Source: an archaeon (GTDB taxonomy: Archaea; Nanobdellota; Nanobdellia; Woesearchaeales; GW2011-AR9). From it: a stretch of DNA of 64,000 nucleotides. The notes under the pieces were generated by a model that made no database searches, was not told where the DNA came from, and saw only the letters and a list, made by a program, of their open reading frames with translations. Each line of letters opens with the position of its first letter. The first letter of the stretch is position 1. The translations under genes were made by a program, and so were the position numbers. Shown here piece by piece: positions 1-64,000 of the stretch. The stretch spans positions 1-64,000 of the forward strand of contig JAUYKZ010000009.1 of the NCBI GenBank assembly GCA_030704845.1, given 5' to 3'.

Positions 1-5
1 TATAT

Positions 6-138
6 AAAATGCGTTAATATATACTCAACGCTAAATGAAATTTGGAACTTAATTCATTTAGCGTTTGTATATACCAACGAAAAGTTCACAAAAATACTTT
101 TCGTTCAGTATATTCGAAATCTAACGCATTTTAGTATA
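6..138 (-). repeat. Two-hairpin repeat, copy 1 (interrupted, partial)
   Basis: The outer stem is AAAATGCGTTA (6-16) with TAACGCATTTT (122-132). This is the same hairpin found at 32422-32457, 41400-41435 and 56572-56597. Its loop is split by about 91 extra bases that contain two further perfect hairpins. The right edge reads TTTAGTATA, as in the other copies. The partner hairpin (AAAGTGCC type) is absent and should lie just left of the window, judging from the copy at 56510. The copy overlaps the 3' end of the HAD gene and supplies its stop codon. Confidence 0.85.
22..112. repeat. Second two-hairpin element nested inside repeat copy 1
   Basis: This segment is absent from the loop of the other three copies. 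It holds a 13-bp perfect hairpin (AACGCTAAATGAA 27-39 with 53-65) and a 10-bp perfect hairpin (AACGAAAAGT 76-85 with 96-105). They are separated by TATATA. The segment ends in TATA (109-112), repeating the TATA at 18-21. Excising 22-112 restores the uninterrupted sequence. The architecture (two hairpins with TATACT...AGTATA ends) matches the host repeat, although the stems differ completely. Exact edges are ambiguous because of the TA repeats. Confidence 0.75.
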
Positions 139-765
139 AATTAGAACGCCAACAGCTTTTAACTCTTTTTCTAAGCTAAGAAGATCTTTATACTGAATTC
201 CATGCATGCCAACATTCCTTGCGGCCTTAACATATTCTGCCGAATCGTCAATAAATACTGCTTGTTCAGGACAAAGACTTATCGTTTCTAGGACTAAACG
301 ATAAATCTCTGCTTCTGGCTTTCGACAGCCAACTTCACAAGAGAATATTTTGGGTTCAAATGGTCTGAAAACATCTATACTTTTTAACGCTTTTAAATGC
401 GGTGGAATAGTATTCGATAATACCGGAATGACATAACCTCTACCAGTTAGTCCTTCTATTAAACCTAGAACCTCTTGATCAATTACAACATTTTTTTCAA
501 ACTCTCTCGACCAAAGATCTATATAATCAATTGGTAATACCTTCAAACCTGTCTCTTTCTGAAACTCATTCCAATATGTTTCATCGTTGAGATCTCCACG
601 CTGATAGGCAGGTATTAATCTGCTGGTTGCCTTTATTACAGTTTCTAAAGAGAGTTGGCAAGTTCTGGCCATATCTTCAAAAACCCCTTGACCGCTATTA
701 AGAACGAATACTTCTCCTGCATCAAAAATAATGGCTTTAATTGTATTCATAACATCACCAATCAT
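121..765 (-). CDS. HAD-superfamily hydrolase, YihX-like
   Basis: Predicted HAD phosphatase of 214 aa, with no evident substrate. Visible motifs are IFDAGE near residue 13 (nucleophile Asp15; the second Asp of DxD is Gly, as in FDxGNV-type members), LSNT (motif II), CRKPEAEIY (motif III Lys) and FIDDS (motif IV acids). The first ATG forms an ATGA overlap with the upstream Nudix stop, implying coupled translation. A Met five codons later is an alternative start. The last codons (YTKMR-stop) are encoded by the edge of the repeat at 6-138, so the C-terminus was probably altered by that element. Confidence 0.85.
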   Translation of the reverse strand: MIGDVMNTIKAIIFDAGEVFVLNSGQGVFEDMARTCQLSLETVIKATSRLIPAYQRGDLNDETYWNEFQKETGLKVLPIDYIDLWSREFEKNVVIDQEVLGLIEGLTGRGYVIPVLSNTIPPHLKALKSIDVFRPFEPKIFSCEVGCRKPEAEIYRLVLETISLCPEQAVFIDDSAEYVKAARNVGMHGIQYKDLLSLEKELKAVGVLIYTKMR

Positions 766-1301
766 TTATCTCTAAGACCAGCAGATTCAAGAATATGGAC
801 ACTCACAGGATTCAAAAGATATCTATTCAATGATTGAATCTCATCTGGAGTTTTAAACGCAAGAGAATCATGTTCTTCAGATAGTTGAATCTTATCTTCT
901 TCACCAGACTTTATTCTCAATCTTGATACAACCATAAAGTCTCCATAAGCTTCTCCCCAGCACATGTGAGTTGGCTGATTGCAATCTAAATTATTAAAGC
1001 TTAAACCAGTCTCTTCTAAAAGCTCTCTTTCCAGCGCATTTTCAAAAGTTTCTGAAGGATCGAGCAGACCTTGGGGGACTAATTCATAAAGACCGCCAGT
1101 AAATCTTTCTCCAGCCTTTAAACCGACTAAAGAATTTCCCAGGTGGTCTTGGCATAATGAAGCCGCACCAGGAACATAAAGATTTTTTTGAAGGAAAAGT
1201 AACTCACTGTCGCTGATGGAGTAAAGTGTTATATTATTTACAGCAAATCTTTTAAATTGAAAAGTTGCCCAATCGGATAAAAACGGCCTTATGATTACCA
1301 T
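762..1301 (-). CDS. Nudix hydrolase
   Basis: Hydrolase of nucleoside diphosphates linked to other moieties (family knowledge); substrate unknown. The full Nudix box is present: GLLDPSE, then REL, EE and GL, fitting Gx5Ex7REUxEExGU. I chose the Met at 1301 (MVIIRPF, 179 aa) because it overlaps the upstream ORF stop (ATGGTAA) and follows AAAGGT. A longer in-frame start at 1346 would overlap the upstream ORF by 52 bp. The stop overlaps the HAD start (ATGA), so the two form a minus-strand operon. Confidence 0.85.
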   Translation of the reverse strand: MVIIRPFLSDWATFQFKRFAVNNITLYSISDSELLFLQKNLYVPGAASLCQDHLGNSLVGLKAGERFTGGLYELVPQGLLDPSETFENALERELLEETGLSFNNLDCNQPTHMCWGEAYGDFMVVSRLRIKSGEEDKIQLSEEHDSLAFKTPDEIQSLNRYLLNPVSVHILESAGLRDK

Positions 1302-1555
1302 ACCTTTAGATTTCTCCAGATCAGCAAATCCTGTAATACCATACAATGGCTTGCTAAAAGCTTTTGGATTTTGTTTAACAAATCCCCCCAGAATTCTTCT
1401 ATACGACTACGCATGCTCTGTAATATTTTAGGTGGTTCCTGTTCATTAACAACTGCTCTTTCAGCTCCTTCAAATCCTAACTCCCCCAAGGACCTAATGG
1501 AATATCCTGTAAAAAAAGGATCCCACACTTCTGGATTATTATATAATCTCATCAT
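1295..1555 (-). CDS. Small hypothetical protein upstream of Nudix gene
   Basis: An 86-aa ORF of unrecognised function with no clear membrane segment. It begins with ATGATG preceded by GGGAG at about 9 nt. Its stop lies inside the start region of the Nudix gene, which suggests translational coupling. There is no family signature, so reality rests on the ribosome-binding site and the tight coupling only. It could instead be an ancestral N-terminal part of the Nudix protein separated by a frameshift. Confidence 0.5.
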   Translation of the reverse strand: MMRLYNNPEVWDPFFTGYSIRSLGELGFEGAERAVVNEQEPPKILQSMRSRIEEFWGDLLNKIQKLLASHCMVLQDLLIWRNLKVW

Positions 1556-1637
1556 CGCAGGAACTCCCAGAGAGTAGTATATTCAATTTATGAAACCAAA
1601 AAACACGTCATAAAAATATGAAATAACTAAAAATTAA

Positions 1638-2177
1638 TCAACAGTCACCACAATTCATACCCGCTTCTTTCCCTTTCTCCAACTTTCTCCCACAAGAACA
1701 AACAAATCCAACAAGTTTCGCTGGAACACCTAAAACTAACCCATAATCTGGAACGTCTTTTGTCACAACACTTCCAGCTCCGATTAGAGCAAATTTTCCA
1801 ATCACAACATTTGGTAGAACTACTGTTCTTGCCCCAATTGATGCTCCTTCTTTTACTAAAACAGTTCCAACTTCCCATTCAGAATCAGTCTTTAACTTAC
1901 CTTCTTTAGTAATAGCTCTAGGATAACTATCATTAGTAAATACAACATGCGGTCCAACAAAAACTCCGTTTTCTAAGGTAGTTCCATGATAAATTGAAGA
2001 ATTATTTTGAATTTTACAATTGTTTCCAATTTTTACATCTTTATCAACATATACATTCTTTGCAATGATACAATTATTTCCTATCTTCGCACCTTCACGA
2101 ATCTGAGAATGATGCCAAACTTTAACATTTTCTCCTAATTGTGCATTTGTAGAGACTTCCGCGGTTTGATGAATCAT
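1638..2177 (-). CDS. Hexapeptide-repeat N-acetyltransferase, WbpD/WlbB-like
   Basis: Left-handed beta-helix acyltransferase, 179 aa. Hexad repeats (AKIGNN, VKIGNN, SIGART, ALIGAG) run from about residue 10 to 155, and [13 protein letters not shown] and [17 protein letters not shown] are typical of UDP-2-acetamido-3-amino-hexuronate N-acetyltransferases. A short C-terminal tail with CxC and CxxC cysteines (SCGRK, NCGDC) looks like a zinc ribbon, which is seen in some relatives. The start forms ATGA with the wecB-like stop. With the neighbours it probably makes a diacetylated amino-sugar acid for a surface glycan (inference). Confidence 0.82.
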
Positions 2178-3256
2178 AAGTATTTCTCCTTGATAATATT
2201 AACAATACTTTCGCTTACATTCTCATGTAATGGTGAAGGCAGACTTCTAATTCTTATCAATTCGCCGTCGTCCATTAATCTTTTTGCTATATCTAAAATA
2301 GATCTTTTGTTAGTACCGGCAAGAAAGTTTTTTCCAGCATCAATTAGACGCATCCATTCCGTCTCATTTCTAGGAATCAAACAGGGCTTATTAAAGACCA
2401 ATGCTTCTTCTTGGATTCCCCCACTATCCGAGATACAAAAACGACAAGAGGATAATAACGCTAGGAAATTTAGGTAGGCCTGCGGTTTTAGAAGAATTAT
2501 TTTTTCATTAAGTTTTATTGAAGATTGAGACAGAATATTGGTTGTCCTTGGATGGACAGGAAAAACCACAGCCATATCTTCCGATAATTCGTTTAATACC
2601 GAGATTATATTTGAGAATATTTCCGGATTATTTGTACTTTCAGCACGATGGATAGTAGCTAGGACAAAGTTATCTTTTACTAAACCATAATGGGATAATA
2701 TTTTATCAATTGGCGCAAAAGAACTATTCCTCCTACTTGCATCAAACGCTGTACTCCCAACTAAATGTATTTTTTCTGAAGAAATACCCTCCTTTTTTAG
2801 GTTAACTATACTTAAATCATCTGGAGCAAATAGACTATCACTTATTGAGTCAACAATAATACGGTTAATTTCCTCGGGCATAATCTTATTAAAAGAACGA
2901 CAACCCGATTCGATGTGAGCTACCGGGATTAGTAATTTAGCAGCAGCCAAAGCTCCAGCTAAAGTGCTGTTTGTATCTCCTTGTACAATCACTAAGGATG
3001 GTTTTTGTTCGATTAAGATTTTTTCAATTTTTTCCAGCATAAATCCCGTTTGTTTTCCGTGAGAATGCGAGCCCACTTGTAAGCAATAATCAGGATCGCG
3101 TAAATGAAGTTCTTTAAAGAAAACCATATCCATTTCATAATCATAATGCTGACCGGTATGGATTAAAATATGTTCAAACTCTTTATCTAGGATGGGAATT
3201 ACTGATGATAACTTAATAATCTCTGGTCTTGTTCCAAGAATGGTTACAACCTTCAT
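2174..3256 (-). CDS. wecB: UDP-N-acetylglucosamine 2-epimerase family
   Basis: Epimerises UDP-GlcNAc (or its 3-acetamido uronate derivative, as WbpI does) at C2 to the manno form. It is 360 aa, full length. Motifs are LGTRPEIIK at the N-terminus, [21 protein letters not shown], the HIESGCRS...MPEEINR active-site region and [10 protein letters not shown] near the C-terminus. It is translationally coupled by ATGA overlaps to the GT2 gene upstream and the acetyltransferase downstream. The WbpD-like neighbour makes a WbpI role as likely as WecB. Confidence 0.9.
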
Positions 3257-3975
3257 GCTGACCTCTTAAACTTACTTCCAATAATGAACAACACATATTT
3301 AAGATGACTTCGAATGACTTTAAGCAAACGCATTTTAGAAACACCATATTGGCGAACTCTTAAAACCATCGGGACTTCTTTAACCACATATCCATTATTG
3401 ATTGCGTTTATTAAGAACTCTGCCGTAGCTAAGAAATTATTTGACTTGAAAGAAATATTCTGAACCACTTCTTTCTTCTGTGCACGGAATAAGGCAGTAT
3501 AAGTGTGAAGTTTTGAATTAGTTAAAGAGCGATATATTGCCGAGATAGAACGACTAAGAACTAAGCGGTATTTCGGTACGTTCTCAACTCCACCTAAAGG
3601 ATGGTAAGGTGAAGCAGTCACCACATCAGCCCCTTTCTTTATTTCGTTTAATAATGAGAAAATTTCTTCAACATCATAAGTACAGTCACTGTCCATAGTA
3701 ACTATCACATCACCAGTAGCGTGTGAAAAACCCGTCCGCATAGCTGCCCCAAGGTTTTGATTTACTTCATGTTTGAATATTTGGGCATTATAACTTTCTT
3801 TTGAAAAATTTTCTTTGATTTTCTCACAGGTTTTATCTTTGCTTCCATCATCAATGAATAATAGTTCCAGTTCCCATTCCGTTAATAAACTATCTAGAAT
3901 TGGCGATAATTTATTCCGTAATGGAGCAATTCCCTCTTCTTCGTTATAGCAAGGAATGATTATTGAAAGTTTCAT
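3253..3975 (-). CDS. GT2 glycosyltransferase, DPM1-like
   Basis: Family 2 glycosyltransferase of 240 aa with the compact dolichol-phosphate-mannose-synthase shape. It shows SIIIPCYNEEEGI at the N-terminus, FIDDGSKDKT, NLGAAMRTGFSHATGD and the metal-binding TMDSDCTYD. No strong C-terminal transmembrane domain is visible. It probably transfers a sugar from a nucleotide donor to a polyprenyl phosphate or glycan lipid. It is the first gene of the GT2-wecB-acetyltransferase operon. An insertion sequence now lies 43 bp upstream of its start and may have displaced its promoter. Confidence 0.87.
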   Translation of the reverse strand: MKLSIIIPCYNEEEGIAPLRNKLSPILDSLLTEWELELLFIDDGSKDKTCEKIKENFSKESYNAQIFKHEVNQNLGAAMRTGFSHATGDVIVTMDSDCTYDVEEIFSLLNEIKKGADVVTASPYHPLGGVENVPKYRLVLSRSISAIYRSLTNSKLHTYTALFRAQKKEVVQNISFKSNNFLATAEFLINAINNGYVVKEVPMVLRVRQYGVSKMRLLKVIRSHLKYVLFIIGSKFKRSA

Positions 3976-4009
3976 AGAGTGATTTTATTGGGACTATTTA
4001 TAAAATTTC

Positions 4010-4905
4010 TTAATCTATGGCTCTGTCCAGAATGATGTTTAGCATCATTCTGAAATAAAGCTTAACTCTTTTTTTTATTTTCTCTAAGTTATGAATCAAC
4101 ACATGCAAAGCCATCTCTCTTTTCTTCATATAGTGCAATTTGCTTCTGAGAACAGGAATTCTTCTGCTTTTTAAGCTGTGAATACAGTTTCAACATTTGA
4201 TCGTTGATTATATTGCTCATCGCCTTTCGTGCATCTTCTCCTGTTCCAACCTTTTGGATTATTTCGTGAGCTTTCTCTCACAGGAGCAAACAGCCTGTTT
4301 TGTTTGCTCTGTGCTACTTCGTGAAGTGGCTCACTATCATATCCTTTATCACCAAGTATCTTCACTTCTCGCAGAGAAGTTCTTTTGAAGATACGTTCTG
4401 CTGATTTTACGTCATGACGTGGTTTCATCTGCAAGACATGATCGTATATCAAATGATTCTTCACGTCGATGAAAATGCTTAATTTGTTAAATTTGGGTTC
4501 CAGTCTTGCTCTTTTCTCATAATGCTTACTACGTAGATAGGCATCTACTCCAGTTGCATCAACGGCCATGAGTGTTGGAGTTTCATTCTGCAGAAGTGTG
4601 CGGTTGAGTTGACGAATGAACCCAACAGTGTACTTCTTACACCAATTATGAAGCACACTTTTGCTTGGCATCTGCTTGAAATCAAGCCAAGAAAGCCATT
4701 TAGTCTCATATAGTTCTGCGATAAAATCGCGCAGAACTTTCTTAGATCGTCTAAATAAAATGACCAGAGAAAACTTCTGAAATTCAGAGTAAATCTGTGG
4801 TCCAAAATCGTTGTCGTGCAAAGGCAGGTCGATTGCATGGTAAAGTTTAAGAATTTCAGAAAGAAATTCATGCTTTAGTGTATACTGAATTGTTGTTTGT
4901 GTCAT
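4010..4905 (-). pseudogene. DDE transposase with C-terminal frameshift
   Basis: The first frame (4171-4905) gives 244 aa. It carries the DDE elements AVDATGVDAY (Asp), LGDKGYDSE (Asp) and the Y-x2-R-x3-E signature YNQRSNVE. It stops just after VETVFTA. The -1 frame from 4177 runs open for 53 codons to the end of the element (SLKSRRIPVL...ALHVLIHNL), which is the expected C-terminal region, and stops in the target duplication. The simplest explanation is a CA-to-CACA two-base gain at 4177-4180. No standard slippery heptamer is present, so programmed frameshifting is less likely. Confidence 0.85.
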
Positions 4906-4952
4906 AACCTATGACATTCAGTATACACTTTTATTCCTTTCTGGACAGAGCC
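4019..4952 (-). mobile_element. IS5-like insertion sequence, 934 bp
   Basis: Both ends were located: 14-bp perfect terminal inverted repeats GGCTCTGTCCAGAA (4019-4032) and its complement (4939-4952). An 8-bp direct target duplication TAATCTAT lies at 4011-4018 and 4953-4960. One transposase gene is on the minus strand. A perfect 10-bp hairpin (4028-4037 with 4043-4052) sits at the 3' end. The intact duplication implies a recent, undecayed insertion between the GT2 operon and the transporter genes. An 8-bp duplication fits the ISH1-like part of the IS5 family. Confidence 0.93.
4877..4929 (-). promoter_or_regulatory. Nested inverted repeats around the transposase start
   Basis: A perfect 14-bp inverted repeat (4877-4890 with 4916-4929) encloses a 6-bp inverted repeat (TGTCAT 900-905 with ATGACA 911-916). 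The transposase ATG (4905-4903) lies in the inner stem. In mRNA read in from outside, this would hide the start codon, a layout known from IS10/IS50-type elements. Function is inferred. Confidence 0.6.
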
Positions 4953-5017
4953 TAATCTATAGATCTATTTAAAAAAAAATAGGCGGTATTATCGTTTAGA
5001 TTATTATATAGTTAGGA

Positions 5018-5344
5018 TTATATGTTTAGAGCCGTAATTCCAACTAATAAAAAGATTATGCCGATTATTTTATACTTGTTGATATTCTCCTTTAAGACGT
5101 ATTTTGCTAAAACAATTGACCAAATATAACTTACCGAGGCTGTAAGGTAAATGAAAGTAAGTGGAGCTTGCTTTAATGCATAAATATAGAATAAAAATGA
5201 TACTGAAGACAACCCAACTGCCCACATTAGTTTTATATTTTTGAAATTTATCTTATAAGAAGCACCCAGTTTAAAATAAAGAGTTCCGAATGCACCAAAT
5301 ACAGAAGATATCAATATGAAAGTTATGGCTAAAGTATAATTCAT
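5018..5344 (-). CDS. Small DMT/SMR membrane protein, ArnE/ArnF-like subunit
   Basis: A 108-aa, four-helix EamA/SMR-type membrane protein with hydrophobic segments at about residues 5-25, 37-57, 62-84 and 90-107. It is translationally coupled (ATGA-type overlap) to a second SMR-type gene upstream. Paired small DMT proteins of this type include ArnE/ArnF, which flip undecaprenyl-phosphate-linked sugars. Its place after a DegT aminotransferase and beside GT2 and UppP-type genes supports a lipid-linked sugar flippase role, by inference only. Confidence 0.7.
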   Translation of the reverse strand: MNYTLAITFILISSVFGAFGTLYFKLGASYKINFKNIKLMWAVGLSSVSFLFYIYALKQAPLTFIYLTASVSYIWSIVLAKYVLKENINKYKIIGIIFLLVGITALNI

Positions 5345-5709
5345 TTTTTACCACTCACCCCTATGAAAAGAACTCCGGTTGTAATTGCTATTAGCCCCAC
5401 ACTGTCTAACATAGAAATGGTTTCATTTAAGAAATAAAATGACAAAATTGTTACTAAAATATACCCTGAAGCCATTACAGGATAGACTACTGAAAGTTCA
5501 CCTAACCTAAATGCTTGAATAAAAACAATTGCACCAATAGCGTAAAGCCCTGCTCCAAAAAGGAGGGGGATATTATAAAATTGATTTAGTATTTGATCAA
5601 TAGAAAGTGAAAATTTTGTACTCCCTAATTTTAAAAGAATTTGTGCTACTGAAACAATAACCGTACAAATCAGAGCTAGGATAATTGCTTTAGAGTTGTT
5701 TTGTTCCAT
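5341..5709 (-). CDS. Small DMT/SMR membrane protein, partner subunit
   Basis: A 122-aa, four-helix SMR/EamA-like protein. GELSVVYPVMASGYILVTILS resembles the third and fourth helices of EmrE-type proteins, including the central Gly and Tyr. It overlaps the preceding DegT gene by 20 bp and the next SMR gene by 4 bp. The two half-size proteins are distinct in sequence, which fits a heterodimer. The substrate cannot be read from sequence. Confidence 0.7.
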   Translation of the reverse strand: MEQNNSKAIILALICTVIVSVAQILLKLGSTKFSLSIDQILNQFYNIPLLFGAGLYAIGAIVFIQAFRLGELSVVYPVMASGYILVTILSFYFLNETISMLDSVGLIAITTGVLFIGVSGKK

Positions 5710-6736
5710 TTTTATTAATGATTAAAGTTTGGTTATAAATCTTGTGATAATTCGCCACCATGAGTTTAAGCTTCCTTAATGAAAATCGCAGATTATTTGG
5801 CATAAATATTATCCGATTAGAGATATTTGAACCGCTCCATGGTGGAAGAAATAAGAAACTAGTTTTAGTAATCACCGAAGATTCAACATCTTCATTGAAT
5901 ATAAAAGAAAGATAGTTGTGAGATGCTTCACAATCGGCTAATATTTTTTGAGTGTTGACCTTGTTCTGAATAAATTGGTGGTTTTTTCTTTTTTTGAGTA
6001 TTAAATCATTTAAATTAGGCAGTTGTTTGAAAGCTAAATATGCTTCAATTGAAGTACAATGAAAATGTTTATCCAAATCATTAGTCTGTTTTAAGTTTGA
6101 TTTCTTTCGGGCAATATCAATTAAGATTTTTGATATAAAAAAAGCTCGAGTTTCATACAAACTAGCGAATAATCTCTTGATATAGACCAATAAAGAACCT
6201 TTATTTCTAAACTGATCACGTAACAGAGATATTTTATCAATATTATGATTAGTTAAAATTGCTCCACCCCCAAAATTAATCATCTGTTTAGTAAAACTAT
6301 AAACCGCATAATCTCCAAAAGTTCCTGCAAGTCTGCCATCACATTTTGCGCCTAAAGCGTGAGCAATGTCTTCTATTAAAATTAAGTTATGTTTTTTACA
6401 TATCTCGGCAATTTCCTTAATACCACTTGGATTACCATAAGTATGAACAAAGATTACCGCTTTAGTTTGCGGTGTAATTTTATTTTTCACAGAATCTGCG
6501 TTTAGATTTAATGTCCTTGAATCCACATCAACGGATACAGGTTTTCCACCAGCCAGCCTAATAGCATTTGGCAAACTATCACAGATGAACGATTGAATGA
6601 TCACTTCATCAGTAGATTTTAATTCGAAACTTTTCAGAAGAATATAAAGAGCGTTGCGGCAAGAACTAAAAAGAACTACGTTCTTTAAGCCCGAATATTG
6701 GGAAAGTTCTTTTTTTAATTTCTGTTTTATTTTCAT
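5690..6736 (-). CDS. DegT/DnrJ/EryC1-family sugar aminotransferase
   Basis: PLP-dependent aminotransferase that normally aminates a keto nucleotide sugar. It has 348 aa, slightly short. Visible are FSSCRNALY (cofactor phosphate region), IIQSFICDS, the EDIAHALGA aspartate that contacts the PLP ring nitrogen, and YSFTKQMINFGGGAIL with the expected internal-aldimine lysine. The C-terminal third diverges from WbpE/ArnB. It is part of a tightly packed minus-strand operon from 9763 to 5018. It could donate the amino group required before the acetyltransferase at 1638 acts (inference). Confidence 0.82.
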   Translation of the reverse strand: MKIKQKLKKELSQYSGLKNVVLFSSCRNALYILLKSFELKSTDEVIIQSFICDSLPNAIRLAGGKPVSVDVDSRTLNLNADSVKNKITPQTKAVIFVHTYGNPSGIKEIAEICKKHNLILIEDIAHALGAKCDGRLAGTFGDYAVYSFTKQMINFGGGAILTNHNIDKISLLRDQFRNKGSLLVYIKRLFASLYETRAFFISKILIDIARKKSNLKQTNDLDKHFHCTSIEAYLAFKQLPNLNDLILKKRKNHQFIQNKVNTQKILADCEASHNYLSFIFNEDVESSVITKTSFLFLPPWSGSNISNRIIFMPNNLRFSLRKLKLMVANYHKIYNQTLIINKNGTKQL

Positions 6737-6737
6737 C

Positions 6738-7802
6738 TTAACTAAATTGTCTCATCACAAATGGGCTAATTTTTTTTATAATCGTTTTTGGCAATTTACT
6801 CCAAATAAACCCGTAAAGTTTATACACATTAAACGATTTTGTTAATTGAGGAATATTTTTAACATCGGAAGCATAAAAATAATATGGCACTATTTCTGTT
6901 CGAGTAGATAATCTCCTCTTAAAAAGATACATGCCGCCATCATTCATTTGTTCAGTAGATCCGCCCAACTCTAGCACCTTGTAATTATTTTTTAGACCAT
7001 AACAGATTATATTCCAAAGAAGTAAATAATATGGACTAAGATTATTATAATTATAATCTGTTCCGGCAAAGGCGTATTCGACAGTCTGTTTATCCAAGAA
7101 TAAGAAACAACCGGCGATTGGTTTGTCTTTAAAATAAGTCACAGCAACATTAGTATCACATTGATTGAGAGCATCAAGGAATAGTCGATAAGGCCAAGCA
7201 GGGAGACCCCTCTTCTTTCTGGTAAGAAGATATACTTTATAAAAATCTTTAAGAATCTTTTCGTCATTTAAAATCTTCACCACAAGATTAGCTTTTCTAG
7301 CTTTTCGGATATCATATCTAACCCGTTTATCAAATGAATTAAACATCTGCTCCTCAGTCCCTTGTAAATCCAAGAAGAAATTAGTAATTGGTTTTTGTAA
7401 TACAAAAGAATTAGAAATCTCCCCAGTAATTTCTACTCGCTGACGTATCTGAAGATATTTAAAAGAAGGATTTTCATTAATCAAAGCTTGTGCCTTCTTT
7501 AACAACAATTCTACACAAAAATGGTTTTCCCCAAGAACTCCACCGAATGGAAAGAACGGGATAGATATCAGACGATTACCTTCAATAAAACTGCGTGCTT
7601 CAAATAACGGAAGAATCCCCACAATAGAATGATTATCTATTCTTTTAGCGACCAAATAACGAGGCTTAAACTTGAAATATTTGATGATAAGATTTTTTAT
7701 TTCTAAACTATGCCCATAATGTGACTGAGAATTCTTTTTAAGGTAATCATTATAATTCAAGTAATCCCTTTCTTTTAATTCTTCGACAAAGTATTCCTGC
7801 AT
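6738..7802 (-). CDS. FemAB/FemX-like acyltransferase, paralog B
   Basis: GNAT-fold protein of 354 aa in the FemAB family, which in bacteria moves amino acids from aminoacyl-tRNA onto lipid-linked peptides. The tail LELGGSTEQMNDGGMYLFKR is characteristic. I chose the ATG at 7802 because AGGTGAT lies five bases upstream; a GTG at 7811 is in frame. The upstream gene's stop codon is inside that ribosome-binding site. It shares layout and motifs with the next gene upstream, so the pair is a tandem duplication. Confidence 0.8.
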   Translation of the reverse strand: MQEYFVEELKERDYLNYNDYLKKNSQSHYGHSLEIKNLIIKYFKFKPRYLVAKRIDNHSIVGILPLFEARSFIEGNRLISIPFFPFGGVLGENHFCVELLLKKAQALINENPSFKYLQIRQRVEITGEISNSFVLQKPITNFFLDLQGTEEQMFNSFDKRVRYDIRKARKANLVVKILNDEKILKDFYKVYLLTRKKRGLPAWPYRLFLDALNQCDTNVAVTYFKDKPIAGCFLFLDKQTVEYAFAGTDYNYNNLSPYYLLLWNIICYGLKNNYKVLELGGSTEQMNDGGMYLFKRRLSTRTEIVPYYFYASDVKNIPQLTKSFNVYKLYGFIWSKLPKTIIKKISPFVMRQFS

Positions 7803-7811
7803 TTTGATCAC

Positions 7812-8861
7812 CTAAACAAATTGCCTAATTACAACAGGACTTAATTTACGTACAAGAGTGATGGGCATTTTTTTCCAACAAGCACTAGCAAATTTAATGA
7901 ATAAAGTGTCATCATGAGGAAGACTTTTGCCTTCTTTGAAATAGAAATAAGAGGGCGTTTCAACTATTTTATCTGCCCACTTTTTCTTAAATTCATATAA
8001 CCCGCCCCCATTTGTAGTCGCCATTGCGCCCCCTAGATTAAACGTGGTATAACCACGGTTACATGCATCATAGATTGCGTCCCACATCAAAAGATGGTAG
8101 GGTTGCATTTGAAGAATGTTTCTATCAGTTGCCGATCCGGCAAAAGCATAACGCATTTCGGTTTTATAATATAACAGAAAAATTGCTGCTACCGGTTTCT
8201 GGTTATATCTAGCGATATAAATCCGAGCATTATCTCCAAAACGATTTAAGATTGTTTTTAAGTAAGAAGCCGGATATGCTGGGACGCCCCGATGTTTTCT
8301 AGTATTAAGAAAAAGAGGATAAAATTCATTAAAGAGTTTATCATTATTCCCAAATTCAAATGTCAATTCGCTACGCTGAGCCTTCTTAATTCCCCACCTG
8401 ATGCTACCTTTAGGAAGTTTTTTCCATACTTCGTCGGTATTAGGAGATAATAACAATGAAAAAGAGAATACTTTTTTTCCATAACTTGGAGGAGTTGTTT
8501 GTTTTAACTCTGTTTGTTCACGGATTTCCAGATAATCTACTTTCTCTTTTTTAGCTAACTCTTTTGCAAAAGAAACAAGTTCTTGTGTTGTTTCGATTGA
8601 GTTTGAAAGAATTCCTGCAGAAACAGCATAAGGTACGGAGACAAAACGAGTGCCAAATAGACCTTTAGCTTTAAACAAAGGGAGAATTCCTTCAACAACC
8701 CCTTCTTTATTTTTTTTGATTAAGTAATACGGAACAAAACCAAAATGGATGTTAATTGAATTTCTCCAAATGAGGAGATGTTCAAAAGTTGCTTGAGGAT
8801 GTTCCTGTACGTATTTAGAATATTCTCCCTCAGTAGTTTTATCTAAAATGTGTACTACCAT
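7812..8861 (-). CDS. FemAB/FemX-like acyltransferase, paralog A
   Basis: A 349-aa FemAB-like GNAT protein. Key stretches are LEIREQTEL, TRKHRGVPAYP, YAFAGSATDRN, PYHLLMWDAI and FNLGGAMATTNGGGLYEFK, all matched by the neighbour at 6738. The start overlaps the deacetylase stop as TAATG. In archaea without murein the acceptor is unknown. The surrounding sugar genes suggest modification of an amino sugar or lipid-linked glycan with an amino acid or acyl group (inference). Confidence 0.8.
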   Translation of the reverse strand: MVVHILDKTTEGEYSKYVQEHPQATFEHLLIWRNSINIHFGFVPYYLIKKNKEGVVEGILPLFKAKGLFGTRFVSVPYAVSAGILSNSIETTQELVSFAKELAKKEKVDYLEIREQTELKQTTPPSYGKKVFSFSLLLSPNTDEVWKKLPKGSIRWGIKKAQRSELTFEFGNNDKLFNEFYPLFLNTRKHRGVPAYPASYLKTILNRFGDNARIYIARYNQKPVAAIFLLYYKTEMRYAFAGSATDRNILQMQPYHLLMWDAIYDACNRGYTTFNLGGAMATTNGGGLYEFKKKWADKIVETPSYFYFKEGKSLPHDDTLFIKFASACWKKMPITLVRKLSPVVIRQFV

Positions 8862-9763
8862 TATAATAACCTCTGGACTAGATTTTCAGTGGTAACTATT
8901 TCATAATCGCGTGTAATATCTTTTAATATTTTTCTAACCAACTTAATTCTTTTTTCTATAGGAACTCCATTTAAATGACCTAAACGAGAATCCGAAATTT
9001 TATCTGATAAATCTGCCGCATGAAATTCATAGTTCAGAACAGAGTTTGTTCTCTTCACTAGCTCATATGATAATCTAAAATAGGGATAACCTAATTTAAT
9101 TGCAAAGGTCATATGAATTGGGACTTTTAAAAAAGGCATAGTTGTACAAGGCACTTCTAAAAGACTTGTTTTCCCCCGTTTCCACTCTTTCTTTAACGAA
9201 GGAAAATAAGGTTTATTTGGTGCAAAAGCCCAACTCCATTTTGGACCGTGAGTTCTTTTGATACCCCCAGAAAAAATATTATTTATCCTCATCAGCAAAG
9301 GATAAGCAAAAGTTGGAATTATGGACGAATCGTATAAATAATTATTTGCAACTAGGAGCCCAATTACTCTTGAATCTGAATCATATCCCGGAGCCTTGAA
9401 GCCGACTGGCTTTTTTCCAGTAATGGAATAAATTAATTCTTCAGTCTGTTTGATTTCTGTTATTTTTTCTTCCGAAGATAATTTGCGGAAACCAAATATG
9501 TGCGAATAAGTATGATTTGCAAGTTCATGGCCTCTTTCAAATATTTCTTTAAATAGAACCTTTTTCTCTGGAACCTCAATGTCCTTTCCAATTACAAAAA
9601 AAGTAGCTTTAACATTAAATTCATCAAAGAGATCTAGATATCTTTTAATAGAAGATTCAATTACAACGTCTGGACTAATCTGAGAATCATGCCCATAATA
9701 TTGTAGATTAGTCCACAAGCCATCTAAGTCAACTTGGATTGTCGCAATTTTTTTTTTAATCAT
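8861..9763 (-). CDS. Polysaccharide deacetylase (NodB domain)
   Basis: Carbohydrate esterase family 4-like protein of 300 aa, which removes N-acetyl groups from amino-sugar polymers or lipid-linked sugars. VDLDG replaces the usual TFDDG and keeps the metal-binding Asp. NHTYSH supplies the HxxxH metal ligands, and GFKAPGYD matches motif 3 (usually RxPY/G). There is no signal peptide, so it probably acts at the cytoplasmic face on a lipid-linked or nucleotide sugar, as in LPS/ArnD-type deacetylases. It is the first gene of the 9763-5018 operon. Confidence 0.87.
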   Translation of the reverse strand: MIKKKIATIQVDLDGLWTNLQYYGHDSQISPDVVIESSIKRYLDLFDEFNVKATFFVIGKDIEVPEKKVLFKEIFERGHELANHTYSHIFGFRKLSSEEKITEIKQTEELIYSITGKKPVGFKAPGYDSDSRVIGLLVANNYLYDSSIIPTFAYPLLMRINNIFSGGIKRTHGPKWSWAFAPNKPYFPSLKKEWKRGKTSLLEVPCTTMPFLKVPIHMTFAIKLGYPYFRLSYELVKRTNSVLNYEFHAADLSDKISDSRLGHLNGVPIEKRIKLVRKILKDITRDYEIVTTENLVQRLL

Positions 9764-9775
9764 TCTTTAATAAGA

Positions 9776-11476
9776 CTAAACATTGTCAATACTTTTTACC
9801 TTATCCTTCTTAAAAATAAAAATTACTGGCATTTTTTGTATGCCTTGGTTGGTTGATACATCCCTTTCTATTACTTTAACCAAATTAAATCCAAAATTAG
9901 TGAAGTATTCTAAACTTTGTTGAGATAAAGGAAAATACCATTTAGGCTGATAATATTCCCAAATATCAATCTCAAGATAAACATCACTGTAATTAGATAA
10001 ATTTAATACGTCTTCCTCAAAATTTTTCTGACTTACATCATCATAAATTTCAGTATAACGATGCGGGCTACGTAAGTTCCAAATACTCCCGCCTAAATCC
10101 TCGTCTTGCGGAGGACCACCAAATTCTCTCTCACTAAATAATCTAATTGAACGATACTCTCCAGCAAAAATCGGATCATTTGCGGGGACATTATCTTTAA
10201 TCCATTGGCCTGCTTCTTGATATCCGGTGTAACTAAAAGTTTTGCTATAAATGAGTGAATCTCCTGTTTGATAATAATTCCAACTTATTAACAAAACTAA
10301 AAAAAGAGGTATTAAATAAAATAATCTCTTTTTTCCAAAAATTAATTCAAAAAAGGATTTAATTTCGTCTAATGCAAAAATAGCCAGAATTATTCCAACA
10401 GCGAATAATGGAAGAACATATCTATCTTGAGTATTATCAACGTTAATCTCAAAAAACAACCAATAAAAGAAAAATAAAATAATTGAAAAATAATATTTTT
10501 TTTCTTTATAAAGAAGTATTAAAATTAACCCCGCGACAGATAGTAACAGCAATTGCCAAGAAAAAATCCATTTAATCATTCCAAAAGCTTCTAATCCAAA
10601 TGGCATCCCCCTTGTATCCAAAAATAATTTGAAAACACGATCTAAAATTGGAGCGTTAAAAAAGATCTTACCCCCAATCTGAGCTAATAATAAAAACCCA
10701 GCCGGAATAATCCAAGAATAAAGAGTTCCTCGTTCCTTGAACATTTCTTTACGTTTGAACAATAAAACGTATATTATAACTGCAAGAGAAAATAACATCG
10801 CCTGAACTTTAGTAAACATTGCCGCTATAAATAAAATGCCAGATAATAATCCCCATTTGGCCGTTTTTTCTTTTTCCAGACGAACCATACAATAAAGAAG
10901 GATTATTGTGGTCGTTAACAATGGAGAATCGCCCAATGGCCTAGTACCATAAAACCAGGAAATATGATTAAAAGTGAGTAATATTGCACCTAAAATTCCT
11001 GCAAATTTATTCTTAAGTTCTGTACCAAGTAAATATAGGAAGATAATCCCTACTAAAGCATAAAGCATGGTGATTATTTGTCCAGCCAATAAAATATTCC
11101 TTGTAAATAGATAAAAAAATGAAAGAATTGTCTGTGGAATGGTATAATCTCCTAAAAGATATGCTCTACTAAAAAAGAATAATGGTTCTCTTGTTACTTT
11201 TATCGCATACCACAAATGAACTGCGGAATCATTCCACATACTTTCCTGTCCAATGTATTTTAATCTAATTAGAAAAGCAAGAAATAATACTCCAAGAAAA
11301 GCAAGATTATATTTGTTACTTAACCAAGATTTAACATCTTCCTTGAAAAAATTGGCTATAGATTCTTGAATCGATTTATTCTTAGACTCTTTTTTCTGAT
11401 TAGAAGAGTGATGATTCTCAGCAGATAATACCTCTTTCCTTAGCTCACCATCTTTTTCAATACTTGAATCACTCAT
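9776..11476 (-). CDS. GT-C fold glycosyltransferase (PMT/ArnT-like)
   Basis: Integral membrane glycosyltransferase of 566 aa using a polyprenyl-linked donor. About 11 hydrophobic segments lie between residues 50 and 420. The first outer loop contains SMWNDSAVH with the acidic residue expected for GT-C enzymes, and a soluble C-terminal domain follows. I placed the start at 11476 (MSDSSIEK); the longer frame to 11605 would cover the promoter and start of the divergent Alg14-like gene. The hydrophilic N-terminal 45 residues resemble those of the AglB encoded at 17568. Confidence 0.8.
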   Translation of the reverse strand: MSDSSIEKDGELRKEVLSAENHHSSNQKKESKNKSIQESIANFFKEDVKSWLSNKYNLAFLGVLFLAFLIRLKYIGQESMWNDSAVHLWYAIKVTREPLFFFSRAYLLGDYTIPQTILSFFYLFTRNILLAGQIITMLYALVGIIFLYLLGTELKNKFAGILGAILLTFNHISWFYGTRPLGDSPLLTTTIILLYCMVRLEKEKTAKWGLLSGILFIAAMFTKVQAMLFSLAVIIYVLLFKRKEMFKERGTLYSWIIPAGFLLLAQIGGKIFFNAPILDRVFKLFLDTRGMPFGLEAFGMIKWIFSWQLLLLSVAGLILILLYKEKKYYFSIILFFFYWLFFEINVDNTQDRYVLPLFAVGIILAIFALDEIKSFFELIFGKKRLFYLIPLFLVLLISWNYYQTGDSLIYSKTFSYTGYQEAGQWIKDNVPANDPIFAGEYRSIRLFSEREFGGPPQDEDLGGSIWNLRSPHRYTEIYDDVSQKNFEEDVLNLSNYSDVYLEIDIWEYYQPKWYFPLSQQSLEYFTNFGFNLVKVIERDVSTNQGIQKMPVIFIFKKDKVKSIDNV

Positions 11477-11528
11477 CTGAATTTTTCTTCCATAAACCTT
11501 TATAAAGTTTATCCAACCGGAGAGGATT

Positions 11529-12008
11529 ATGAAAACATTAGTGGTTTTAGGCATGGGCGGCCATACCGCACAAGTATTGCGCCTTTTGCAACTAATTGGA
11601 GACAATTATGATTATGAATATGTTGTTGGCCATGATGATAAAACTTCTGTAAGTAAAATCAAACATTCTGGAAAAATTTACTTAATTAGAAATCCTCGTT
11701 TAATGAAAGACAAATCAATTGTTAAAGTATTCTTTAATATGTTCTTTACAACAATCGCTGCTTGGAAGATTCTTTCTAAAAGTAAACCAGATGTAATTAT
11801 TGGAGCGGGACCTGCAATTTGTATCCCATTATTTTGGATAGCAAAATTAAATGGAATTAAAACAATATTCATCGAGTCTTGGGTAAGGGTAAGCCATAAA
11901 TCTAATGCGGGAAGATTAGTTTACCCAGTTTCCGATCTTTTCTTTGTTCAATGGAGATCAATGAAAAAGGTATATCCTAAATCAATCTATGCGGGGAGAT
12001 TATCTTGA
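11529..12008 (+). CDS. Alg14-like glycosyltransferase membrane subunit
   Basis: Membrane-anchoring half of an Alg13/Alg14-type UDP-GlcNAc transferase, 159 aa. LGMGGHTAQVLRLL resembles the GxGGH motif, followed by DVIIGAGPAICIPLFWIAKL and FIESWVRV typical of Alg14/WelF/EpsE. TATA-like TTATAAAG lies upstream on the opposite face of the divergent promoter. Its stop overlaps the TTG start of the Alg13-like gene. It probably adds the second sugar to a lipid-linked oligosaccharide that feeds the AglB at 17568. Confidence 0.88.
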   Translation: MKTLVVLGMGGHTAQVLRLLQLIGDNYDYEYVVGHDDKTSVSKIKHSGKIYLIRNPRLMKDKSIVKVFFNMFFTTIAAWKILSKSKPDVIIGAGPAICIPLFWIAKLNGIKTIFIESWVRVSHKSNAGRLVYPVSDLFFVQWRSMKKVYPKSIYAGRLS

Positions 12009-12490
12009 AAAAAGTTCTATTTGTAACAGTTGGTAATGGCAAGTTTAATCCATTAATTAAAGAAATAGACCGACTTAAAGAAGAAGGAAAAATAAAACAG
12101 GACGTTGTTATCCAACTTGGCCATGGAATTTATGAACCAAAAAATTGCAAATGGTTTAGATTTTCCGAAGGATTAGATAAATATTACAATAATGCAGATT
12201 TAATTATCTCCCATGGGGGGCCTGGAACTGTTTTTGAAATTCTACGCAAGAAAAAAAAGTTGATTGCTATCCCTAACAGAGATCGAACCGATCCAAGACA
12301 TCAAGTAGAATATCTTCGAGCAATGGCCGATGAAACAGATTCAATGTTATACTGTGATCGAGTTAAAGACATAGAATATTGCCTTGATAAAGCCAAGAGA
12401 CATAAATTCACAAAGTATAAAGCTCCAGAATGTTCGATGCATCTAGTAATAAAAAGATTTTTAGATAAGAGATTCAAGAGAGATGAATAA
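12005..12490 (+). CDS. Alg13-like glycosyltransferase catalytic subunit
   Basis: C-terminal GT-B half (family 28 type), 161 aa. LFVTVGNGKFNPLI at the N-terminus and ISHGGPGTVFEIL form the UDP-GlcNAc-binding signature; DRTDPRHQVEYL matches the conserved HQ region. The start is a TTG overlapping the Alg14 stop (TTGA), with GGGGAG about six bases upstream. The two-gene split with the Alg14-like subunit parallels eukaryotes. Confidence 0.88.
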   Translation: MKKVLFVTVGNGKFNPLIKEIDRLKEEGKIKQDVVIQLGHGIYEPKNCKWFRFSEGLDKYYNNADLIISHGGPGTVFEILRKKKKLIAIPNRDRTDPRHQVEYLRAMADETDSMLYCDRVKDIEYCLDKAKRHKFTKYKAPECSMHLVIKRFLDKRFKRDE

Positions 12491-13727
12491 AAAAATAACT
12501 AATAGAATCAAGGGATTTCTAAGTGGAGAAACTACTAGTCATCTAGTTAAAACTTATCTAGTGTATGGTTTTATTGCCTTAAGTCTGATCATAATAAAAG
12601 TATTAATTGCCCGTCTTTATGGGATTGATGAATTAGGAATATTCACTTATTTTTTCAGCCTAGTAAGTTTAATTTTTCTTTTTAGTTCATTTGGATTACC
12701 AGAAGCTTTAATGCAGGTTATTATAAAAAATCCAGGCCAATTAAAAGTAGCATTAAAGTATACGATTTGGTTATTAGTCCCACTAAGTAGTCTTGTATTG
12801 ATTATCGCCTTAATTATTACTAACTTTACAAAACTAAATCCGGTAATTCCATACTTTAATACCGCTATAGTTCTTTATATCATCACTTATACTATTCATT
12901 ACATCACATATTGTTTTCTTCGAGGAAAAAAGAAATTTTCAACAGCTTCATTATATTCTCTAGCCGGAAGAATTATTTTCATAGGATTAATTATAGGATT
13001 ATATTTAATTAATGCTCCATTTATCTACATCCTTTTTAGCTTTGGATTTTCAACATTTGTTATCGGCGTACTTGCCTGGCCACAGATTTCAAAATCTTTA
13101 AGGAAGATTAGAACAGTCCCCGTTGAATTTAAACCGTTTCTTCTTCTTGCGTTCTCATTATTTTTAATGCAGGTAAGTTTCTACTCCCTTAGATTTGTCG
13201 ACGCTCTTGCCATAAAATATCTCACAGATTTCACTAGCTTAGGCATCTACTCAGCTTACGCTTCTATCGCTAATGGATTACGAATGGTAGCTTATGTATT
13301 TCCAGTAGTGGTGTTACCAATGGCTGCCGTAAGTACTTACAAAATCAAAAGATCATTTTGGAGAATTTCATTCTTACTTTTACCATTAACAATATTAACC
13401 TTTTTAGTTTCTTATTTCTTGGTTCCTCCCCTTTACGAAACTGAACGCCTATTTCTTCTTCCGTTGACATTAGTTCTCTCTTCATCATTACTTGTAATTT
13501 ATTCTTATTTCAATTCAGTATTTGTAGGAGAAAATTCTCTGACAGGATTTTATCTGAAAATTCTTGGAATTGATTTTGCCTTATCGATTATCATAAATAC
13601 GGTTTTAACTCTCCTTTTTGTTGCAAAATGGGGAATCATCGGAGCTCCAATTGCCTTATCAATAACTGTAATTATCAAAATAATGCTCAACTTATACGGA
13701 ATAATAAAACTCCGCCATAATTCTTAA
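12483..13727 (+). CDS. Wzx-like oligosaccharide flippase (MOP superfamily)
   Basis: A 414-aa membrane protein with about 12 hydrophobic helices and no long soluble domain. It has the layout of Wzx/RfbX polysaccharide biosynthesis proteins, for example the N-terminal LVKTYLVYGFIALSL and LYGIDELGIFTYFFSL. It probably flips the lipid-linked oligosaccharide across the membrane before AglB transfer. It overlaps the Alg13-like gene by 8 bp, giving a three-gene plus-strand operon. Confidence 0.85.
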   Translation: MNKKITNRIKGFLSGETTSHLVKTYLVYGFIALSLIIIKVLIARLYGIDELGIFTYFFSLVSLIFLFSSFGLPEALMQVIIKNPGQLKVALKYTIWLLVPLSSLVLIIALIITNFTKLNPVIPYFNTAIVLYIITYTIHYITYCFLRGKKKFSTASLYSLAGRIIFIGLIIGLYLINAPFIYILFSFGFSTFVIGVLAWPQISKSLRKIRTVPVEFKPFLLLAFSLFLMQVSFYSLRFVDALAIKYLTDFTSLGIYSAYASIANGLRMVAYVFPVVVLPMAAVSTYKIKRSFWRISFLLLPLTILTFLVSYFLVPPLYETERLFLLPLTLVLSSSLLVIYSYFNSVFVGENSLTGFYLKILGIDFALSIIINTVLTLLFVAKWGIIGAPIALSITVIIKIMLNLYGIIKLRHNS

Positions 13728-13780
13728 AAATACTCTTCATTTTAACAAATAATATAAACTAGACACAAATTATTTATTTT

Positions 13781-15304
13781 ATGACCACAGAAGAACAGAA
13801 TCTACCCATTTATCCGCACAGATTTAAAAAAATTCTTTTTGTCGTAACCAATGTTTCTGCAGCTTACGGGAAAGCACTAAACCCGCATTTAGGCATTGCC
13901 ATGCTTATGGCTTATCTTGAGAGGGAAGGTTTTGAAACTACTGTAGTAGATATGCAACTAGGTTATACAGTAGATGATGTTGTCAAGAAAGCAAAAGAGT
14001 TTAAAGCCGACCTAATTGGGATTACTATGTTTAGTTTTGATTTTGTTCGAACATATAAAGTGGTTAATGAAATTAAAGAAAAAACGGGATTACCAATCGC
14101 CTTAGGTGGAGCTCACATTTCTACAGTAAAACAAGAAGCATTAGAAAAGACTAATGCTGATTTTGGAATTACTAGAGATGGAGAAATTCCATTAATTCAA
14201 TTATGCTCAGGCTGGCCACTGGATGAAATAAAAAGTTTAATTTGGCGAAATAACAAAAATGAGATCATCGAAAATGAAATTCGAGGATTAAACTGGAAAC
14301 TTGATGAACTTCCATTTCCAGCTTACCATAAATTTGAATTAGAGAGATACATCCATTACATTGATAAGAGATTACCAATCGAAACATCCCGTGGCTGCCC
14401 TTACAGTTGTACATTTTGTGATGTTAAAGTTAGCATGGGTCAAGCATTCAGACCTAGAAGCCCCGAACATATACTTGCCGAGTTACGTCATTGGTATGAC
14501 CAAGGATTCAGGTTCTTTGAATTTGTCGATGATGTTTTTACCATGGACATCAAACGAGCAAAAGAAGTTTGCAGAATGATTATCGATAGTGGAATGAAAT
14601 TTGATTGGAATTGCGCAAACGGAATTAGAGCTGATAGGGTTGATGAAGAATTATTACAATTAATGAAAAACGCGGGATGTGTCTTTGTTTCTTATGGTTT
14701 AGAAACAGGCAATCCAGAAATATTGAAAAAAATCAAGAAAGCTATAACTCACGAAAAAATTCTGGAAACTTCCGCACTCACAAAAAAAGTTGGACTTAAA
14801 CATGCTGTTAATTTTATCATCGGTCATCCTGAAGAAACATATGAGCAAGCTATGGATTCAGTCAGATTTGCCAAGAAAATTTTAAAGACAGCCGATTATG
14901 CCATGTTCTCAAACATGATTCCTTATCCTGGCACAGATGTTTACAAATGGATTCGTGAACAGGAAAAAACTGGAAGAGCTCGATTTTTACGTCAGCCAGA
15001 AGAATATCTTAAAGATACTACGACAAAAATTGGTTTACCTGTTTTTGAAACAAGAGAATTTAGGTTTAACGAGAGAGTTAAAGCTCTCAAGAAAGGAAGA
15101 GCTGTATTTAATAAGTCATTTTTACAATATAGGTTCGGGAAAGAGTTAGGATTGGCTATTTACATTCTTTGTAGAGATAATAATACTTACATCAAATTTA
15201 GAAAAGTTGCGATGGGAACAAAAGTTGGGAAGTATGCTTATAATGTTCTTAGAAAGAATTATTCTGTTCACAAGAAGTTTAAAGGTGTGCTTCCAGGAAC
15301 GTGA
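13781..15304 (+). CDS. Cobalamin-binding radical SAM protein
   Basis: A 507-aa B12-dependent radical SAM enzyme of the BchE/P-methylase class. An N-terminal cobalamin-binding Rossmann domain spans about residues 20-150 (ITMFSFDF, ALGGAHIS). The cluster motif RGCPYSCTFCDVK follows at about 205, then FVDDVFTMD, YGLETGNPEIL and GHPEETYE. Family members methylate unreactive carbons or lipids. The target here may be a surface sugar or lipid, given its neighbours, but that is not shown. A TATA-like AATTATTTATTTT directly precedes the ATG, suggesting a short leader. Confidence 0.87.
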   Translation: MTTEEQNLPIYPHRFKKILFVVTNVSAAYGKALNPHLGIAMLMAYLEREGFETTVVDMQLGYTVDDVVKKAKEFKADLIGITMFSFDFVRTYKVVNEIKEKTGLPIALGGAHISTVKQEALEKTNADFGITRDGEIPLIQLCSGWPLDEIKSLIWRNNKNEIIENEIRGLNWKLDELPFPAYHKFELERYIHYIDKRLPIETSRGCPYSCTFCDVKVSMGQAFRPRSPEHILAELRHWYDQGFRFFEFVDDVFTMDIKRAKEVCRMIIDSGMKFDWNCANGIRADRVDEELLQLMKNAGCVFVSYGLETGNPEILKKIKKAITHEKILETSALTKKVGLKHAVNFIIGHPEETYEQAMDSVRFAKKILKTADYAMFSNMIPYPGTDVYKWIREQEKTGRARFLRQPEEYLKDTTTKIGLPVFETREFRFNERVKALKKGRAVFNKSFLQYRFGKELGLAIYILCRDNNTYIKFRKVAMGTKVGKYAYNVLRKNYSVHKKFKGVLPGT

Positions 15305-15426
15305 TGTTTTGATTATACGAGAACGTATGCGATTTAACGGTTTGCTTCGCTCTCTCAACTTTTTTCTTAACTGAAACTGGGAGCTGAGGCTACGAATCAA
15401 AATATCACAATGTCCTCTATTCTGAT

Positions 15427-15759
15427 TTAGTCTTCATTCAGTTCTTTATAATAATTAGCATAGACTTTTGCATTAGCCGGATTAAAAGAAGCGTAATAGG
15501 AGTTCAATTTATTAAATTCTGGTTTTCCAACTCCTAACTGACCATAATCAAGTAAAATATCCAGAAGTTCTTCAATTCTATGAACACCTTGATTCCTGTT
15601 TTCAATCACTGCCCGAATTTCATCATTAATATAAGGAATATTCTTTTCCATTCGCTTTTTAATAATTTTTGCCATTCTTACAATTTCATCAAGCATGGAA
15701 TGCAAAGAAGTGGCGGAAGCATAAATAATTTGCCTTTTTGAGTACGTATTTAGTTCCAT
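15427..15759 (-). CDS. Hypothetical helical protein
   Basis: A 110-aa protein of unknown function, strongly helical and with no membrane segment. The charged middle (MAKIIKKRMEKNI, GVHRIEELLDILL) resembles small bundle-forming helices; a distant HEPN-like fold is possible but has no diagnostic motif. The ATG at 15759 is preferred over an in-frame TTG at 15771. Codons 2-6 are perfectly complementary to a stretch about 90 nt upstream (15846-15860), so its translation may be structure-controlled. Confidence 0.6.
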   Translation of the reverse strand: MELNTYSKRQIIYASATSLHSMLDEIVRMAKIIKKRMEKNIPYINDEIRAVIENRNQGVHRIEELLDILLDYGQLGVGKPEFNKLNSYYASFNPANAKVYANYYKELNED

Positions 15760-15860
15760 GTTTTTGAGCAAAATTTTGATTATAGGTTCTCAGCAGAAAC
15801 TATTTTTTCCAATCATAAAGCTGATTCAACGATCCGATTTTGACCGAACTAAATACGTAC
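15742..15860 (-). promoter_or_regulatory. 15-bp perfect inverted repeat covering a start region
   Basis: GTACGTATTTAGTTC at 15742-15756 is the exact complement of 15846-15860. On the minus-strand transcript the 3' arm is codons 2-6 of the gene starting at 15759. The 5' arm lies in the leader. The loop is 89 nt. Pairing would bury the translation start, or the arms may be paired protein-binding sites. Both arms also neighbour a CTTTTTGA stretch in the same direction. Confidence 0.55.
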
Positions 15861-15989
15861 CTTTTTGATTGCAACTAACCCCCTTTATATCCCTTCTGTG
15901 GAATTAAAGACTAAGACCACCAAACCACCATCTCCGCCACTACAAAATCCTCAGCAACCTTTAAATAACACTACTTTTCTCAGAAATCT

Positions 15990-16691
15990 ATGAAATATCA
16001 GAACTTATACTCTGGCGATCATCTCAAAAAAATAGACCCAAATTGGACTTATAAAAAATGGTCATATCGCCACACCTTTGAAGCAAAGATGGAGTATATC
16101 ACTTCTCTAAAAATTCCTAAAGACAAAAAAATCTTAGACGCCGGATGTGGCCAAGGATTACTGGTAGAACATTTCAAAAATAACGGATATGACATTAAAG
16201 GAATCGACGCATTTTATGGATCCCATTACGTTAAGAAAGGAGACCTTCTTAAAAGTGGATTTAAGGAAGGAAGTTTCGACGTAATTTTCTGTTTAGATGT
16301 AATTGAACATTTTCCATTTGATCAACAAGAGAAAGTTGTCGAAGAACTGACAAGAATCCTTAAAACAAACGGAGTAATCATTTGGAGTATCCCAAATCTA
16401 GCTCATCTTTCATCCAGGATTGCTTTCTTATTTCTCGGCAGATTATTAAGAACCGCTAAAGTGAGCTACCACCCAGGTGATAGACCCATTAAAGAATATT
16501 ACCAAATGATAAATAGGCATCTAACAATTGTAAAGAAAAGAGGATTATCTGCCACCATCCCGGTTTTATTTCAATTGACTCAACTATTCCCTTGTTACTT
16601 TGGCTGGTTATTCAAACTTCTTAAACCATTTCAGATATTTCCAAATTGGTGCTTTAACGTAATTGTAGTTGGGAAGAAAAAGAGAAACTAA
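15990..16691 (+). CDS. Class I SAM-dependent methyltransferase
   Basis: A 233-aa Rossmann methyltransferase. ILDAGCGQGLLVEHF is motif I, IKGIDAF is the acidic strand-2 end, and IFCLDVIEHFPFDQQ is motif II/post-II. The C-terminus carries a hydrophobic stretch and basic tail. The UbiE/glycan-methylase type is the closest layout. In this position between glycan genes it may methylate a sugar or a lipid carrier (inference). Confidence 0.8.
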   Translation: MKYQNLYSGDHLKKIDPNWTYKKWSYRHTFEAKMEYITSLKIPKDKKILDAGCGQGLLVEHFKNNGYDIKGIDAFYGSHYVKKGDLLKSGFKEGSFDVIFCLDVIEHFPFDQQEKVVEELTRILKTNGVIIWSIPNLAHLSSRIAFLFLGRLLRTAKVSYHPGDRPIKEYYQMINRHLTIVKKRGLSATIPVLFQLTQLFPCYFGWLFKLLKPFQIFPNWCFNVIVVGKKKRN

Positions 16692-16731
16692 ATTCCTAAC
16701 ATTTAAAAAGTAAAATTAAGCTATTCTAGGT

Positions 16732-17571
16732 ATGAAAACACTTCTAATTGGAGAGATTCATGAAGATGCCCACAATTTATTAAAAGAGAATGTAGATTTC
16801 TCCCAGATATCAACAGAAGAATTTCTTCAGCAATCTTCATTAGACCATGAAGCAATTGTATTAAGAACTTATACGCCATTACAAAAAGAACAATTATCAA
16901 AGCTACCTCGCCTTAAGAAAGTTGTAAGTTGCAGTGTGGGCATAAATAACATTGATCTTGATGAACTTAAGAAAAGAGAAATAGAACTGATCCATTGTCC
17001 AGGAACTAACTCTAACGCCGTAGCCGAACATACTATTCATCTAATTCTAGATTTATGCCGGCATAAAACGCCGTTCATAGAATTAACTGGAAAAACTATC
17101 GGAATAATCGGATTTGGATACATCGGAAAATTAGTTGCCAAGAAATTGAAAGGATTTGGTGCAAATATTATTGCTTATGATATAATTGAACAAGATACTA
17201 AAGTTCTCGAAGAACTTAATGTAACAATGAAACCTCTTTCGGAGATTCTTCCTAATGCTGATATTATCACTATCCATGTTCCTTTATTTCCGCAAACAAA
17301 AGGCATGATTAATGAAGAAGTCTTTTCTCAAATGAAAGATGGCTGCTTATTCATAAATACTTCCCGAGAAGAGATTATAGATGATGAATCTCTTCTTAAA
17401 CATTTCCCTAGGTTTGAAGGAGCTGCATTAGATGTTTATTCTGAAAAAATTAAAAAAGAATTTTCAGGGAAAAGTAATATTATTTTAACGCCGCATATTG
17501 CCGCCAAAGGAAAAGAATCTTGGAAAAGGATGTGTGTGGAACCTGTTGAGAAGTTTATAAAAGATATCTAA
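16732..17571 (+). CDS. D-isomer-specific 2-hydroxyacid dehydrogenase
   Basis: NAD-dependent oxidoreductase of 279 aa, a short member of the SerA/hydroxypyruvate reductase family. It has the GIIGFGYIGK dinucleotide motif near residue 117, catalytic Arg in NTSREEIID and catalytic His in TPHIAAKG. No C-terminal ACT domain is present, so a 3-phosphoglycerate dehydrogenase with allostery is not supported. Its 3' end overlaps the convergent AglB gene by 4 bp. The substrate is undetermined. Confidence 0.83.
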   Translation: MKTLLIGEIHEDAHNLLKENVDFSQISTEEFLQQSSLDHEAIVLRTYTPLQKEQLSKLPRLKKVVSCSVGINNIDLDELKKREIELIHCPGTNSNAVAEHTIHLILDLCRHKTPFIELTGKTIGIIGFGYIGKLVAKKLKGFGANIIAYDIIEQDTKVLEELNVTMKPLSEILPNADIITIHVPLFPQTKGMINEEVFSQMKDGCLFINTSREEIIDDESLLKHFPRFEGAALDVYSEKIKKEFSGKSNIILTPHIAAKGKESWKRMCVEPVEKFIKDI

Positions 17572-20372
17572 TTCACATCAAAGAAATAATCAGGTAGCAA
17601 TTCATTCCCGCCAAGATATCTCTTCGTTGTTTCTTCATCAACTGTAAATCCTTCTGGGTAATTAATCTCCCAAATTTTTAACGGCCCGATTAATCTTCCT
17701 TTGTAAATTGATAATGGAGCATAAGTGCTATCATCATTATAGACAATATTAAATGCAGAAGTATCAAATTTAGGATTTTTGCCTTCAAACAAAAATAAAT
17801 TTACCCACAATGCTTTCCTTCCTTCTTCAGAAATGAATGTACCAGCTCCGATTGGATTATCTATACTTCCATCATCTTTCAATGTTGGAATCAATCTTAA
17901 ACAACCGTCATATCCAGGTCCATCAAATAAGAATATTTCTCCACCAGCAAATATACATGTTAAAGGAACGTTAGTTTGTTTTCCGTTAGATACAATTACA
18001 ATTTCTGGACGTTGGAATGAAGCAGTGGTTATCACTTCGCCATTCTCTTCAACTTCCTTCTGATCTATTGGCAACAGAACCGCTCCTATACCTGCTCCTT
18101 GTTTAGGGAAAACCTGACCTTCCCAAGTGAAATCGTCATCTAAAGCGTATCCACCTTGGTAGAAATAAACCATGCTATCTCTTGTTTCCTTAGTTCCTTG
18201 AGGATTTAATACAAAGGTCGTTATCCAACTATATCTATCATAATTTTCATCTGAACCGATACTTGAGTAAGCAGTATATTTACCAATTTCATCCGAAATA
18301 ATTAGGAAGTGAGTTGCGTCATGTACTTTCAAAAATTCAAGCGCCTCATTTTGAGTTTGACCAGTTAACACATGCCTACCCATCAAATAATTCCAATACT
18401 TAATTTTGTTTTGACCATCTAAAACGGTAGATCTTTGGAAGCCATTCTGAACCCAATAACCGTAATCCCACCAATGACCAAATACGGCATCTTCAGGAAT
18501 ATTCTCACGAACCCATTGTCCAGCGACTTGCCATTGAGGAGTATATGACGGACCAGAATATGTTCCTTGATAAAGACTAGTTTCATAAAACGCAGGGATT
18601 AATCCTTTAGGAGATGCTAGTGGACTAAGTAAAACAAATAACAGCAAGATTATTGCAACATAACGATATTTTTTATTTTTAATAGTTACAAAATATTCGC
18701 GGATATAATTAATAGCATAACCAGCCATCAAAGCTGTAATTGGAGCGAAAACAAAGAATAAACGAGAAGCTCCTCTCGCGGCAACAACAAGAACAATAAA
18801 CCAAACTAAAATTAAGATATATCTCTTTTCCCAGGTTATTATTTTTTCATAAGTAGATCTATCCTTGTAATATGATTTTAGATAGAACCATGCAGCTAAG
18901 ATGCCGAATGCAACTAAACTCCCAATATAAACCAAAATTGAAATGCTATTAGTCCCATTAAATTTACTTGATGGAGAATATCTACTTAAGATAAATGCTA
19001 AAATAAAAACAACATAAACCAAAGTCATCCATAATCTTTCTTTATGCTTGCGCACCATCGAATAGAAAGCGATTACTGAACCTAGGATGAACAGGATGAT
19101 GTAAACTGGAAAATTAAGAACGTTCGGCCCAAAATGACTTGTCCAATCAGTAAAATATGGTTGGTACTGCTCAGCAACCGTAAGTTCCCATCTGTCATTA
19201 CCTAATGGATGAAGTAAACTATTACTTATTTCACCTAAATGTTCAGTTAAGAAATCAGTTCCGCCAAGCACGGTTGCTACAGCAATCAAACCGATTATTG
19301 CGCTTATCGTAAAACTAACTATACTCCTTGGAAGTTTATTTCCCACTTTTTCTTTTATTTTTCCGGGATTATATCTGTAAAGAACTTCATCAACAATCAA
19401 CACAAATAAGACCAAAAAAGCAATACCTGTTGTAAAAGATGAAAGTAAATCGCCAAGACTAAATACTGGAATGAAAGTTGTTGAAGAAATCACAAAACCA
19501 AAAATCCAAGCACCATACTGCCAAAGATCAAGAAGAACTGTTTTATTGAAAAAGAATTCTACTAGGACAAATAAACCTAGGATAAGTACCACAAATTTCC
19601 AACCACCCCATGTTAATCCGTTCAATCCAGTTGTGACTCCAGCTAATAACCCCCAACCTAAACGAGATTTCATAGTTTCTTTCTTCCAACCAAGAACATA
19701 GAAGTAAAGAACCATAAACGTAAACATCATTCCTAATGCTTCGTGATCTGAAAATCCAGCCATTGTTCTTTGAAGGAATGCTGGAACTACGACTAAAAAT
19801 AATGAAGAGATTAAACCAACTTTCCAATCGAAAAGTTTACGGATTAGAAGGAAAAAGAAAACCATACCGATAACAAAAGTAATTACCGGATAAATTACCG
19901 AAGCGAATTCTAAAGTTACTGATGAATCAAAAGCATGAAGTATCTTGTAAAGATAAGCAATGAAATAACTCATGAAAGCAGATTTGGTAGTAATAATACC
20001 TTCTGGAACGAAACGGGTCATGTCGCGAACCAATAGGGTCCCGTGTTCAACAATATAACGTGCGTACTTTGTGAATAAATGTGGATCTAAAGCTATAGGG
20101 ATGTATGTTCCGGTAGTTCTATCAATTAAAAGTGTAAGATTTCTAGTTCTGATATAATAACCAATCCAAATAATCGCAGCAAGAGCAAGATAAACTAACA
20201 GATTCTTTTTTTCATGTAAAGTTTTCAAAAGATCTTCTCTTTTAAAAGAAAGATCATCATTTGATTGAGATTCAGAAGAAGCATTTGAAGAAAAAACATT
20301 CTTAAATTTAGACAAAAGCTCATCACGTTTTTTATCAAGATTGTTATCTTCTGAAACCACAAAACCACCCAT
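17568..20372 (-). CDS. aglB: AglB/STT3 oligosaccharyltransferase
   Basis: Catalytic subunit that transfers lipid-linked oligosaccharide to Asn in N-x-S/T sequons on the outer face of the membrane. It has 934 aa, a normal length. A hydrophilic N-terminus of about 65 residues precedes some 13 membrane helices and a C-terminal soluble domain. The first loop has LDPHLFTKYARYIVEHG with the metal-binding Asp. The sequon-binding WWDYG motif is at about residue 633. It lies 11 bp downstream of an anchored 198-aa protein gene. The Alg13/14-like genes, flippase and UppP in the same region complete an N-glycosylation module. Confidence 0.95.
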   Translation of the reverse strand: MGGFVVSEDNNLDKKRDELLSKFKNVFSSNASSESQSNDDLSFKREDLLKTLHEKKNLLVYLALAAIIWIGYYIRTRNLTLLIDRTTGTYIPIALDPHLFTKYARYIVEHGTLLVRDMTRFVPEGIITTKSAFMSYFIAYLYKILHAFDSSVTLEFASVIYPVITFVIGMVFFFLLIRKLFDWKVGLISSLFLVVVPAFLQRTMAGFSDHEALGMMFTFMVLYFYVLGWKKETMKSRLGWGLLAGVTTGLNGLTWGGWKFVVLILGLFVLVEFFFNKTVLLDLWQYGAWIFGFVISSTTFIPVFSLGDLLSSFTTGIAFLVLFVLIVDEVLYRYNPGKIKEKVGNKLPRSIVSFTISAIIGLIAVATVLGGTDFLTEHLGEISNSLLHPLGNDRWELTVAEQYQPYFTDWTSHFGPNVLNFPVYIILFILGSVIAFYSMVRKHKERLWMTLVYVVFILAFILSRYSPSSKFNGTNSISILVYIGSLVAFGILAAWFYLKSYYKDRSTYEKIITWEKRYILILVWFIVLVVAARGASRLFFVFAPITALMAGYAINYIREYFVTIKNKKYRYVAIILLLFVLLSPLASPKGLIPAFYETSLYQGTYSGPSYTPQWQVAGQWVRENIPEDAVFGHWWDYGYWVQNGFQRSTVLDGQNKIKYWNYLMGRHVLTGQTQNEALEFLKVHDATHFLIISDEIGKYTAYSSIGSDENYDRYSWITTFVLNPQGTKETRDSMVYFYQGGYALDDDFTWEGQVFPKQGAGIGAVLLPIDQKEVEENGEVITTASFQRPEIVIVSNGKQTNVPLTCIFAGGEIFLFDGPGYDGCLRLIPTLKDDGSIDNPIGAGTFISEEGRKALWVNLFLFEGKNPKFDTSAFNIVYNDDSTYAPLSIYKGRLIGPLKIWEINYPEGFTVDEETTKRYLGGNELLPDYFFDVN

Positions 20373-20383
20373 TAACCTATTTC

Positions 20384-20980
20384 TTACATCACTCCCAGTA
20401 ATTCATATATAATTCTTTCTGTAATTCGATGTAATTCATGGAAATCTGTTGTCTCTACAATGAGACAGTTATCATCTTTTGAGATTGATGTTTCTGGATT
20501 AATTCCGTTAGAATTACTTGGAGAATTAAATACGATTGTATTCTTATTACAATCTACTACAGGGATATCTGGACAATCATCTTCAACCGTACATGCGGAT
20601 TGAGATCTAATCCCCAATTGGTATAATACATTGGTAAGATACGAAAATTCTGAAGCGGCAGTACTATTCTCCTTCGGATTATATCCCAGATATATTGCCT
20701 GAGAATTTCTCCAAGAGGTGAGATCTATCGGAATTACTAAATCTTCGACAGCTTTAGGAGGATATAAAAAATAAAAATCTTGGCCACCAAGAGAAACAGC
20801 CCATTGACCACCATTATTCAAGAAGGTATAACCGTTATATTCTTCAGTCTGAGCTACTACAGCTCCAGATGGAGAAAAAATAGCACCACCAATTGCTCCA
20901 AGAACACTTGATGACATTAAAATGATTACAATCCAAGCCATTACTTTCCTAGTGTTAATCTTTTTCTTAAACAACTTCAT
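20384..20980 (-). CDS. Membrane-anchored extracytoplasmic protein upstream of aglB
   Basis: A 198-aa protein not assigned to a family. A basic N-terminus (KLFKKKINTRK) is followed by one hydrophobic helix at about residues 14-36, which may be a signal anchor. The outer part has several cysteines (ACTVEDDC, VDCNKN, DNCLIV) that could form disulfides. It is co-directional and 11 bp from aglB, so an accessory role in glycosylation or a protein target is plausible but not shown. Confidence 0.65.
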   Translation of the reverse strand: MKLFKKKINTRKVMAWIVIILMSSSVLGAIGGAIFSPSGAVVAQTEEYNGYTFLNNGGQWAVSLGGQDFYFLYPPKAVEDLVIPIDLTSWRNSQAIYLGYNPKENSTAASEFSYLTNVLYQLGIRSQSACTVEDDCPDIPVVDCNKNTIVFNSPSNSNGINPETSISKDDNCLIVETTDFHELHRITERIIYELLGVM

Positions 20981-21044
20981 GTTACCCCATCACAATTATT
21001 ACTATTTAAAGATTATGGCGCTGGGCGGTTGTTTCCAGATTTTA

Positions 21045-21809
21045 TCAATATAATATTAACACAATTAATCCCATAACTAAACAATACCAACCAAAATAAT
21101 AAAATTTCTTATTTTTAATTATTTTAAGAAGAAGACGAAGAGAAATTAAACCAGTCAAAATTGTTACGCCTGCTGAAAAAAGTACCACTGGAATATCGGT
21201 TAAAGTTCTAAGGGATGATATTTCTAAGATACTTGCACCAACAATAGCTGGTATAAATAACAAGAATGAAAAACGAGCAACATCTTCTCGTTTTCTACCT
21301 TGAAGTAAACCAAGAGAAATTGTTGTGCCGGATCTTGAAACACCCGGAAGAATAGCTATTGCCTGACCAATGCCCATAATTAGAGTTGATAAGAATGATA
21401 ATGATTTTGTTTTTTTCAAAGGATATTTTGATAATAAGAGTAAAAGGCCGGTGAATAAAAATGAGATCCCCACGACTAACGGATTATCAAAAGTTTGTTT
21501 AATATAACCATTAAAAAAGAAGCCTACAAAAGCTATTGGAATTGAAGCGATAACAAGCCATAAGAAATAATTTAAGAAATATTTGTCTTTATTATAAACT
21601 CCCTTTACTAATTTTATAATATCCTGCCGAAGAACAATCAAAACTACAATAAGACTAGCCAAATGAAGAACAATATCCAATGCGACCGATTTGGTTATTC
21701 CAAACAATTGCTGAAATAAAACAAGATGGCCGGAAGAACTTATCGGGAACCATTCGGTAACTCCCTGAATTAATCCCAAAAATGCCCCTTGAAAAAAAGA
21801 TATTGCCAT
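21045..21809 (-). CDS. uppP: Undecaprenyl/polyprenyl-diphosphatase UppP (BacA)
   Basis: Recycles the polyprenyl diphosphate released by glycan transfer to the monophosphate carrier. It has 254 aa and about eight membrane helices. The signatures are LIQGVTEWFPISSSGHL (E-rich/SSSGH motif) at the N-terminus and LPGVSRSGTT in the second half. It ends a minus-strand operon with the ATP-citrate-lyase-like genes and a small ORF. Its function fits the AglB pathway directly. Confidence 0.95.
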   Translation of the reverse strand: MAISFFQGAFLGLIQGVTEWFPISSSGHLVLFQQLFGITKSVALDIVLHLASLIVVLIVLRQDIIKLVKGVYNKDKYFLNYFLWLVIASIPIAFVGFFFNGYIKQTFDNPLVVGISFLFTGLLLLLSKYPLKKTKSLSFLSTLIMGIGQAIAILPGVSRSGTTISLGLLQGRKREDVARFSFLLFIPAIVGASILEISSLRTLTDIPVVLFSAGVTILTGLISLRLLLKIIKNKKFYYFGWYCLVMGLIVLILY

Positions 21810-21810
21810 T

Positions 21811-22041
21811 TCATAACTCTATAATTTTTGCTAATTGTTCTATCAAAGAAGATTTCTTTTCTTCATCCCAGATATCTTCTTCTATTGATGGTTGTTCCGG
21901 GATAATTTTTAACAGAGCTTCACGAACTTTGGAAGAAAAATCTTCCGCAGGTTGTTTACCTTTTGCCTCTACTGTGCGCATCACATCGGTTACTACATGA
22001 GGAAAAACATTTTCAAGAGTAAATTCTATTTCCGAGACCAT
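21811..22041 (-). CDS. Small hypothetical acidic protein
   Basis: A 76-aa ORF between the ACL-like large subunit (gap 5 bp) and uppP (gap 1 bp), all on the minus strand. It is acidic and helical with no membrane segment or known motif. The coordinated spacing argues that it is a real gene of the operon. No function can be named. Confidence 0.6.
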   Translation of the reverse strand: MVSEIEFTLENVFPHVVTDVMRTVEAKGKQPAEDFSSKVREALLKIIPEQPSIEEDIWDEEKKSSLIEQLAKIIEL

Positions 22042-22046
22042 TTTAC

Positions 22047-23750
22047 TTATTTTTCATCGCCAAGATATTTAATACTTTCCTCCGGAATTCTCCGAACTGG
22101 TTTTTCTGAAGTTTTTTCTTCGTAACATTGAGCTACCAATCCAGGGGTCCTTCCAATAATGAAAAGCCCTTTACCCATCTCTGGGTCGAAACCGAAATCA
22201 AGAAGTAATGCCGCCATTAAACCGTCAATATTTAAAAATAGTTTTTTGCCTTTAATTTTCTCAAATAGATTTTCAATAAGGTCTGTAATAGCAAGATGTT
22301 TTGATTCATATCCCAATAGTTCAATTTCTTTTTGAATAATAATTACTCTTGGATCTCCCTCTTTGTAATGTTTATGACCAAACCCAAAGATAGTTTTTTT
22401 GTTAGAAACTGCTTCAGTAATATTTTTAATAGCATCTTCCGAGTTCATGGATTTCCATTCAGCTAATTGTTTCATAGAGTTCTCAATAGCCCCCCCATGA
22501 TAATCTCCCATACTTAAAATTCCGCCAGCTACACCAACATTAAGTGCATTTCCCCCAGAGATTACGCACCTAGAAGTTAAACTAGAGGTGGTACCCATCC
22601 CATGATCAATAATACTAATTAGAATTTTTTCAAATAAGATACTTTCTTCATTGTTAGGTTCTTTTCCTTTTAATAGAAAGAAAATGGAATCTGTAAAAGA
22701 CCCCCGTTGAATCATCTCGGAAAGATTTTTATTTCGAATAATTACATCTTTAGATCCGATTTTAGATATACTTGTTTTCCATTCCATTTCTTTGCTACCT
22801 TTTGTTTGAAGATTATTATTAATTTCATTATTAACAACTATTGGATTATTTAGAGCCATTTTTATTAAATCTCCAACTTCGTGATGCACTTCTGCAACAA
22901 TCACTCCCGCTTCCTTAAGTGCTTTGACTTTATTTTCTCTTGTACCTTTTCCTTGTTCAATTATCGCGCCAGCATGACCTAAAGAAACGTTATGGATATT
23001 CTTTGCAAATTCTCCAGATATAAAAGCAATAACTGGTTTTGTAAACGGTTTTCCTTGTTTTTTCCGTTCAATCAAATAAGCTGCTAAATCTTCTTCAGAC
23101 GTTCCCCCAATTTCACCATAGATGACTATACCTTTTGTATCTGAATCATCTTCAAACAGGGGGATTAATTCTTTGAAAGAATCACCCATGAGAACATCAC
23201 TGCCAATACTTACCACCGTTGATTGTCCAAGACCAGCTTGAGTGAGAACCAATGAAGTCTCGCAAGACATCCCTCCGCTTCGAGAGATTACCGCTATATG
23301 GCCCGAAGTAAATGCCTTCTCAGCTTTTCCACTACCTAACGAACCGCATTTAGATTTGCCTACGGAATATATCCCAGCTGAAGTCGGTCCAATTATATGG
23401 ACATTATTTTTCTTGGCAAGAGAAAAACAATAGGCCATATCGTGAATTGGAATATTTTCAGTAATGATATTAATTAAAGGTATCTTGGCATTTATCGCTT
23501 CCATTATTGCATCCTTTGCAAAACGTGGCGGAACATAAACAACTGTTGCGTCAATACTATGGTTAGCTAAAGCTTCCTGAACAGAATTATACACTAAAAT
23601 TCCTTCCACAATTTCTCCACCCTTTCCCGGAGTTACTCCCGCCACAATATTAGAACCGGCTTTAATCATCTCTTGACAAGCTTGTTGACCTTGTTTTCCC
23701 GTAATTCCCTGAATCAGAAATTTAGTTTTTTCGTTAATTAGAATTGCCAT
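22047..23750 (-). CDS. ATP-citrate lyase large subunit-like (SCS-alpha + citryl-CoA lyase fusion)
   Basis: A 567-aa two-domain protein. Residues 1-310 are succinyl-CoA-synthetase-alpha-like: FLIQGITGKQG at the CoA-binding start, ISRSGGMSCE, and SLGHAGAI with the phosphorylated His. Residues 330-567 are citrate-synthase-like: GDYHGGAIENS, FGFGHKHYKEGDPR and LNIDGLMAAL supply the expected His/His/Asp positions. This order is that of AclA. With the ATP-grasp subunit 3 bp upstream it should cleave citrate to acetyl-CoA and oxaloacetate. A different acyl-CoA substrate cannot be excluded. Confidence 0.83.
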   Translation of the reverse strand: MAILINEKTKFLIQGITGKQGQQACQEMIKAGSNIVAGVTPGKGGEIVEGILVYNSVQEALANHSIDATVVYVPPRFAKDAIMEAINAKIPLINIITENIPIHDMAYCFSLAKKNNVHIIGPTSAGIYSVGKSKCGSLGSGKAEKAFTSGHIAVISRSGGMSCETSLVLTQAGLGQSTVVSIGSDVLMGDSFKELIPLFEDDSDTKGIVIYGEIGGTSEEDLAAYLIERKKQGKPFTKPVIAFISGEFAKNIHNVSLGHAGAIIEQGKGTRENKVKALKEAGVIVAEVHHEVGDLIKMALNNPIVVNNEINNNLQTKGSKEMEWKTSISKIGSKDVIIRNKNLSEMIQRGSFTDSIFFLLKGKEPNNEESILFEKILISIIDHGMGTTSSLTSRCVISGGNALNVGVAGGILSMGDYHGGAIENSMKQLAEWKSMNSEDAIKNITEAVSNKKTIFGFGHKHYKEGDPRVIIIQKEIELLGYESKHLAITDLIENLFEKIKGKKLFLNIDGLMAALLLDFGFDPEMGKGLFIIGRTPGLVAQCYEEKTSEKPVRRIPEESIKYLGDEK

Positions 23751-23753
23751 GAG

Positions 23754-24944
23754 TTATAACTTCTCCGCGATTTGTTCTTTATACCTATTCGAAAGCTGAA
23801 TAATAATTTCTACCGATTTTGTTAATGGAGTATTTTCATCAAAATAATGGATTGATAATCCTAATCGATCACGTATTTCCTCAATCATCTTTTTTGCTTC
23901 ATCATCGTGTGGACCAGCACGACGGATTACAATCGGAAATTTCGGTTTTTTCTCTTCAATGACTATCAATACGCCTTTAAGAGTTTCAGCAATATTCGTG
24001 AAATTCGCTATTACTCCAGCAACTAAAAGACCAGATAAATTTTCTTTATCTAAAACTATCCGAGTTAATTTTTCAACTTTTTCCTGAGGCGGATTACCAC
24101 TATACTCAGTAAAATTTGCCGGTTTCCCGCCATATTTCAATAAAGCATCCATCAAAGTCATCGATGCTCCCCCACCACTAGTTAAAATTCCAATATCTCC
24201 ATCTAAATCAATGAAAGTTTTTCCAGCCACTCCACGATAATCATCTTTATCTATTTCTCTCGCAGCGATTTCTCTTGCAGTTGCTTCCCGATTATTTGTT
24301 CTTGGCGGGAAAGATATTTCTCTTCTAAAAGAAGCATCATCATCTAATACAGCCACCGCATCTACAGCTACGAGATTATTATTTAATGTGAGAACTAACG
24401 GATTTATCTCTATCATTTTGCAATCAAATCTTACAAAACAATTTTTTAACTTTTTCACAATCTCTTGAAATTCTGTTTGAACTTGATTGTTTGGTAAATA
24501 AGAGGAAATGAATTCAGGAGGAAGTGTTGAGATATCCCATTCAGAATCAAAATTTATCACTTGAATCTGTTTAGGTAAATTCTCTGCATCAACCCCACCG
24601 GGGCCAATAATCAAAACTGGGGAACGTTTAGAGGTATCAAAAGTAATTCCAAGATAAATCTCTTTATCTATGGGCACTTTTTCATCTAGAACAATTTCAG
24701 TAATAGTTTCATTAAGAAATTTTTTACCTAAAAATTTTGCAGCTAGAGATTTAGCTTCTTCTGCAGTTTTGACTGTTAAAATTCCGCCGGCTTTCCCGCG
24801 CCCGTTAGCAATGGTTTGAACCTTGAAGACAATTTCTTCAGTAAAAGGAAGTATTTGATCAGATGAAGTTATCAGAAATCCATTACTAGTAGGGATCTCT
24901 ACAGCTCGAATAAGCTTTTTTGCTTCAAATTCTTTAAGTTTCAT
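23754..24944 (-). CDS. ATP-citrate lyase small subunit-like (ATP-grasp, SCS-beta)
   Basis: A 396-aa succinyl-CoA-synthetase-beta-like protein. It has an ATP-grasp N-terminus (KVQTIANGRGKAGGI), metal/ATP residues in EINPLVLTLNN, GILTSGGGASMTLMD and FTEYSGNPP. The last fits AclB better than SucC, whose motif is usually NFLDVGG. It precedes the large subunit by 3 bp and the two are clearly co-transcribed. Its role is citrate phosphorylation and citryl-CoA formation together with the partner. Confidence 0.82.
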   Translation of the reverse strand: MKLKEFEAKKLIRAVEIPTSNGFLITSSDQILPFTEEIVFKVQTIANGRGKAGGILTVKTAEEAKSLAAKFLGKKFLNETITEIVLDEKVPIDKEIYLGITFDTSKRSPVLIIGPGGVDAENLPKQIQVINFDSEWDISTLPPEFISSYLPNNQVQTEFQEIVKKLKNCFVRFDCKMIEINPLVLTLNNNLVAVDAVAVLDDDASFRREISFPPRTNNREATAREIAAREIDKDDYRGVAGKTFIDLDGDIGILTSGGGASMTLMDALLKYGGKPANFTEYSGNPPQEKVEKLTRIVLDKENLSGLLVAGVIANFTNIAETLKGVLIVIEEKKPKFPIVIRRAGPHDDEAKKMIEEIRDRLGLSIHYFDENTPLTKSVEIIIQLSNRYKEQIAEKL

Positions 24945-24981
24945 CTTGATAGTTTCATCTTGATTCGGGAAATTTTTTAAA

Positions 24982-26196
24982 TTACAAATCTTTTAATCTG
25001 ATTATTGGACATTTGTCTTGCAGAAATACAATTTTCTCCTTGAGAGAATCATGCTCAACTGCCACAACTACCCCGTCCAGATTGTCAGAAGTACTATTTT
25101 CCGAATAAAATGATGTTTTAAATCTTTCTGTAACTATGTTCTCGTCCAAAAACGGATCGTAAGCTGAAACTATTGCCCCATGACGAGTAAGCTCGTTAAT
25201 GAGATGTTTCACCCGAGAATTCCTATAATCAGAAACATTCGGTTTAAATGTTAAACCTAAGATTAAAATTCGAGGATTTGGTTTTTCTACGTCTTTCTTT
25301 AATAAAGAAAGAATTTTTTGAGCATAGAAGATGTGCATCGCATCATTTGTTTTTCTTCCGGCTAAAATTACTTCCGGGTGATATCCAACTACTCTCGCTT
25401 TATATGTTAAATAGTAAGGATCAACCCCAATACAATGACCACCAACTAGTCCCGGATTATAAGAATGAAAATTCCATTTTGTTGATGCGGCTTTAATAAC
25501 ATCATGAACATTAATGTTCATCTTATCAAATAATACCGCCAGTTCATTCATTAAAGCAATATTCAAATCACGTTGAATATTTTCAATAACTTTTGCGGCT
25601 TCCGCTACTTTAATATTTTTAGCTCTAAACGTTTTTGTAATTTTACCATAAACTTCTTCAACAGCATCGAGAGTTTGTTGATCACTCCCAGAAACCACTT
25701 TAGTAATTTTATCAACAGTTCTTTCTTTATCTCCGGGATTCATTCTTTCTGGGCTATAACCTACCGTAAAATCCTTCCCATAAGATAAAGAAGAATATTT
25801 TTCAATGATTGGAACACAAACGTCCTCAGTAACTCCGGGATACACCGTACTTTCGTAAACAACGATTGAATTCGGGGAAAGATTTTCTCCAACTAATCTT
25901 GATGAAGATTCTATGAAAGACAAATCTGGTTCATTATCTTCATTAATAGGAGTTGGAACACAAACAATTATGAAATTATTATCTTTAATTATTTCCGGAT
26001 TTGTGGTGAAATTAACAGAACAATCCTTCAATTTTTCAACTGGAACTTCACCAGAAGAATCATTATTGTTTTTTAGTCCCTCAATTCTCTTTGGATTAAT
26101 ATCAAGTCCGGTTACAGAGAAATGTTTCGACAGAGCAACTGCTAAAGGTAAACCAACATATCCTAATCCGACAACAACTATTCTCCTTTCATCCAT
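24982..26196 (-). CDS. UDP-N-acetyl-hexosamine 6-dehydrogenase (WbpA/TviB/WecC family)
   Basis: NAD-dependent oxidation of a UDP-HexNAc to the uronic acid. It has 404 aa. VVVGLGYVGLPLA is the N-terminal NAD motif, followed by YESTVYPGVTED, GYSPERMNPGD and the catalytic Cys in GGHCIGVDPYYL. The start at 26196 (MDERRIV) is chosen because AAGGTGAT precedes it; the longer frame to 26244 would overlap the epimerase gene. It provides uronate precursors for the glycan genes at 1.6-3.3 kb and for AglB. Confidence 0.9.
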   Translation of the reverse strand: MDERRIVVVGLGYVGLPLAVALSKHFSVTGLDINPKRIEGLKNNNDSSGEVPVEKLKDCSVNFTTNPEIIKDNNFIIVCVPTPINEDNEPDLSFIESSSRLVGENLSPNSIVVYESTVYPGVTEDVCVPIIEKYSSLSYGKDFTVGYSPERMNPGDKERTVDKITKVVSGSDQQTLDAVEEVYGKITKTFRAKNIKVAEAAKVIENIQRDLNIALMNELAVLFDKMNINVHDVIKAASTKWNFHSYNPGLVGGHCIGVDPYYLTYKARVVGYHPEVILAGRKTNDAMHIFYAQKILSLLKKDVEKPNPRILILGLTFKPNVSDYRNSRVKHLINELTRHGAIVSAYDPFLDENIVTERFKTSFYSENSTSDNLDGVVVAVEHDSLKEKIVFLQDKCPIIRLKDL

Positions 26197-26213
26197 TTTA
26201 TCACCTTGGAACG

Positions 26214-27164
26214 TTATTCTGTTTCTTGATAACTTTGGTACCATTTAACAAAATGTTTAACTCCATCATCAATCGAAACTTTAGGTTTCCAATCAAGTAT
26301 CTTTTTTGATTTTGTACAATCAGCAAAAGTTACCGGAACATCGCCTGCTTGAATTGGCATCAAATGTTTTATAGCGGTCTTACCCAACTCTTTTTCAATA
26401 CAACTGATGAAATAAGATAACTCAACAGTTTCGTCATTACCAAGGTTAAGAATCTCATAACCCGAAACACGATCAATACTTCTAAGTACTCCATCTACAA
26501 TATCTGAAATGTAAGTAAAACTTCTCTTCATCTCTCCATTATTGTAAACATCAATCGGCGTCTCATCAATAATGGCTTTTGTGAATTTATATAATGCCAT
26601 ATCTGGACGCCCCCAAGGACCATAAACCGTAAAGAATCTTAACCCGAAACAATTGAAACCATAAAGATGGTGGTAAGTATACGCATAAAGTTCGTTTGCT
26701 CTTTTAGTCGCAGCATAAAGACTGATAGGTTTATCCACATTATCTTCCTCAGAGAAAGGAGTTTTTTCATTGCCACCATAAACTGAACTAGAAGACGCAT
26801 AAACTATTTTATTAATATCAAACTCTTTCATTAATTGAAGAATAGTTAAAGTGCCCAAAGAGTTTGCTTTTTCATAGGCAAAAGGATTTTCTAAAGAATA
26901 TCTTACCCCTGCTTGCGCAGCTAAGTGACAAACTACATCAAATTTGTGATTTTGAAAAACTGTTTTTAATTTGTCATAATCCCATATTGAAATCTCGTAA
27001 AATGTAATCTGATCTTGGATTTGTTTAAGACGATCTTTTTTTAATTGAAGATTGTAATAACTGTTCATTTCATCAACTACAACTACTGAATCACCACGAG
27101 AAAGAAGAGATTGTATTACATGGAAACCGATAAATCCTGCCCCGCCAGTAACCAAGATATTCAT
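26214..27164 (-). CDS. NAD-dependent UDP-uronate 4-epimerase
   Basis: Short-chain dehydrogenase of 316 aa. GGAGFIGFHV is the N-terminal nucleotide motif, and SSSSVYG with YAATKRANE gives the catalytic Ser/Tyr/Lys set. NSYYNLQLKKDR and AGVRYSLENPFAYEKANSLG are hallmarks of UDP-glucuronate 4-epimerases (GAE/TviC-like). It is co-directional with the UDP-sugar dehydrogenase, so it likely interconverts gluco and galacto uronates. Confidence 0.88.
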   Translation of the reverse strand: MNILVTGGAGFIGFHVIQSLLSRGDSVVVVDEMNSYYNLQLKKDRLKQIQDQITFYEISIWDYDKLKTVFQNHKFDVVCHLAAQAGVRYSLENPFAYEKANSLGTLTILQLMKEFDINKIVYASSSSVYGGNEKTPFSEEDNVDKPISLYAATKRANELYAYTYHHLYGFNCFGLRFFTVYGPWGRPDMALYKFTKAIIDETPIDVYNNGEMKRSFTYISDIVDGVLRSIDRVSGYEILNLGNDETVELSYFISCIEKELGKTAIKHLMPIQAGDVPVTFADCTKSKKILDWKPKVSIDDGVKHFVKWYQSYQETE

Positions 27165-27214
27165 AGAATTGACCCGTCAATAACCATATATAAAAGTTAT
27201 GCAAGGACGAATAT

Positions 27215-27973
<759 letters not shown>

Positions 27974-28138
27974 CTATTTGAAAAATGTTTAAAAGAATTG
28001 TGTAACAAATAACCTAGATTTGAGCAAGGAATGACCTGCGCTTATTAAGTAGGCTTAGTATCTAAGAAGAATTATTTTAATGGTTATTAAGAAATAGATT
28101 TCACAAGCCATATAAATTGGTGTGTTGAGAAGATAACA

Positions 28139-29242
28139 ATGAAGATCTTACTTTCAGCAAAACAACGTGGCTCGACAAATGCACTCGCACCTATTGCTCA
28201 GGAGCTGATTCAAAGAAGACATGCCACCACTATTTACGCTACTGGTAACGATTCGGAAGTTGCCGGTTTTGGGAATCTCGAAATTAATAGAGTGAATGTT
28301 AATGAAGACAATTGCAGAGCATTAGTCAGAGGATATGATGCTGTTGTTGTTGGTTTGTCTGGATTTAATACCCCAGACGGATATTTTCTCAGAGCTACCA
28401 ATAAAGATAAAATTCCCGTTGTCGCGATCCAAGATCAGAACAGCGCATATCAAGACCGCTTGGGAACTAATCCTGCTGATCTACCAACTATATTAGCAGT
28501 TATGGATGAAGACTGTAGAGAAACTGCAAGAAAAGAATTAGGAGATGAAGCAGCAAAAAGATGTCAGGTTATTGGCTGGACGGCGTTTGATAGTTATGCC
28601 AAATTACGAGAAGATTTTACCGAACAAAGACGAGAAGAACTTCTTAATAAATTAGGATTAAATCCGGAAGAGCTAGTTTACTTCCATGCTACTCAGAATA
28701 TTCATCCTAATTCGACTTATATGAAGCGCAGTGTTAGTCCTGATAATGAAAAAATTAAAGGTTTTCTTTATGAATGTAAGGTAACCCAATTTACGTTTGA
28801 GGCTGCATCTGATTTAGGAGTAAAACTAATAATTAAGCCTCATCCAGGGGAAGAGTTTGAACAGAACTTCACGGAAGAATTGACATTAAAACATGGATTT
28901 ATATATTTGCTATCAAAATCCTGCAACACTCAGGAATTAATACTAGCTTCTTATTCAGTTACGGCAGGAAGAAGCACTTGTCTAACTGAAGCAACTCTTC
29001 TTGATAAAAATACTGGAGCCATCCTTCCAGATATCGCTGGAAAAGAATGGAGTTCTGCCTCCCCAGCAGTAGCTCTTAATGCTATTCCGGTTACTTATCA
29101 TTGGAACGGAATAAGAGGTATTTTAGAAGGGGTTACTACCTTAAATAAAACAGTTCAGCAAAGATTGGCTGAAGATAGGAAGAGATTTTCTGTTGATGGA
29201 AAAGCTAGTCAAAGATTAGTTGATTTAATTGAAGAATTGTAA
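28139..29242 (+). CDS. Putative GT-B-like glycosyltransferase or glycan synthase
   Basis: A 367-aa soluble protein without a firm family assignment. The N-terminus (KILLSAKQRGSTNALAPIAQEL) and IIKPHPGEEFEQN followed by SYSVTAGRSTCLTEATLL resemble GT-B enzymes of the CDP-glycerol glycerophosphotransferase/2-epimerase-like group, where HP and the Ser/Thr-rich loop bind donor phosphate. A TATA-like CATATAAATT lies about 30 bp upstream. A glycan role is inferred from motifs and location. Confidence 0.6.
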   Translation: MKILLSAKQRGSTNALAPIAQELIQRRHATTIYATGNDSEVAGFGNLEINRVNVNEDNCRALVRGYDAVVVGLSGFNTPDGYFLRATNKDKIPVVAIQDQNSAYQDRLGTNPADLPTILAVMDEDCRETARKELGDEAAKRCQVIGWTAFDSYAKLREDFTEQRREELLNKLGLNPEELVYFHATQNIHPNSTYMKRSVSPDNEKIKGFLYECKVTQFTFEAASDLGVKLIIKPHPGEEFEQNFTEELTLKHGFIYLLSKSCNTQELILASYSVTAGRSTCLTEATLLDKNTGAILPDIAGKEWSSASPAVALNAIPVTYHWNGIRGILEGVTTLNKTVQQRLAEDRKRFSVDGKASQRLVDLIEEL

Positions 29243-29280
29243 AACAATTCAATTTTATAGTTGATTATCATTTAAAAAAT

Positions 29281-29397
29281 ATGTCTACGACAACCTACCT
29301 TTTTGACTTTGATGATACACTCATTAGCACAAAAATTTACTCTGATATTTATGAACCAATTCTACTGATGATTCAAAATAGGAATTTAAAAAGAAAG
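29281..29397 (+). pseudogene. Truncated HAD-hydrolase N-terminus
   Basis: About 39 codons encode a HAD start (YLFDFDDTLISTK, the DxDxT motif). The frame then runs directly into the minus-strand 5S rRNA gene, and the rest of the frame (to 29574) is antisense rRNA rather than protein-like. No remaining HAD motifs are found downstream. The fragment therefore looks like the 5' stub of a gene cut by the rearrangement that placed the 5S gene here. A short real protein is unlikely. Confidence 0.65.
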
Positions 29398-29398
29398 G

Positions 29399-29508
29399 TG
29401 GACAGCTTACTGGATTTCCCGCGTAATGCAGTACACTCCGGTACGGAGGCGTCCTTAACTACCGTGTTCGAAATGGGAACGGGTGAACTACGCCCCTATG
29501 GCCGTCCA
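29399..29508 (-). rRNA. rrf: 5S ribosomal RNA
   Basis: Recognised on the minus strand from the conserved loop region CCCATTTCGAACACGG, the CATAGGGGCG 5' region, GTACCGGAGTGTACTG, and GCGGGAAATCC near the 3' end. The terminal helix pairs TGGACGGC (29508-29501) with GCTGTCCA (29406-29399), with one G-U. The length of about 110 nt is slightly short. A TATA box lies 25 bp upstream. No 16S or 23S sequence is in the window, so the gene is unlinked and independently transcribed. Confidence 0.93.
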
Positions 29509-29529
29509 ATTGCTTCGATTAGGAGGTTA

Positions 29530-29537
29530 TTTATAAA
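29530..29537 (-). promoter_or_regulatory. TATA box of the 5S rRNA gene
   Basis: TTTATAAA is centred about 25 bp before the 5S 5' end at 29508, the standard archaeal TBP spacing. Confidence 0.75.
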
Positions 29538-29625
29538 CTTTATCCTTGATTCTGAAAAATTCAATAGAAAGTGAACCCTAACCCAGTACGATAACTTTTA
29601 AAACAAAAGGAGTTATCCACCTACC

Positions 29626-30534
29626 ATGAACGAAGAAATTCTCCAAAAATGCATCAAAGCTGGGAAAATTGCTGCTCAAGTACGCCGAGAAGGAACCGCA
29701 AAATTATCCGTTCCAGGGACTTCTATCCTTGAAGTAATGGATTATTGTGAAAAAAGAATTATTGATCTTGGAGGACAAATTGCCTGGGCTCAATATGCTT
29801 TGAATGAAGCTGCTGCTCACGGTTGCCCATTGGAAGATAGTACCGAAGTTACTAAAGAAGGAGATCTCCTTAAGGTAGATATCGGTGTTCATCAAGATGG
29901 CTGGATTGCAGATAATGCAATGACTATCGAAGTTAAATCAAATAAATATTCCAACCTGATTAAAGCATCAAAGAATGCTTTGAAAGCAACCATAAAACTA
30001 GTTGAACCTGGAAGACAATTATGGGAATTGGGAGAAGCCCAATCTTCAGAAGTTGAAGCTTTAGGTTTTACGACAATAAAGAATTTATCTGGTCATACTC
30101 TGGAACAATATAAAGTCCACGGGGGAGTTACAATACCCTCATTTAATAATAAAAATAAAACCGAATTAAAAGAAGGATGGCAAATCGCCATTGAACCTTT
30201 CGCCACTGACGGAGATGGATTTGTGAAAGAGAAAGACCCAGCCACAGTTTTCATGATGTACCAGCAAAAAGGACTAAGGTCAGTCCAAGCTAGAAAAATT
30301 GCCGAAGAGGTAACTCCATTAAATGGTATGCCCTTCACTACTAGGTGGCTCACCAGAAAATTTGGTAAAGGAACTACAGCTCTAGGATTAAGAGAATTAC
30401 AAAGAGTAAGAGCCATCGAATCTTACCCGCTTTTAGTAGAAAGAAGAGGGGGTATGATCACCCAGTTTGAACATTCGATGATTGTCGGCAAGAAAACGTT
30501 AGTTTATACTCGTCATGAAGATGACAAGTGGTAA
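29626..30534 (+). CDS. map: Methionine aminopeptidase, type II
   Basis: Removes initiator Met from nascent proteins. It has 302 aa. The five metal ligands are visible: Asp in KVDIGVHQDG, Asp in WIADNAM, His in LSGHTLEQY, Glu in AIEPFA and Glu in TQFEHSM. The roughly 60-residue helical insertion typical of MetAP2 lies between the His and the last Glu. AAGGAGT is about 13 nt upstream, a long spacing. Confidence 0.95.
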   Translation: MNEEILQKCIKAGKIAAQVRREGTAKLSVPGTSILEVMDYCEKRIIDLGGQIAWAQYALNEAAAHGCPLEDSTEVTKEGDLLKVDIGVHQDGWIADNAMTIEVKSNKYSNLIKASKNALKATIKLVEPGRQLWELGEAQSSEVEALGFTTIKNLSGHTLEQYKVHGGVTIPSFNNKNKTELKEGWQIAIEPFATDGDGFVKEKDPATVFMMYQQKGLRSVQARKIAEEVTPLNGMPFTTRWLTRKFGKGTTALGLRELQRVRAIESYPLLVERRGGMITQFEHSMIVGKKTLVYTRHEDDKW

Positions 30535-30549
30535 TTTCTGATTTAAATA

Positions 30550-30717
30550 TTATTTTTTCTTCATTCTAGGAAGAATAACATAAGTAAATAAAGCTCCCAA
30601 AATTAAAATTATCCAGAAAATTAGGGGCGAGATTATTGTAAAAGAAAAAAGAATCAAATTAATCACTACAATAAAAATCACAACTAATCCAATGATTCTA
30701 TGCAATCCCCAAGTCAT
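30550..30717 (-). CDS. 55-aa two-helix membrane protein coupled to hisS
   Basis: The start codon overlaps the hisS stop as ATGA (30717-30714), and the ORF runs to TAA at 30550. The protein starts MTWGLHRIIG and has two hydrophobic segments, at about residues 9-27 and 31-48, with a basic tail RMKKK. It is unassigned to any family. The overlap indicates translational coupling with hisS. Confidence 0.65.
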   Translation of the reverse strand: MTWGLHRIIGLVVIFIVVINLILFSFTIISPLIFWIILILGALFTYVILPRMKKK

Positions 30718-31988
30718 TGTAGTTTCTTCACCGCCTGAGCCAGACTTAGTAATTGTTCAGTCCCGGATACCATGTCACGAAGAAGAACTTTATTTTTCTT
30801 TAATTCATTCTCCCCAATAATTAAAACCTTAGATATCCCCAACGAATTTGCATATTCTAAATTCTTACTAACTCCCTTACTGATAAGTGCAAAATCAACA
30901 GAAATTCCTTTTTCTCTTAATTCCTGAGCAATTAGGATAGATTTTTCTTCAGTATTAATGGGTAAAACTAAAACTTTAGCAACCGTCTTTTTAGTTAATG
31001 GAGTTTTATTTTTTAAAACTTCCATTAAAGGAGTAAGACCAAATGAAACTCCCACCGCTGGAATTTCTCTATTGCCACCAACAAAATTTCCAATCATTTG
31101 ATCGTATCTTCCTCCTCCCGCAATTGAAGAATTAACTGTGCTTTTTGTGGCATAAGCTTCAATTACAGTTCCAGTGTAATATGCCTGGCCTCTTGCTAAA
31201 GAAACGTCAAAATCAATCTCTTTGATTTTCAACAGTTTAAGATAATTCAGAATGATTTCTAATTCACGTATTCCTTCTTTACCCCCTTCATCAGTTAGAT
31301 TTTTCTTAATGGAAGAAAGAGTAGTTTTATCTGAAATAAACGAGAATAATTTTTTTATTTGAGAGGGAGTATAACCTTTATCTCTCATTTCTTTTTCGAC
31401 ACCAACCTGACCTATTTTGTCAAGTTTATCTAAAGCAATAAGAGCTCCTTTAACATCTTTAATCCCAGCTTGATTTAGAATGCCGTTTAGAATTTTACGA
31501 TTGTTTATCTTGATTATAAAAGGGATTTCTAACTCTCTAAAAACTGATGTTAAAATTGAAATTAATTCCACTTCCGCCATCATTGAACGAGAACCGACCA
31601 CATCAACATCACACTGCCAGAATTCTCTTTCTCTCCCTAATTTAATTGGACCATCACGAAAAACAGGACCAATTTGAGAAGATTTAAATGGCATTTTTAT
31701 GGTAGGATTCATTGCAACATATCTTGCCAAAGAAGTAGTCATTTCAAATCTTAATCCTAATTTTCTCCCACCTTGATCTTCCAACATAAATGTTTCTTTT
31801 AATGCATCACTATCTGCTCCGGCTCCAAATTTTGCAGCAAGAGTTTCATAACGTTCAATCGTTGGAGTTTCTAGCGGTGAAAAACCAGATAATTCGAAAG
31901 TTTTTCGGATAGTGTCCACTACTTGATTCTTAAGAATTTTTTCTTCCGGCGGCAAATCACGCACACCTTTCGCAGTTTGAAAATTCAT
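30714..31988 (-). CDS. hisS: Histidyl-tRNA synthetase, archaeal/eukaryotic type
   Basis: Class II aminoacyl-tRNA synthetase of 424 aa. GVRDLPPEE is the N-terminal HisRS signature, FRDGPIKLGREREFWQCDVDVVG is motif 2 with the catalytic Arg, and RGQAYYTGTV, GGGRYDQM and the motif 3 region AVGVSFGLTPL follow. The anticodon-binding domain starts at about residue 330. I chose the ATG at 31988 because GGAGGAT precedes it; the ATG at 32003 lies upstream of that ribosome-binding site. Two tRNA-His genes lie 83 and 347 bp upstream on the same strand. Confidence 0.95.
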   Translation of the reverse strand: MNFQTAKGVRDLPPEEKILKNQVVDTIRKTFELSGFSPLETPTIERYETLAAKFGAGADSDALKETFMLEDQGGRKLGLRFEMTTSLARYVAMNPTIKMPFKSSQIGPVFRDGPIKLGREREFWQCDVDVVGSRSMMAEVELISILTSVFRELEIPFIIKINNRKILNGILNQAGIKDVKGALIALDKLDKIGQVGVEKEMRDKGYTPSQIKKLFSFISDKTTLSSIKKNLTDEGGKEGIRELEIILNYLKLLKIKEIDFDVSLARGQAYYTGTVIEAYATKSTVNSSIAGGGRYDQMIGNFVGGNREIPAVGVSFGLTPLMEVLKNKTPLTKKTVAKVLVLPINTEEKSILIAQELREKGISVDFALISKGVSKNLEYANSLGISKVLIIGENELKKNKVLLRDMVSGTEQLLSLAQAVKKLQ

Positions 31989-32071
31989 TTTATTATCCTC
32001 CATATGTTATTTTCTTTATTTATATATCTTACTTATAGTTTGACTTTCATATCTCCAGATCTGTTATTGAG

Positions 32072-32143
32072 GCCTGCCGAGGAGAATTGAACTCCTGTCT
32101 CTTGAATCACAGTCAAGAATCTTACCATTAGACGACGGCAAGC
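32072..32143 (-). tRNA. tRNA-His (GTG), A37 type
   Basis: Folded by eye. The acceptor is C1-G7 with 66-72, including one T-G pair, plus an encoded G-1 (32143) opposite C73 (32072). The D loop has GG and the anticodon stem is CTTGA/TCAAG with loop CTGTGAT (anticodon GTG, A at 37). The T loop is TTCAATT and there is no intron. The G-1:C73 pair is the HisRS identity element. It differs in nearly every stem from the other tRNA-His at 32336, so it is not a recent duplicate. Confidence 0.92.
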
Positions 32144-32335
32144 ATAATTAGAAATTAATGTGGAAGCTTTCGCTCTACTGATGATGAATTCTATTTAAAA
32201 AAATAGGTTGACAACTAGAAAAAAGATTACCGACAGTGAATACAATCACTTCTGGTTTGTGTTGCCATTTTAATTTAAGAAGATATAAACTATTTAAATG
32301 TTTCTATCGCTGTAACTAGATAGTAAGAAAAATGG

Positions 32336-32408
32336 GGCGGCCACGGGGAATCGAACCCCGATTTGGGGATCCACAGTCCCCCATTCTAACCGTTAAACTA
32401 TGGCCGCC
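32336..32408 (-). tRNA. tRNA-His (GTG), G37 type
   Basis: The acceptor GCGGCCA pairs fully with 66-72, with encoded G-1 (32408) opposite C73 (32336). The anticodon stem is GGGGA/TCCCC, the loop CTGTGGA (anticodon GTG, G37 as in typical archaeal tRNA-His), and the T arm CGGGG-TTCGATT-CCCCG. There is no intron. It is GC-rich compared with its surroundings, as expected of a functional archaeal tRNA. Confidence 0.95.
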
Positions 32409-32415
32409 AATACAA

Positions 32416-32509
32416 TATACTAAAATGTGTTAGATTTCGAATATATTAACGCATTTTATATATATAAAGTGCCAAAAATAAGTTCGAAAGCTTTGGCACT
32501 TTAGTATAT
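32416..32509 (+). repeat. Two-hairpin repeat, copy 2
   Basis: Hairpin 1 pairs AAAATGTGTTA (422-432 within 32 kb) with TAACGCATTTT (447-457); one C-to-T change leaves a wobble pair. Hairpin 2 pairs AAAGTGCCAAA (466-476) with TTTGGCACTTT (492-502). Both loops contain TTCGAA. The edges are TATACTAAA and TTTAGTATA. It lies between tRNA-His and the phospholipid fusion gene. Confidence 0.92.
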
Positions 32510-32542
32510 CATAAAACGGGAGCTTATTTAAAAAAGTAACTA

Positions 32543-34000
32543 TCAAATCATCAATACTTTCTGTTTCCTAACTACTTTTATCTTAATCCACCTAGTTTTA
32601 CCTAAATATTCTCCGCCAGCATGAATCGGGAAGGGATTATCACTTCTTACCTCTATAACCTTACCATGTAAAGGTAGAATAGGAGAATGATTCAAATTAA
32701 ATGAAGATAATAATAAGGCCCATAATCTGAGTGGTTTATTAAAGAAGGTTGAATGAGTATTTATACAAGCTAAACCATACACCAACCCATCATCAGGATA
32801 TACTTTTCCAATTAAACATTTTAATCCCAAACCATAATTTGGAATTTTGCCCAGAGTTAAATTAACACAATTTTTCCATTCGTATTTTTTATCATCAACT
32901 TTACAATTAAAATGAAAAACCGAATTAGAATGAATAAGAACCTTTAATCCTCCCCTGAAATAATCAAGAAGACCATATTGAGTTCTTTTCTTAGAACTCA
33001 AATTGATTACTTCTGCATCAATACCGGCAGCCACCAGAATCGTCTGAATTTTTCCATTTTCCCACTCTAATTCTAAGATGTCAAGCTGTTCTTCTTGAAA
33101 ATTGAATCTAGAACGAAGATATTCAAATCGTTTTCCTTTATAGAAATAAAAATAAAAAGCATTAGCTGCTCCAAATGGGAAAAATCCCAACCGCTTATTA
33201 GAGAATGGTTTATAATTTAAAGCGCCTTCGAAAGAACCATCTCCCCCCGCAATGATAATATTTTTTATTGATTTAATTTTATCGGAAATGCCCCCAAACA
33301 TATTTCTTCTCGTAGAGAGATAAATGATGGGAGCATTTCTACGGCGAGAAAAAACTCTTAGAAGATGTCTTCGATAAACGTCATAATATCCGCGAGATCT
33401 TTTATTAGCAAGAATAACCATTGATTCATTTACGGATTTTCTTTCTCTTTTCAAACGTCTGCGAATTTTAATATAACCGACTAGAGTATGGATCACTGAA
33501 AGTAGTGCAACCAGCAACGCACAAAGAATAGTTATCACCAGAACTTGATTAACAAATAAATCTGATAACGACAACCTGTAGAAAAAACTTAATTCCTTTA
33601 ATAATAAAGCAAGAACAATTCCATATTGGGTGGTAATCAATGTTCTTGCGTAAACAATAATTCCTTTAACATGTGATTCTTCTTGTGCTAACAACCAACG
33701 GAGAATAGCGATTATAATATCTCTCCCTACAAAAATGGAAAGAACAACTCCAGAAAATTTATCTTGGATTGTAAAAAATAGTAAAAGACCCATCACTAAG
33801 ATTTTATCTGCAAATGGATCAAAGAACGATCCAACTCGATCAATATATTTGAGAAGAAAATAATCGACAATATCTGTAAAGATAGCCATAATCATTATCA
33901 AGAAGGCCCAAATCATTGAACCTGCGGTATTATTCAACAGAAAATAGATTATCAAAGGAAGAGCTATAATCCTTAAAGTTGTGATTAATCGCTCTAACAT
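32543..34000 (-). CDS. CDP-alcohol phosphatidyltransferase / lipid kinase fusion
   Basis: A 485-aa fusion. Residues 1-185 are a membrane CDP-alcohol phosphatidyltransferase-like domain. The acidic core keeps DIVD and GSFFDPFAD, but the usual DG and AR positions of the DGxxAR box read DY and LK. Residues 195-485 are a DAGK/NAD-kinase-fold domain with IIIAGGDGSFEGALN (GGDGT-type nucleotide site), FPFGAANAF (usual PxGTxN) and HAGGEYLG. The single ORF is open throughout, with no internal start signal, so this is a real fusion. It likely makes or phosphorylates a membrane lipid headgroup. Confidence 0.82.
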   Translation of the reverse strand: MLERLITTLRIIALPLIIYFLLNNTAGSMIWAFLIMIMAIFTDIVDYFLLKYIDRVGSFFDPFADKILVMGLLLFFTIQDKFSGVVLSIFVGRDIIIAILRWLLAQEESHVKGIIVYARTLITTQYGIVLALLLKELSFFYRLSLSDLFVNQVLVITILCALLVALLSVIHTLVGYIKIRRRLKRERKSVNESMVILANKRSRGYYDVYRRHLLRVFSRRRNAPIIYLSTRRNMFGGISDKIKSIKNIIIAGGDGSFEGALNYKPFSNKRLGFFPFGAANAFYFYFYKGKRFEYLRSRFNFQEEQLDILELEWENGKIQTILVAAGIDAEVINLSSKKRTQYGLLDYFRGGLKVLIHSNSVFHFNCKVDDKKYEWKNCVNLTLGKIPNYGLGLKCLIGKVYPDDGLVYGLACINTHSTFFNKPLRLWALLLSSFNLNHSPILPLHGKVIEVRSDNPFPIHAGGEYLGKTRWIKIKVVRKQKVLMI

Positions 34001-34057
34001 CTACTGATAAAATACGAATGTAAATAAAAAGGTTTAGTTTAAACAGATTGCAAGAAC

Positions 34058-35665
34058 CTACATCATATCTCCGTGAGGTGGCATCTGTGGCCTGTTTTGT
34101 TGTTGACCGCTTGAAATAACGTCATCAATTCTTAGAATCATTTCAGCCACTTCTGCTGCACTCGAAAGAGCCTGTGTTTTAATTTTCAATGGTTCAATAA
34201 CACCTTCTTCCCAAGCATCCATTATTCCGCCATTGAAAACGTTTACTCCAGCCCAGGTTCTTTGTTGATCATGAGCCGATCGAAGTTGAATTAACACGTC
34301 AATTTGATCTAAACCCGCATTCTCGGCTAAAGTTCTCGGAATAACTTCCATTGCTTCAGCAAATGCTTGGACCGCTAATTGTTCCCTTCCTTTCAAAGTT
34401 GCCGCATAACTTCGAATGCCTTTAGCTAATTCCATTTCAATCGAACCAGCTCCAGCTACAACTTTCCCATCTCTGATGGCAGCTGCTACATCCCCAAGAG
34501 CATCAGTTACAGCCCGCTTAATTTCTTCCGCAACATGTTCGGTTGCTCCCCTTACAAGAAGAGTAACAGCTTTAGGATTTTTACATTTTTCAATGAAAAT
34601 CATTTGTTCACTGGCAATAGTTACTTCTTTAACTACTCCCGCAAAACCTAAATCAGTTTCAGTAAGTTCTTTCAAATTGGCAACAATCGTTGCACTAGTA
34701 GCGTAACTTAATTTCTCCATATCACTTTTCTTGACTCTTCTTGCTGCAAGAATTCCAGCTTTGCTAAGGAAGTGTTGAGCCACATCATCAATTCCACGTT
34801 GACAGAAAACCACGGTTGCTCCTACACTTTTTATCTTGTTAACCATCTCGCGAAGAATTCTTTCTTCTTGATCTAAAAATGCTGTTAATTGACTGGGATC
34901 AGTAATTTGGATTTTTGCATCAATCTCAGTATTTTTTATTTCCAATGGACAATCTAAAAGAACAACTTTAGCTTGTTCAACTTTCTCTGGCATGGATGGA
35001 TGAACACGTTCTTTATCAATGACAATACCTTCAATTAATTCACTTTTTTCCACACTTTCCCCAACTACTCTTTCTACTTTAATATTAGAAAGATTTACGG
35101 AAGTACCAACAGCAATACTTCTCACTGCTTTCACAATCAATTCTGCTAAACTTTCTCTTCGTGATTCAGCACCTTTTCCGGTCATGGCAGTGATGGCAAT
35201 ATTTTTTAAAATTAATTCGCTATCTATGGTAATATTTCTTGCAAGATGTTGTAATATTTTCTGGGCTTCAACTTCCGCTAATCGATATCCTCGAGCTAAA
35301 ACAGTTGGATGAATTTCTTGATCTAAAAGGTCTTCCGCTTTCTTAAGCAATTCTCCGGCAATAACAACAGCAGTCGTAGTTCCATCACCAACTGCATCTT
35401 CTTGGGTCTGAGCTACTTCCACGACCATTTTAGCGGCCGGGTGATCAATTTGCATCTCTCTAAGGATAGTTACCCCGTCATTAGTTACGATAACTTGCCC
35501 AAGGGCATCTACAAGCATCTTATCCATCCCTTTCGGACCTAAAGTAGTTCTTACCGTTTGAGCTACAGCTTTCGCAGCGGCAATATTATTACGTTGAGCG
35601 TCCCTGCCAGAAGTTCTTCTGGTATCTTCAGGCAAGATAAAAATTGGTTGAATATTATTTGACAT
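34058..35665 (-). CDS. thsA: Thermosome (group II chaperonin) subunit
   Basis: ATP-dependent folding chaperonin of 535 aa. [15 protein letters not shown] and [16 protein letters not shown] form the nucleotide pocket, and [12 protein letters not shown] is conserved in the family. The tail is PPHGDMM, a reduced version of the usual GGM repeats. The ATG at 35665 is chosen because GGGGGTG is six bases upstream; a GTG at 35680 is in frame. A TATA box lies at 35707-35714. Confidence 0.96.
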
Positions 35666-35706
35666 ATTTGACACCCCCACAGTGTAGTTATTTTTACGAG
35701 AGTCTT

Positions 35707-35714
35707 TTTATAAA
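35707..35714 (-). promoter_or_regulatory. TATA box of the thermosome gene
   Basis: TTTATAAA on the minus strand, about 45 bp before the ATG at 35665. It predicts a transcript start near 35685 and a leader of about 20 nt that contains GGGGGTG. Confidence 0.6.
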
Positions 35715-35800
35715 GATTATGGAAGATAAAATGAATTATGATTCTAAAAGATTGCAACAAAAATCCTCACTTAGATTTCACCACACCACCACAATAATCT

Positions 35801-35831
35801 TTATTAACTCTCAACTGTTGAAAGTTAATAA
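35801..35831. promoter_or_regulatory. 31-bp palindrome before the metallo-hydrolase gene
   Basis: Two 15-bp arms about a single central T at 35816 match at 14 of 15 positions (arms begin TTATTAACT and end AGTTAATAA). It ends 10 bp before the ATG at 35842 and covers the expected TATA-to-start region of that gene. This is an operator-like site or an mRNA hairpin. Confidence 0.6.
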
Positions 35832-35841
35832 CGGGTGGTTT

Positions 35842-36645
35842 ATGACAAAAATTATTTTCTTAGGGACAGCTGGTAACACCGCTGTTGTTAGTAAACAATT
35901 ACGGGGATCGGGCGGAATAGTTATTCAAGTAGAAGATCTTCAATTTCATCTTGATCCTGGACCAGGAGCGTTAGTTAAGGCTAGAGAATATGGGATTAAT
36001 CCGCACCATACCACAGCTATCCTTGTATCCCATAATCACATCAACCATTGTAATGATCTTAATGTTCTTATTGATGCTATGACCCACGGGGGTATCGAAC
36101 GCCGAGGATTAATCTTAGGTAGTAAATCAGTATTACAACCGCAACAAGATTCTCATCCGGTAATAAGTAAATATCATCAACAATTGGTAGAAAGAATAAT
36201 TCCTCTTGAAAAAAATCATAAAGTTGGAATAGAACTGATTGAAATTAATGCAATTCCTACCGAACATCATGATTCGACGGCTGTAGGTTTTAAGATATTC
36301 TGTCCAAAACTTACGATTAGTTATACTGGCGATACCGGGGTTACAGATGAATTACTTGAAAGTTTAACCGGATCAGATTTACTTATACTTAATGTCCCTT
36401 ATCCCAGCAAGAAAGAAGTAAGCGGAAATTTGACCACGGATGATGCGATAAAAATTGTTTCTCATGTGCGCCCTAAATTAGCTATCTTAACCCATTTCGG
36501 GTCAGAGATGCTTAAAGCTGATCCACTTATGGAAGCTCGAGAAGTGCAAAGAATTACTGGGGTGCAAACCATTGCTGCTCAAGATGGATTAGTTATTTCT
36601 CCTTCCGGATTTGGTCACCCAAAAAGTCCAATTCACGGATATTAA
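35842..36645 (+). CDS. Metallo-beta-lactamase-fold hydrolase
   Basis: A 267-aa protein of the RNase Z/beta-CASP-related metallo-hydrolase fold. SHNHINHCND supplies the HxHxxH ligands (the usual D before H is N), YTGDTG the bridging Asp, and LTHFG the last His. Substrate is not readable; an RNase Z or a small-molecule hydrolase are both possible. The ATG at 35842 is chosen because GGGTGG precedes it and the longer frame overlaps the thermosome promoter. Confidence 0.8.
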   Translation: MTKIIFLGTAGNTAVVSKQLRGSGGIVIQVEDLQFHLDPGPGALVKAREYGINPHHTTAILVSHNHINHCNDLNVLIDAMTHGGIERRGLILGSKSVLQPQQDSHPVISKYHQQLVERIIPLEKNHKVGIELIEINAIPTEHHDSTAVGFKIFCPKLTISYTGDTGVTDELLESLTGSDLLILNVPYPSKKEVSGNLTTDDAIKIVSHVRPKLAILTHFGSEMLKADPLMEAREVQRITGVQTIAAQDGLVISPSGFGHPKSPIHGY

Positions 36646-37508
36646 GAAAGGTATTGAATTAGATAAATTAAACCTAACCCTAACAAACAAGCCGTGCTAA
36701 TAAACGGCATTGCTGGATAAAATTTCTTTTCATCAGATCTCAATAGAAGAAACGCTAATCCTGCCAAAGCAAAGAAAGGAATAATCATACTTTGCCAAAC
36801 ACCCATTTCAACCATGATTACCCCAGCAAAAATCAAAGGGAAACCGATATCACCGCCACCAAGAATTGCGGTTTTAACTCCTTTCTTAGAACGAGAATGT
36901 TTTCCTGAAGGAAGTTTCATAGTGTAAGGAATATATAATCCGGCAAAAACTTTAGCTTTAGTTTGTTCCTTAGCCAGAGTAATCATATGTTTTGATTTCC
37001 AAACCGCATACGCATCATAAAAAGCTATTATCACCATCAAAATGCTAACTGTAACTACGCTAAATAAAGGAACAAAAATGGCTGCCAATCCACCATAAAT
37101 GAAAAGTTCAGTTAAATTTTGAACCCAGAAATTTGGTTTAAAGATTCTCCATACAGCTAAAGTAATTCCTAATACAGTTGCAATTATTGCAGGAATAAAT
37201 GCAGTGAATGAAATAATTAATGCTAAAGCTATAGCCATCAAAAACCAAATTCTCCACACCCAGGTTAATTTATGACGTAGAAGAAATAGAACAAACATCG
37301 TACCTAAACCTATCGCAACTATCGCATAAATATAAGAATAATTATTTTGAATTTCTGGTCTTTCTCCAATTGGTAAATCTTTGAAGATAGTTTCTCCATT
37401 CATGGACTGACCATGATCAATATAATTATAAATCACCCCAAGACCAATCATCTGGGCCAGAAGAAAGAATGTAAGTAAGATTAAAGTTACTTGCAAAGAA
37501 TGTTTCAT
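36642..37508 (-). CDS. Presenilin-type intramembrane aspartyl protease (PSH)
   Basis: A 288-aa, nine-helix protease of family A22, which cleaves transmembrane segments. The catalytic Asp pair is in FYDAYAVWKS (YD) and ILGGGDIGFP (GxGD), and YPAMPF matches the conserved PAL. Between them is a cytoplasmic basic loop (SGKHSRSKKG). The 3' end overlaps the convergent hydrolase gene by 4 bp. Confidence 0.9.
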   Translation of the reverse strand: MKHSLQVTLILLTFFLLAQMIGLGVIYNYIDHGQSMNGETIFKDLPIGERPEIQNNYSYIYAIVAIGLGTMFVLFLLRHKLTWVWRIWFLMAIALALIISFTAFIPAIIATVLGITLAVWRIFKPNFWVQNLTELFIYGGLAAIFVPLFSVVTVSILMVIIAFYDAYAVWKSKHMITLAKEQTKAKVFAGLYIPYTMKLPSGKHSRSKKGVKTAILGGGDIGFPLIFAGVIMVEMGVWQSMIIPFFALAGLAFLLLRSDEKKFYPAMPFISTACLLGLGLIYLIQYLS

Positions 37509-37552
37509 TAATTAAGAGAAAGATTGATGGTTTAAATAGTTATGGGAAACCG

Positions 37553-39067
37553 TTACCCAAACAAACTTCCATCCATTTGATAAGATGTTTTCTCTTCTTT
37601 TTTTGCGAATTCTTTAAACAAAGGAACTTTAATTGGAACAGCAAATCTAGTAAATGTTGAAGTCACGAATGCTTCTCCCTTATCTAAAGAAGCAATTGTT
37701 CTGTTATCTTGACTAAGATCTTGAGGAGATGATTCAATAACCGCCTGACGTTCAGAATTCATTTCAATCCCCAAGATTATTTTTGTGTTCATATTAGCTA
37801 GAATATTTTTAGGAATTTCTGAGGGTAATTGGGTAATTGCAATTAAACCCACTTTAAACTTTCTACCTTCTCTAGCAATCGTATCAAAAATATTCGAACC
37901 ATTCTCCAATACTTTTTTTCCAAGAACTCTCGGAGCTTCTTCTAACACGATAGATACGACGGGTTTAAGATCTAATTGGCCGGTTCGTTTATAATATTTA
38001 TATCGCTGAAATATCTCGGTAGTAACAATACTCCCAATCATAATTTCTAAAGATCCAGAAAAATAACTGGTATCAATTATAACCATTTTTCCTTGCTCCA
38101 ATTCTGAACACATCTCAGTAATTGTATTTTCTCCAGCAATCATATCAAAAACCCCATTAGAAAGCATTTGACCGTTATCAATATCCAAATCAAGTAAGGA
38201 AATCAATTTTCTTTTTACAACCGAAATTGTGTCTTCATGAAAGTTGACTCCTTCAATACGTTTCTCTTCCAGAAGAAATCTAACCCAATTATTTTTGAAT
38301 TTTTTATAATAAGAATGTAAACATTGTCTCTGCGGATCAGATAAAGAGATTGCTCCTTGGAAATGTTCTGGTTTTAATTTAGTGATGTTAATCTTTAATG
38401 TCTTAGCACCCACCGGAGGATTATGAGGGGTATAATAACAAACCTTATTTTTCTGGGGATGATCTTTAAGTCCTAAACCAATTCTTCCATAATATTCATC
38501 GTGAGGATCAAGAACCAACATCCCAGCATAATTTTTACTGGTGATGTCCCAAAGAATACATGACATTAGATTAGATTTCCCTTTTCCGGTACTAGCAGGA
38601 ATTAAAACGTGATGAGACAGAACATCTTTCCCAGGCAATGAAATGGTGAAATCCATTGTTCGACTTCCACTTCTAAGATTTCCAAGGAATAACGGATTTT
38701 CTGGAAGGGTAATGAAAGATAAATCTTCCTTTCTTATTTCTCTTACTTTAGCAAAGAACGATGGAAGTTTCTTACACATCTTACTTGTTTTTGAAACTGT
38801 AAGAACTGGTTTAAGGAAAGCTAATTGATAATTACGCAGAGATTCATCCATGATTTGAAATTCTCCTTGCTCAAGATTCATCCCAGAAACCATTTCAAGA
38901 TTTTGTTGAGAGATCTGAGAACCATATACCAAATCGTAAACTTGCAGGATAAATTTTTCTTCACCGTCATCTATGACGACTAACTCACCTAATTCAATCT
39001 GTTCGGTAGATTTTACTCTCATTACTATTTTACCGAAATCTCCGGCAACCACTTGTCCTTTTGTCAT
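37553..39067 (-). CDS. herA: HerA-like DNA-translocating ATPase
   Basis: Hexameric ATPase that works with NurA nuclease in archaeal end resection. It has 504 aa. An N-terminal HAS-barrel-like domain ([15 protein letters not shown]) leads to the Walker [11 protein letters not shown] at about residue 153 and the Walker [20 protein letters not shown] and [17 protein letters not shown] form sensor and Arg-finger regions. I placed the start at 39067 because the longer frame would run through the eL35 gene and its promoter. No nurA is in the window. Confidence 0.85.
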
Positions 39068-39151
39068 GAATTTGTTAGTTAAAGGAGATTCTTTTAAGGA
39101 TTTAGGTGGCTGAGTAAGGATAATTAAGACGAAGCCAATCGGAAGGAAATC

Positions 39152-39159
39152 TTTATAAA
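39152..39159. promoter_or_regulatory. Palindromic TATA box between herA and eL35
   Basis: TTTATAAA is centred 26 bp before the eL35 ATG at 39182, implying a leaderless transcript. As a perfect palindrome between divergent genes, it could also serve herA with a leader of about 60 nt. Confidence 0.55.
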
Positions 39160-39181
39160 TAACCCCCTGTTTCGAGGTCTT

Positions 39182-39436
39182 ATGGACGCAACAGTAATGC
39201 ATTTCAGGCAAGGACGCCACCATCAGAACAATAAGCAGATGATTCTTAAAGTAGCTGATACTGCAGAAGACGCAGCAAAAGCTGTTGGAAAAACTGCAAC
39301 TTGGACTTCTCCTGCTGGGAAAGAAATTATCGGTAAAGTTTCTGCACTTCATGGCCGAAATGGTAATGTAAGAGTTATTTTCGCTGAAAGCGGTCTACCT
39401 GGACAAGCTTTAGGTCAGAAAATTAAAATTAACTAG
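39182..39436 (+). CDS. rpl35ae: Ribosomal protein eL35 (L35Ae)
   Basis: Large-subunit protein of 84 aa. [17 protein letters not shown] is the typical N-terminal part and [25 protein letters not shown] the C-terminal L35Ae signature. The transcript appears leaderless (TATA box 26 bp upstream). The 3' end overlaps the convergent coiled-coil gene by 8 bp. Confidence 0.93.
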
Positions 39437-40856
39437 TTTCTTGTTTCAACAAAGCATGTAGACCATTTAATTCTTCTTGAATGTTTTGTAAACTAGTTTT
39501 AGCACTGGCAATAATCGCAAGGAAAGCGCCTTTATTGACGGGAGGATTTATTTTAGCTTGTTGTGCTAATCCTTGAGAGATTCTGGTTTTTACATTGTCG
39601 ACATTTCTAATAAGAAGATTTTGTAACGATTCTATTTTAGCTAAAAGCTCTGGATGTAATCCGCCTAAATCAGAATTTAGTTTCTTAATTTTGTTAGCAA
39701 GATCATTAATATAGGAATCCTGATCTTGAACATCATTCATTCTAAGATTAACTAGAAGTAACTCTTCATCCATCTTACCATATTTCTCTTCTTGAGCATA
39801 CTTGATAGCATTATCTAAAGCCGCCATAGCCCTTCTGGATCCCCTAATCGCTGAATAAATTGGTCTTCTTAGTTTTGCAAGAAGATGCCTCATATCACCG
39901 GTTTCTTCTTGAAGTATTTCTTGAGTATTATCTTTGTTCTCAAGAATCCGTTCATTTAATTCTTTAAGTTCTTGAGCCAATTTAGTTTTTTCTTCTTTTT
40001 CTGCTTCTAATTCTGCTTGTATTTTTTCTCTCGCTTGAATTTGTGCTTGCGATTCCTGATTTGCAGAAGTTACTTCTTCTTGAAGAGCCTTAATTCTTCC
40101 TGCAGTTGCTTCGTTCAATTCAGTTAATCTAGCTTCAATTTCATCTTTTCTACGTTGTGCAATTTCTTCTCGACGTTCAGCTTCATCTATTTTTCTTTGC
40201 AGAAGTTCTCTCTCTTCATTTGCTCTTTGAGCTACAGCTCTCATATTTCCTTCGGCTTGTTGTGCTTTAGCATTAGCCTCAGCAATTTCTCTTCTAAATT
40301 GTTCTCGTTCATCGTCTGTTAATCTTCCGCGCCTAATTTCATCATCCAATTCTTGTTGTAAATCTATTGCCTTTCTTCTTTCTTCATCTCGTTCTTGCTG
40401 TGCAGCAGCTAATTGATCCATTGCTTTTCGTTCTGTTTCATCTTTTTCTGTAAGCAAAGTCTCTTTCTCACTTTGAGCTTGCTCAAGCTGAGCATTTGCT
40501 CGTTCCAATTCGGCTTCAAGACGTCCTATATTCACTTTCGCAACTTCAAGACCTTGCTTCTCACGAGCATATAACTGTTCTAATTGTCTTCTTCTTTCTT
40601 CTTGCGCCTGAGAATTTGCTAAAGCCTGCTGAAGTTGTCTTTGTAAATCCTGAACGCGAGCATCTGCAGCTACTGCTTCTTCCTGATTTTGTTCTCTACG
40701 TTCACCAAGTCTTCTTCCAGCATTTACAGCACCTTCATATGCAGGCATAAACAGACGGTTTTTAATCATAACAAAAATGGCCCCAGCAACGTATATCATT
40801 GCTACGATATACAAAAACTCAAGCAAACCTGAAATGAAATCGCCAAATATTGCCAT
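39429..40856 (-). CDS. Membrane-anchored coiled-coil protein
   Basis: A 475-aa protein. One hydrophobic helix lies at about residues 10-32, then a long charged coiled coil rich in Glu, Gln, Arg and Ala runs from about 45 to 320, followed by a mixed helical tail. Similarity to SMC-like or myosin-like coils would be compositional only. It may act as a membrane scaffold. The start overlaps the upstream gene's stop as TAATG. Confidence 0.7.
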   Translation of the reverse strand: MAIFGDFISGLLEFLYIVAMIYVAGAIFVMIKNRLFMPAYEGAVNAGRRLGERREQNQEEAVAADARVQDLQRQLQQALANSQAQEERRRQLEQLYAREKQGLEVAKVNIGRLEAELERANAQLEQAQSEKETLLTEKDETERKAMDQLAAAQQERDEERRKAIDLQQELDDEIRRGRLTDDEREQFRREIAEANAKAQQAEGNMRAVAQRANEERELLQRKIDEAERREEIAQRRKDEIEARLTELNEATAGRIKALQEEVTSANQESQAQIQAREKIQAELEAEKEEKTKLAQELKELNERILENKDNTQEILQEETGDMRHLLAKLRRPIYSAIRGSRRAMAALDNAIKYAQEEKYGKMDEELLLVNLRMNDVQDQDSYINDLANKIKKLNSDLGGLHPELLAKIESLQNLLIRNVDNVKTRISQGLAQQAKINPPVNKGAFLAIIASAKTSLQNIQEELNGLHALLKQETS

Positions 40857-41371
40857 TATGGGAACCCCGGGAAAATTGATTGTAGTAAATTATAAATGAT
40901 AATATAACTTAACGCGACAATAAATGGCCAAGGTACTGTAGCAGTAGGATTAGCTTTCTTGAAGATAAAAACAATTATAACGATAACAGCTGTAAACAAC
41001 AATAATGGAGCTAATTTACCTAAAAAATCTAAGATGAAAAACGGCTGACCGGTAAAATTGCCAGAATTTGAAAGATATGCATTAGTTGCGAGAGTTACCC
41101 CGATAGACAAAGCAAACGCAAGCGAAGTCTGAACGTTTTTTGGCCATTTAAACTTTTCACCGGCATTATAAACTCCCGCCCAGAACATTGCATAAAAAAC
41201 TATGAAATAAAATAAAATGTGCCATCCTTCTTTATATGATTCATAAGTCTGGCCAACATGAGTTAACGATTGCCAGAAATTTCCTAAAGATTGACCAATA
41301 TCGGCAGATACCAGTGGTATAAGGACTAATGATAACAAAACTCCAATAAGAATTATCTGCCCTTTTTTCAT
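40856..41371 (-). CDS. Hypothetical multi-spanning membrane protein
   Basis: A 171-aa protein. A cleavable-looking signal (MKKGQIILIGVLLSLVLIPLVSA) is followed by four hydrophobic segments at about residues 47-66, 78-100, 110-135 and 145-166. No family was recognised. It is coupled to the coiled-coil protein gene (TAATG) and the two probably act together at the membrane. Confidence 0.65.
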   Translation of the reverse strand: MKKGQIILIGVLLSLVLIPLVSADIGQSLGNFWQSLTHVGQTYESYKEGWHILFYFIVFYAMFWAGVYNAGEKFKWPKNVQTSLAFALSIGVTLATNAYLSNSGNFTGQPFFILDFLGKLAPLLLFTAVIVIIVFIFKKANPTATVPWPFIVALSYIIIYNLLQSIFPGFP

Positions 41372-41393
41372 TCATAAACACCTATTCGTATCA

Positions 41394-41486
41394 TATACTA
41401 AAATGCGTTAGATTTCGAATATATTAACGCATTTTATATATATAAAGTGCCAAAAATAAGTTCGAAAGCTTTGGCACTTTAGTATA
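41394..41486 (+). repeat. Two-hairpin repeat, copy 3 (reference copy)
   Basis: Hairpin 1 pairs AAAATGCGTTA (41400-41410) with TAACGCATTTT (41425-41435), and hairpin 2 pairs AAAGTGCCAAA (41444-41454) with TTTGGCACTTT (41470-41480). Edges are TATACTAAA and TTTAGTATA. It lies in the divergent region between a membrane-protein gene and the eS19 operon. The reverse complement of the copy at 56510 differs by about one base, in the TA-rich spacer. Confidence 0.93.
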
Positions 41487-41606
41487 AATGATTCGTTGAA
41501 GCTATTTAAAGATTTCTTAACTTGAGGGATATTAATCTAATTAAATAATAGAATTTAAGTAAAATATACTTGATTTACTAAAACAATCCAGTAGCAAAAG
41601 CCTTCG

Positions 41607-41694
41607 AGGTTTCAAAAATTCTGACGAATTTTCCAAAACCATACGGAGGTTAAACCTCCGGGGTTTTGAAAACTTAAGAAGTTTTCAGAAACCT
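41607..41694. other. 88-nt cloverleaf-forming palindrome cluster
   Basis: A closing stem AGGTTTC/GAAACCT (41607-41613 with 41688-41694) encloses three further arms. Arm 1 is AAAATTC/GAATTTT (loop TGAC), arm 2 is CAAAACC/GGTTTTG capped by CGGAGGTT/AACCTCCG, and arm 3 is AAAACTT/AAGTTTT (loop AAG). Nearly every base pairs and all stems are Watson-Crick. The last arm runs into the TATA box of the eS19 gene, so the structure lies outside that mRNA. It is not a tRNA: T-arm and anticodon features are missing. Confidence 0.75.
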
Positions 41695-41701
41695 TTATAA
41701 A
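41694..41701 (+). promoter_or_regulatory. TATA box of the eS19-eL39-eL31 operon
   Basis: TTTATAAA is centred 26 bp before the eS19 ATG, indicating a leaderless message. Confidence 0.7.
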
Positions 41702-41723
41702 TAGGTTATCTTCCCAAGAAGCC

Positions 41724-42155
41724 ATGACTCACATACTCAAAGTTAATCCGAATGCTCTTATAAATACGGCTGCTGAAGAGTTAAAGAAACAAAGCCTAGT
41801 TCAACCTCCGGAATGGAGTAAATTCGTAAAAACTGGTCATCATAAAGAAAGATTACCAGATAATCCAGACTGGTGGTACTTCCGTTCAGCTGCTGTCTTA
41901 AGAACCGTAGCAAGACTTGGCCCAATTGGAACAGAAAAATTAAGAGCTAAGTATGGCGGTAAAAAGAATAGAGGACACAAACCATCACACACTTACAGAG
42001 CATCAGGATCAATTCTAAGAAAAGTTCTTCAACAACTTGAAAGTTCAGGATTAGTTAAACAAGCTGAGAAAGGCGTTCATAAAGGAAGAATTCTTACTCC
42101 TAAAGGAGTTTCTCTCTTAGACAAAATTGCAGTTCAATTAGACAAAAAACAGTAA
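41724..42155 (+). CDS. rps19e: Ribosomal protein eS19
   Basis: Small-subunit protein of 143 aa. WSKFVKTGHHKERLP, DWWYFRSAAVLR and the LRAKYGGKKNRGHKPSHTYRAS region are diagnostic. It is the first gene of a tight operon with eL39 (1-bp gap), eL31 (3-bp gap) and cbf5, an order partly conserved in archaea. Confidence 0.96.
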   Translation: MTHILKVNPNALINTAAEELKKQSLVQPPEWSKFVKTGHHKERLPDNPDWWYFRSAAVLRTVARLGPIGTEKLRAKYGGKKNRGHKPSHTYRASGSILRKVLQQLESSGLVKQAEKGVHKGRILTPKGVSLLDKIAVQLDKKQ

Positions 42156-42156
42156 A

Positions 42157-42330
42157 ATGGCAACAAACAAACATCCTTCAAAAAAGAAACGGTTAATCAA
42201 ACTTAATAAACAAACTAAATGGGCTCCGTTTTGGACAGTGTTTAAGATTTACGGTAAAGGACAGAAAGTTCATCCATCTCGTCATACTGATGTGAAAAGA
42301 AATTGGCGAAGAACTAAAACTAAGGCATAG
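42157..42330 (+). CDS. rpl39e: Ribosomal protein eL39
   Basis: A 57-aa protein starting MATNKHPSKKKRLIKLNK. It contains TKWAPFWTVFKIYGKG and ends with RNWRRTKTKA, matching eL39, which lines the exit tunnel. The gene sits 1 bp after eS19 and 3 bp before eL31. Confidence 0.95.
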   Translation: MATNKHPSKKKRLIKLNKQTKWAPFWTVFKIYGKGQKVHPSRHTDVKRNWRRTKTKA

Positions 42331-42333
42331 ATT

Positions 42334-42696
42334 ATGGCAAAAAAACAAGATACAGCAGTGGAAAGAGTATACAATGTACCTCTTAGAAAAGAATACATGA
42401 AAGTTGCACGCTGGAAACGTACCAAAAAAGCAGTAATTGCATTAAGAGAATTCTTATCGCGACATATGAAATCGGAAGATGTTCGTTTAAGTAAAGAACT
42501 AAACGAGCAACTATGGGAGAATGGTATTAGAAATCCACCACATCATGTTAAAGTTTCTGTTAAAAGAGACGATAAAGGAGTAGTTCGAGCTGAATTATTT
42601 GGTGAGAAAAAAGAAGCTAAATCAACCGCAAAGAAACCTGCCAAAAAAGAAGCAATAAAAAAGGAAGAAGAATCTCCTGCTGAAGAAAAACAATAA
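42334..42696 (+). CDS. rpl31e: Ribosomal protein eL31
   Basis: A 120-aa large-subunit protein. ERVYNVPLRKEYMKVARWKRTKKAVIALREFL is diagnostic of eL31, and VRLSKELNEQLWENGIRNPPH covers the RNA-binding centre. A Lys/Glu-rich tail of about 30 residues extends beyond the usual end. Confidence 0.95.
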   Translation: MAKKQDTAVERVYNVPLRKEYMKVARWKRTKKAVIALREFLSRHMKSEDVRLSKELNEQLWENGIRNPPHHVKVSVKRDDKGVVRAELFGEKKEAKSTAKKPAKKEAIKKEEESPAEEKQ

Positions 42697-42751
42697 ATAG
42701 TTTCTTTTCTTTATAACTTTTCTAATAATCTTAAATCTTAGGTAGCAAACT

Positions 42752-43684
42752 ATGGCTCGTCAAATATTTATCAAAAAAAAAATGGAAGGAGAGTTAGGTT
42801 CTTCGCCAGAAGAGAGATCGATAAAAGAATCTATTAACTATGGGATTATCAATCTAGACAAACCAAAAGGACCTACCTCTCATCAAGTTTCCGATTATGT
42901 TAAGAAAATTTTAAACATCAGTAAAGCTGGTCATTCCGGAACTCTCGATCCGCAAGTCACTGGAGTTCAACCAGTAGCTTTAGGAAAAGCTACCAGAATT
43001 GCTCAATTCCTTCTCACCGCCCCAAAAGAATACATCTGTGTTATGCATGTCCATAGCGAGATTGATAAAGATAAACTAAATGAAACTGTTGCAAAATTTG
43101 TTGGAAAAATTAAACAATTACCACCGATTAAAAGCGCTGTAAAAAGAGAAGAAAGAGTGAGAGAGATATATGATTTTGAGATTATAGAAGTAGAAGATAA
43201 AGATGTTTTATTTAGAGTTAGATGTCAAGCAGGAACTTATGTTAGAAAATTATGTCACGACCTTGGATTAGCTCTCGGAACTGGAGCTCATATGGCCGAG
43301 CTAAGAAGAACCCAAGCCGGACCGTTCACGGAAAAAGATAACTTAATTACGTTACAGGATTTAGCTGACGCATATCATTATCACACTGAAGGCAATAGCA
43401 CATTTCTCAGCCACTGTATCCAACCAATCGAGAAAGCCGTAAGTCATCTTCCAAAATGCTGGATTCTTGATACAACCATTCTTAGTTTAACTCATGGAAG
43501 AGATCTTGCTATTCCAGGAATAAGTAAATTAGAGAATTTTAAGAAAGGAGAAGTTGTTGCGGTAATGACTTTGAAAGGAGAATTAGTTGCTCTTGGTGAA
43601 GCAGTAATGTCAGCAGTAGAAATAAATATGCAAGAAAAAGGTTTAGCGATTGTAATTAGTAAAGTGTTTATGGTAACTCAATAA
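42752..43684 (+). CDS. cbf5: Pseudouridine synthase Cbf5 (H/ACA, TruB family)
   Basis: Catalytic subunit of H/ACA guide RNPs, also modifying tRNA at position 55. It has 310 aa. The catalytic Asp is in HSGTLDPQVTG, CQAGTYVRKLCHDLG is motif III, and LRRTQAGPF is the TruB tail motif. A PUA domain occupies the last 80 residues. In many archaea cbf5 is beside eL14; here it instead follows eL31. The stop overlaps the convergent phosphoesterase gene by 17 bp. Confidence 0.95.
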   Translation: MARQIFIKKKMEGELGSSPEERSIKESINYGIINLDKPKGPTSHQVSDYVKKILNISKAGHSGTLDPQVTGVQPVALGKATRIAQFLLTAPKEYICVMHVHSEIDKDKLNETVAKFVGKIKQLPPIKSAVKREERVREIYDFEIIEVEDKDVLFRVRCQAGTYVRKLCHDLGLALGTGAHMAELRRTQAGPFTEKDNLITLQDLADAYHYHTEGNSTFLSHCIQPIEKAVSHLPKCWILDTTILSLTHGRDLAIPGISKLENFKKGEVVAVMTLKGELVALGEAVMSAVEINMQEKGLAIVISKVFMVTQ

Positions 43685-44264
43685 CCATTCCTTCAAAACC
43701 AGGATTGATTACTCTTGTCGATTCAATTTTATCCATCTTACCAGCATTATCTATGATATGACCACAAATAACCAGTTTTGGTTTAATCCTATCCAGAAAT
43801 TTTCTATAGTCAAAATTACCAAGATAATCCTTTCCAACCTTATCAACTTCCGTCCCATATGGTGGACCATTTAGTACCAGAACTATTTTTTTATTGTTGT
43901 GAGAACTATACCATTCGCGAGCAACTTTACGAAAAACAGAATCATCACGAGTTAAATTATCTCCACCGTAACCACAAAGAACATAATCACCCACAGTTAA
44001 AGATTTTTTATCTAAATTGATACAATTAGAAAAATTTTCTTGAATGGTTTCCAAAGCTTTACGTTCTTCGGAAGAAGATGAGATCAGATATGTTTTCTTA
44101 CCAAGCTGTTCACATTTTTCTAGAAAGGATTGAAGATCCCGAGTTATATTTGAAAGGTTACCAGCACAGATAATGAATTCTATATCATCTTGAGACGCCC
44201 GATTTAAAAGAGCAGAAAATTGTTTTTTATCTCTCTGCAAATCAACAAAAGTAAGAAATTTCAT
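43668..44264 (-). CDS. Calcineurin-like phosphoesterase, active site degenerate
   Basis: A 198-aa protein with the order of a metallophosphoesterase fold. It shows VDLQR (usual DxH), AGNLSN (usual GDLxD), LNGPPYGT (usual HxPPYG), CGHII (usual GHxH) and a final NPG. Most metal ligands are replaced: His by Gln, Asp by Asn, and the GNHD motif is gone. A catalytic role is unlikely; it may bind RNA or protein. It lies 12 bp downstream of eS1, so ribosome association is conceivable. Confidence 0.7.
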   Translation of the reverse strand: MKFLTFVDLQRDKKQFSALLNRASQDDIEFIICAGNLSNITRDLQSFLEKCEQLGKKTYLISSSSEERKALETIQENFSNCINLDKKSLTVGDYVLCGYGGDNLTRDDSVFRKVAREWYSSHNNKKIVLVLNGPPYGTEVDKVGKDYLGNFDYRKFLDRIKPKLVICGHIIDNAGKMDKIESTRVINPGFEGMVIELP

Positions 44265-44276
44265 TGGAAGAAAAAA

Positions 44277-45008
44277 TTATGCGGAGACTTCCTCCGCCGA
44301 ATCTTCATCTTCGTCTTCATCAAAAGATTCAACAGATTCTTCTGGTTGATCTTCGTCGGCTACTTCTTCAATTATGGAAGTCTCAGGTTCATTCATTTCA
44401 ACAGTTTCTGTTGGTTTGGATAAGACTTTCTTCTCATCAAGTTTTAAAACTCTGATATTGACTTCTTTAAGTGGAAAGACAACATGAAGTTTTTTCTTCA
44501 AATTTAACAACATTTTACGATTTATAAGATCTGCAACAAATGTTTCAAAGGTAACTTTAGATAATTCTTCTTGTAAAAAAGATCTAATTTGTTTTTGTAA
44601 CATAGTTCTTACAGAACGTTGCGTTTTGTGTTGAGTGATAGAAAGAGGTTTTATAATAACGGTTTGACCATCCTTAGTTTTTAATTTGAAACAATCATCT
44701 AAGCGAGTGGTATTTTTACGAACCATTCTTTTAATTGAAGCAGGAGTAAGTTCGAGACCAATAACCTTTGTTTGTAAAACTGATCCTTCAACTTTATTGA
44801 TCCTAAAACTAGCATAAGTATTTTGATCTTTCATATTGCCAGTTAATTCTCGAAGATTAACTTTAAGTGGTCTGCCAATAGCTTTATCGGCTGAAACTAG
44901 ATATGTTTCCCCAATTTCTTTTGAGCCAAAAACTCTAGGTGAAAGAATTCTGTACCAATTCTTTTTCTTGATTTTAATTTTACTTACTTTTTTATCTTTT
45001 TTTGCCAT
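44277..45008 (-). CDS. rps3ae: Ribosomal protein eS1 (S3Ae)
   Basis: A 243-aa small-subunit protein. KKNWYRILSPRVFGSKEIGET is the N-terminal signature, followed by RELTGNMKDQNTYASFRI and TKDGQTVIIKPLSITQHKTQRSVR. The C-terminal tail of about 40 residues is strongly acidic. An 8-bp inverted repeat AGATACCT/AGGTATCT (45039-45046 with 45079-45086) brackets a TATA-like TTTTTAAATAA upstream. Confidence 0.95.
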   Translation of the reverse strand: MAKKDKKVSKIKIKKKNWYRILSPRVFGSKEIGETYLVSADKAIGRPLKVNLRELTGNMKDQNTYASFRINKVEGSVLQTKVIGLELTPASIKRMVRKNTTRLDDCFKLKTKDGQTVIIKPLSITQHKTQRSVRTMLQKQIRSFLQEELSKVTFETFVADLINRKMLLNLKKKLHVVFPLKEVNIRVLKLDEKKVLSKPTETVEMNEPETSIIEEVADEDQPEESVESFDEDEDEDSAEEVSA

Positions 45009-45273
45009 TTTTGAATTTATTTAACCGGATTTTAGTTTAGATACCTGAATAAGTGCTGAGAATAATAGTTATTTAAAAAGGTATCTGAAAATTCAACAAT
45101 TTTGATAGAAAAATAGAATTTATACATCCCTCACAACATAGAAAAACAAAGCCCATATTTCTCCCCCTTGGCAGATTTATCTGGGAAAATTTGCCTAATT
45201 TCAAACTTGAAGGGAAAAAATCACCAAAAATAAGAAACGAAACATATTTAAACCTATCAATTTTCTAAAAAAA

Positions 45274-46578
45274 ATGGTTGGTGTTGATAGATTTATTTCT
45301 GAGATTAGAACAGAGAAATATGGGGCACAATTCTTAAATCAGTTTTCATTACCGTCAATAGGTGTAAATTCTATCTCGGCAGTTGTGCCAACATATAACC
45401 GATCCCCGTTCAACCCAAATTCTTTAGACGGATATAAAAATCCGTTGAAATGGTGTGTTGAATCTTTGTTGGCTCAACGTAATGTTTCTCTGGAACAGAT
45501 TATAATTGTCGACGATCATTCTTCGGATTATACTCCCCAAACTGCAAACTACTTAAAACGGAAATGTGAACTCGCAGGAGTAGAATTAGTTTATGTAAGA
45601 CATGACCAAAATAAAGGATCACCAAAAACAAAAAACGATGGGGTTAAAAATGCAACTGGAGATTTAATCTTTTTTGCTGACGATGATTGTATTTTTGCAC
45701 CTTATGCTTTGTTTGGAGCAACTTACACTTTAAATCAACTACGGGGGAGAGGAATTAATGCGAGTGCAGTCCATATTCCGATTTATGTTAGAACAACAAA
45801 ACCGGTTAGAACAGTAGGGATCTCAGAAATTGGCCAGATTGATATTAAAACAGGAAAAGCAACTTCTAACCTAAAAGAATTTCCAGAAGAATATGTTACT
45901 TCCCCCGAGTATTTAGATTCTAGATTAAAAATTTTAGAACCACTTAAAATTCAGAACCTAGGAGGGATTTTCATTTCTCCACGAGAGTATCTAATTGAAG
46001 CAGGAGGATATCCTGAATATTTCAGTTGGAAGAATGGGTTTACTGAAGAAGCGGAATTATCTTTACGCTTAGCAGAAGTAGGAGTTAGCCTTTTTCATCA
46101 ACCAGATCCAAAATTCCACACCATTCATTTTAAATTTGGAGCAGGTGGCAATTTAGAATACACCCACCGAGATATTTTTTCTAATCCTGAAGATATCAAC
46201 ATTTCTAGTATTAGTCTAGAAGAAATGGTTAATGAAAGTTCAAAACCCCGTAGAAACACCGGAAATAGAGTTGACCCGCCGGAATGGTATCACGCAAAAA
46301 TAATGAGTTATGCAGTTTTACTTGGTCGAAGAAATGGACAAGCAGCAATTAATTGGGCAAGGCACACATACCGCCAATTTGTTGAAGAAAACCACCCCGA
46401 TTTTAGTCGAAGTATCGGTGTTTCCATAGAATCAGAAATGGAAAGAAGAAATATTTGGAAAAAGGCAATTATTGAAGCTAGAAAGCTATGTGATAAATTG
46501 AAAGAACCGTCCATGGAAATTAATGTTATGCCTTTAAGGTTCATGGGAGATTCTGATGGAGAAAATTTACAATGTTAA
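45274..46578 (+). CDS. GT2 glycosyltransferase
   Basis: A 434-aa soluble family 2 glycosyltransferase. AVVPTYNR and IIVDDHSSDYTPQ form the donor site, and ADDDCIF is the metal-binding DxD. The central part (EAGGYPEYFSWKNGFTEEAELSLRL) fits the acceptor motif (ED-like). TATTTAAACC at about -27 suggests a leaderless message. It starts a four-gene plus-strand run (to 48675) of unknown pathway. Confidence 0.87.
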   Translation: MVGVDRFISEIRTEKYGAQFLNQFSLPSIGVNSISAVVPTYNRSPFNPNSLDGYKNPLKWCVESLLAQRNVSLEQIIIVDDHSSDYTPQTANYLKRKCELAGVELVYVRHDQNKGSPKTKNDGVKNATGDLIFFADDDCIFAPYALFGATYTLNQLRGRGINASAVHIPIYVRTTKPVRTVGISEIGQIDIKTGKATSNLKEFPEEYVTSPEYLDSRLKILEPLKIQNLGGIFISPREYLIEAGGYPEYFSWKNGFTEEAELSLRLAEVGVSLFHQPDPKFHTIHFKFGAGGNLEYTHRDIFSNPEDINISSISLEEMVNESSKPRRNTGNRVDPPEWYHAKIMSYAVLLGRRNGQAAINWARHTYRQFVEENHPDFSRSIGVSIESEMERRNIWKKAIIEARKLCDKLKEPSMEINVMPLRFMGDSDGENLQC

Positions 46579-47546
46579 AAGGAATCAGTTATTATGGCAG
46601 CCATTTCCCCGAACATATTCAAGCCGATTTTAAAGAAATAAAAGAACAGGGATGTGATTATGTTGTACTTGCCGCTTCAGAATATGACATTGAATTTTAT
46701 CAAGGTTCATTAAAAACAATGGTTGAACAAGCTCATTCTAAAGGGCTGAAAGTATTTATAGATCTATGGGCCTTCGGAGGAGCCTTTGGGGGTGAAGCTG
46801 CAAGTTTCTTCATTGGTAGAAATCCTGATTCCTGCCAAGTTTCAAGTCGTGATGAACACTTACCTCGAGCTTGTTTCAATCAGCAAAAATTCCAAGATTT
46901 TATTGAACACACAATAAATTTTTGTCTTGATTATCTGAATTTAGACGGTTTTTTCTGGGATGAACCACACTTTTTTAAAAGTAAAACTGACGAGTCTTGG
47001 GGATGTTATTGCCAAGTATGCCGAGATAAATTTGAACAGACATACCACACACCTATGCCTACCGATTTAACTCCCGAAGTTGCTGATTTTCGAAACAAAA
47101 GTTGCCTAACCTTCCTTCAAAAATTTTCAAAATTAATTAAACAAAAAAAACCAAACGTCTTAATTTCCATTTGCTGTTTTCCAAAAAGTAAAGACAAGTA
47201 TGGATTTGATTGGGATGAAATTTGTCAAATTGAAGAGATTGATATTTTTGGTTCAGATCCTTATTGGATGACAAAGAACAAAGATGTGAATTATGTTGAA
47301 GAAGTAACAAAAGAAGTTGTTGAAGTTGCTAAACGTCATAACAAGAAATCAGAAATCTGGATTCAATTATTTAAAATTCCCCAAGGAAGAGAAGATGAGA
47401 TTAAACAAGCCGTTGAATATGCAGCTAAACAAAATCCAGATTATATCAGTGCATGGACTTTCCGTGCCGCTCAAAATAGCGTTTTAGAATGTGGAGATTG
47501 GAAAAAATCTTGGTCAACCCTTAAAGAAGCATACTCGCATTATTAA
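46572..47546 (+). CDS. TIM-barrel glycoside-hydrolase-like protein
   Basis: A 324-aa soluble protein with alternating beta/alpha pattern. LKVFIDLWAFGG, FFWDEPHFF (acidic residues at the barrel end, as in glycosidase acid/base positions), DIFGSDPYW and EIWIQLFKIP support a glycosidase-type barrel. GCYCQVC adds a possible metal-binding Cys trio. No exact family can be named. It overlaps the GT2 gene by 7 bp, so the two probably act on the same sugar. Confidence 0.65.
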   Translation: MLKGISYYGSHFPEHIQADFKEIKEQGCDYVVLAASEYDIEFYQGSLKTMVEQAHSKGLKVFIDLWAFGGAFGGEAASFFIGRNPDSCQVSSRDEHLPRACFNQQKFQDFIEHTINFCLDYLNLDGFFWDEPHFFKSKTDESWGCYCQVCRDKFEQTYHTPMPTDLTPEVADFRNKSCLTFLQKFSKLIKQKKPNVLISICCFPKSKDKYGFDWDEICQIEEIDIFGSDPYWMTKNKDVNYVEEVTKEVVEVAKRHNKKSEIWIQLFKIPQGREDEIKQAVEYAAKQNPDYISAWTFRAAQNSVLECGDWKKSWSTLKEAYSHY

Positions 47547-47579
47547 ATCATATTCAAACTAAAAATAGAGAGGTAAAAA

Positions 47580-48071
47580 ATGGAAATAGATAGATACGTA
47601 TTAAAAAATAGAAACCGAGGAGAATATTTTGGCAATTCAGAAGTTACAGATTCTGAAAATTTTAGGTGGCATTACGCGCCGGGAAGAATCGGTCTTGAAG
47701 GGAAACTTACACCGGAAGCTGATAATTTCTTACATGGATTTCTTGACAGACAAGATCAGTTATATGTTATCTCGCCAAGACTTGACCCAACCATAATAAG
47801 AGACAGTGATCGAAGAGCGCGTCTTGAAAGTAACGTGGAAGGCATGGACAACATTCAAAATTTGCTTGATTTGTTAAATCATCCGGAGACATATGCATTT
47901 TTAACAAGTAATTATGAACATGGACATCAACCAGGAATTTTAACCTTCGCGCTAACTCCCCCATCGGAAAGGTTATATTCTCCAACATCAACTCTACCCC
48001 TAAGATTGATAGACAGAAACCCCACCAGAGAAAGAAAGGTAGGGTTTAGTCCGGGTGAATTGAGGTTATAA
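47580..48071 (+). CDS. Hypothetical protein
   Basis: A 163-aa soluble protein with no recognised domain. GAGAGGT directly precedes the ATG. It is rich in Arg, Pro and Asp and has no signal. It lies 4 bp before the C39-like gene, so it belongs to the same operon. Confidence 0.65.
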   Translation: MEIDRYVLKNRNRGEYFGNSEVTDSENFRWHYAPGRIGLEGKLTPEADNFLHGFLDRQDQLYVISPRLDPTIIRDSDRRARLESNVEGMDNIQNLLDLLNHPETYAFLTSNYEHGHQPGILTFALTPPSERLYSPTSTLPLRLIDRNPTRERKVGFSPGELRL

Positions 48072-48075
48072 TAAT

Positions 48076-48675
48076 ATGACTCCTTATATTAGGACCACTG
48101 ATTTTACAACAGCGGTAGCATCATTACTTTCAGCAATGAAGATGCTTAATCCTTCTATCGAATATAGTCGTGAAAAAGAATTTGAAATTTGGCATAAAAC
48201 GGCAGTTCTTCCCACTAGAGCTTCTTCGATTTATGGACTAGCACTTTATGCAAAACAAGAAGGATTCTCCCCAAGAATAGTTGTAGAGAATAAAGAATAT
48301 ACATTCCCAGATTATCGATTTTATAAATATACCAAAACAGATATTGAGCATGCCGAGTTTTCATCAAATATTCTCCTTCAAAAAGCTTTAAACAACGGAA
48401 TAACCATTGACGAGAAAGAAATTCAATTTGAAGATATCATTAAAGAATTAAAGAACCATAAGATTTTGCTTCTTCGCATAAATGCTAAACCAATCCGCCA
48501 TAGTAAACGTAATTCAACCAAGTTTATTGTCGTCCATGGTTTTGACGGAAAATATTTTCAAATTGTTGATCCGGCTTTAGGTGGATTGTCAATTCCTAAA
48601 GAAGTTATGAAAGAATCATTTGAGTCATTAGAAACAAAAAAACATAAAGATCATCGAATGATTATTTTTGAATAG
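48076..48675 (+). CDS. C39-peptidase-like protein lacking the catalytic Cys
   Basis: A 199-aa protein. The C-terminal half (FIVVHGFDGKYFQIVDPALGG) is typical of C39/BtrH-like cysteine peptidases with the catalytic His and Asp region. The N-terminal DFTTAVASLLSAMKML occupies the place of the usual DCGPAxL, so the nucleophile Cys is missing. There is no signal peptide. It may be a binding domain or may use another chemistry. Confidence 0.65.
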   Translation: MTPYIRTTDFTTAVASLLSAMKMLNPSIEYSREKEFEIWHKTAVLPTRASSIYGLALYAKQEGFSPRIVVENKEYTFPDYRFYKYTKTDIEHAEFSSNILLQKALNNGITIDEKEIQFEDIIKELKNHKILLLRINAKPIRHSKRNSTKFIVVHGFDGKYFQIVDPALGGLSIPKEVMKESFESLETKKHKDHRMIIFE

Positions 48676-49786
48676 GTTCAAATAACGGTTCCACAAATCC
48701 CTGTTTTACTTCAAACCCTTTTGCCCGGAGAATTTTTTCAACAGACGCATCAATCTGTTTCTCAGAAATTACGCCTCGTCTTACGGCATCTGCAACAACC
48801 GTAATCATATGATATATTTCATTAGGATCAAGATTGAAATTAAGAACGATATCATTTCCAGCTTTAAAGACCGCAATATACATTTCATCAAGAGAACCGT
48901 AAAAGTTTCTTAACCCGAGCATATTTATTTCATCGCTTACAATTAACCCAGAATAATTTTTCTTTAATTCGCCAATCACCTCAGGTGAAACAACGGATGG
49001 AACACCATGAGAATCTACAGTACCAGTAGTAATAATATGACTTACCATTAATGCTCCCAAATTATCTTTCTCTTCGAAATAAGTGTAAGGAGCAATGTCC
49101 GCATCATCAATTTCAGCTGAAACTAAGAATTTATGTGGATCACGAACTTCTAATGTTTTTCCGGGATAATGTTTAGCTGTAGCAATTATTCCTTGACTTT
49201 GCAAACCTAAAACATAAGCTTCAGCTAACCGGCCTATTTTCTGAGGATCATCACCCGGGAAAGAACGACAATTCCAAATGTCATCACGTAAATCAACTAC
49301 CGGAGCAAAATTAATTGTAAATCCATTATCCTGTAAAAATGCGCCATCATCACTTCCTTTCTGAAAAGCTTCACCAACCGTTGTTACTTCAGAGACGGAA
49401 AGTGATTGTTTAAAAGTCTCAAACGGATTAAGGCAACCTTCAAAATCTGCAGTGATAAATAAAGGAATAGATAACCCTTCTTGATAAAACGAAATAGTTT
49501 CCTGAAGTTCATCTAAGGTTTTATGAGCAAACAAATGAGCTCCTCCGATGTATGATCTTTTAGCCATCTCAACCAAACCTCGATCACCGATGATTACTGT
49601 CATTTGAGCAATCTTCTGTTCCAAAGTAAAAGTATCTAACAGAACGATATTATCAATAATAGTTGGTGCAGGTTGTTGAGGAATTAAAAAACCAGAAGCC
49701 TGAGCTATGTTTAGACTTCCCAAGATTAGCGTAACCAATATAAGCACGATAAAAATTTTCTCGTGGACAATTAAGGGAATTCTCAT
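48662..49786 (-). CDS. GH3 beta-N-acetylhexosaminidase-like (NagZ-like), secreted
   Basis: A 374-aa protein. An N-terminal hydrophobic signal anchor (IFIVLILVTLILGSLNIAQA) is followed by a GH3 barrel. TADFEGC is the substrate region, KHYPGKT...VRDPH contains the Asp-His acid/base dyad, and IVSDEINMLG holds the nucleophile Asp. The start at 49786 is supported by the ATGA overlap with the upstream stop and by GGAGAAA; the frame opens 9 codons earlier. NagZ-type enzymes in archaea without murein need another substrate. Confidence 0.8.
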   Translation of the reverse strand: MRIPLIVHEKIFIVLILVTLILGSLNIAQASGFLIPQQPAPTIIDNIVLLDTFTLEQKIAQMTVIIGDRGLVEMAKRSYIGGAHLFAHKTLDELQETISFYQEGLSIPLFITADFEGCLNPFETFKQSLSVSEVTTVGEAFQKGSDDGAFLQDNGFTINFAPVVDLRDDIWNCRSFPGDDPQKIGRLAEAYVLGLQSQGIIATAKHYPGKTLEVRDPHKFLVSAEIDDADIAPYTYFEEKDNLGALMVSHIITTGTVDSHGVPSVVSPEVIGELKKNYSGLIVSDEINMLGLRNFYGSLDEMYIAVFKAGNDIVLNFNLDPNEIYHMITVVADAVRRGVISEKQIDASVEKILRAKGFEVKQGFVEPLFEPIQK

Positions 49787-50136
49787 TTTCTCCACACATC
49801 CAGCGTTCTGCAATATTGGTAAGCTTTATTATTAAGATTATAAGAAATTCCCGTAGGCGTATTTCGACATGCCCAATCAACTCTCGTTCCATCGATATTT
49901 TTCTCATCAAACTCGCAAACTAATTGGTTACTTGCCTCAAGACAACATCGGTCTAAATCATTCCAAGAAGTAAAGCCACCTTGAGATTGAACAAAACAAA
50001 AAGGTTCTTCCTGATCAAGAAACCCTATAGCTGCCCCAACACTCGGAGTTGAAAAATTAAATAGGTTCAAAAGTAAGAATAGTGAGATAATGCCTAAAGA
50101 AAAGTTTGCTATCACCAACACCCTTTTTGAGAACAT
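49783..50136 (-). CDS. Membrane-anchored Cys-rich small protein
   Basis: A 117-aa protein. An N-terminal hydrophobic helix at about residues 7-27 is followed by an outer domain with six cysteines (FCFVQ, DRCCLEA, LVCEF, WACRN, YQYCR), probably disulfide-bonded. Family unknown. It is coupled to the GH3-like gene by an ATGA overlap, so a joint envelope role is likely. Confidence 0.65.
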   Translation of the reverse strand: MFSKRVLVIANFSLGIISLFLLLNLFNFSTPSVGAAIGFLDQEEPFCFVQSQGGFTSWNDLDRCCLEASNQLVCEFDEKNIDGTRVDWACRNTPTGISYNLNNKAYQYCRTLDVWRK

Positions 50137-50187
50137 TGTAAAGAATTAATGAAAAAATATATATAAACCTATCCTTTCAGGGACTTT

Positions 50188-50427
50188 ATGAACGTAATTA
50201 TCTATACAATACCAACCTCGGAATGGTGTAATGACCTTAAAGCTTGGTTAAAGAAGAAAAAGATTTCTTTTGAAGAACGAGAGACTACTGAAGAAAGTAA
50301 ATGGCGCGAAGAAGTCCTAAATAAAACTGGCCAGTTAGCTGTTCCTGTGATTGACATTGATGGGAATGTATTGATTGGTTTTGATGAAAAAAAACTTGAA
50401 GAAGCAATTCAGAAAGCTAAAGCTTAG
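50188..50427 (+). CDS. Glutaredoxin-like protein
   Basis: A 79-aa thioredoxin-fold protein. TSEWCNDLKAWL is the active-site region with a single Cys (CxxC reduced to CNDL), VPVIDIDG is the cis-Pro loop and IGFDEKKLE the last helix. This is a monothiol type. TATATATAAACC about 30 bp upstream is a likely promoter. Confidence 0.85.
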   Translation: MNVIIYTIPTSEWCNDLKAWLKKKKISFEERETTEESKWREEVLNKTGQLAVPVIDIDGNVLIGFDEKKLEEAIQKAKA

Positions 50428-50434
50428 AATTGTT

Positions 50435-51316
50435 TTATTTCCTAAACGCAGAATTTACCAAATTAATTCTTTTATTTAAAGAAACGCTATAATCATAAGT
50501 AAATGATGCAAAGAGAGAGGTAGCATAAGCATTTTGTGTTTCCAGAATGGTTGAACATTTTAACAACGTTTCTTGGTTATTTTTACTTAATGTGATATCT
50601 TTTAAATCAGACCCCGTTTCGTCCGCGAACTGACAATTCAAATCTTTTCCACCTAACCGTACCGTATTAAGATGAATTTTTCCGACTTCTCCCCTACCTC
50701 GATTTTTTAAGGTTAATCTGATCTCAACAAACGGATCCTGTCCCGGAGAAATAACTTCTTCCATGCTAGAAATTACTAAAGGGGCACCTTGCCCACTATA
50801 AGTTTTAGATGGTTCAACTTTACATCCAGATGCATAAATATCATATAAATTTGGATTTATACAAATCGTATCACTAAATTCTACCGAAGATTCATACTGA
50901 AATTTAACTAAATATTGTTCGCTTCTACTTTGAGCGCTAGGAAGAAGTTCTCCAGACGATAAAGAAAATTCAATGAATTCTTGGTCACCACTAGGATTAG
51001 TTATTCCTCTTCCCTCTAATTCCGGAACCATCTGTTCAGCTTGATCTATCATAAAGTATTCTTGAGTTAAACCAACAATTTTTAGCAAACCATTACGTAG
51101 ATTATATGCCGCATTGTTTCTTACATTCACAACAATCTTAAAATTTGAATTTGGAAATACATCTTGGGGAGGAGCATTTTCAAGAAGGGTCAATTCTGCT
51201 TCCCTAATTCCATTTCGAAATTCTTGCTGAGAAAGTAATGATGACTGAGATGAAGTGCAACCACTAATGACAACTAGAAGAACTAACAATAATCCTAACT
51301 TAGTAATATGTTTCAT
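50435..51316 (-). CDS. Putative lipoprotein with CARDB-like domain
   Basis: A 293-aa protein. The signal MKHITKLGLLLVLLVVISGC ends in a lipobox-like Cys. The outer part carries VEIRLTLKNRGRGEVGKI, which is closely matched by LASKIKNVGRGEVVEI in the next gene upstream, so both share a beta-sandwich-like domain. It lies 5 bp after that gene. A surface or envelope function is likely. Confidence 0.7.
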   Translation of the reverse strand: MKHITKLGLLLVLLVVISGCTSSQSSLLSQQEFRNGIREAELTLLENAPPQDVFPNSNFKIVVNVRNNAAYNLRNGLLKIVGLTQEYFMIDQAEQMVPELEGRGITNPSGDQEFIEFSLSSGELLPSAQSRSEQYLVKFQYESSVEFSDTICINPNLYDIYASGCKVEPSKTYSGQGAPLVISSMEEVISPGQDPFVEIRLTLKNRGRGEVGKIHLNTVRLGGKDLNCQFADETGSDLKDITLSKNNQETLLKCSTILETQNAYATSLFASFTYDYSVSLNKRINLVNSAFRK

Positions 51317-51321
51317 TTTAA

Positions 51322-53049
51322 TTATTCAATGTTTGGAAGAGACTGAGTCTCTTTAATTTTGTAATCTATAACTGCTAAACCCCGCACATCAATATGTTCC
51401 CATTTGTCGGGATCTGTTGGTTTCAATCCATCCGGATAATCCGAGATTATACATGATGGAAGAAGAATTTCTCTTGCAATTTTTGGAGGAAGAGTAACTG
51501 GACCGCCATTGAAACAAGCCGAATCTCCGCCAGTTTGGAAACCAGGAAGATCTATTTGATATTTTTTGATTTCAACAACTTCTCCACGCCCAACATTTTT
51601 AATCTTAGAAGCAAGCACCAAATTCACATTTTGATCACTTATAACAATTGGATCATTATCATCACCATAACTTAAAGTGAAAATCAGCTGAGCGAAATCT
51701 GGAGCAGATTGAGAACGAGCATTAGGAATGATACTTTTGATTTCTGATTGTAATTGTTCCCGTTTTGAGCTATCTCCAATGAAAGCTTTCTCTTGATGAG
51801 AAAGAATGACTATATCTCTTAAATAAGCCGTAATTTCAACATCATATGACCCCTTAAGTAATTCTGATGGTTTACAGGATAAGGAAGTTTTAAATTCCTG
51901 CTGACTATTTTCAAAATCAGAATTCCCTTCCATTATCCCTCTTATCGTTTCGTCACTACCCCTTTTCTTAAACATACATTCAGTCTGAATTGTTAAAAGA
52001 TTTTTCCGGGGATTTTTAATTTCTAAAAAGGCTGTTATGGAAGAACCAGGTATAAACACCGAACGTTGGTTAGCTTGGAAGTTTAATGTAGCAATCATTG
52101 GCTGATTTAATGTTGGATCATATGTGCCAGAGATTGTCTGAGCAGGATTATTTTTTTGAGCTTCTTGTTCAGCTAAACAAACTTGATATTCCCTTGTTCC
52201 TTTAACAAGCCCTTGTGATTTACAGTTTGCTCCCCATTGCAATTCTTGTTCTTTTTCTTGTTTACAACTGGCATATGTTCTGCTTGGGTCATAATCAAAT
52301 ATTGTCAAGAAACATTCAAAATTAGCTGTAATTAAATCTAAACGACCTACACCTTGTTCTTTTGTTTGTCTAGCAATCTCTTCCGCATAACTTACAGTAG
52401 AGGTTTCAATGTCTCCTGGAGAAGAAAATACGAAGGTTGAAATGATTATTAATATTAAATAAACTACAAATAAAAAAGCTAGGGTAGTTTTAAATGAATT
52501 TTTCCCAGGATGCATATTTAACAACCCCAAGAAAGCCCACCAGGGGATTAAGGCAATCAATGCTTGAAGTGTTACAGGAATAACAATATTAAATATTTGA
52601 GCGAGATAATCAACCGTGCCAATTTCAAGGAAAAAGATCAGAACTAAAAGAGCTCCTCCACCAACAGCCCCTTTTAATGTTTCTCGCATATCTTCTTGAT
52701 CCTTATATTTATAACGAGATATCAAAAAGTCTACTAACAAAAAGATGACCACAACCGGAAGAACTGTAGTAGAAATTACCCCTACATCTCTTGGAGCACC
52801 AAGTATCTCAAACCAAATTATGAAAGCAGCTACGGTGATAATCGAACGTTTCTTGAACACAAATAGAGCAGCATAAATCATTAAAGTATAGCCAAACCAA
52901 ACGGTTATAGAAGAACTTGAAAAAGTAAATTCATTAATGAAGAAATTCAACAAACCTGCAAGGAAGAGATAAAATCCCCAATCGGGTCCCGTTCCAAAGT
53001 TACTTCCACTATTAGTAGTCGTAGAAGTAGCAGTACTGTTTGCCATCAT
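51322..53049 (-). CDS. Hypothetical multi-spanning membrane protein with outer domain
   Basis: A 575-aa protein. About eight hydrophobic segments occupy residues 25-215 and a large outer domain follows, with a few Cys (CFLTIFDYD, YASCKQEKE, CKSQG). Its C-terminal domain has the same KNxGRGEV motif as the lipoprotein at 50435. No family recognised. It is the middle gene of a three-gene envelope operon. Confidence 0.65.
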   Translation of the reverse strand: MMANSTATSTTTNSGSNFGTGPDWGFYLFLAGLLNFFINEFTFSSSSITVWFGYTLMIYAALFVFKKRSIITVAAFIIWFEILGAPRDVGVISTTVLPVVVIFLLVDFLISRYKYKDQEDMRETLKGAVGGGALLVLIFFLEIGTVDYLAQIFNIVIPVTLQALIALIPWWAFLGLLNMHPGKNSFKTTLAFLFVVYLILIIISTFVFSSPGDIETSTVSYAEEIARQTKEQGVGRLDLITANFECFLTIFDYDPSRTYASCKQEKEQELQWGANCKSQGLVKGTREYQVCLAEQEAQKNNPAQTISGTYDPTLNQPMIATLNFQANQRSVFIPGSSITAFLEIKNPRKNLLTIQTECMFKKRGSDETIRGIMEGNSDFENSQQEFKTSLSCKPSELLKGSYDVEITAYLRDIVILSHQEKAFIGDSSKREQLQSEIKSIIPNARSQSAPDFAQLIFTLSYGDDNDPIVISDQNVNLVLASKIKNVGRGEVVEIKKYQIDLPGFQTGGDSACFNGGPVTLPPKIAREILLPSCIISDYPDGLKPTDPDKWEHIDVRGLAVIDYKIKETQSLPNIE

Positions 53050-53088
53050 TTACCTCTTTTTTTATGATATGTAGATTACTTCTACAAA

Positions 53089-54267
53089 CTATTCTACAAA
53101 CTCAGCACGAAGTTCTCTAACTTCAATTGTTTTGCTTGGTTTAATCTTTATTGAGTTACTACCCCGCACCACATCATCACTCATATCTAAATCAAAACTT
53201 GCCTCAGTCGTATCAAAATGTCTTCTGTTTCCGTTAACTACTAATTCTCCACGCTTTGCCGTAACAACATCCACAAAATCCAGAATTAATTTCACATTTC
53301 TATTGCCATCTTTAACATCTTGATATTCCTCATTAGATAATTCAAAATAATATGTTGGGAAATCAACTTCCTTTAATTGTGAAACTAATCTAATATGAGA
53401 TAAAACATATGTGCCTTTCATAGTTTGGAAAACAATTTCGTTCTCTCCAGTGTAAATTAAATCTGATGAAAACTCAATCGGGATTATTGGAACTCCACAA
53501 TCAGGAATTGCATTGTATAACTCATTACCATTAATTACAACCCTTAATTTCCCAACATCACCAATTCGACATTCCGGTTGAAATTTAAGTTGAACTTTTT
53601 CGAGATTTCCTTTCTCAGTATCAGAAATTAAAAACACGCTTCTTGCCGTTTGAGATTCGATACTTGTAACGTCAGCAATAACTTTAATGTCTTCAAGGCG
53701 TGCTTCATTTGTTTTCCAGAATGCTCCACCCGGTGAAGAAACTGAGAATGAAACTGTGTTCATTTCGTTTAATAAACTCTTTGTTAAAGGAATTGGTTGA
53801 ACCGCACCTTCAAATACTTCCTCATTAAATACTTCTTCCCCATTTAATATAACCATAACCCTGCCATCTGATGATGCTACCCGAAAACTTAGTAAAACAT
53901 TCTCAGTATTTTGAACATCTGGAATACGGAATTCAAAACTAACTTGATCATCCGTAAAAATTCCATGTTTAGGAGTTGCCAAATTTCTTTCAGCTAAAGA
54001 TTTAGTTTGGGTTCTAGTATAAACGTTCACAACTGGTAAAGGATGTTCAATTTCATCTTGAGCAATAAAATCGATTCTTCCAGGACTTTCTTGTAGAAGT
54101 AATCTTTCAGAAACTGTCCCTGTTCCGCTACCTGGACTACCTTCCCCCAATAAATCTGCCCTTTCTTGTGGCGGTAAAAGAATAACAAACATAACCAATA
54201 GCGCTGCTATCAACGCTAAGAGAACTGCTGCACCAGCAGCTTGGCCTCTTTTTCCGATATATACCAT
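53089..54267 (-). CDS. Hypothetical membrane-anchored surface protein
   Basis: A 392-aa protein with one N-terminal helix (GAAVLLALIAALLVMFVILL, about residues 12-31). The remaining residues form beta-rich repeats, with VILNGEEVF, VVINGNELY and LVVNGNRRH recurring at about 125-residue spacing. These suggest three galactose-binding-like or Ig-like modules. It is first in the operon and 39 bp upstream of the 575-aa protein gene. Confidence 0.65.
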   Translation of the reverse strand: MVYIGKRGQAAGAAVLLALIAALLVMFVILLPPQERADLLGEGSPGSGTGTVSERLLLQESPGRIDFIAQDEIEHPLPVVNVYTRTQTKSLAERNLATPKHGIFTDDQVSFEFRIPDVQNTENVLLSFRVASSDGRVMVILNGEEVFNEEVFEGAVQPIPLTKSLLNEMNTVSFSVSSPGGAFWKTNEARLEDIKVIADVTSIESQTARSVFLISDTEKGNLEKVQLKFQPECRIGDVGKLRVVINGNELYNAIPDCGVPIIPIEFSSDLIYTGENEIVFQTMKGTYVLSHIRLVSQLKEVDFPTYYFELSNEEYQDVKDGNRNVKLILDFVDVVTAKRGELVVNGNRRHFDTTEASFDLDMSDDVVRGSNSIKIKPSKTIEVRELRAEFVE

Positions 54268-54386
54268 GGGTTTATAGAATTATTTGTCATATATAAATGT
54301 ATTGGGAATGTGAAATAATTAAAGAGAAAAAAATGATGTTATCAACCCCAATCTTTTTATAAAACACCCCACTCCCAGGAGATATC

Positions 54387-55442
54387 ATGAACATAATCCA
54401 TTCCGATTTCAAGAAAGGCGTTGCAAAACTATTAGTGACAGACCTAGATGATTTATGGTATCTAAGTCAAATTATTGATCCAGGAGATTTAGTTAAAGGA
54501 AAAACTACTCGAAAGATCAAAATAGGAGATGGAGATAATGCAACCGTTACCAAAAAGACAATCACGCTAACAGTTGAAGCCGAAACAATTGAATTTGGAT
54601 CAACCGGAAATTCTTTAAGAATAAATGGCCGGATTAGAGACGGCCCAGAAGACATACCCAGAGACAGTTATCATGCAATCACTCTTGAAGAAGGAAGCGA
54701 GTTCACTTTAGAAAAAAAACAATGGTTATCTTATCAAAAACAAAAATTAGAAGAAGCATCGAAGAAAAAAAATGTATTTTTGTTATGTTTATTTGATAGA
54801 GAAGAAGCCCTGTTTGCTTTAACAAAAAAAGATGGGGCTGAAGTAATTTCAACCTTAACTGGAGAGATGCCTAAGAAAGGACGAGATAATACTGTCTCCA
54901 AAGATTTTTACCAAGAAATAATTAACACGCTTGAAACTTATAATGACAGATTTACTCCACAAAAAATAATTCTAGCTTCTCCTGCATTTTATAAAGAAGA
55001 TTTACTTGGAAGAATAAAAAATGCTAATCTTTCTAAGAACATAGCCTTAGCTACTTGTTCTAGTGTAAGTAAAAGTGCCATTGATGAAGTGTTCAGACGC
55101 CCTGAATTGGCAGCAGTTTTGCAAAATGTTAAAGTTAGAGAACATCATCTGCTCGTAGAAGAATTATTAAAAGAAATTAATGCAAATAATCTTGCCACTT
55201 ATGGTTTAGAATCTGTTAGACAAGCTGCAGAAGCCGGAGCAATTAAAGAAATATTAATCACCGATGCCTTCATTCAAAAAAAACGGGAAGAAGAACAATA
55301 TGAATCTGTTGACGCTCTTTTGAAACTTGTTGATTCAACCGACGGAAAAATCCATTTATTATCTTCGCAAGAAGACAGCGGAAAAACAATTGATGGGCTT
55401 GGCGGGATTGCTGGAATTCTTAGATATAAATTGGAATGGTGA
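54387..55442 (+). CDS. pelA: Translation-rescue factor aPelota (Dom34)
   Basis: A 351-aa protein that rescues stalled archaeal ribosomes with aEF1A and ABCE1. The N-terminal Sm-fold domain (LVTDLDDLWYLSQIIDPGD, TRKIKIGDGDN), the central eRF1-2-like domain and the C-terminal eRF1-3-like domain (KEILITDAFIQ) are in the usual order. AGGAGAT precedes the ATG by 3 nt. TTTATAAA at 54356-54363 is the likely TATA box. Confidence 0.94.
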   Translation: MNIIHSDFKKGVAKLLVTDLDDLWYLSQIIDPGDLVKGKTTRKIKIGDGDNATVTKKTITLTVEAETIEFGSTGNSLRINGRIRDGPEDIPRDSYHAITLEEGSEFTLEKKQWLSYQKQKLEEASKKKNVFLLCLFDREEALFALTKKDGAEVISTLTGEMPKKGRDNTVSKDFYQEIINTLETYNDRFTPQKIILASPAFYKEDLLGRIKNANLSKNIALATCSSVSKSAIDEVFRRPELAAVLQNVKVREHHLLVEELLKEINANNLATYGLESVRQAAEAGAIKEILITDAFIQKKREEEQYESVDALLKLVDSTDGKIHLLSSQEDSGKTIDGLGGIAGILRYKLEW

Positions 55443-55647
55443 CGATAAAAGACCACATTTTGTAAAACCACAACCTTTTAATAGTAGTCTAGTTTACTGA
55501 TGATTAAGTAACGACAATTAAATTTTGAGTTTAAAAAATAATTGTTGGAACAGAAAATCAGCAAATAATTAAAATTGATTATGCTAATTTTCTTGTAACA
55601 AAAAGAGAAAATCAAATTATTGATTGAGAAAAAGGAGGGGTTTTAAA

Positions 55648-56445
55648 ATGATTGTGAAGGAAGAGTTGTTAAGTAAATTACGACGCTATTTTGACCTTAA
55701 TCTTTATGAAGTGAAGTTGTGGTCAGCTTTGTTAAGTAGGGGAGTTTCTACGGCCGGAGAATTATCTGATATCGCAGATGTTCCGCGTTCAAGAAGTTAT
55801 GATGTTCTTGAATCTTTAGAAAAAAAAGGTTTCGTTGTTATGAAATTAGGTAAGCCAATTAAATATATTGCCATACCTCCTGCAGAAGTTGTAGATAGAG
55901 TTTCTAAAAATATGAACCATGAAGCTATGGAGAAAATAAGAAGATTAGAAAGTGTGAAAGATTCAGAATTAATGCAAGAATTACAGACAATCCATACTCA
56001 AGGTATCAGCATGGTAGACCCTGCAGAAATGAGCGGATGTCTTCGTGGAAGAAATAATATCTATAATCATTTAGATTTATTAATTAAAGAGTCTAAGAAA
56101 ACTGTTAATATTATAACGTCCGATAAAGGGTTTATGAGAAAAGCAGAAGGATTGCGAGGAACTCTAGAGAAAGCATGTAAGAGAGGAGTGAAAATCAGAA
56201 TCGTTGCTCCATTAACTAAAGATAACAAACATGTTGTAGAAAGTTTGAAAGGTGTTGCTCAGGTAAAACATAATGATAAAATTTCTTCAAGATTTGTAAC
56301 AGTAGATAGTCACGACGTCGTATTTATGACCCATGATGATACTGCTGTTCATCCGTCATATGACCTTGGAGTGTGGGTTAAAACGCCTTATTTTAGCACT
56401 GCCATGGATCATATGTTTAACATGACTTGGAACCAGCAAAAATAA
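55648..56445 (+). CDS. TrmB-family transcriptional regulator
   Basis: A 265-aa protein. A winged HTH at residues 10-75 (LNLYEVKLWSALLSRGVSTAGELS, then VPRSRSYDVLESLEKKGFV) is the TrmB signature. A linker coil and a C-terminal PLD-like effector domain (LLIKESKKTVNIITS, FVTVDSHDVVFM) follow. The start at 55648 is supported by GGAGG 9 nt upstream. The leader between pelA and this gene is about 200 nt. Target genes are unknown. Confidence 0.88.
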   Translation: MIVKEELLSKLRRYFDLNLYEVKLWSALLSRGVSTAGELSDIADVPRSRSYDVLESLEKKGFVVMKLGKPIKYIAIPPAEVVDRVSKNMNHEAMEKIRRLESVKDSELMQELQTIHTQGISMVDPAEMSGCLRGRNNIYNHLDLLIKESKKTVNIITSDKGFMRKAEGLRGTLEKACKRGVKIRIVAPLTKDNKHVVESLKGVAQVKHNDKISSRFVTVDSHDVVFMTHDDTAVHPSYDLGVWVKTPYFSTAMDHMFNMTWNQQK

Positions 56446-56509
56446 GCTGGTAATTTTTCTTTATCTTATATTTATTCTAAATATTGAATGGTTTATTTAA
56501 GTAGAATTA

Positions 56510-56601
56510 TATACTAAAGTGCCAAAGCTTTCGAACTTATTTTTGGCACTTTAATATATATAAAATGCGTTAATATATTCGAAATCTAACGCATTTTAGT
56601 A
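56510..56601 (-). repeat. Two-hairpin repeat, copy 4
   Basis: This copy is inverted relative to copies 2 and 3. AAAGTGCCAAA (56516-56526) pairs with TTTGGCACTTT at 56532-56542, then AAAATGCGTTA (56562 onward) pairs with TAACGCATTTT ending 56597. The left edge is TATACTAAA; the right edge reads TTTTAGTAGA, so one terminal T-to-G change is seen. It lies between the TrmB gene and pheS. Confidence 0.9.
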
Positions 56602-56632
56602 GAATTAAAATCTATTAATCCGTCCTTCCCAA

Positions 56633-56657
56633 GAGCAGATTTTATAAATACCTGCTC
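56633..56657 (+). promoter_or_regulatory. pheS promoter: TATA box flanked by inverted repeat
   Basis: TTTATAAA (56641-56648) is 26 bp before the pheS ATG at 56671. It is framed by GAGCAG (56633-56638) and CTGCTC (56652-56657), an exact 6-bp inverted repeat, an operator-like layout. Confidence 0.6.
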
Positions 56658-56670
56658 ATTCTGCCATCTC

Positions 56671-58188
56671 ATGGATATAGAAAGTCTTATAGCCAAACTT
56701 CATCCCCTCGAGAGGCAAGTTTTACCAGTTCTAAAAGAGAATAAAACACTCTCAGCTATTTGTAAAGCTAGCAAATTACAAGAGATTGAAGTTATAAGGT
56801 CGTTGCAATGGTTAGAAAATAAGGGCGTTCTTAAAATAAATACCAGTGTTACTAAAGAAGTTAATCTCGATAAAAACGGATTGTTCTATAAGAAAGAAGG
56901 ATTACCTGAGAAAATCTTCCTTGGAGTACTTGATAATGAGTTTAAGGGATTAAACGTTATTACCAAAAAATCAAAATTGAGCCGGGAAGAGGTTAATGCC
57001 TGTATCGGATTACTTAAAAAAAGAAACGCGATAGATGTTACTAAAAAAGAAGACATACTTCATATAAAAATTACTAAAGAAGGAGAAAAGATTCTTGGAG
57101 AAAAAAGTCCGGAAGAAGAATTTCTAGAAATGAAATTTCCAATGAAATTGGAAGATATTAAAGATCAAAAAACTTTTGGAGAATTTAAAAAAAGGAAAGA
57201 ATTAATCAAAGTTGATGAAATCAAAAAAGTCAGCATAGAACTTACCGAGTTAGGCCTAGATTTAAGTTCAAGAGATCTTGGCGGGGAAGTTGTAAATCGA
57301 TTAACTAGCGGAATGCTTAAAGATGGTTCGTGGAAAGATAAAAATTTTCGGTCTTATGATGTGGAAATAAATGTTCCAAGTATTAATCGTGGGAAAAAAC
57401 ATTTTGTTAATGAAGCCGTGAAATACATTCGAAGTATTTGGTTAGAAATGGGCTTCCAGGAAATGAGTGGCAATTATGTTCAATCAGCATTCTGGGATTT
57501 AGATGCCCTTTTTGTTCCCCAAGATCATCCCGCAAGAGAAATGCAAGATACGTTCTATCTAAATGGAAAAGCTGAACTTCCGGGATTATGGGAGAAAGTA
57601 AAAGATGTCCATGAAACTGGAGGAGATACAGGTAGTAAAGGATGGGGATATAAATTTTCAGAAGATGAAACCAGAAAAGTTCTTCTAAGAACACATACCA
57701 CTGTTCTTTCAGCCCAAACCATTTCGCAACTTAAAAAAGAAGATCTTCCCGCAAAATTCTTTGCCATCGGAAAAGTTTTCAGAAATGAAGCATTAGATTG
57801 GAAACATTTATTTGAATTTAATCAAGTGGAAGGAATTGTTATTGATCCTAATGCTAACTTGAAACATCTTAAAGGATATCTGACTCAATTTTATAAAAAG
57901 ATGGGATTTACTAAAGTTAGAATGCGACCAGCTCATTTTCCATACACCGAACCGAGTTTAGAAGTTGACGTGTTTCATCCAGTCAGAAAAGAATGGATAG
58001 AATTGGGTGGAGCCGGAATATTTAGACCGGAGGTTGTTAAACCTCTTCTTGGATTTGATTGCCCAGTTATCGCTTGGGGTCAAGGAATGGGAAGAATTAT
58101 TTCAGAATATTGGAAAATTACGGACATCAGAGATTTATATAAAAACGATTTAAAACAAATAAGAGAGATGAAAACTTGGTTAAGATAG
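56671..58188 (+). CDS. pheS: Phenylalanyl-tRNA synthetase alpha subunit
   Basis: A 505-aa archaeal/eukaryotic-type alpha subunit. Three N-terminal winged-helix domains (residues 1-180) precede the class II catalytic core. Motif 1 is near GKKHFVNEAV, motif 2 FRNEALDWKHLFEFNQVEG contains the catalytic Arg, and motif 3 is GGAGIFRPEVVKPLLG. It is first in the pheS-yip1-pheT operon with an apparently leaderless start. Confidence 0.96.
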   Translation: MDIESLIAKLHPLERQVLPVLKENKTLSAICKASKLQEIEVIRSLQWLENKGVLKINTSVTKEVNLDKNGLFYKKEGLPEKIFLGVLDNEFKGLNVITKKSKLSREEVNACIGLLKKRNAIDVTKKEDILHIKITKEGEKILGEKSPEEEFLEMKFPMKLEDIKDQKTFGEFKKRKELIKVDEIKKVSIELTELGLDLSSRDLGGEVVNRLTSGMLKDGSWKDKNFRSYDVEINVPSINRGKKHFVNEAVKYIRSIWLEMGFQEMSGNYVQSAFWDLDALFVPQDHPAREMQDTFYLNGKAELPGLWEKVKDVHETGGDTGSKGWGYKFSEDETRKVLLRTHTTVLSAQTISQLKKEDLPAKFFAIGKVFRNEALDWKHLFEFNQVEGIVIDPNANLKHLKGYLTQFYKKMGFTKVRMRPAHFPYTEPSLEVDVFHPVRKEWIELGGAGIFRPEVVKPLLGFDCPVIAWGQGMGRIISEYWKITDIRDLYKNDLKQIREMKTWLR

Positions 58189-58198
58189 GAGGATAAAA

Positions 58199-58780
58199 AT
58201 GGGATATTTTAAAACATGGCTAGATGTGGTTTTTGACCCGATGGAGTTCTTAGAGAAACTTCCTAAGAAAGTTGGATATAGAGAACCTGCAATCTTTGCA
58301 CTTAAAACGTATGGATTTGGTCTAGCTGTACTTTTAGTAATTGGACTTTTTTTCAGTGTGATTTTCTCTACTATGTTTGCAAGTTTAGGTTTATCAAAAC
58401 TTGCTGGAATTGGATTTGGAGGAATTTTCTTAATGATAATCTTAGGAATTCCCTTAATGTTGGCATTTGCATTTATTGGATTATTTATTGGTTCTGGATT
58501 GATTCATCTTTTTGTAACTTTGCTTGGAGGAAAAGGATCTTACAAAGAAACATTTAGACTTTATAGTTACAGCATTGCACCATCGTTGATTTGGTTTATT
58601 CCGATGATTAATGCTATTGTCGGAATTTACTCTTTGATTTTAGTCATAATGGGAGTTTACGTACGACATAAGTTGAGTGTTGGAAGAAGTGTGTTAGCTG
58701 TTTTACTGCCAACGATCTTATTCTTCTTCATCGTAATGTTTACAGCATCATTATATATGACCTTAGGGGGATTAATTTAA
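58199..58780 (+). CDS. YIP1-family membrane protein
   Basis: A 193-aa protein. A short amphipathic N-terminus (FKTWLDVVFDPMEFLEKLP) is followed by four to five helices, with FIGSGLIHLFVTLLGGKGSYKETFRLYSYSIAPSL as the central Yip1 signature. AGGAGGAT immediately precedes the ATG. It lies between pheS and pheT (10-bp and 3-bp gaps) and shares their transcript. Family members in archaea are of unknown function. Confidence 0.8.
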   Translation: MGYFKTWLDVVFDPMEFLEKLPKKVGYREPAIFALKTYGFGLAVLLVIGLFFSVIFSTMFASLGLSKLAGIGFGGIFLMIILGIPLMLAFAFIGLFIGSGLIHLFVTLLGGKGSYKETFRLYSYSIAPSLIWFIPMINAIVGIYSLILVIMGVYVRHKLSVGRSVLAVLLPTILFFFIVMFTASLYMTLGGLI

Positions 58781-58783
58781 GAT

Positions 58784-60424
58784 ATGCCAACCGTAACCCT
58801 TAATAAAACTGAATTCGAGAAATTAGTTGGAAAAGAACTTCCCCTAGAACAATTAAAAGATCGAATAAGTATGCTTGGAACGGATCTTGAAGGAATTGAA
58901 GGAGAAGAGATTAAAGTAGAAATTTTTCCAAACCGGCCAGATCTTCTCTCCGAACAAGGGTTCGCTAGAGCATTCAGCAGTTTCATTGGAGTTAAAACAG
59001 GGTTAAGAGAATATAATGTTGAATCTAGCGGAATGAAAGTTATTGTTGATTCTTCCGTTACAATGAGACCATTTACGGCATGTGCTATCGTCAAAGGACT
59101 TTCTTTTACCGATGAAAAAATTAGAGAGATTATGCAGATTCAAGAGAAACTTGCCACAACTCATGGAAGAAATCGGAAAAAATCTGCCTATGGGATTTAT
59201 CCAGCTAAAAAGATTAAATTTCCAATAAGATATATCGCTAAAAATCCAAAAGATGTCCTTTTCAAACCGTTAGGTTTCGATGAAGAAGTCACGGCAGACG
59301 AGATTATCGAAACGCATCCAAAAGGTAAAACTTACAAAAATATTACGGAAGGTTGGGAAAAATATCCTTTCTTTATTGATGCCGAAGATAATGTGATGTG
59401 CATGCTACCATTCACAAATTCGGAAGATACCGGTAAAGTCGAATTAGATACCACCGAAGTTTTTGTTGAATGTACTGGAACAGATTTACAAAATGTAATG
59501 GTTGCTTTAAACATTATTGTAACAACTCTTGCTGACATGGGTGGAAAAATTTATAGTGTCGATATTGAATATCCGGATCAAAAGATTACCACCCCCAACC
59601 TAAAACCACCAGAAATGGAAATCGATCTTAACTTGATTAACAAATTGTTAGGGTTAGAGTTAAAAGAGAAAGATGCCAAAGACCTTCTAGAGAAAATGGG
59701 TTACGGGTATGAATCTGGGAAAGTTAAAATTCCTGCTTATCGAGCAGATATTCTCCACCAGGTTGATCTCGCTGAAGATATTGCTATCGCCTACGGATAT
59801 GAAAATTTTATTGAAGAAATCCCCAACGTAGCAACTATCGGGAAAGAAAATCCCCTTGAGAAGTTCATGGAAAAGATAAGAGATATTTTAATCGGACTTC
59901 AATTGATTGAAGTAAAGAATTTTCATCTTACAACTAAAGAAGATCTCACTGAAAAAATTCATTGCAAGGAAGAACCAATTTCGTTACAAAATGCAATCGG
60001 AGAACATAACCATCTCAGAAATAAAATATTCTCTAGTTTGTTAAAAAATCTTCAAGAGAATCAACACCACGAATATCCCCAAAATATTTTTGAAATTGGT
60101 AGAATATTCGAGAGCGGGAAAACCGAGACGGGTGTTGTTGAGACGGAAAATCTAGCAATTGCCCTTTGCCATGACAAAGTAGATTTTACCCAAATCAAAC
60201 AGATTTTAGATGTGGTTGCAAAATCACTCGGTCTTACAGTTAGCATTAAAGAAACTGAACATCCTTCGTTCATCAGAGGAAGAGTTGGAAAGATTTTTAT
60301 GAATAATATCCCGATTGGTTTAATTGGAGAAATTCATCCGGAAGTTCTAGGATTATGGACCATCCAAGTGCCAATTGCCATTTTAGAAATTAATTTAGAA
60401 AAATTATTTTCGTTTCTAGTTTAA
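58784..60424 (+). CDS. pheT: Phenylalanyl-tRNA synthetase beta subunit
   Basis: A 546-aa archaeal-type beta subunit, lacking the bacterial N-terminal EMAP/OB extension. B1, B5 and catalytic-like domains are visible; KVEIFPNRPDLLS is the beta-family signature near residue 45, with THGRNRKKSAYGIYP further in. It partners with PheS and its start lies 3 bp after the Yip1 gene. Confidence 0.95.
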   Translation: MPTVTLNKTEFEKLVGKELPLEQLKDRISMLGTDLEGIEGEEIKVEIFPNRPDLLSEQGFARAFSSFIGVKTGLREYNVESSGMKVIVDSSVTMRPFTACAIVKGLSFTDEKIREIMQIQEKLATTHGRNRKKSAYGIYPAKKIKFPIRYIAKNPKDVLFKPLGFDEEVTADEIIETHPKGKTYKNITEGWEKYPFFIDAEDNVMCMLPFTNSEDTGKVELDTTEVFVECTGTDLQNVMVALNIIVTTLADMGGKIYSVDIEYPDQKITTPNLKPPEMEIDLNLINKLLGLELKEKDAKDLLEKMGYGYESGKVKIPAYRADILHQVDLAEDIAIAYGYENFIEEIPNVATIGKENPLEKFMEKIRDILIGLQLIEVKNFHLTTKEDLTEKIHCKEEPISLQNAIGEHNHLRNKIFSSLLKNLQENQHHEYPQNIFEIGRIFESGKTETGVVETENLAIALCHDKVDFTQIKQILDVVAKSLGLTVSIKETEHPSFIRGRVGKIFMNNIPIGLIGEIHPEVLGLWTIQVPIAILEINLEKLFSFLV

Positions 60425-60462
60425 AAAAATTATTTAAAAAAAATAAAAATAATCTAAGAGAA

Positions 60463-60855
60463 CTATTGTTCAGTTGAAGAAACTTCTTCAGATGGAACAG
60501 TTTCTTTCTTTACCGAACTTGCTTTTTTCTCAGATTTTTTGCTTGGTACTTTGGCTTCTTTCTGAGATTGCTTTTTCTGTTTTCTTAGACGTTGAGCAAC
60601 CGATTTTTTCTTGGTGTCAAGAACTGATAATCCTTTACTTTCAAAGGCTTTCTTAACGTCCTCGTGGCTTGCTTTATCTTTGATATCCAGAGTTTCAGTA
60701 AGTGGCTCAAGATGATTGATATTCACTTTCCTTCTACGTGTAGCTCCATCAACTAGAACAAATATATTGTCTATTTTTTCTACAACTACGCAAGGATTTC
60801 CAGCATCTCGTCCTGCTAATTTCAGGCATAATCGTCCTACTTCAAAGATACTCAT
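60463..60855 (-). CDS. rpl14e: Ribosomal protein eL14
   Basis: A 130-aa protein. MSIFEVGRLCLKLAGRDAG and VLVDGATRRRKVNINHLEPL are diagnostic of eL14. A long basic tail (KKSVAQRLRKQKKQS) ends with an acidic stretch. The start overlaps the eL34 stop (ATGA). Confidence 0.94.
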   Translation of the reverse strand: MSIFEVGRLCLKLAGRDAGNPCVVVEKIDNIFVLVDGATRRRKVNINHLEPLTETLDIKDKASHEDVKKAFESKGLSVLDTKKKSVAQRLRKQKKQSQKEAKVPSKKSEKKASSVKKETVPSEEVSSTEQ

Positions 60856-61148
60856 TGTGAATCACCTCTAACTTTTGCAAGAAATGATCGAGCTTTTTCT
60901 TTCATAATTTCTCTCATTGCTTTAGATGAAAGAACTCCGCCATATGGTCTCTCTGGTCGTCTTGCTGTTTTTGGCAGTTTCTTTAAAATGGCTGGTCTTT
61001 CTCTTGGTACTCCCGCTAAAGGTGTACCATAGACTGCGCACGTTGAAGCTTTTGGTTTCCGTTCCCGGAAATGAGTTGTTACACGAGAACCGGGGGTTCT
61101 CACTGATATTTGTCTATATCGTCCTGATTTATGTTTTCCTGATGGCAT
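60852..61148 (-). CDS. rpl34e: Ribosomal protein eL34
   Basis: A 98-aa protein. MPSGKHKSGRYRQISVRTPGS and CAVYGTPLAGVPRERP with RRPERPYGGVLSS are typical; only one Cys of the zinc-finger pattern is seen. The start at 61148 is supported by GAGGT upstream; a frame open to 61208 gives an unlikely extension. In many archaea it is separated from eL14 by cmk, which is missing here. Confidence 0.93.
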   Translation of the reverse strand: MPSGKHKSGRYRQISVRTPGSRVTTHFRERKPKASTCAVYGTPLAGVPRERPAILKKLPKTARRPERPYGGVLSSKAMREIMKEKARSFLAKVRGDSQ

Positions 61149-61304
61149 TTTATTTACCTCGTAAAAGCAGACTAGAAAAAACTTAATGTTTGATCCGAGT
61201 CGCCTCATTGATCGTCCCAGAGGGACTATTTATTGATTAATATGATGGGTGTTTTATAAAGGTTTTGGATAGTTTTGAGAGAATTCTGAGACATTTCCAA
61301 AAAC

Positions 61305-62075
61305 CTAATACACTTTCAATAATTTACGTAGAACAATGCTGAATATTAAAGATGATAAGATGTAAATTCCAAGCCAACCTGGTCGCCAGCCAAAAATTTC
61401 TGTTTCACCAAGAGGTTTAAGAGTATTTTGATTAATTTGAATCGCAGTTATTTTAGTTGGATTTGTTTTCAGATCTCCATACAAACTTATTGGTTCTTCA
61501 TACCTTAAATTTGTGGTTATTAAAACTTTTTTAGTTTGTTCTTCATCCCCTGATTTTACAGTTATGAAATGCTCTCCTTCCGTACTTTTTAATTTCCAAG
61601 TGGCTGCACCAGTAACTTCCTGTTTAGCTTCCGAGATTAATTCGGTACCTTCATCAACTACCACCATTGCTTCAGAAACTCCTTCAGAAAATGAAGCCGT
61701 AACGCCATATTGTTCTCCAGGATAAATTGGTTCGAATGCTAAATGAGCAGACATCCAACCAAAGATTAGTAGTAATGGTAAGATAGTGTATAACGTTGGC
61801 TTAAAAGAATGTTTCATTAACTTCATGTTAACTTCCATAGCTTCTTTTTGGATACTCTTCATTGCACTTGGATTAGAGGTTGCTTCCTTCATTCTTCTCT
61901 GAAAATCTTTCTGAGAATCCTTAAGCCGTTTCATTTCATTTTGATCGGTTACTTTCTTGTAAACAAAAGTGATGAATAATGATATGAAAAAAGAGATAAT
62001 TAACAATCCCCAAAATGGATTAAAATCTATCAAAGGAAGCAGTACAGGATTTAATATTGAGTCTAAAAAGCCCAT
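61305..62075 (-). CDS. EMC3/TMCO1-like membrane insertase (DUF106)
   Basis: A 256-aa protein of the Oxa1 superfamily. Three hydrophobic segments lie at about residues 18-38, 95-112 and 232-250; a cytoplasmic coiled coil (NEMKRLKDSQKDFQRRMKEA) joins the first two, and an outer beta-rich domain follows the second. GAGGT precedes the ATG. Beside secY this gene is a conserved archaeal arrangement and supports membrane-protein insertion. Confidence 0.88.
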   Translation of the reverse strand: MGFLDSILNPVLLPLIDFNPFWGLLIISFFISLFITFVYKKVTDQNEMKRLKDSQKDFQRRMKEATSNPSAMKSIQKEAMEVNMKLMKHSFKPTLYTILPLLLIFGWMSAHLAFEPIYPGEQYGVTASFSEGVSEAMVVVDEGTELISEAKQEVTGAATWKLKSTEGEHFITVKSGDEEQTKKVLITTNLRYEEPISLYGDLKTNPTKITAIQINQNTLKPLGETEIFGWRPGWLGIYILSSLIFSIVLRKLLKVY

Positions 62076-62098
62076 TAATTGTTACCTCGCCCCATTCT

Positions 62099-62680
62099 TT
62101 ATAAAAGTTGTGGGTCTACACGATAGATTCCTTCAGGATTAGATCTTTGCCAAGCAACTCGGATTTTGATTTCAAGTAATAAGTTTCTACCTAAACCTTG
62201 TTTACGGTAAAAATCTATTAATCTATCGACTTGTTCTCCATGAAATAATTCTCCGCTAAGTTCAGTTCCCAAGTGAAAATAGTTTCCACTAATCACAACA
62301 GAGGGCGGATCATTATGTCCCCATCCATCATGACGACAATAAACTCTTCCTGGAAAAAGAGAATCAGTATAAAAAGATAATAAAAATTGATGACTTAATT
62401 CGTTTTTTTCTTCTGTCCCGTCTTCAAGGATATTATAAGGGACTATATCAAAAGTTGTGGCAATGGAATAATCTCTGGTTAGAAAGATAGTTCGTGATCC
62501 TTCAACTTGAGGATCATTACGTAAGTCTATGACTCTTTTCCCTTGGATCAAGTTTTCTTTGTCAACAAAAATTTTAATGCCTAGCTTAGAAGAATTATCT
62601 TCCAATTTTTTTAATTGAGAAGAAAAATGGACCGGACTGTTTTGCCCTAAATTTGAGATATATTCTTCAAGGGTATCCAT
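62099..62680 (-). CDS. Hypothetical protein between secY and EMC3-like gene
   Basis: A 193-aa soluble protein without a recognised domain. There is no P-loop, so it is not adenylate kinase, which often occupies this position in archaea. GGAGTGAT precedes the ATG, and the gaps are 4 bp and 23 bp, so it belongs to the operon. Conserved-looking parts are RVYCRHDGWGHND and GRNLLLEIKIRVAWQR. Confidence 0.7.
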   Translation of the reverse strand: MDTLEEYISNLGQNSPVHFSSQLKKLEDNSSKLGIKIFVDKENLIQGKRVIDLRNDPQVEGSRTIFLTRDYSIATTFDIVPYNILEDGTEEKNELSHQFLLSFYTDSLFPGRVYCRHDGWGHNDPPSVVISGNYFHLGTELSGELFHGEQVDRLIDFYRKQGLGRNLLLEIKIRVAWQRSNPEGIYRVDPQLL

Positions 62681-62684
62681 ATAA

Positions 62685-64000
62685 TCACTCCATGATTTTT
62701 CTCAATGCAGGATGCATGTCCATCATGTGCTGTTTAGCAATTTCTTCATATAATTTATAGACAATCATTACCGCAAGTAAGATACCGGTACCATTAGCTA
62801 AAGTACCCATCAAATCTGCAAGAGCTGCCAGTAATCCTATGGCTGCTCCTCCAACAATAGTTAAAGGCCAAATATATCTACTAAGTATTTTTTCAAGAAC
62901 TCTTTCATCTCTTCTAAATCCGGAAATCTGAAGACCGGAATTCATGATTTGTTTAGCTTGACTTTTTGCATCCATTCCAGCTGTCTGTACCCAAAAGATA
63001 CTGAATATTACTGATCCAATCATGAAAACAACCACATAAATTAGAGCTTGCCCAATATTTGAAAGAGTAAAACTCCCTTGAATAATACTTGCGACGATGT
63101 TCGGCGGACTTAACCAATAGACTAAACCGCTGATAGGAGTATTACCCGCGAATGTACCAAAAATTGGATGACCCCAGTTTTCTAATAATCTTGCAAAGAG
63201 TTGGATGTTAGCCATTAACGCTGCAATTAAAATTACCGGGATGTTTGAAGTATAAAAGAAATTTAACGGCCATCTGATTCCATATCCTCTTGCCTTACCA
63301 AACGATAACGGGATTTCTACTTTCATTGCCTGACCAAAGACACAGACAGCAAAAATGATTATAGTTGCAACAATTGCTGCAATTTGTAAAGTTGCTGTAA
63401 TCGCATCACCAGCAGCTAATGATTGGAAAAAGGCAGGAATTGCACCGGAGGCAATATCTGGATTCGTAGGTGACGGGAAAAAGTTAAGAGTTCTAATTAA
63501 AATTTGCTGAGCTACACCTGCTACGATAAACAAACTGATCCCGGAACCAAATCCCCATTTGTTAACAACATCATCCATCAGCATGATTAATAATCCGCCA
63601 ATAATTAGTTGGATGATAAGCATAATTTCTAATTGACCAAAAAGAGATGTGCCCGCGAGAGCTGATGATGGAGCTAATCCACCCATTAATACGTAAATTG
63701 AAGCCTCAAAAATTACGAAGAATATAGAAGTTAATTTTTGTAAAGCCTGGAATCTTTGTCTTCCTTCTGTAGTCGTAGTGTCAATGTTTAATATTCCCGT
63801 CCCAGATAATAATTGAAGAACAATAGAACCGGTAACTAAAGGACCGATACCGAGAGAGATAATACTTCCAAAAGATGCACCCAAGATTATTGAAAGAAAT
63901 TCAAATTGTTGAAGAGCATTTTCTCCCAATCCAAAAAGAGGAACTAAACCTAAGATGTAAAATAGAACTAAACAGGATAACGTCCAAGTTAATTTTTGTT
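62685..64000 (-). CDS. secY: Preprotein translocase subunit SecY (5' end beyond window)
   Basis: Channel of the Sec translocon. The visible part covers the last 438 codons. The frame continues upstream past the TTG at 63929 to the window edge (QKLTWTLS, then LFYILGLVPLFGLGEN), so the N-terminus lies outside. Ten or so helices are visible. KVEIPLSFGKARGYG and SGLQISGFRRDERVLEKILSRYIWP are the cytosolic loops that contact the ribosome and SRP receptor. Confidence 0.95.
   Translation of the reverse strand, partial: QKLTWTLSCLVLFYILGLVPLFGLGENALQQFEFLSIILGASFGSIISLGIGPLVTGSIVLQLLSGTGILNIDTTTTEGRQRFQALQKLTSIFFVIFEASIYVLMGGLAPSSALAGTSLFGQLEIMLIIQLIIGGLLIMLMDDVVNKWGFGSGISLFIVAGVAQQILIRTLNFFPSPTNPDIASGAIPAFFQSLAAGDAITATLQIAAIVATIIIFAVCVFGQAMKVEIPLSFGKARGYGIRWPLNFFYTSNIPVILIAALMANIQLFARLLENWGHPIFGTFAGNTPISGLVYWLSPPNIVASIIQGSFTLSNIGQALIYVVVFMIGSVIFSIFWVQTAGMDAKSQAKQIMNSGLQISGFRRDERVLEKILSRYIWPLTIVGGAAIGLLAALADLMGTLANGTGILLAVMIVYKLYEEIAKQHMMDMHPALRKIME

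Follow-up and report, generated by a model that had tools for sequence, protein, structure and literature searches.

Double-hairpin elements (DHEs) have been described from fungal and other mitochondrial DNA, such as that of Allomyces and fission yeasts, as pairs of short hairpins that are repeated and mostly intergenic. According to the excerpts of these reports available to us, identical copies are common to different species (PMC10085805), closely related species differ in their insertions, and a lack of flanking duplication is reported for the Allomyces elements (PMC2800124). In REPINs, what moves is a doublet of palindromic units in inverted orientation, which shows compensating changes and an intergenic location (PMC3116915, PMC3733652, both available in part). 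TA-inserting MITEs, among them Correia/NEMIS and RUP, are about 100 bp long and A+T-rich, carry terminal inverted repeats and have TA as termini and target (PMC2229807, likewise in part). We describe here elements of an archaeal chromosome whose closest functional parallel is a double-hairpin element or a REPIN, and which insert like a TA-type MITE. With a probability of about 0.65, we consider them to be non-autonomous mobile DNA elements that consist of two inverted hairpin units and are moved in trans at TA. No title describing these elements stands among the matches listed from the openly licensed literature on DPANN, Woesearchaeota and Pacearchaeota repeats and on archaeal hairpin MITEs.

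The window, the whole 64-kb stretch of DNA analysed, belongs to a genome of 1.016 Mb in 24 contigs that is 97% complete and probably a Pacearchaeota or Woesearchaeota MAG (G000; C numbers denote its contigs). It contains three full copies of one element, A, and a fourth that is split by a second element, B. Element A is 93 bp long and consists of two 12-bp hairpins joined by (AT)n, with TATACT before the first and AGTATA after the second; with 24 G or C among the 93 bases it is A+T-rich. The features of the window are the following:

41394..41486, + strand: element A, reference copy, between divergent open reading frames (ORFs)
41399..41436, + strand: hairpin 1 of the reference copy, 12-bp stem TAAAATGCGTTA, 14-nt loop with TTCGAA
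41443..41481, + strand: hairpin 2 of the reference copy, 12-bp stem TAAAGTGCCAAA, 15-nt loop with TTCGAA
32416..32508, + strand: full copy of A, its start 8 bp from a tRNA-His gene (32333-32407)
56510..56603, - strand: full copy of A in opposite orientation, one end mutated (AGTAGA in place of AGTATA)
1..19, - strand: fragment of A, split by B and truncated at the contig end
20..112, + strand: element B, a second double-hairpin element inserted at TA in the first loop of A, stems AACGCTAAATGAA and AACGAAAAGT
113..138, - strand: other end of the B-interrupted A (...TTCGAAATCTAACGCATTTTAGTATA)

B has the plan and length of A and unrelated stem sequences. A first-pass annotation of the window had recognised the repeat family, and most of its description holds with adjusted borders. 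The copy starting at 32416 ends at 32508 instead of 32509, the inverted copy at 56510 ends at 56603 instead of 56601 with AGTAGA as its last bases, and the supposed partial copy at 1-138 does contain A, but split by B in its first loop and cut off by the contig end. The stems, given as 11 bp, are 12 bp long with loops of 14-15 nt. TTCGAA is indeed found in both loops of A, the copies do occur in both orientations (+ at 32416 and 41394, - at 56510), and the C to T change at 32428 preserves a G-U pair on the + strand, as had been noted; the same change is present in the copy at contig position 167754. As a separate observation, two tRNA genes within 340 bp of each other (32071-32142 and 32333-32407) are both called tRNA-His (GTG), and their sequences are quite different.

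The family is not limited to the four copies noticed initially. A sequence search of G000 recovers 28 full-length A copies at 92-100% identity, far from chance, and 23 near-identical B matches on the listed strand, 18 of them full-length and 5 truncated at contig ends. Exactly 141 bp are common to several pairs of contig ends (the starts of C8 and C22, the ends of C18 and C22, and the ends of C10 and L056, the Pacearchaeota MAG contig JAUYJY010000011), and the first 141 bases of the window are identical to part of another contig. We read these shared ends as assembly overlap at k=141, so that contig-end matches are counted more than once; with the duplicates collapsed by hand, we estimate about 16 true B copies, nine of them fully internal. 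Given the common 141-bp end, L056 seems to come from the same assembly graph as G000; its element copy is absent from the listed G000 matches. The end pattern TATACT-N81..111-AGTATA has 55 matches on the G000 forward strand, compared to 7 for the reversed control pattern. Further types occur, and all types in G000 are A+T-rich and follow the plan TATACT-hairpin-TATATA-hairpin-AGTATA: A' (C8:205237) keeps hairpin 2 of A and has a new hairpin 1, type C lies at C8:193275, and type E lies near position 87500 of C21, is itself split by B and has a relative at C18:20030. A three-hairpin composite is found at C1:42592. Several contig ends (e.g. of C8, C10, C18, C22, C23 and C24) fall in nested or tandem A-B composites; hence such composites are present more than once and may be mobile as a whole. 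Four A copies (L016, L025, L029, L030) have a central TA run that is 2 to 8 bases longer, perhaps through slippage. Partial A and B matches in G000 are either remnants of nested copies or located at the ends of contigs, and the search for an autonomous copy there, meaning a half-element with a gene inside, found none. A scan of G000 for TATACT-N11..18-TTCRNA returned 94 matches; all 14 outside known elements were read, and one is a full element (L161) while 13 are without a stem of 7 or more.

The two-hairpin structure was examined by folding and by covariation. As single-stranded DNA, A folds with z values of -6.6 and -6.9 on its two strands, and none of 200 shuffles is as good. With RNA parameters, the prediction for A is a single long imperfect hairpin, which challenges the two-hairpin picture of the first-pass annotation and is presumably due to the likeness of the two halves as inverted repeats (A matches its reverse complement at about 74% identity); B is predicted as two hairpins under both parameter sets. 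For covariation we used 15 divergent elements, which had come from similarity searches or end patterns (B had been recognised by eye), and scored a two-hairpin structure that had been adapted from the fold of this same alignment. Paired cells amount to 94.5% compared to 70.6% after shuffling, 61 cells are changed on both stem sides compared to 20.1 in shuffles, and the covariation score is 0.549, compared to 0.134 for shuffled alignments and at most 0.130 for slid structures. The same result for pairing and covariation is obtained with 26 elements, a set that consists mostly of covariance-model finds and is hence biased towards the structure. Among these 26, the majority loop motif is TTCGAAC (sometimes TTCGTAC) in hairpin 1 and the inverse in hairpin 2, and at the foot of hairpin 2 TATAC pairs with GTATA, with unpaired bases between foot and stem. 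The element thus consists of a single kind of hairpin unit, present twice in inverted orientation. Pairing of the stems is maintained across these elements. Shape is kept while stem sequence drifts; part of the covariation could stem from exchange of whole units instead of selection on each stem.

How the elements insert can be read from repeats that exist with and without them. A 127-bp repeat of genome G130 contains GGTTATAAAC; six copies are uninterrupted (L150-L155) and three (L112, L156, L157) are interrupted at the same TA by different elements, the insert in L156 being a longer nested arrangement. Both junctions in all three read GGTTA-[TATACT..AGTATA]-AAC. Each 93-bp copy adds 91 bp net, and TA is left on both sides. 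The only symmetric-ended reading would be an element TACT..AGTA plus a second TA, and the sequence is compatible both with a TA duplication and with an element that itself ends in TA and inserts 3' of a TA, and cannot distinguish the two. Another G130 copy separates two near-identical 32-bp tandem repeats precisely at a TA. B is found inside A at three kinds of place, namely the first-loop TAs, the central TATATATA and the end TA; the empty sites for these insertions are provided by the uninterrupted A copies. In genome G030, of another genus, two B copies have empty orthologous sites in congeners (L137 in G031, at 87% identity over 690 bp; L135 in G032, at 81%); bases beside both sites are slightly different, so these comparisons show absence and not the exact footprint. 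The G129 locus that corresponds to L112 has neither the 127-bp repeat nor the element, and at that of L125 the element is missing in a region too diverged for reading the site. These empty sites support mobility, and together with the nesting they bear out the proposal of a non-autonomous mobile element. The comparison of orthologous loci which the first-pass annotation had suggested thus yielded empty sites. TA on both sides is read from the interrupted repeats and elements; longer target duplications are unsupported, since the bases beyond TATA differ between the two sides in most A copies. The 127-bp repeat itself (TTCAAAAAAAATGGGTTATAAACC...GGGAAGTTTACTT) has more than 15 matches in G130, is absent at one orthologous G129 site and is a probable mobile repeat of another kind that also serves as a target for double hairpins. 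The G130 flanks also contain further hairpin repeats with a comparable double layout (TATAGTAAGTGAC../..TGTCCGACATTATA), as well as short repeats built around the motif CATGAGAC..GTGGACTGCGTCC.

A TA target with TA on both sides, short terminal inverted repeats, a length of about 93 bp and a high A+T content together make up the profile of a bacterial MITE, as far as the available part of PMC2229807 describes it. The elements might accordingly be ordinary TA-inserting MITEs, internal-deletion derivatives of an IS630/Tc1-mariner-type transposon in which the hairpins are incidental. However, unrelated stems stay paired, and a DDE transposase that binds terminal sequence would need no pairing; MITEs also differ from the archaeal elements, which are two separate hairpins with sequence-free stems. 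The DDE_3 domain was not found in G000; among 49 genomes of the taxonomic family it is present in 4, of which three carry elements and one does not. A partner transposase of the IS630/Tc1 type with matching ends was sought in G000 and among the 49 family genomes, and none was detected: no locus among the six with DDE_3, some of them incomplete, has TATACT on one side of the gene and AGTATA on the other, and the inverted ends at one of them are different from those of the element (TATAGATAATTCTG). We therefore regard a MITE origin as quite unlikely.

A TA dinucleotide suffices as a target for A, with A+T-rich flanks and no other strong preference at 27 sites. None of 27 A copies lies inside an ORF of at least 80 aa, in agreement with the gene-end and intergenic positions given initially, although with the element left out, an ORF of at least 150 aa spans the joined flanks at 2 of 27 sites; of the TA dinucleotides in the window, 88% lie inside ORFs of at least 120 aa. 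This intergenic bias may be explained by selection against hits in genes. Genes are not always avoided, as removal of L137, one of the B copies of G030, leaves an open frame of 429 codons that spans its position. B is found in or against other elements in 8 of 11 distinct configurations (shared contig ends collapsed by hand), which, with the background densities of the window, has a chance probability of 1e-9 if the target is TATA and of 0.002 if it is TATATA. Movement as composites may weaken this preference.

Strong hairpins, covariation and an intergenic position, often near gene ends, are also what a conserved structured RNA or a terminator that does not move would exhibit. However, the same sequence occurs in both orientations and in all configurations of neighbouring genes (for A 15 tandem, 6 divergent, 5 convergent and one contig edge; n=27), as well as nested in other elements, and the empty orthologous sites contradict this explanation as a complete one. 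At Rfam gathering thresholds the elements have no match, and only a 5S rRNA and two tRNAs are found in the window. A non-mobile RNA or terminator element is thus very improbable, while a role in termination or as RNA is possible as a side effect of mobile elements.

The covariance-model search that the first-pass annotation had proposed shows how far the elements extend. With model R1 at a cut-off of E <= 0.001 per genome and matches counted on both strands, members were found in 29 of 49 genomes of the family and in 78 of 352 of the order (at most 12 candidates scored per genome), where weak matches with E near 1e-4 may be due to chance. Two genomes of one genus outside the family, G129 and G130, are strong carriers with multiple copies, and element-bearing records include, besides L056, the Woesearchaeota MAGs JACOZM and JACOZP. 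Identical copies are shared across genera: three of four B copies in G030 agree with the B of the window at all 93 bases, and the fourth differs at 2. Contamination was considered as a source of this identity and is unlikely, as two of the four flanks match congeners across the site (87% in G031, 81% in G032), and the matches to G000 are shorter or weaker (the longest covers 276 bases at 71%; the others have 66-83% identity, with 74-83% reached over 40-113 bases). The remaining two flanks have no long match in congeners and do not decide this question. G030 also carries a type of its own (TATACTGAAATTCC..GGAATTTCATATATAG; loci L193-L206) with about 32 matches of approximately 42 bp, the second half of which differs in L198. 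The latter keeps hairpin 1 and has a new hairpin 2. Together with A' of G000 it shows an exchange of partners between units, for which the TATATA joint would be the simplest place. In viral contigs, the A-type pattern has no match, and a looser pattern of ends and middle occurs in 28 contigs, none with both stems of at least 8 bp, which indicates that TATACT/AGTATA-type ends alone arise by chance. Neither A nor B was matched in the phage and plasmid collections.

The layout, in which two hairpin units stand in inverted orientation, the foot is conserved, stem changes are compensatory, the position is intergenic and the doublet is the unit, is that of REPINs in the accessible part of PMC3116915, and a single-strand transposase (HUH, Y1) that acts on the inverted hairpin pair would explain it. 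In this respect the REP-like description of the first-pass annotation was apt. The enzymatic side is different: the GTAG/CGTC tag is absent and the foot is TATACT, the spacer is a short TA run, TA stands on both sides of the insertion, and Y1_Tnp was not found in G000, in spite of its completeness of 97%, nor in G005 or G015. Among 19 family genomes, G008, G011 and G016 have Y1 without elements, and G009 and G017 have both; overall, the domain occurs in 8 of 30 genomes searched and does not track the elements, the control genomes being positive in 5 of 14 cases. IS200/IS605-type minimal elements, such as the palindrome-associated elements of haloarchaea, carry hairpins near both ends; these ends are not known to form an inverted pair or to create a duplication, and here again the lack of a Y1 match in G000 marks a difference. 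A Y1 enzyme as the driving force is hence improbable. Rolling-circle endonucleases of the Rep-Arvir family (PMC13107129) were considered as a further possible candidate. The search for a transposase gene with the same ends as the repeat, which had also been proposed, remained negative for the six DDE_3 loci, and neither Y1 nor DDE_3 was found in G000.

Serine recombinases exchange DNA at a 2-bp core, which predicts TA on both sides and insertion in either orientation. A small chromosomal member of 260 aa (C21:106243-106686 in G000) could thus carry out site-specific exchange at a TA core with AGTATATACT/hairpin substrates, and the 2-bp core is indeed identical at both element ends and in the target. 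The best NCBIfam match of this protein is CcrB, far below the cut-off of the model. PF00239 is present in 21 of 49 family genomes, including that of the window, and these have stronger element matches (Mann-Whitney p = 0.0024, one-sided, uncorrected for kinship); any element is found in 16 of 21 genomes with the domain and 13 of 28 without (p = 0.034), and a best E of at most 1e-9, a threshold chosen afterwards, in 12 of 21 and 2 of 28, respectively. As the genomes are related, these p-values are not independent. However, at least four carriers that are 93-100% complete have no PF00239 match (G012, G013, G037 and G009, the latter with weak element matches only), and five genomes have the domain and no elements. 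Of the 16 loci read, at least 9 have the recombinase gene next to a PAC2-like gene, and no hairpins flank it. The TATACT of its promoter largely coincides with a TATA box that adjoins a CTTAGGG/CCCTAAG palindrome; we therefore rejected this TATACT as a shared recognition site. As the sole mover, the recombinase is rejected because of its absence from some carriers, and it is kept as a candidate; that it accounts for the elements seems unlikely. The palindrome, CTTAGGG(AG/CT)CCCTAA, stands together with a TATA box in 10 of 16 upstream regions (loci L164-L180; L172:2692-3474 in C21 of G000) and is probably the recombinase's own operator for autoregulation.

Returning to two inverted hairpin units moved in trans, an enzyme that is presumably coded elsewhere would recognise the unit by its TATACT foot, a hairpin of free stem sequence and a TTCGNAC-like loop. 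Such a protein might bind the hairpins in single-stranded or cruciform DNA and join or cut the two outer ends at the TACT/AGTA tips. The intermediate would be an excised piece or a circle with the junction AGTA-TA-TACT, and the element of about 89 bp would be inserted at a TA, leaving TA on both sides.

Since each of the nearest described kinds fails on a defining feature, we call the elements small, non-autonomous, structure-defined mobile DNA. They share with DHEs the two short hairpins, the repetition, the mostly intergenic position and identical copies in different species, to the extent covered by the reports cited above. However, DHEs are organellar and the elements described here, known from MAG records, lie in archaeal chromosomes; fission-yeast DHEs were sought by a GC content above 75% according to the excerpt at hand, while the archaeal elements are A+T-rich and have conserved TATACT/AGTATA ends, TTCGNAC-like loops and TA on both sides. 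Tentatively, they could represent a separate DPANN mobility class, in which modular hairpin units are recognised by shape and a short foot and loop instead of stem sequence. Such units would pair, swap partners at TATATA junctions and move within and between genera as dimers of about 90 bp via a TA core, driven by an unrecognised and possibly host-owned enzyme; the claim of a wider class hinges on this missing enzyme. With these findings, double-hairpin mobile elements are no longer confined to mitochondria but extend to the chromosomes of DPANN archaea. The archaeal elements have conserved ends, a defined target, empty sites, identical copies in two genera and covariation. Dozens of near-identical copies in a genome of about 1 Mb make a testable system for the smallest mobile DNAs, and their stems, loops and feet are a ready series of substrates for the search for the enzyme.
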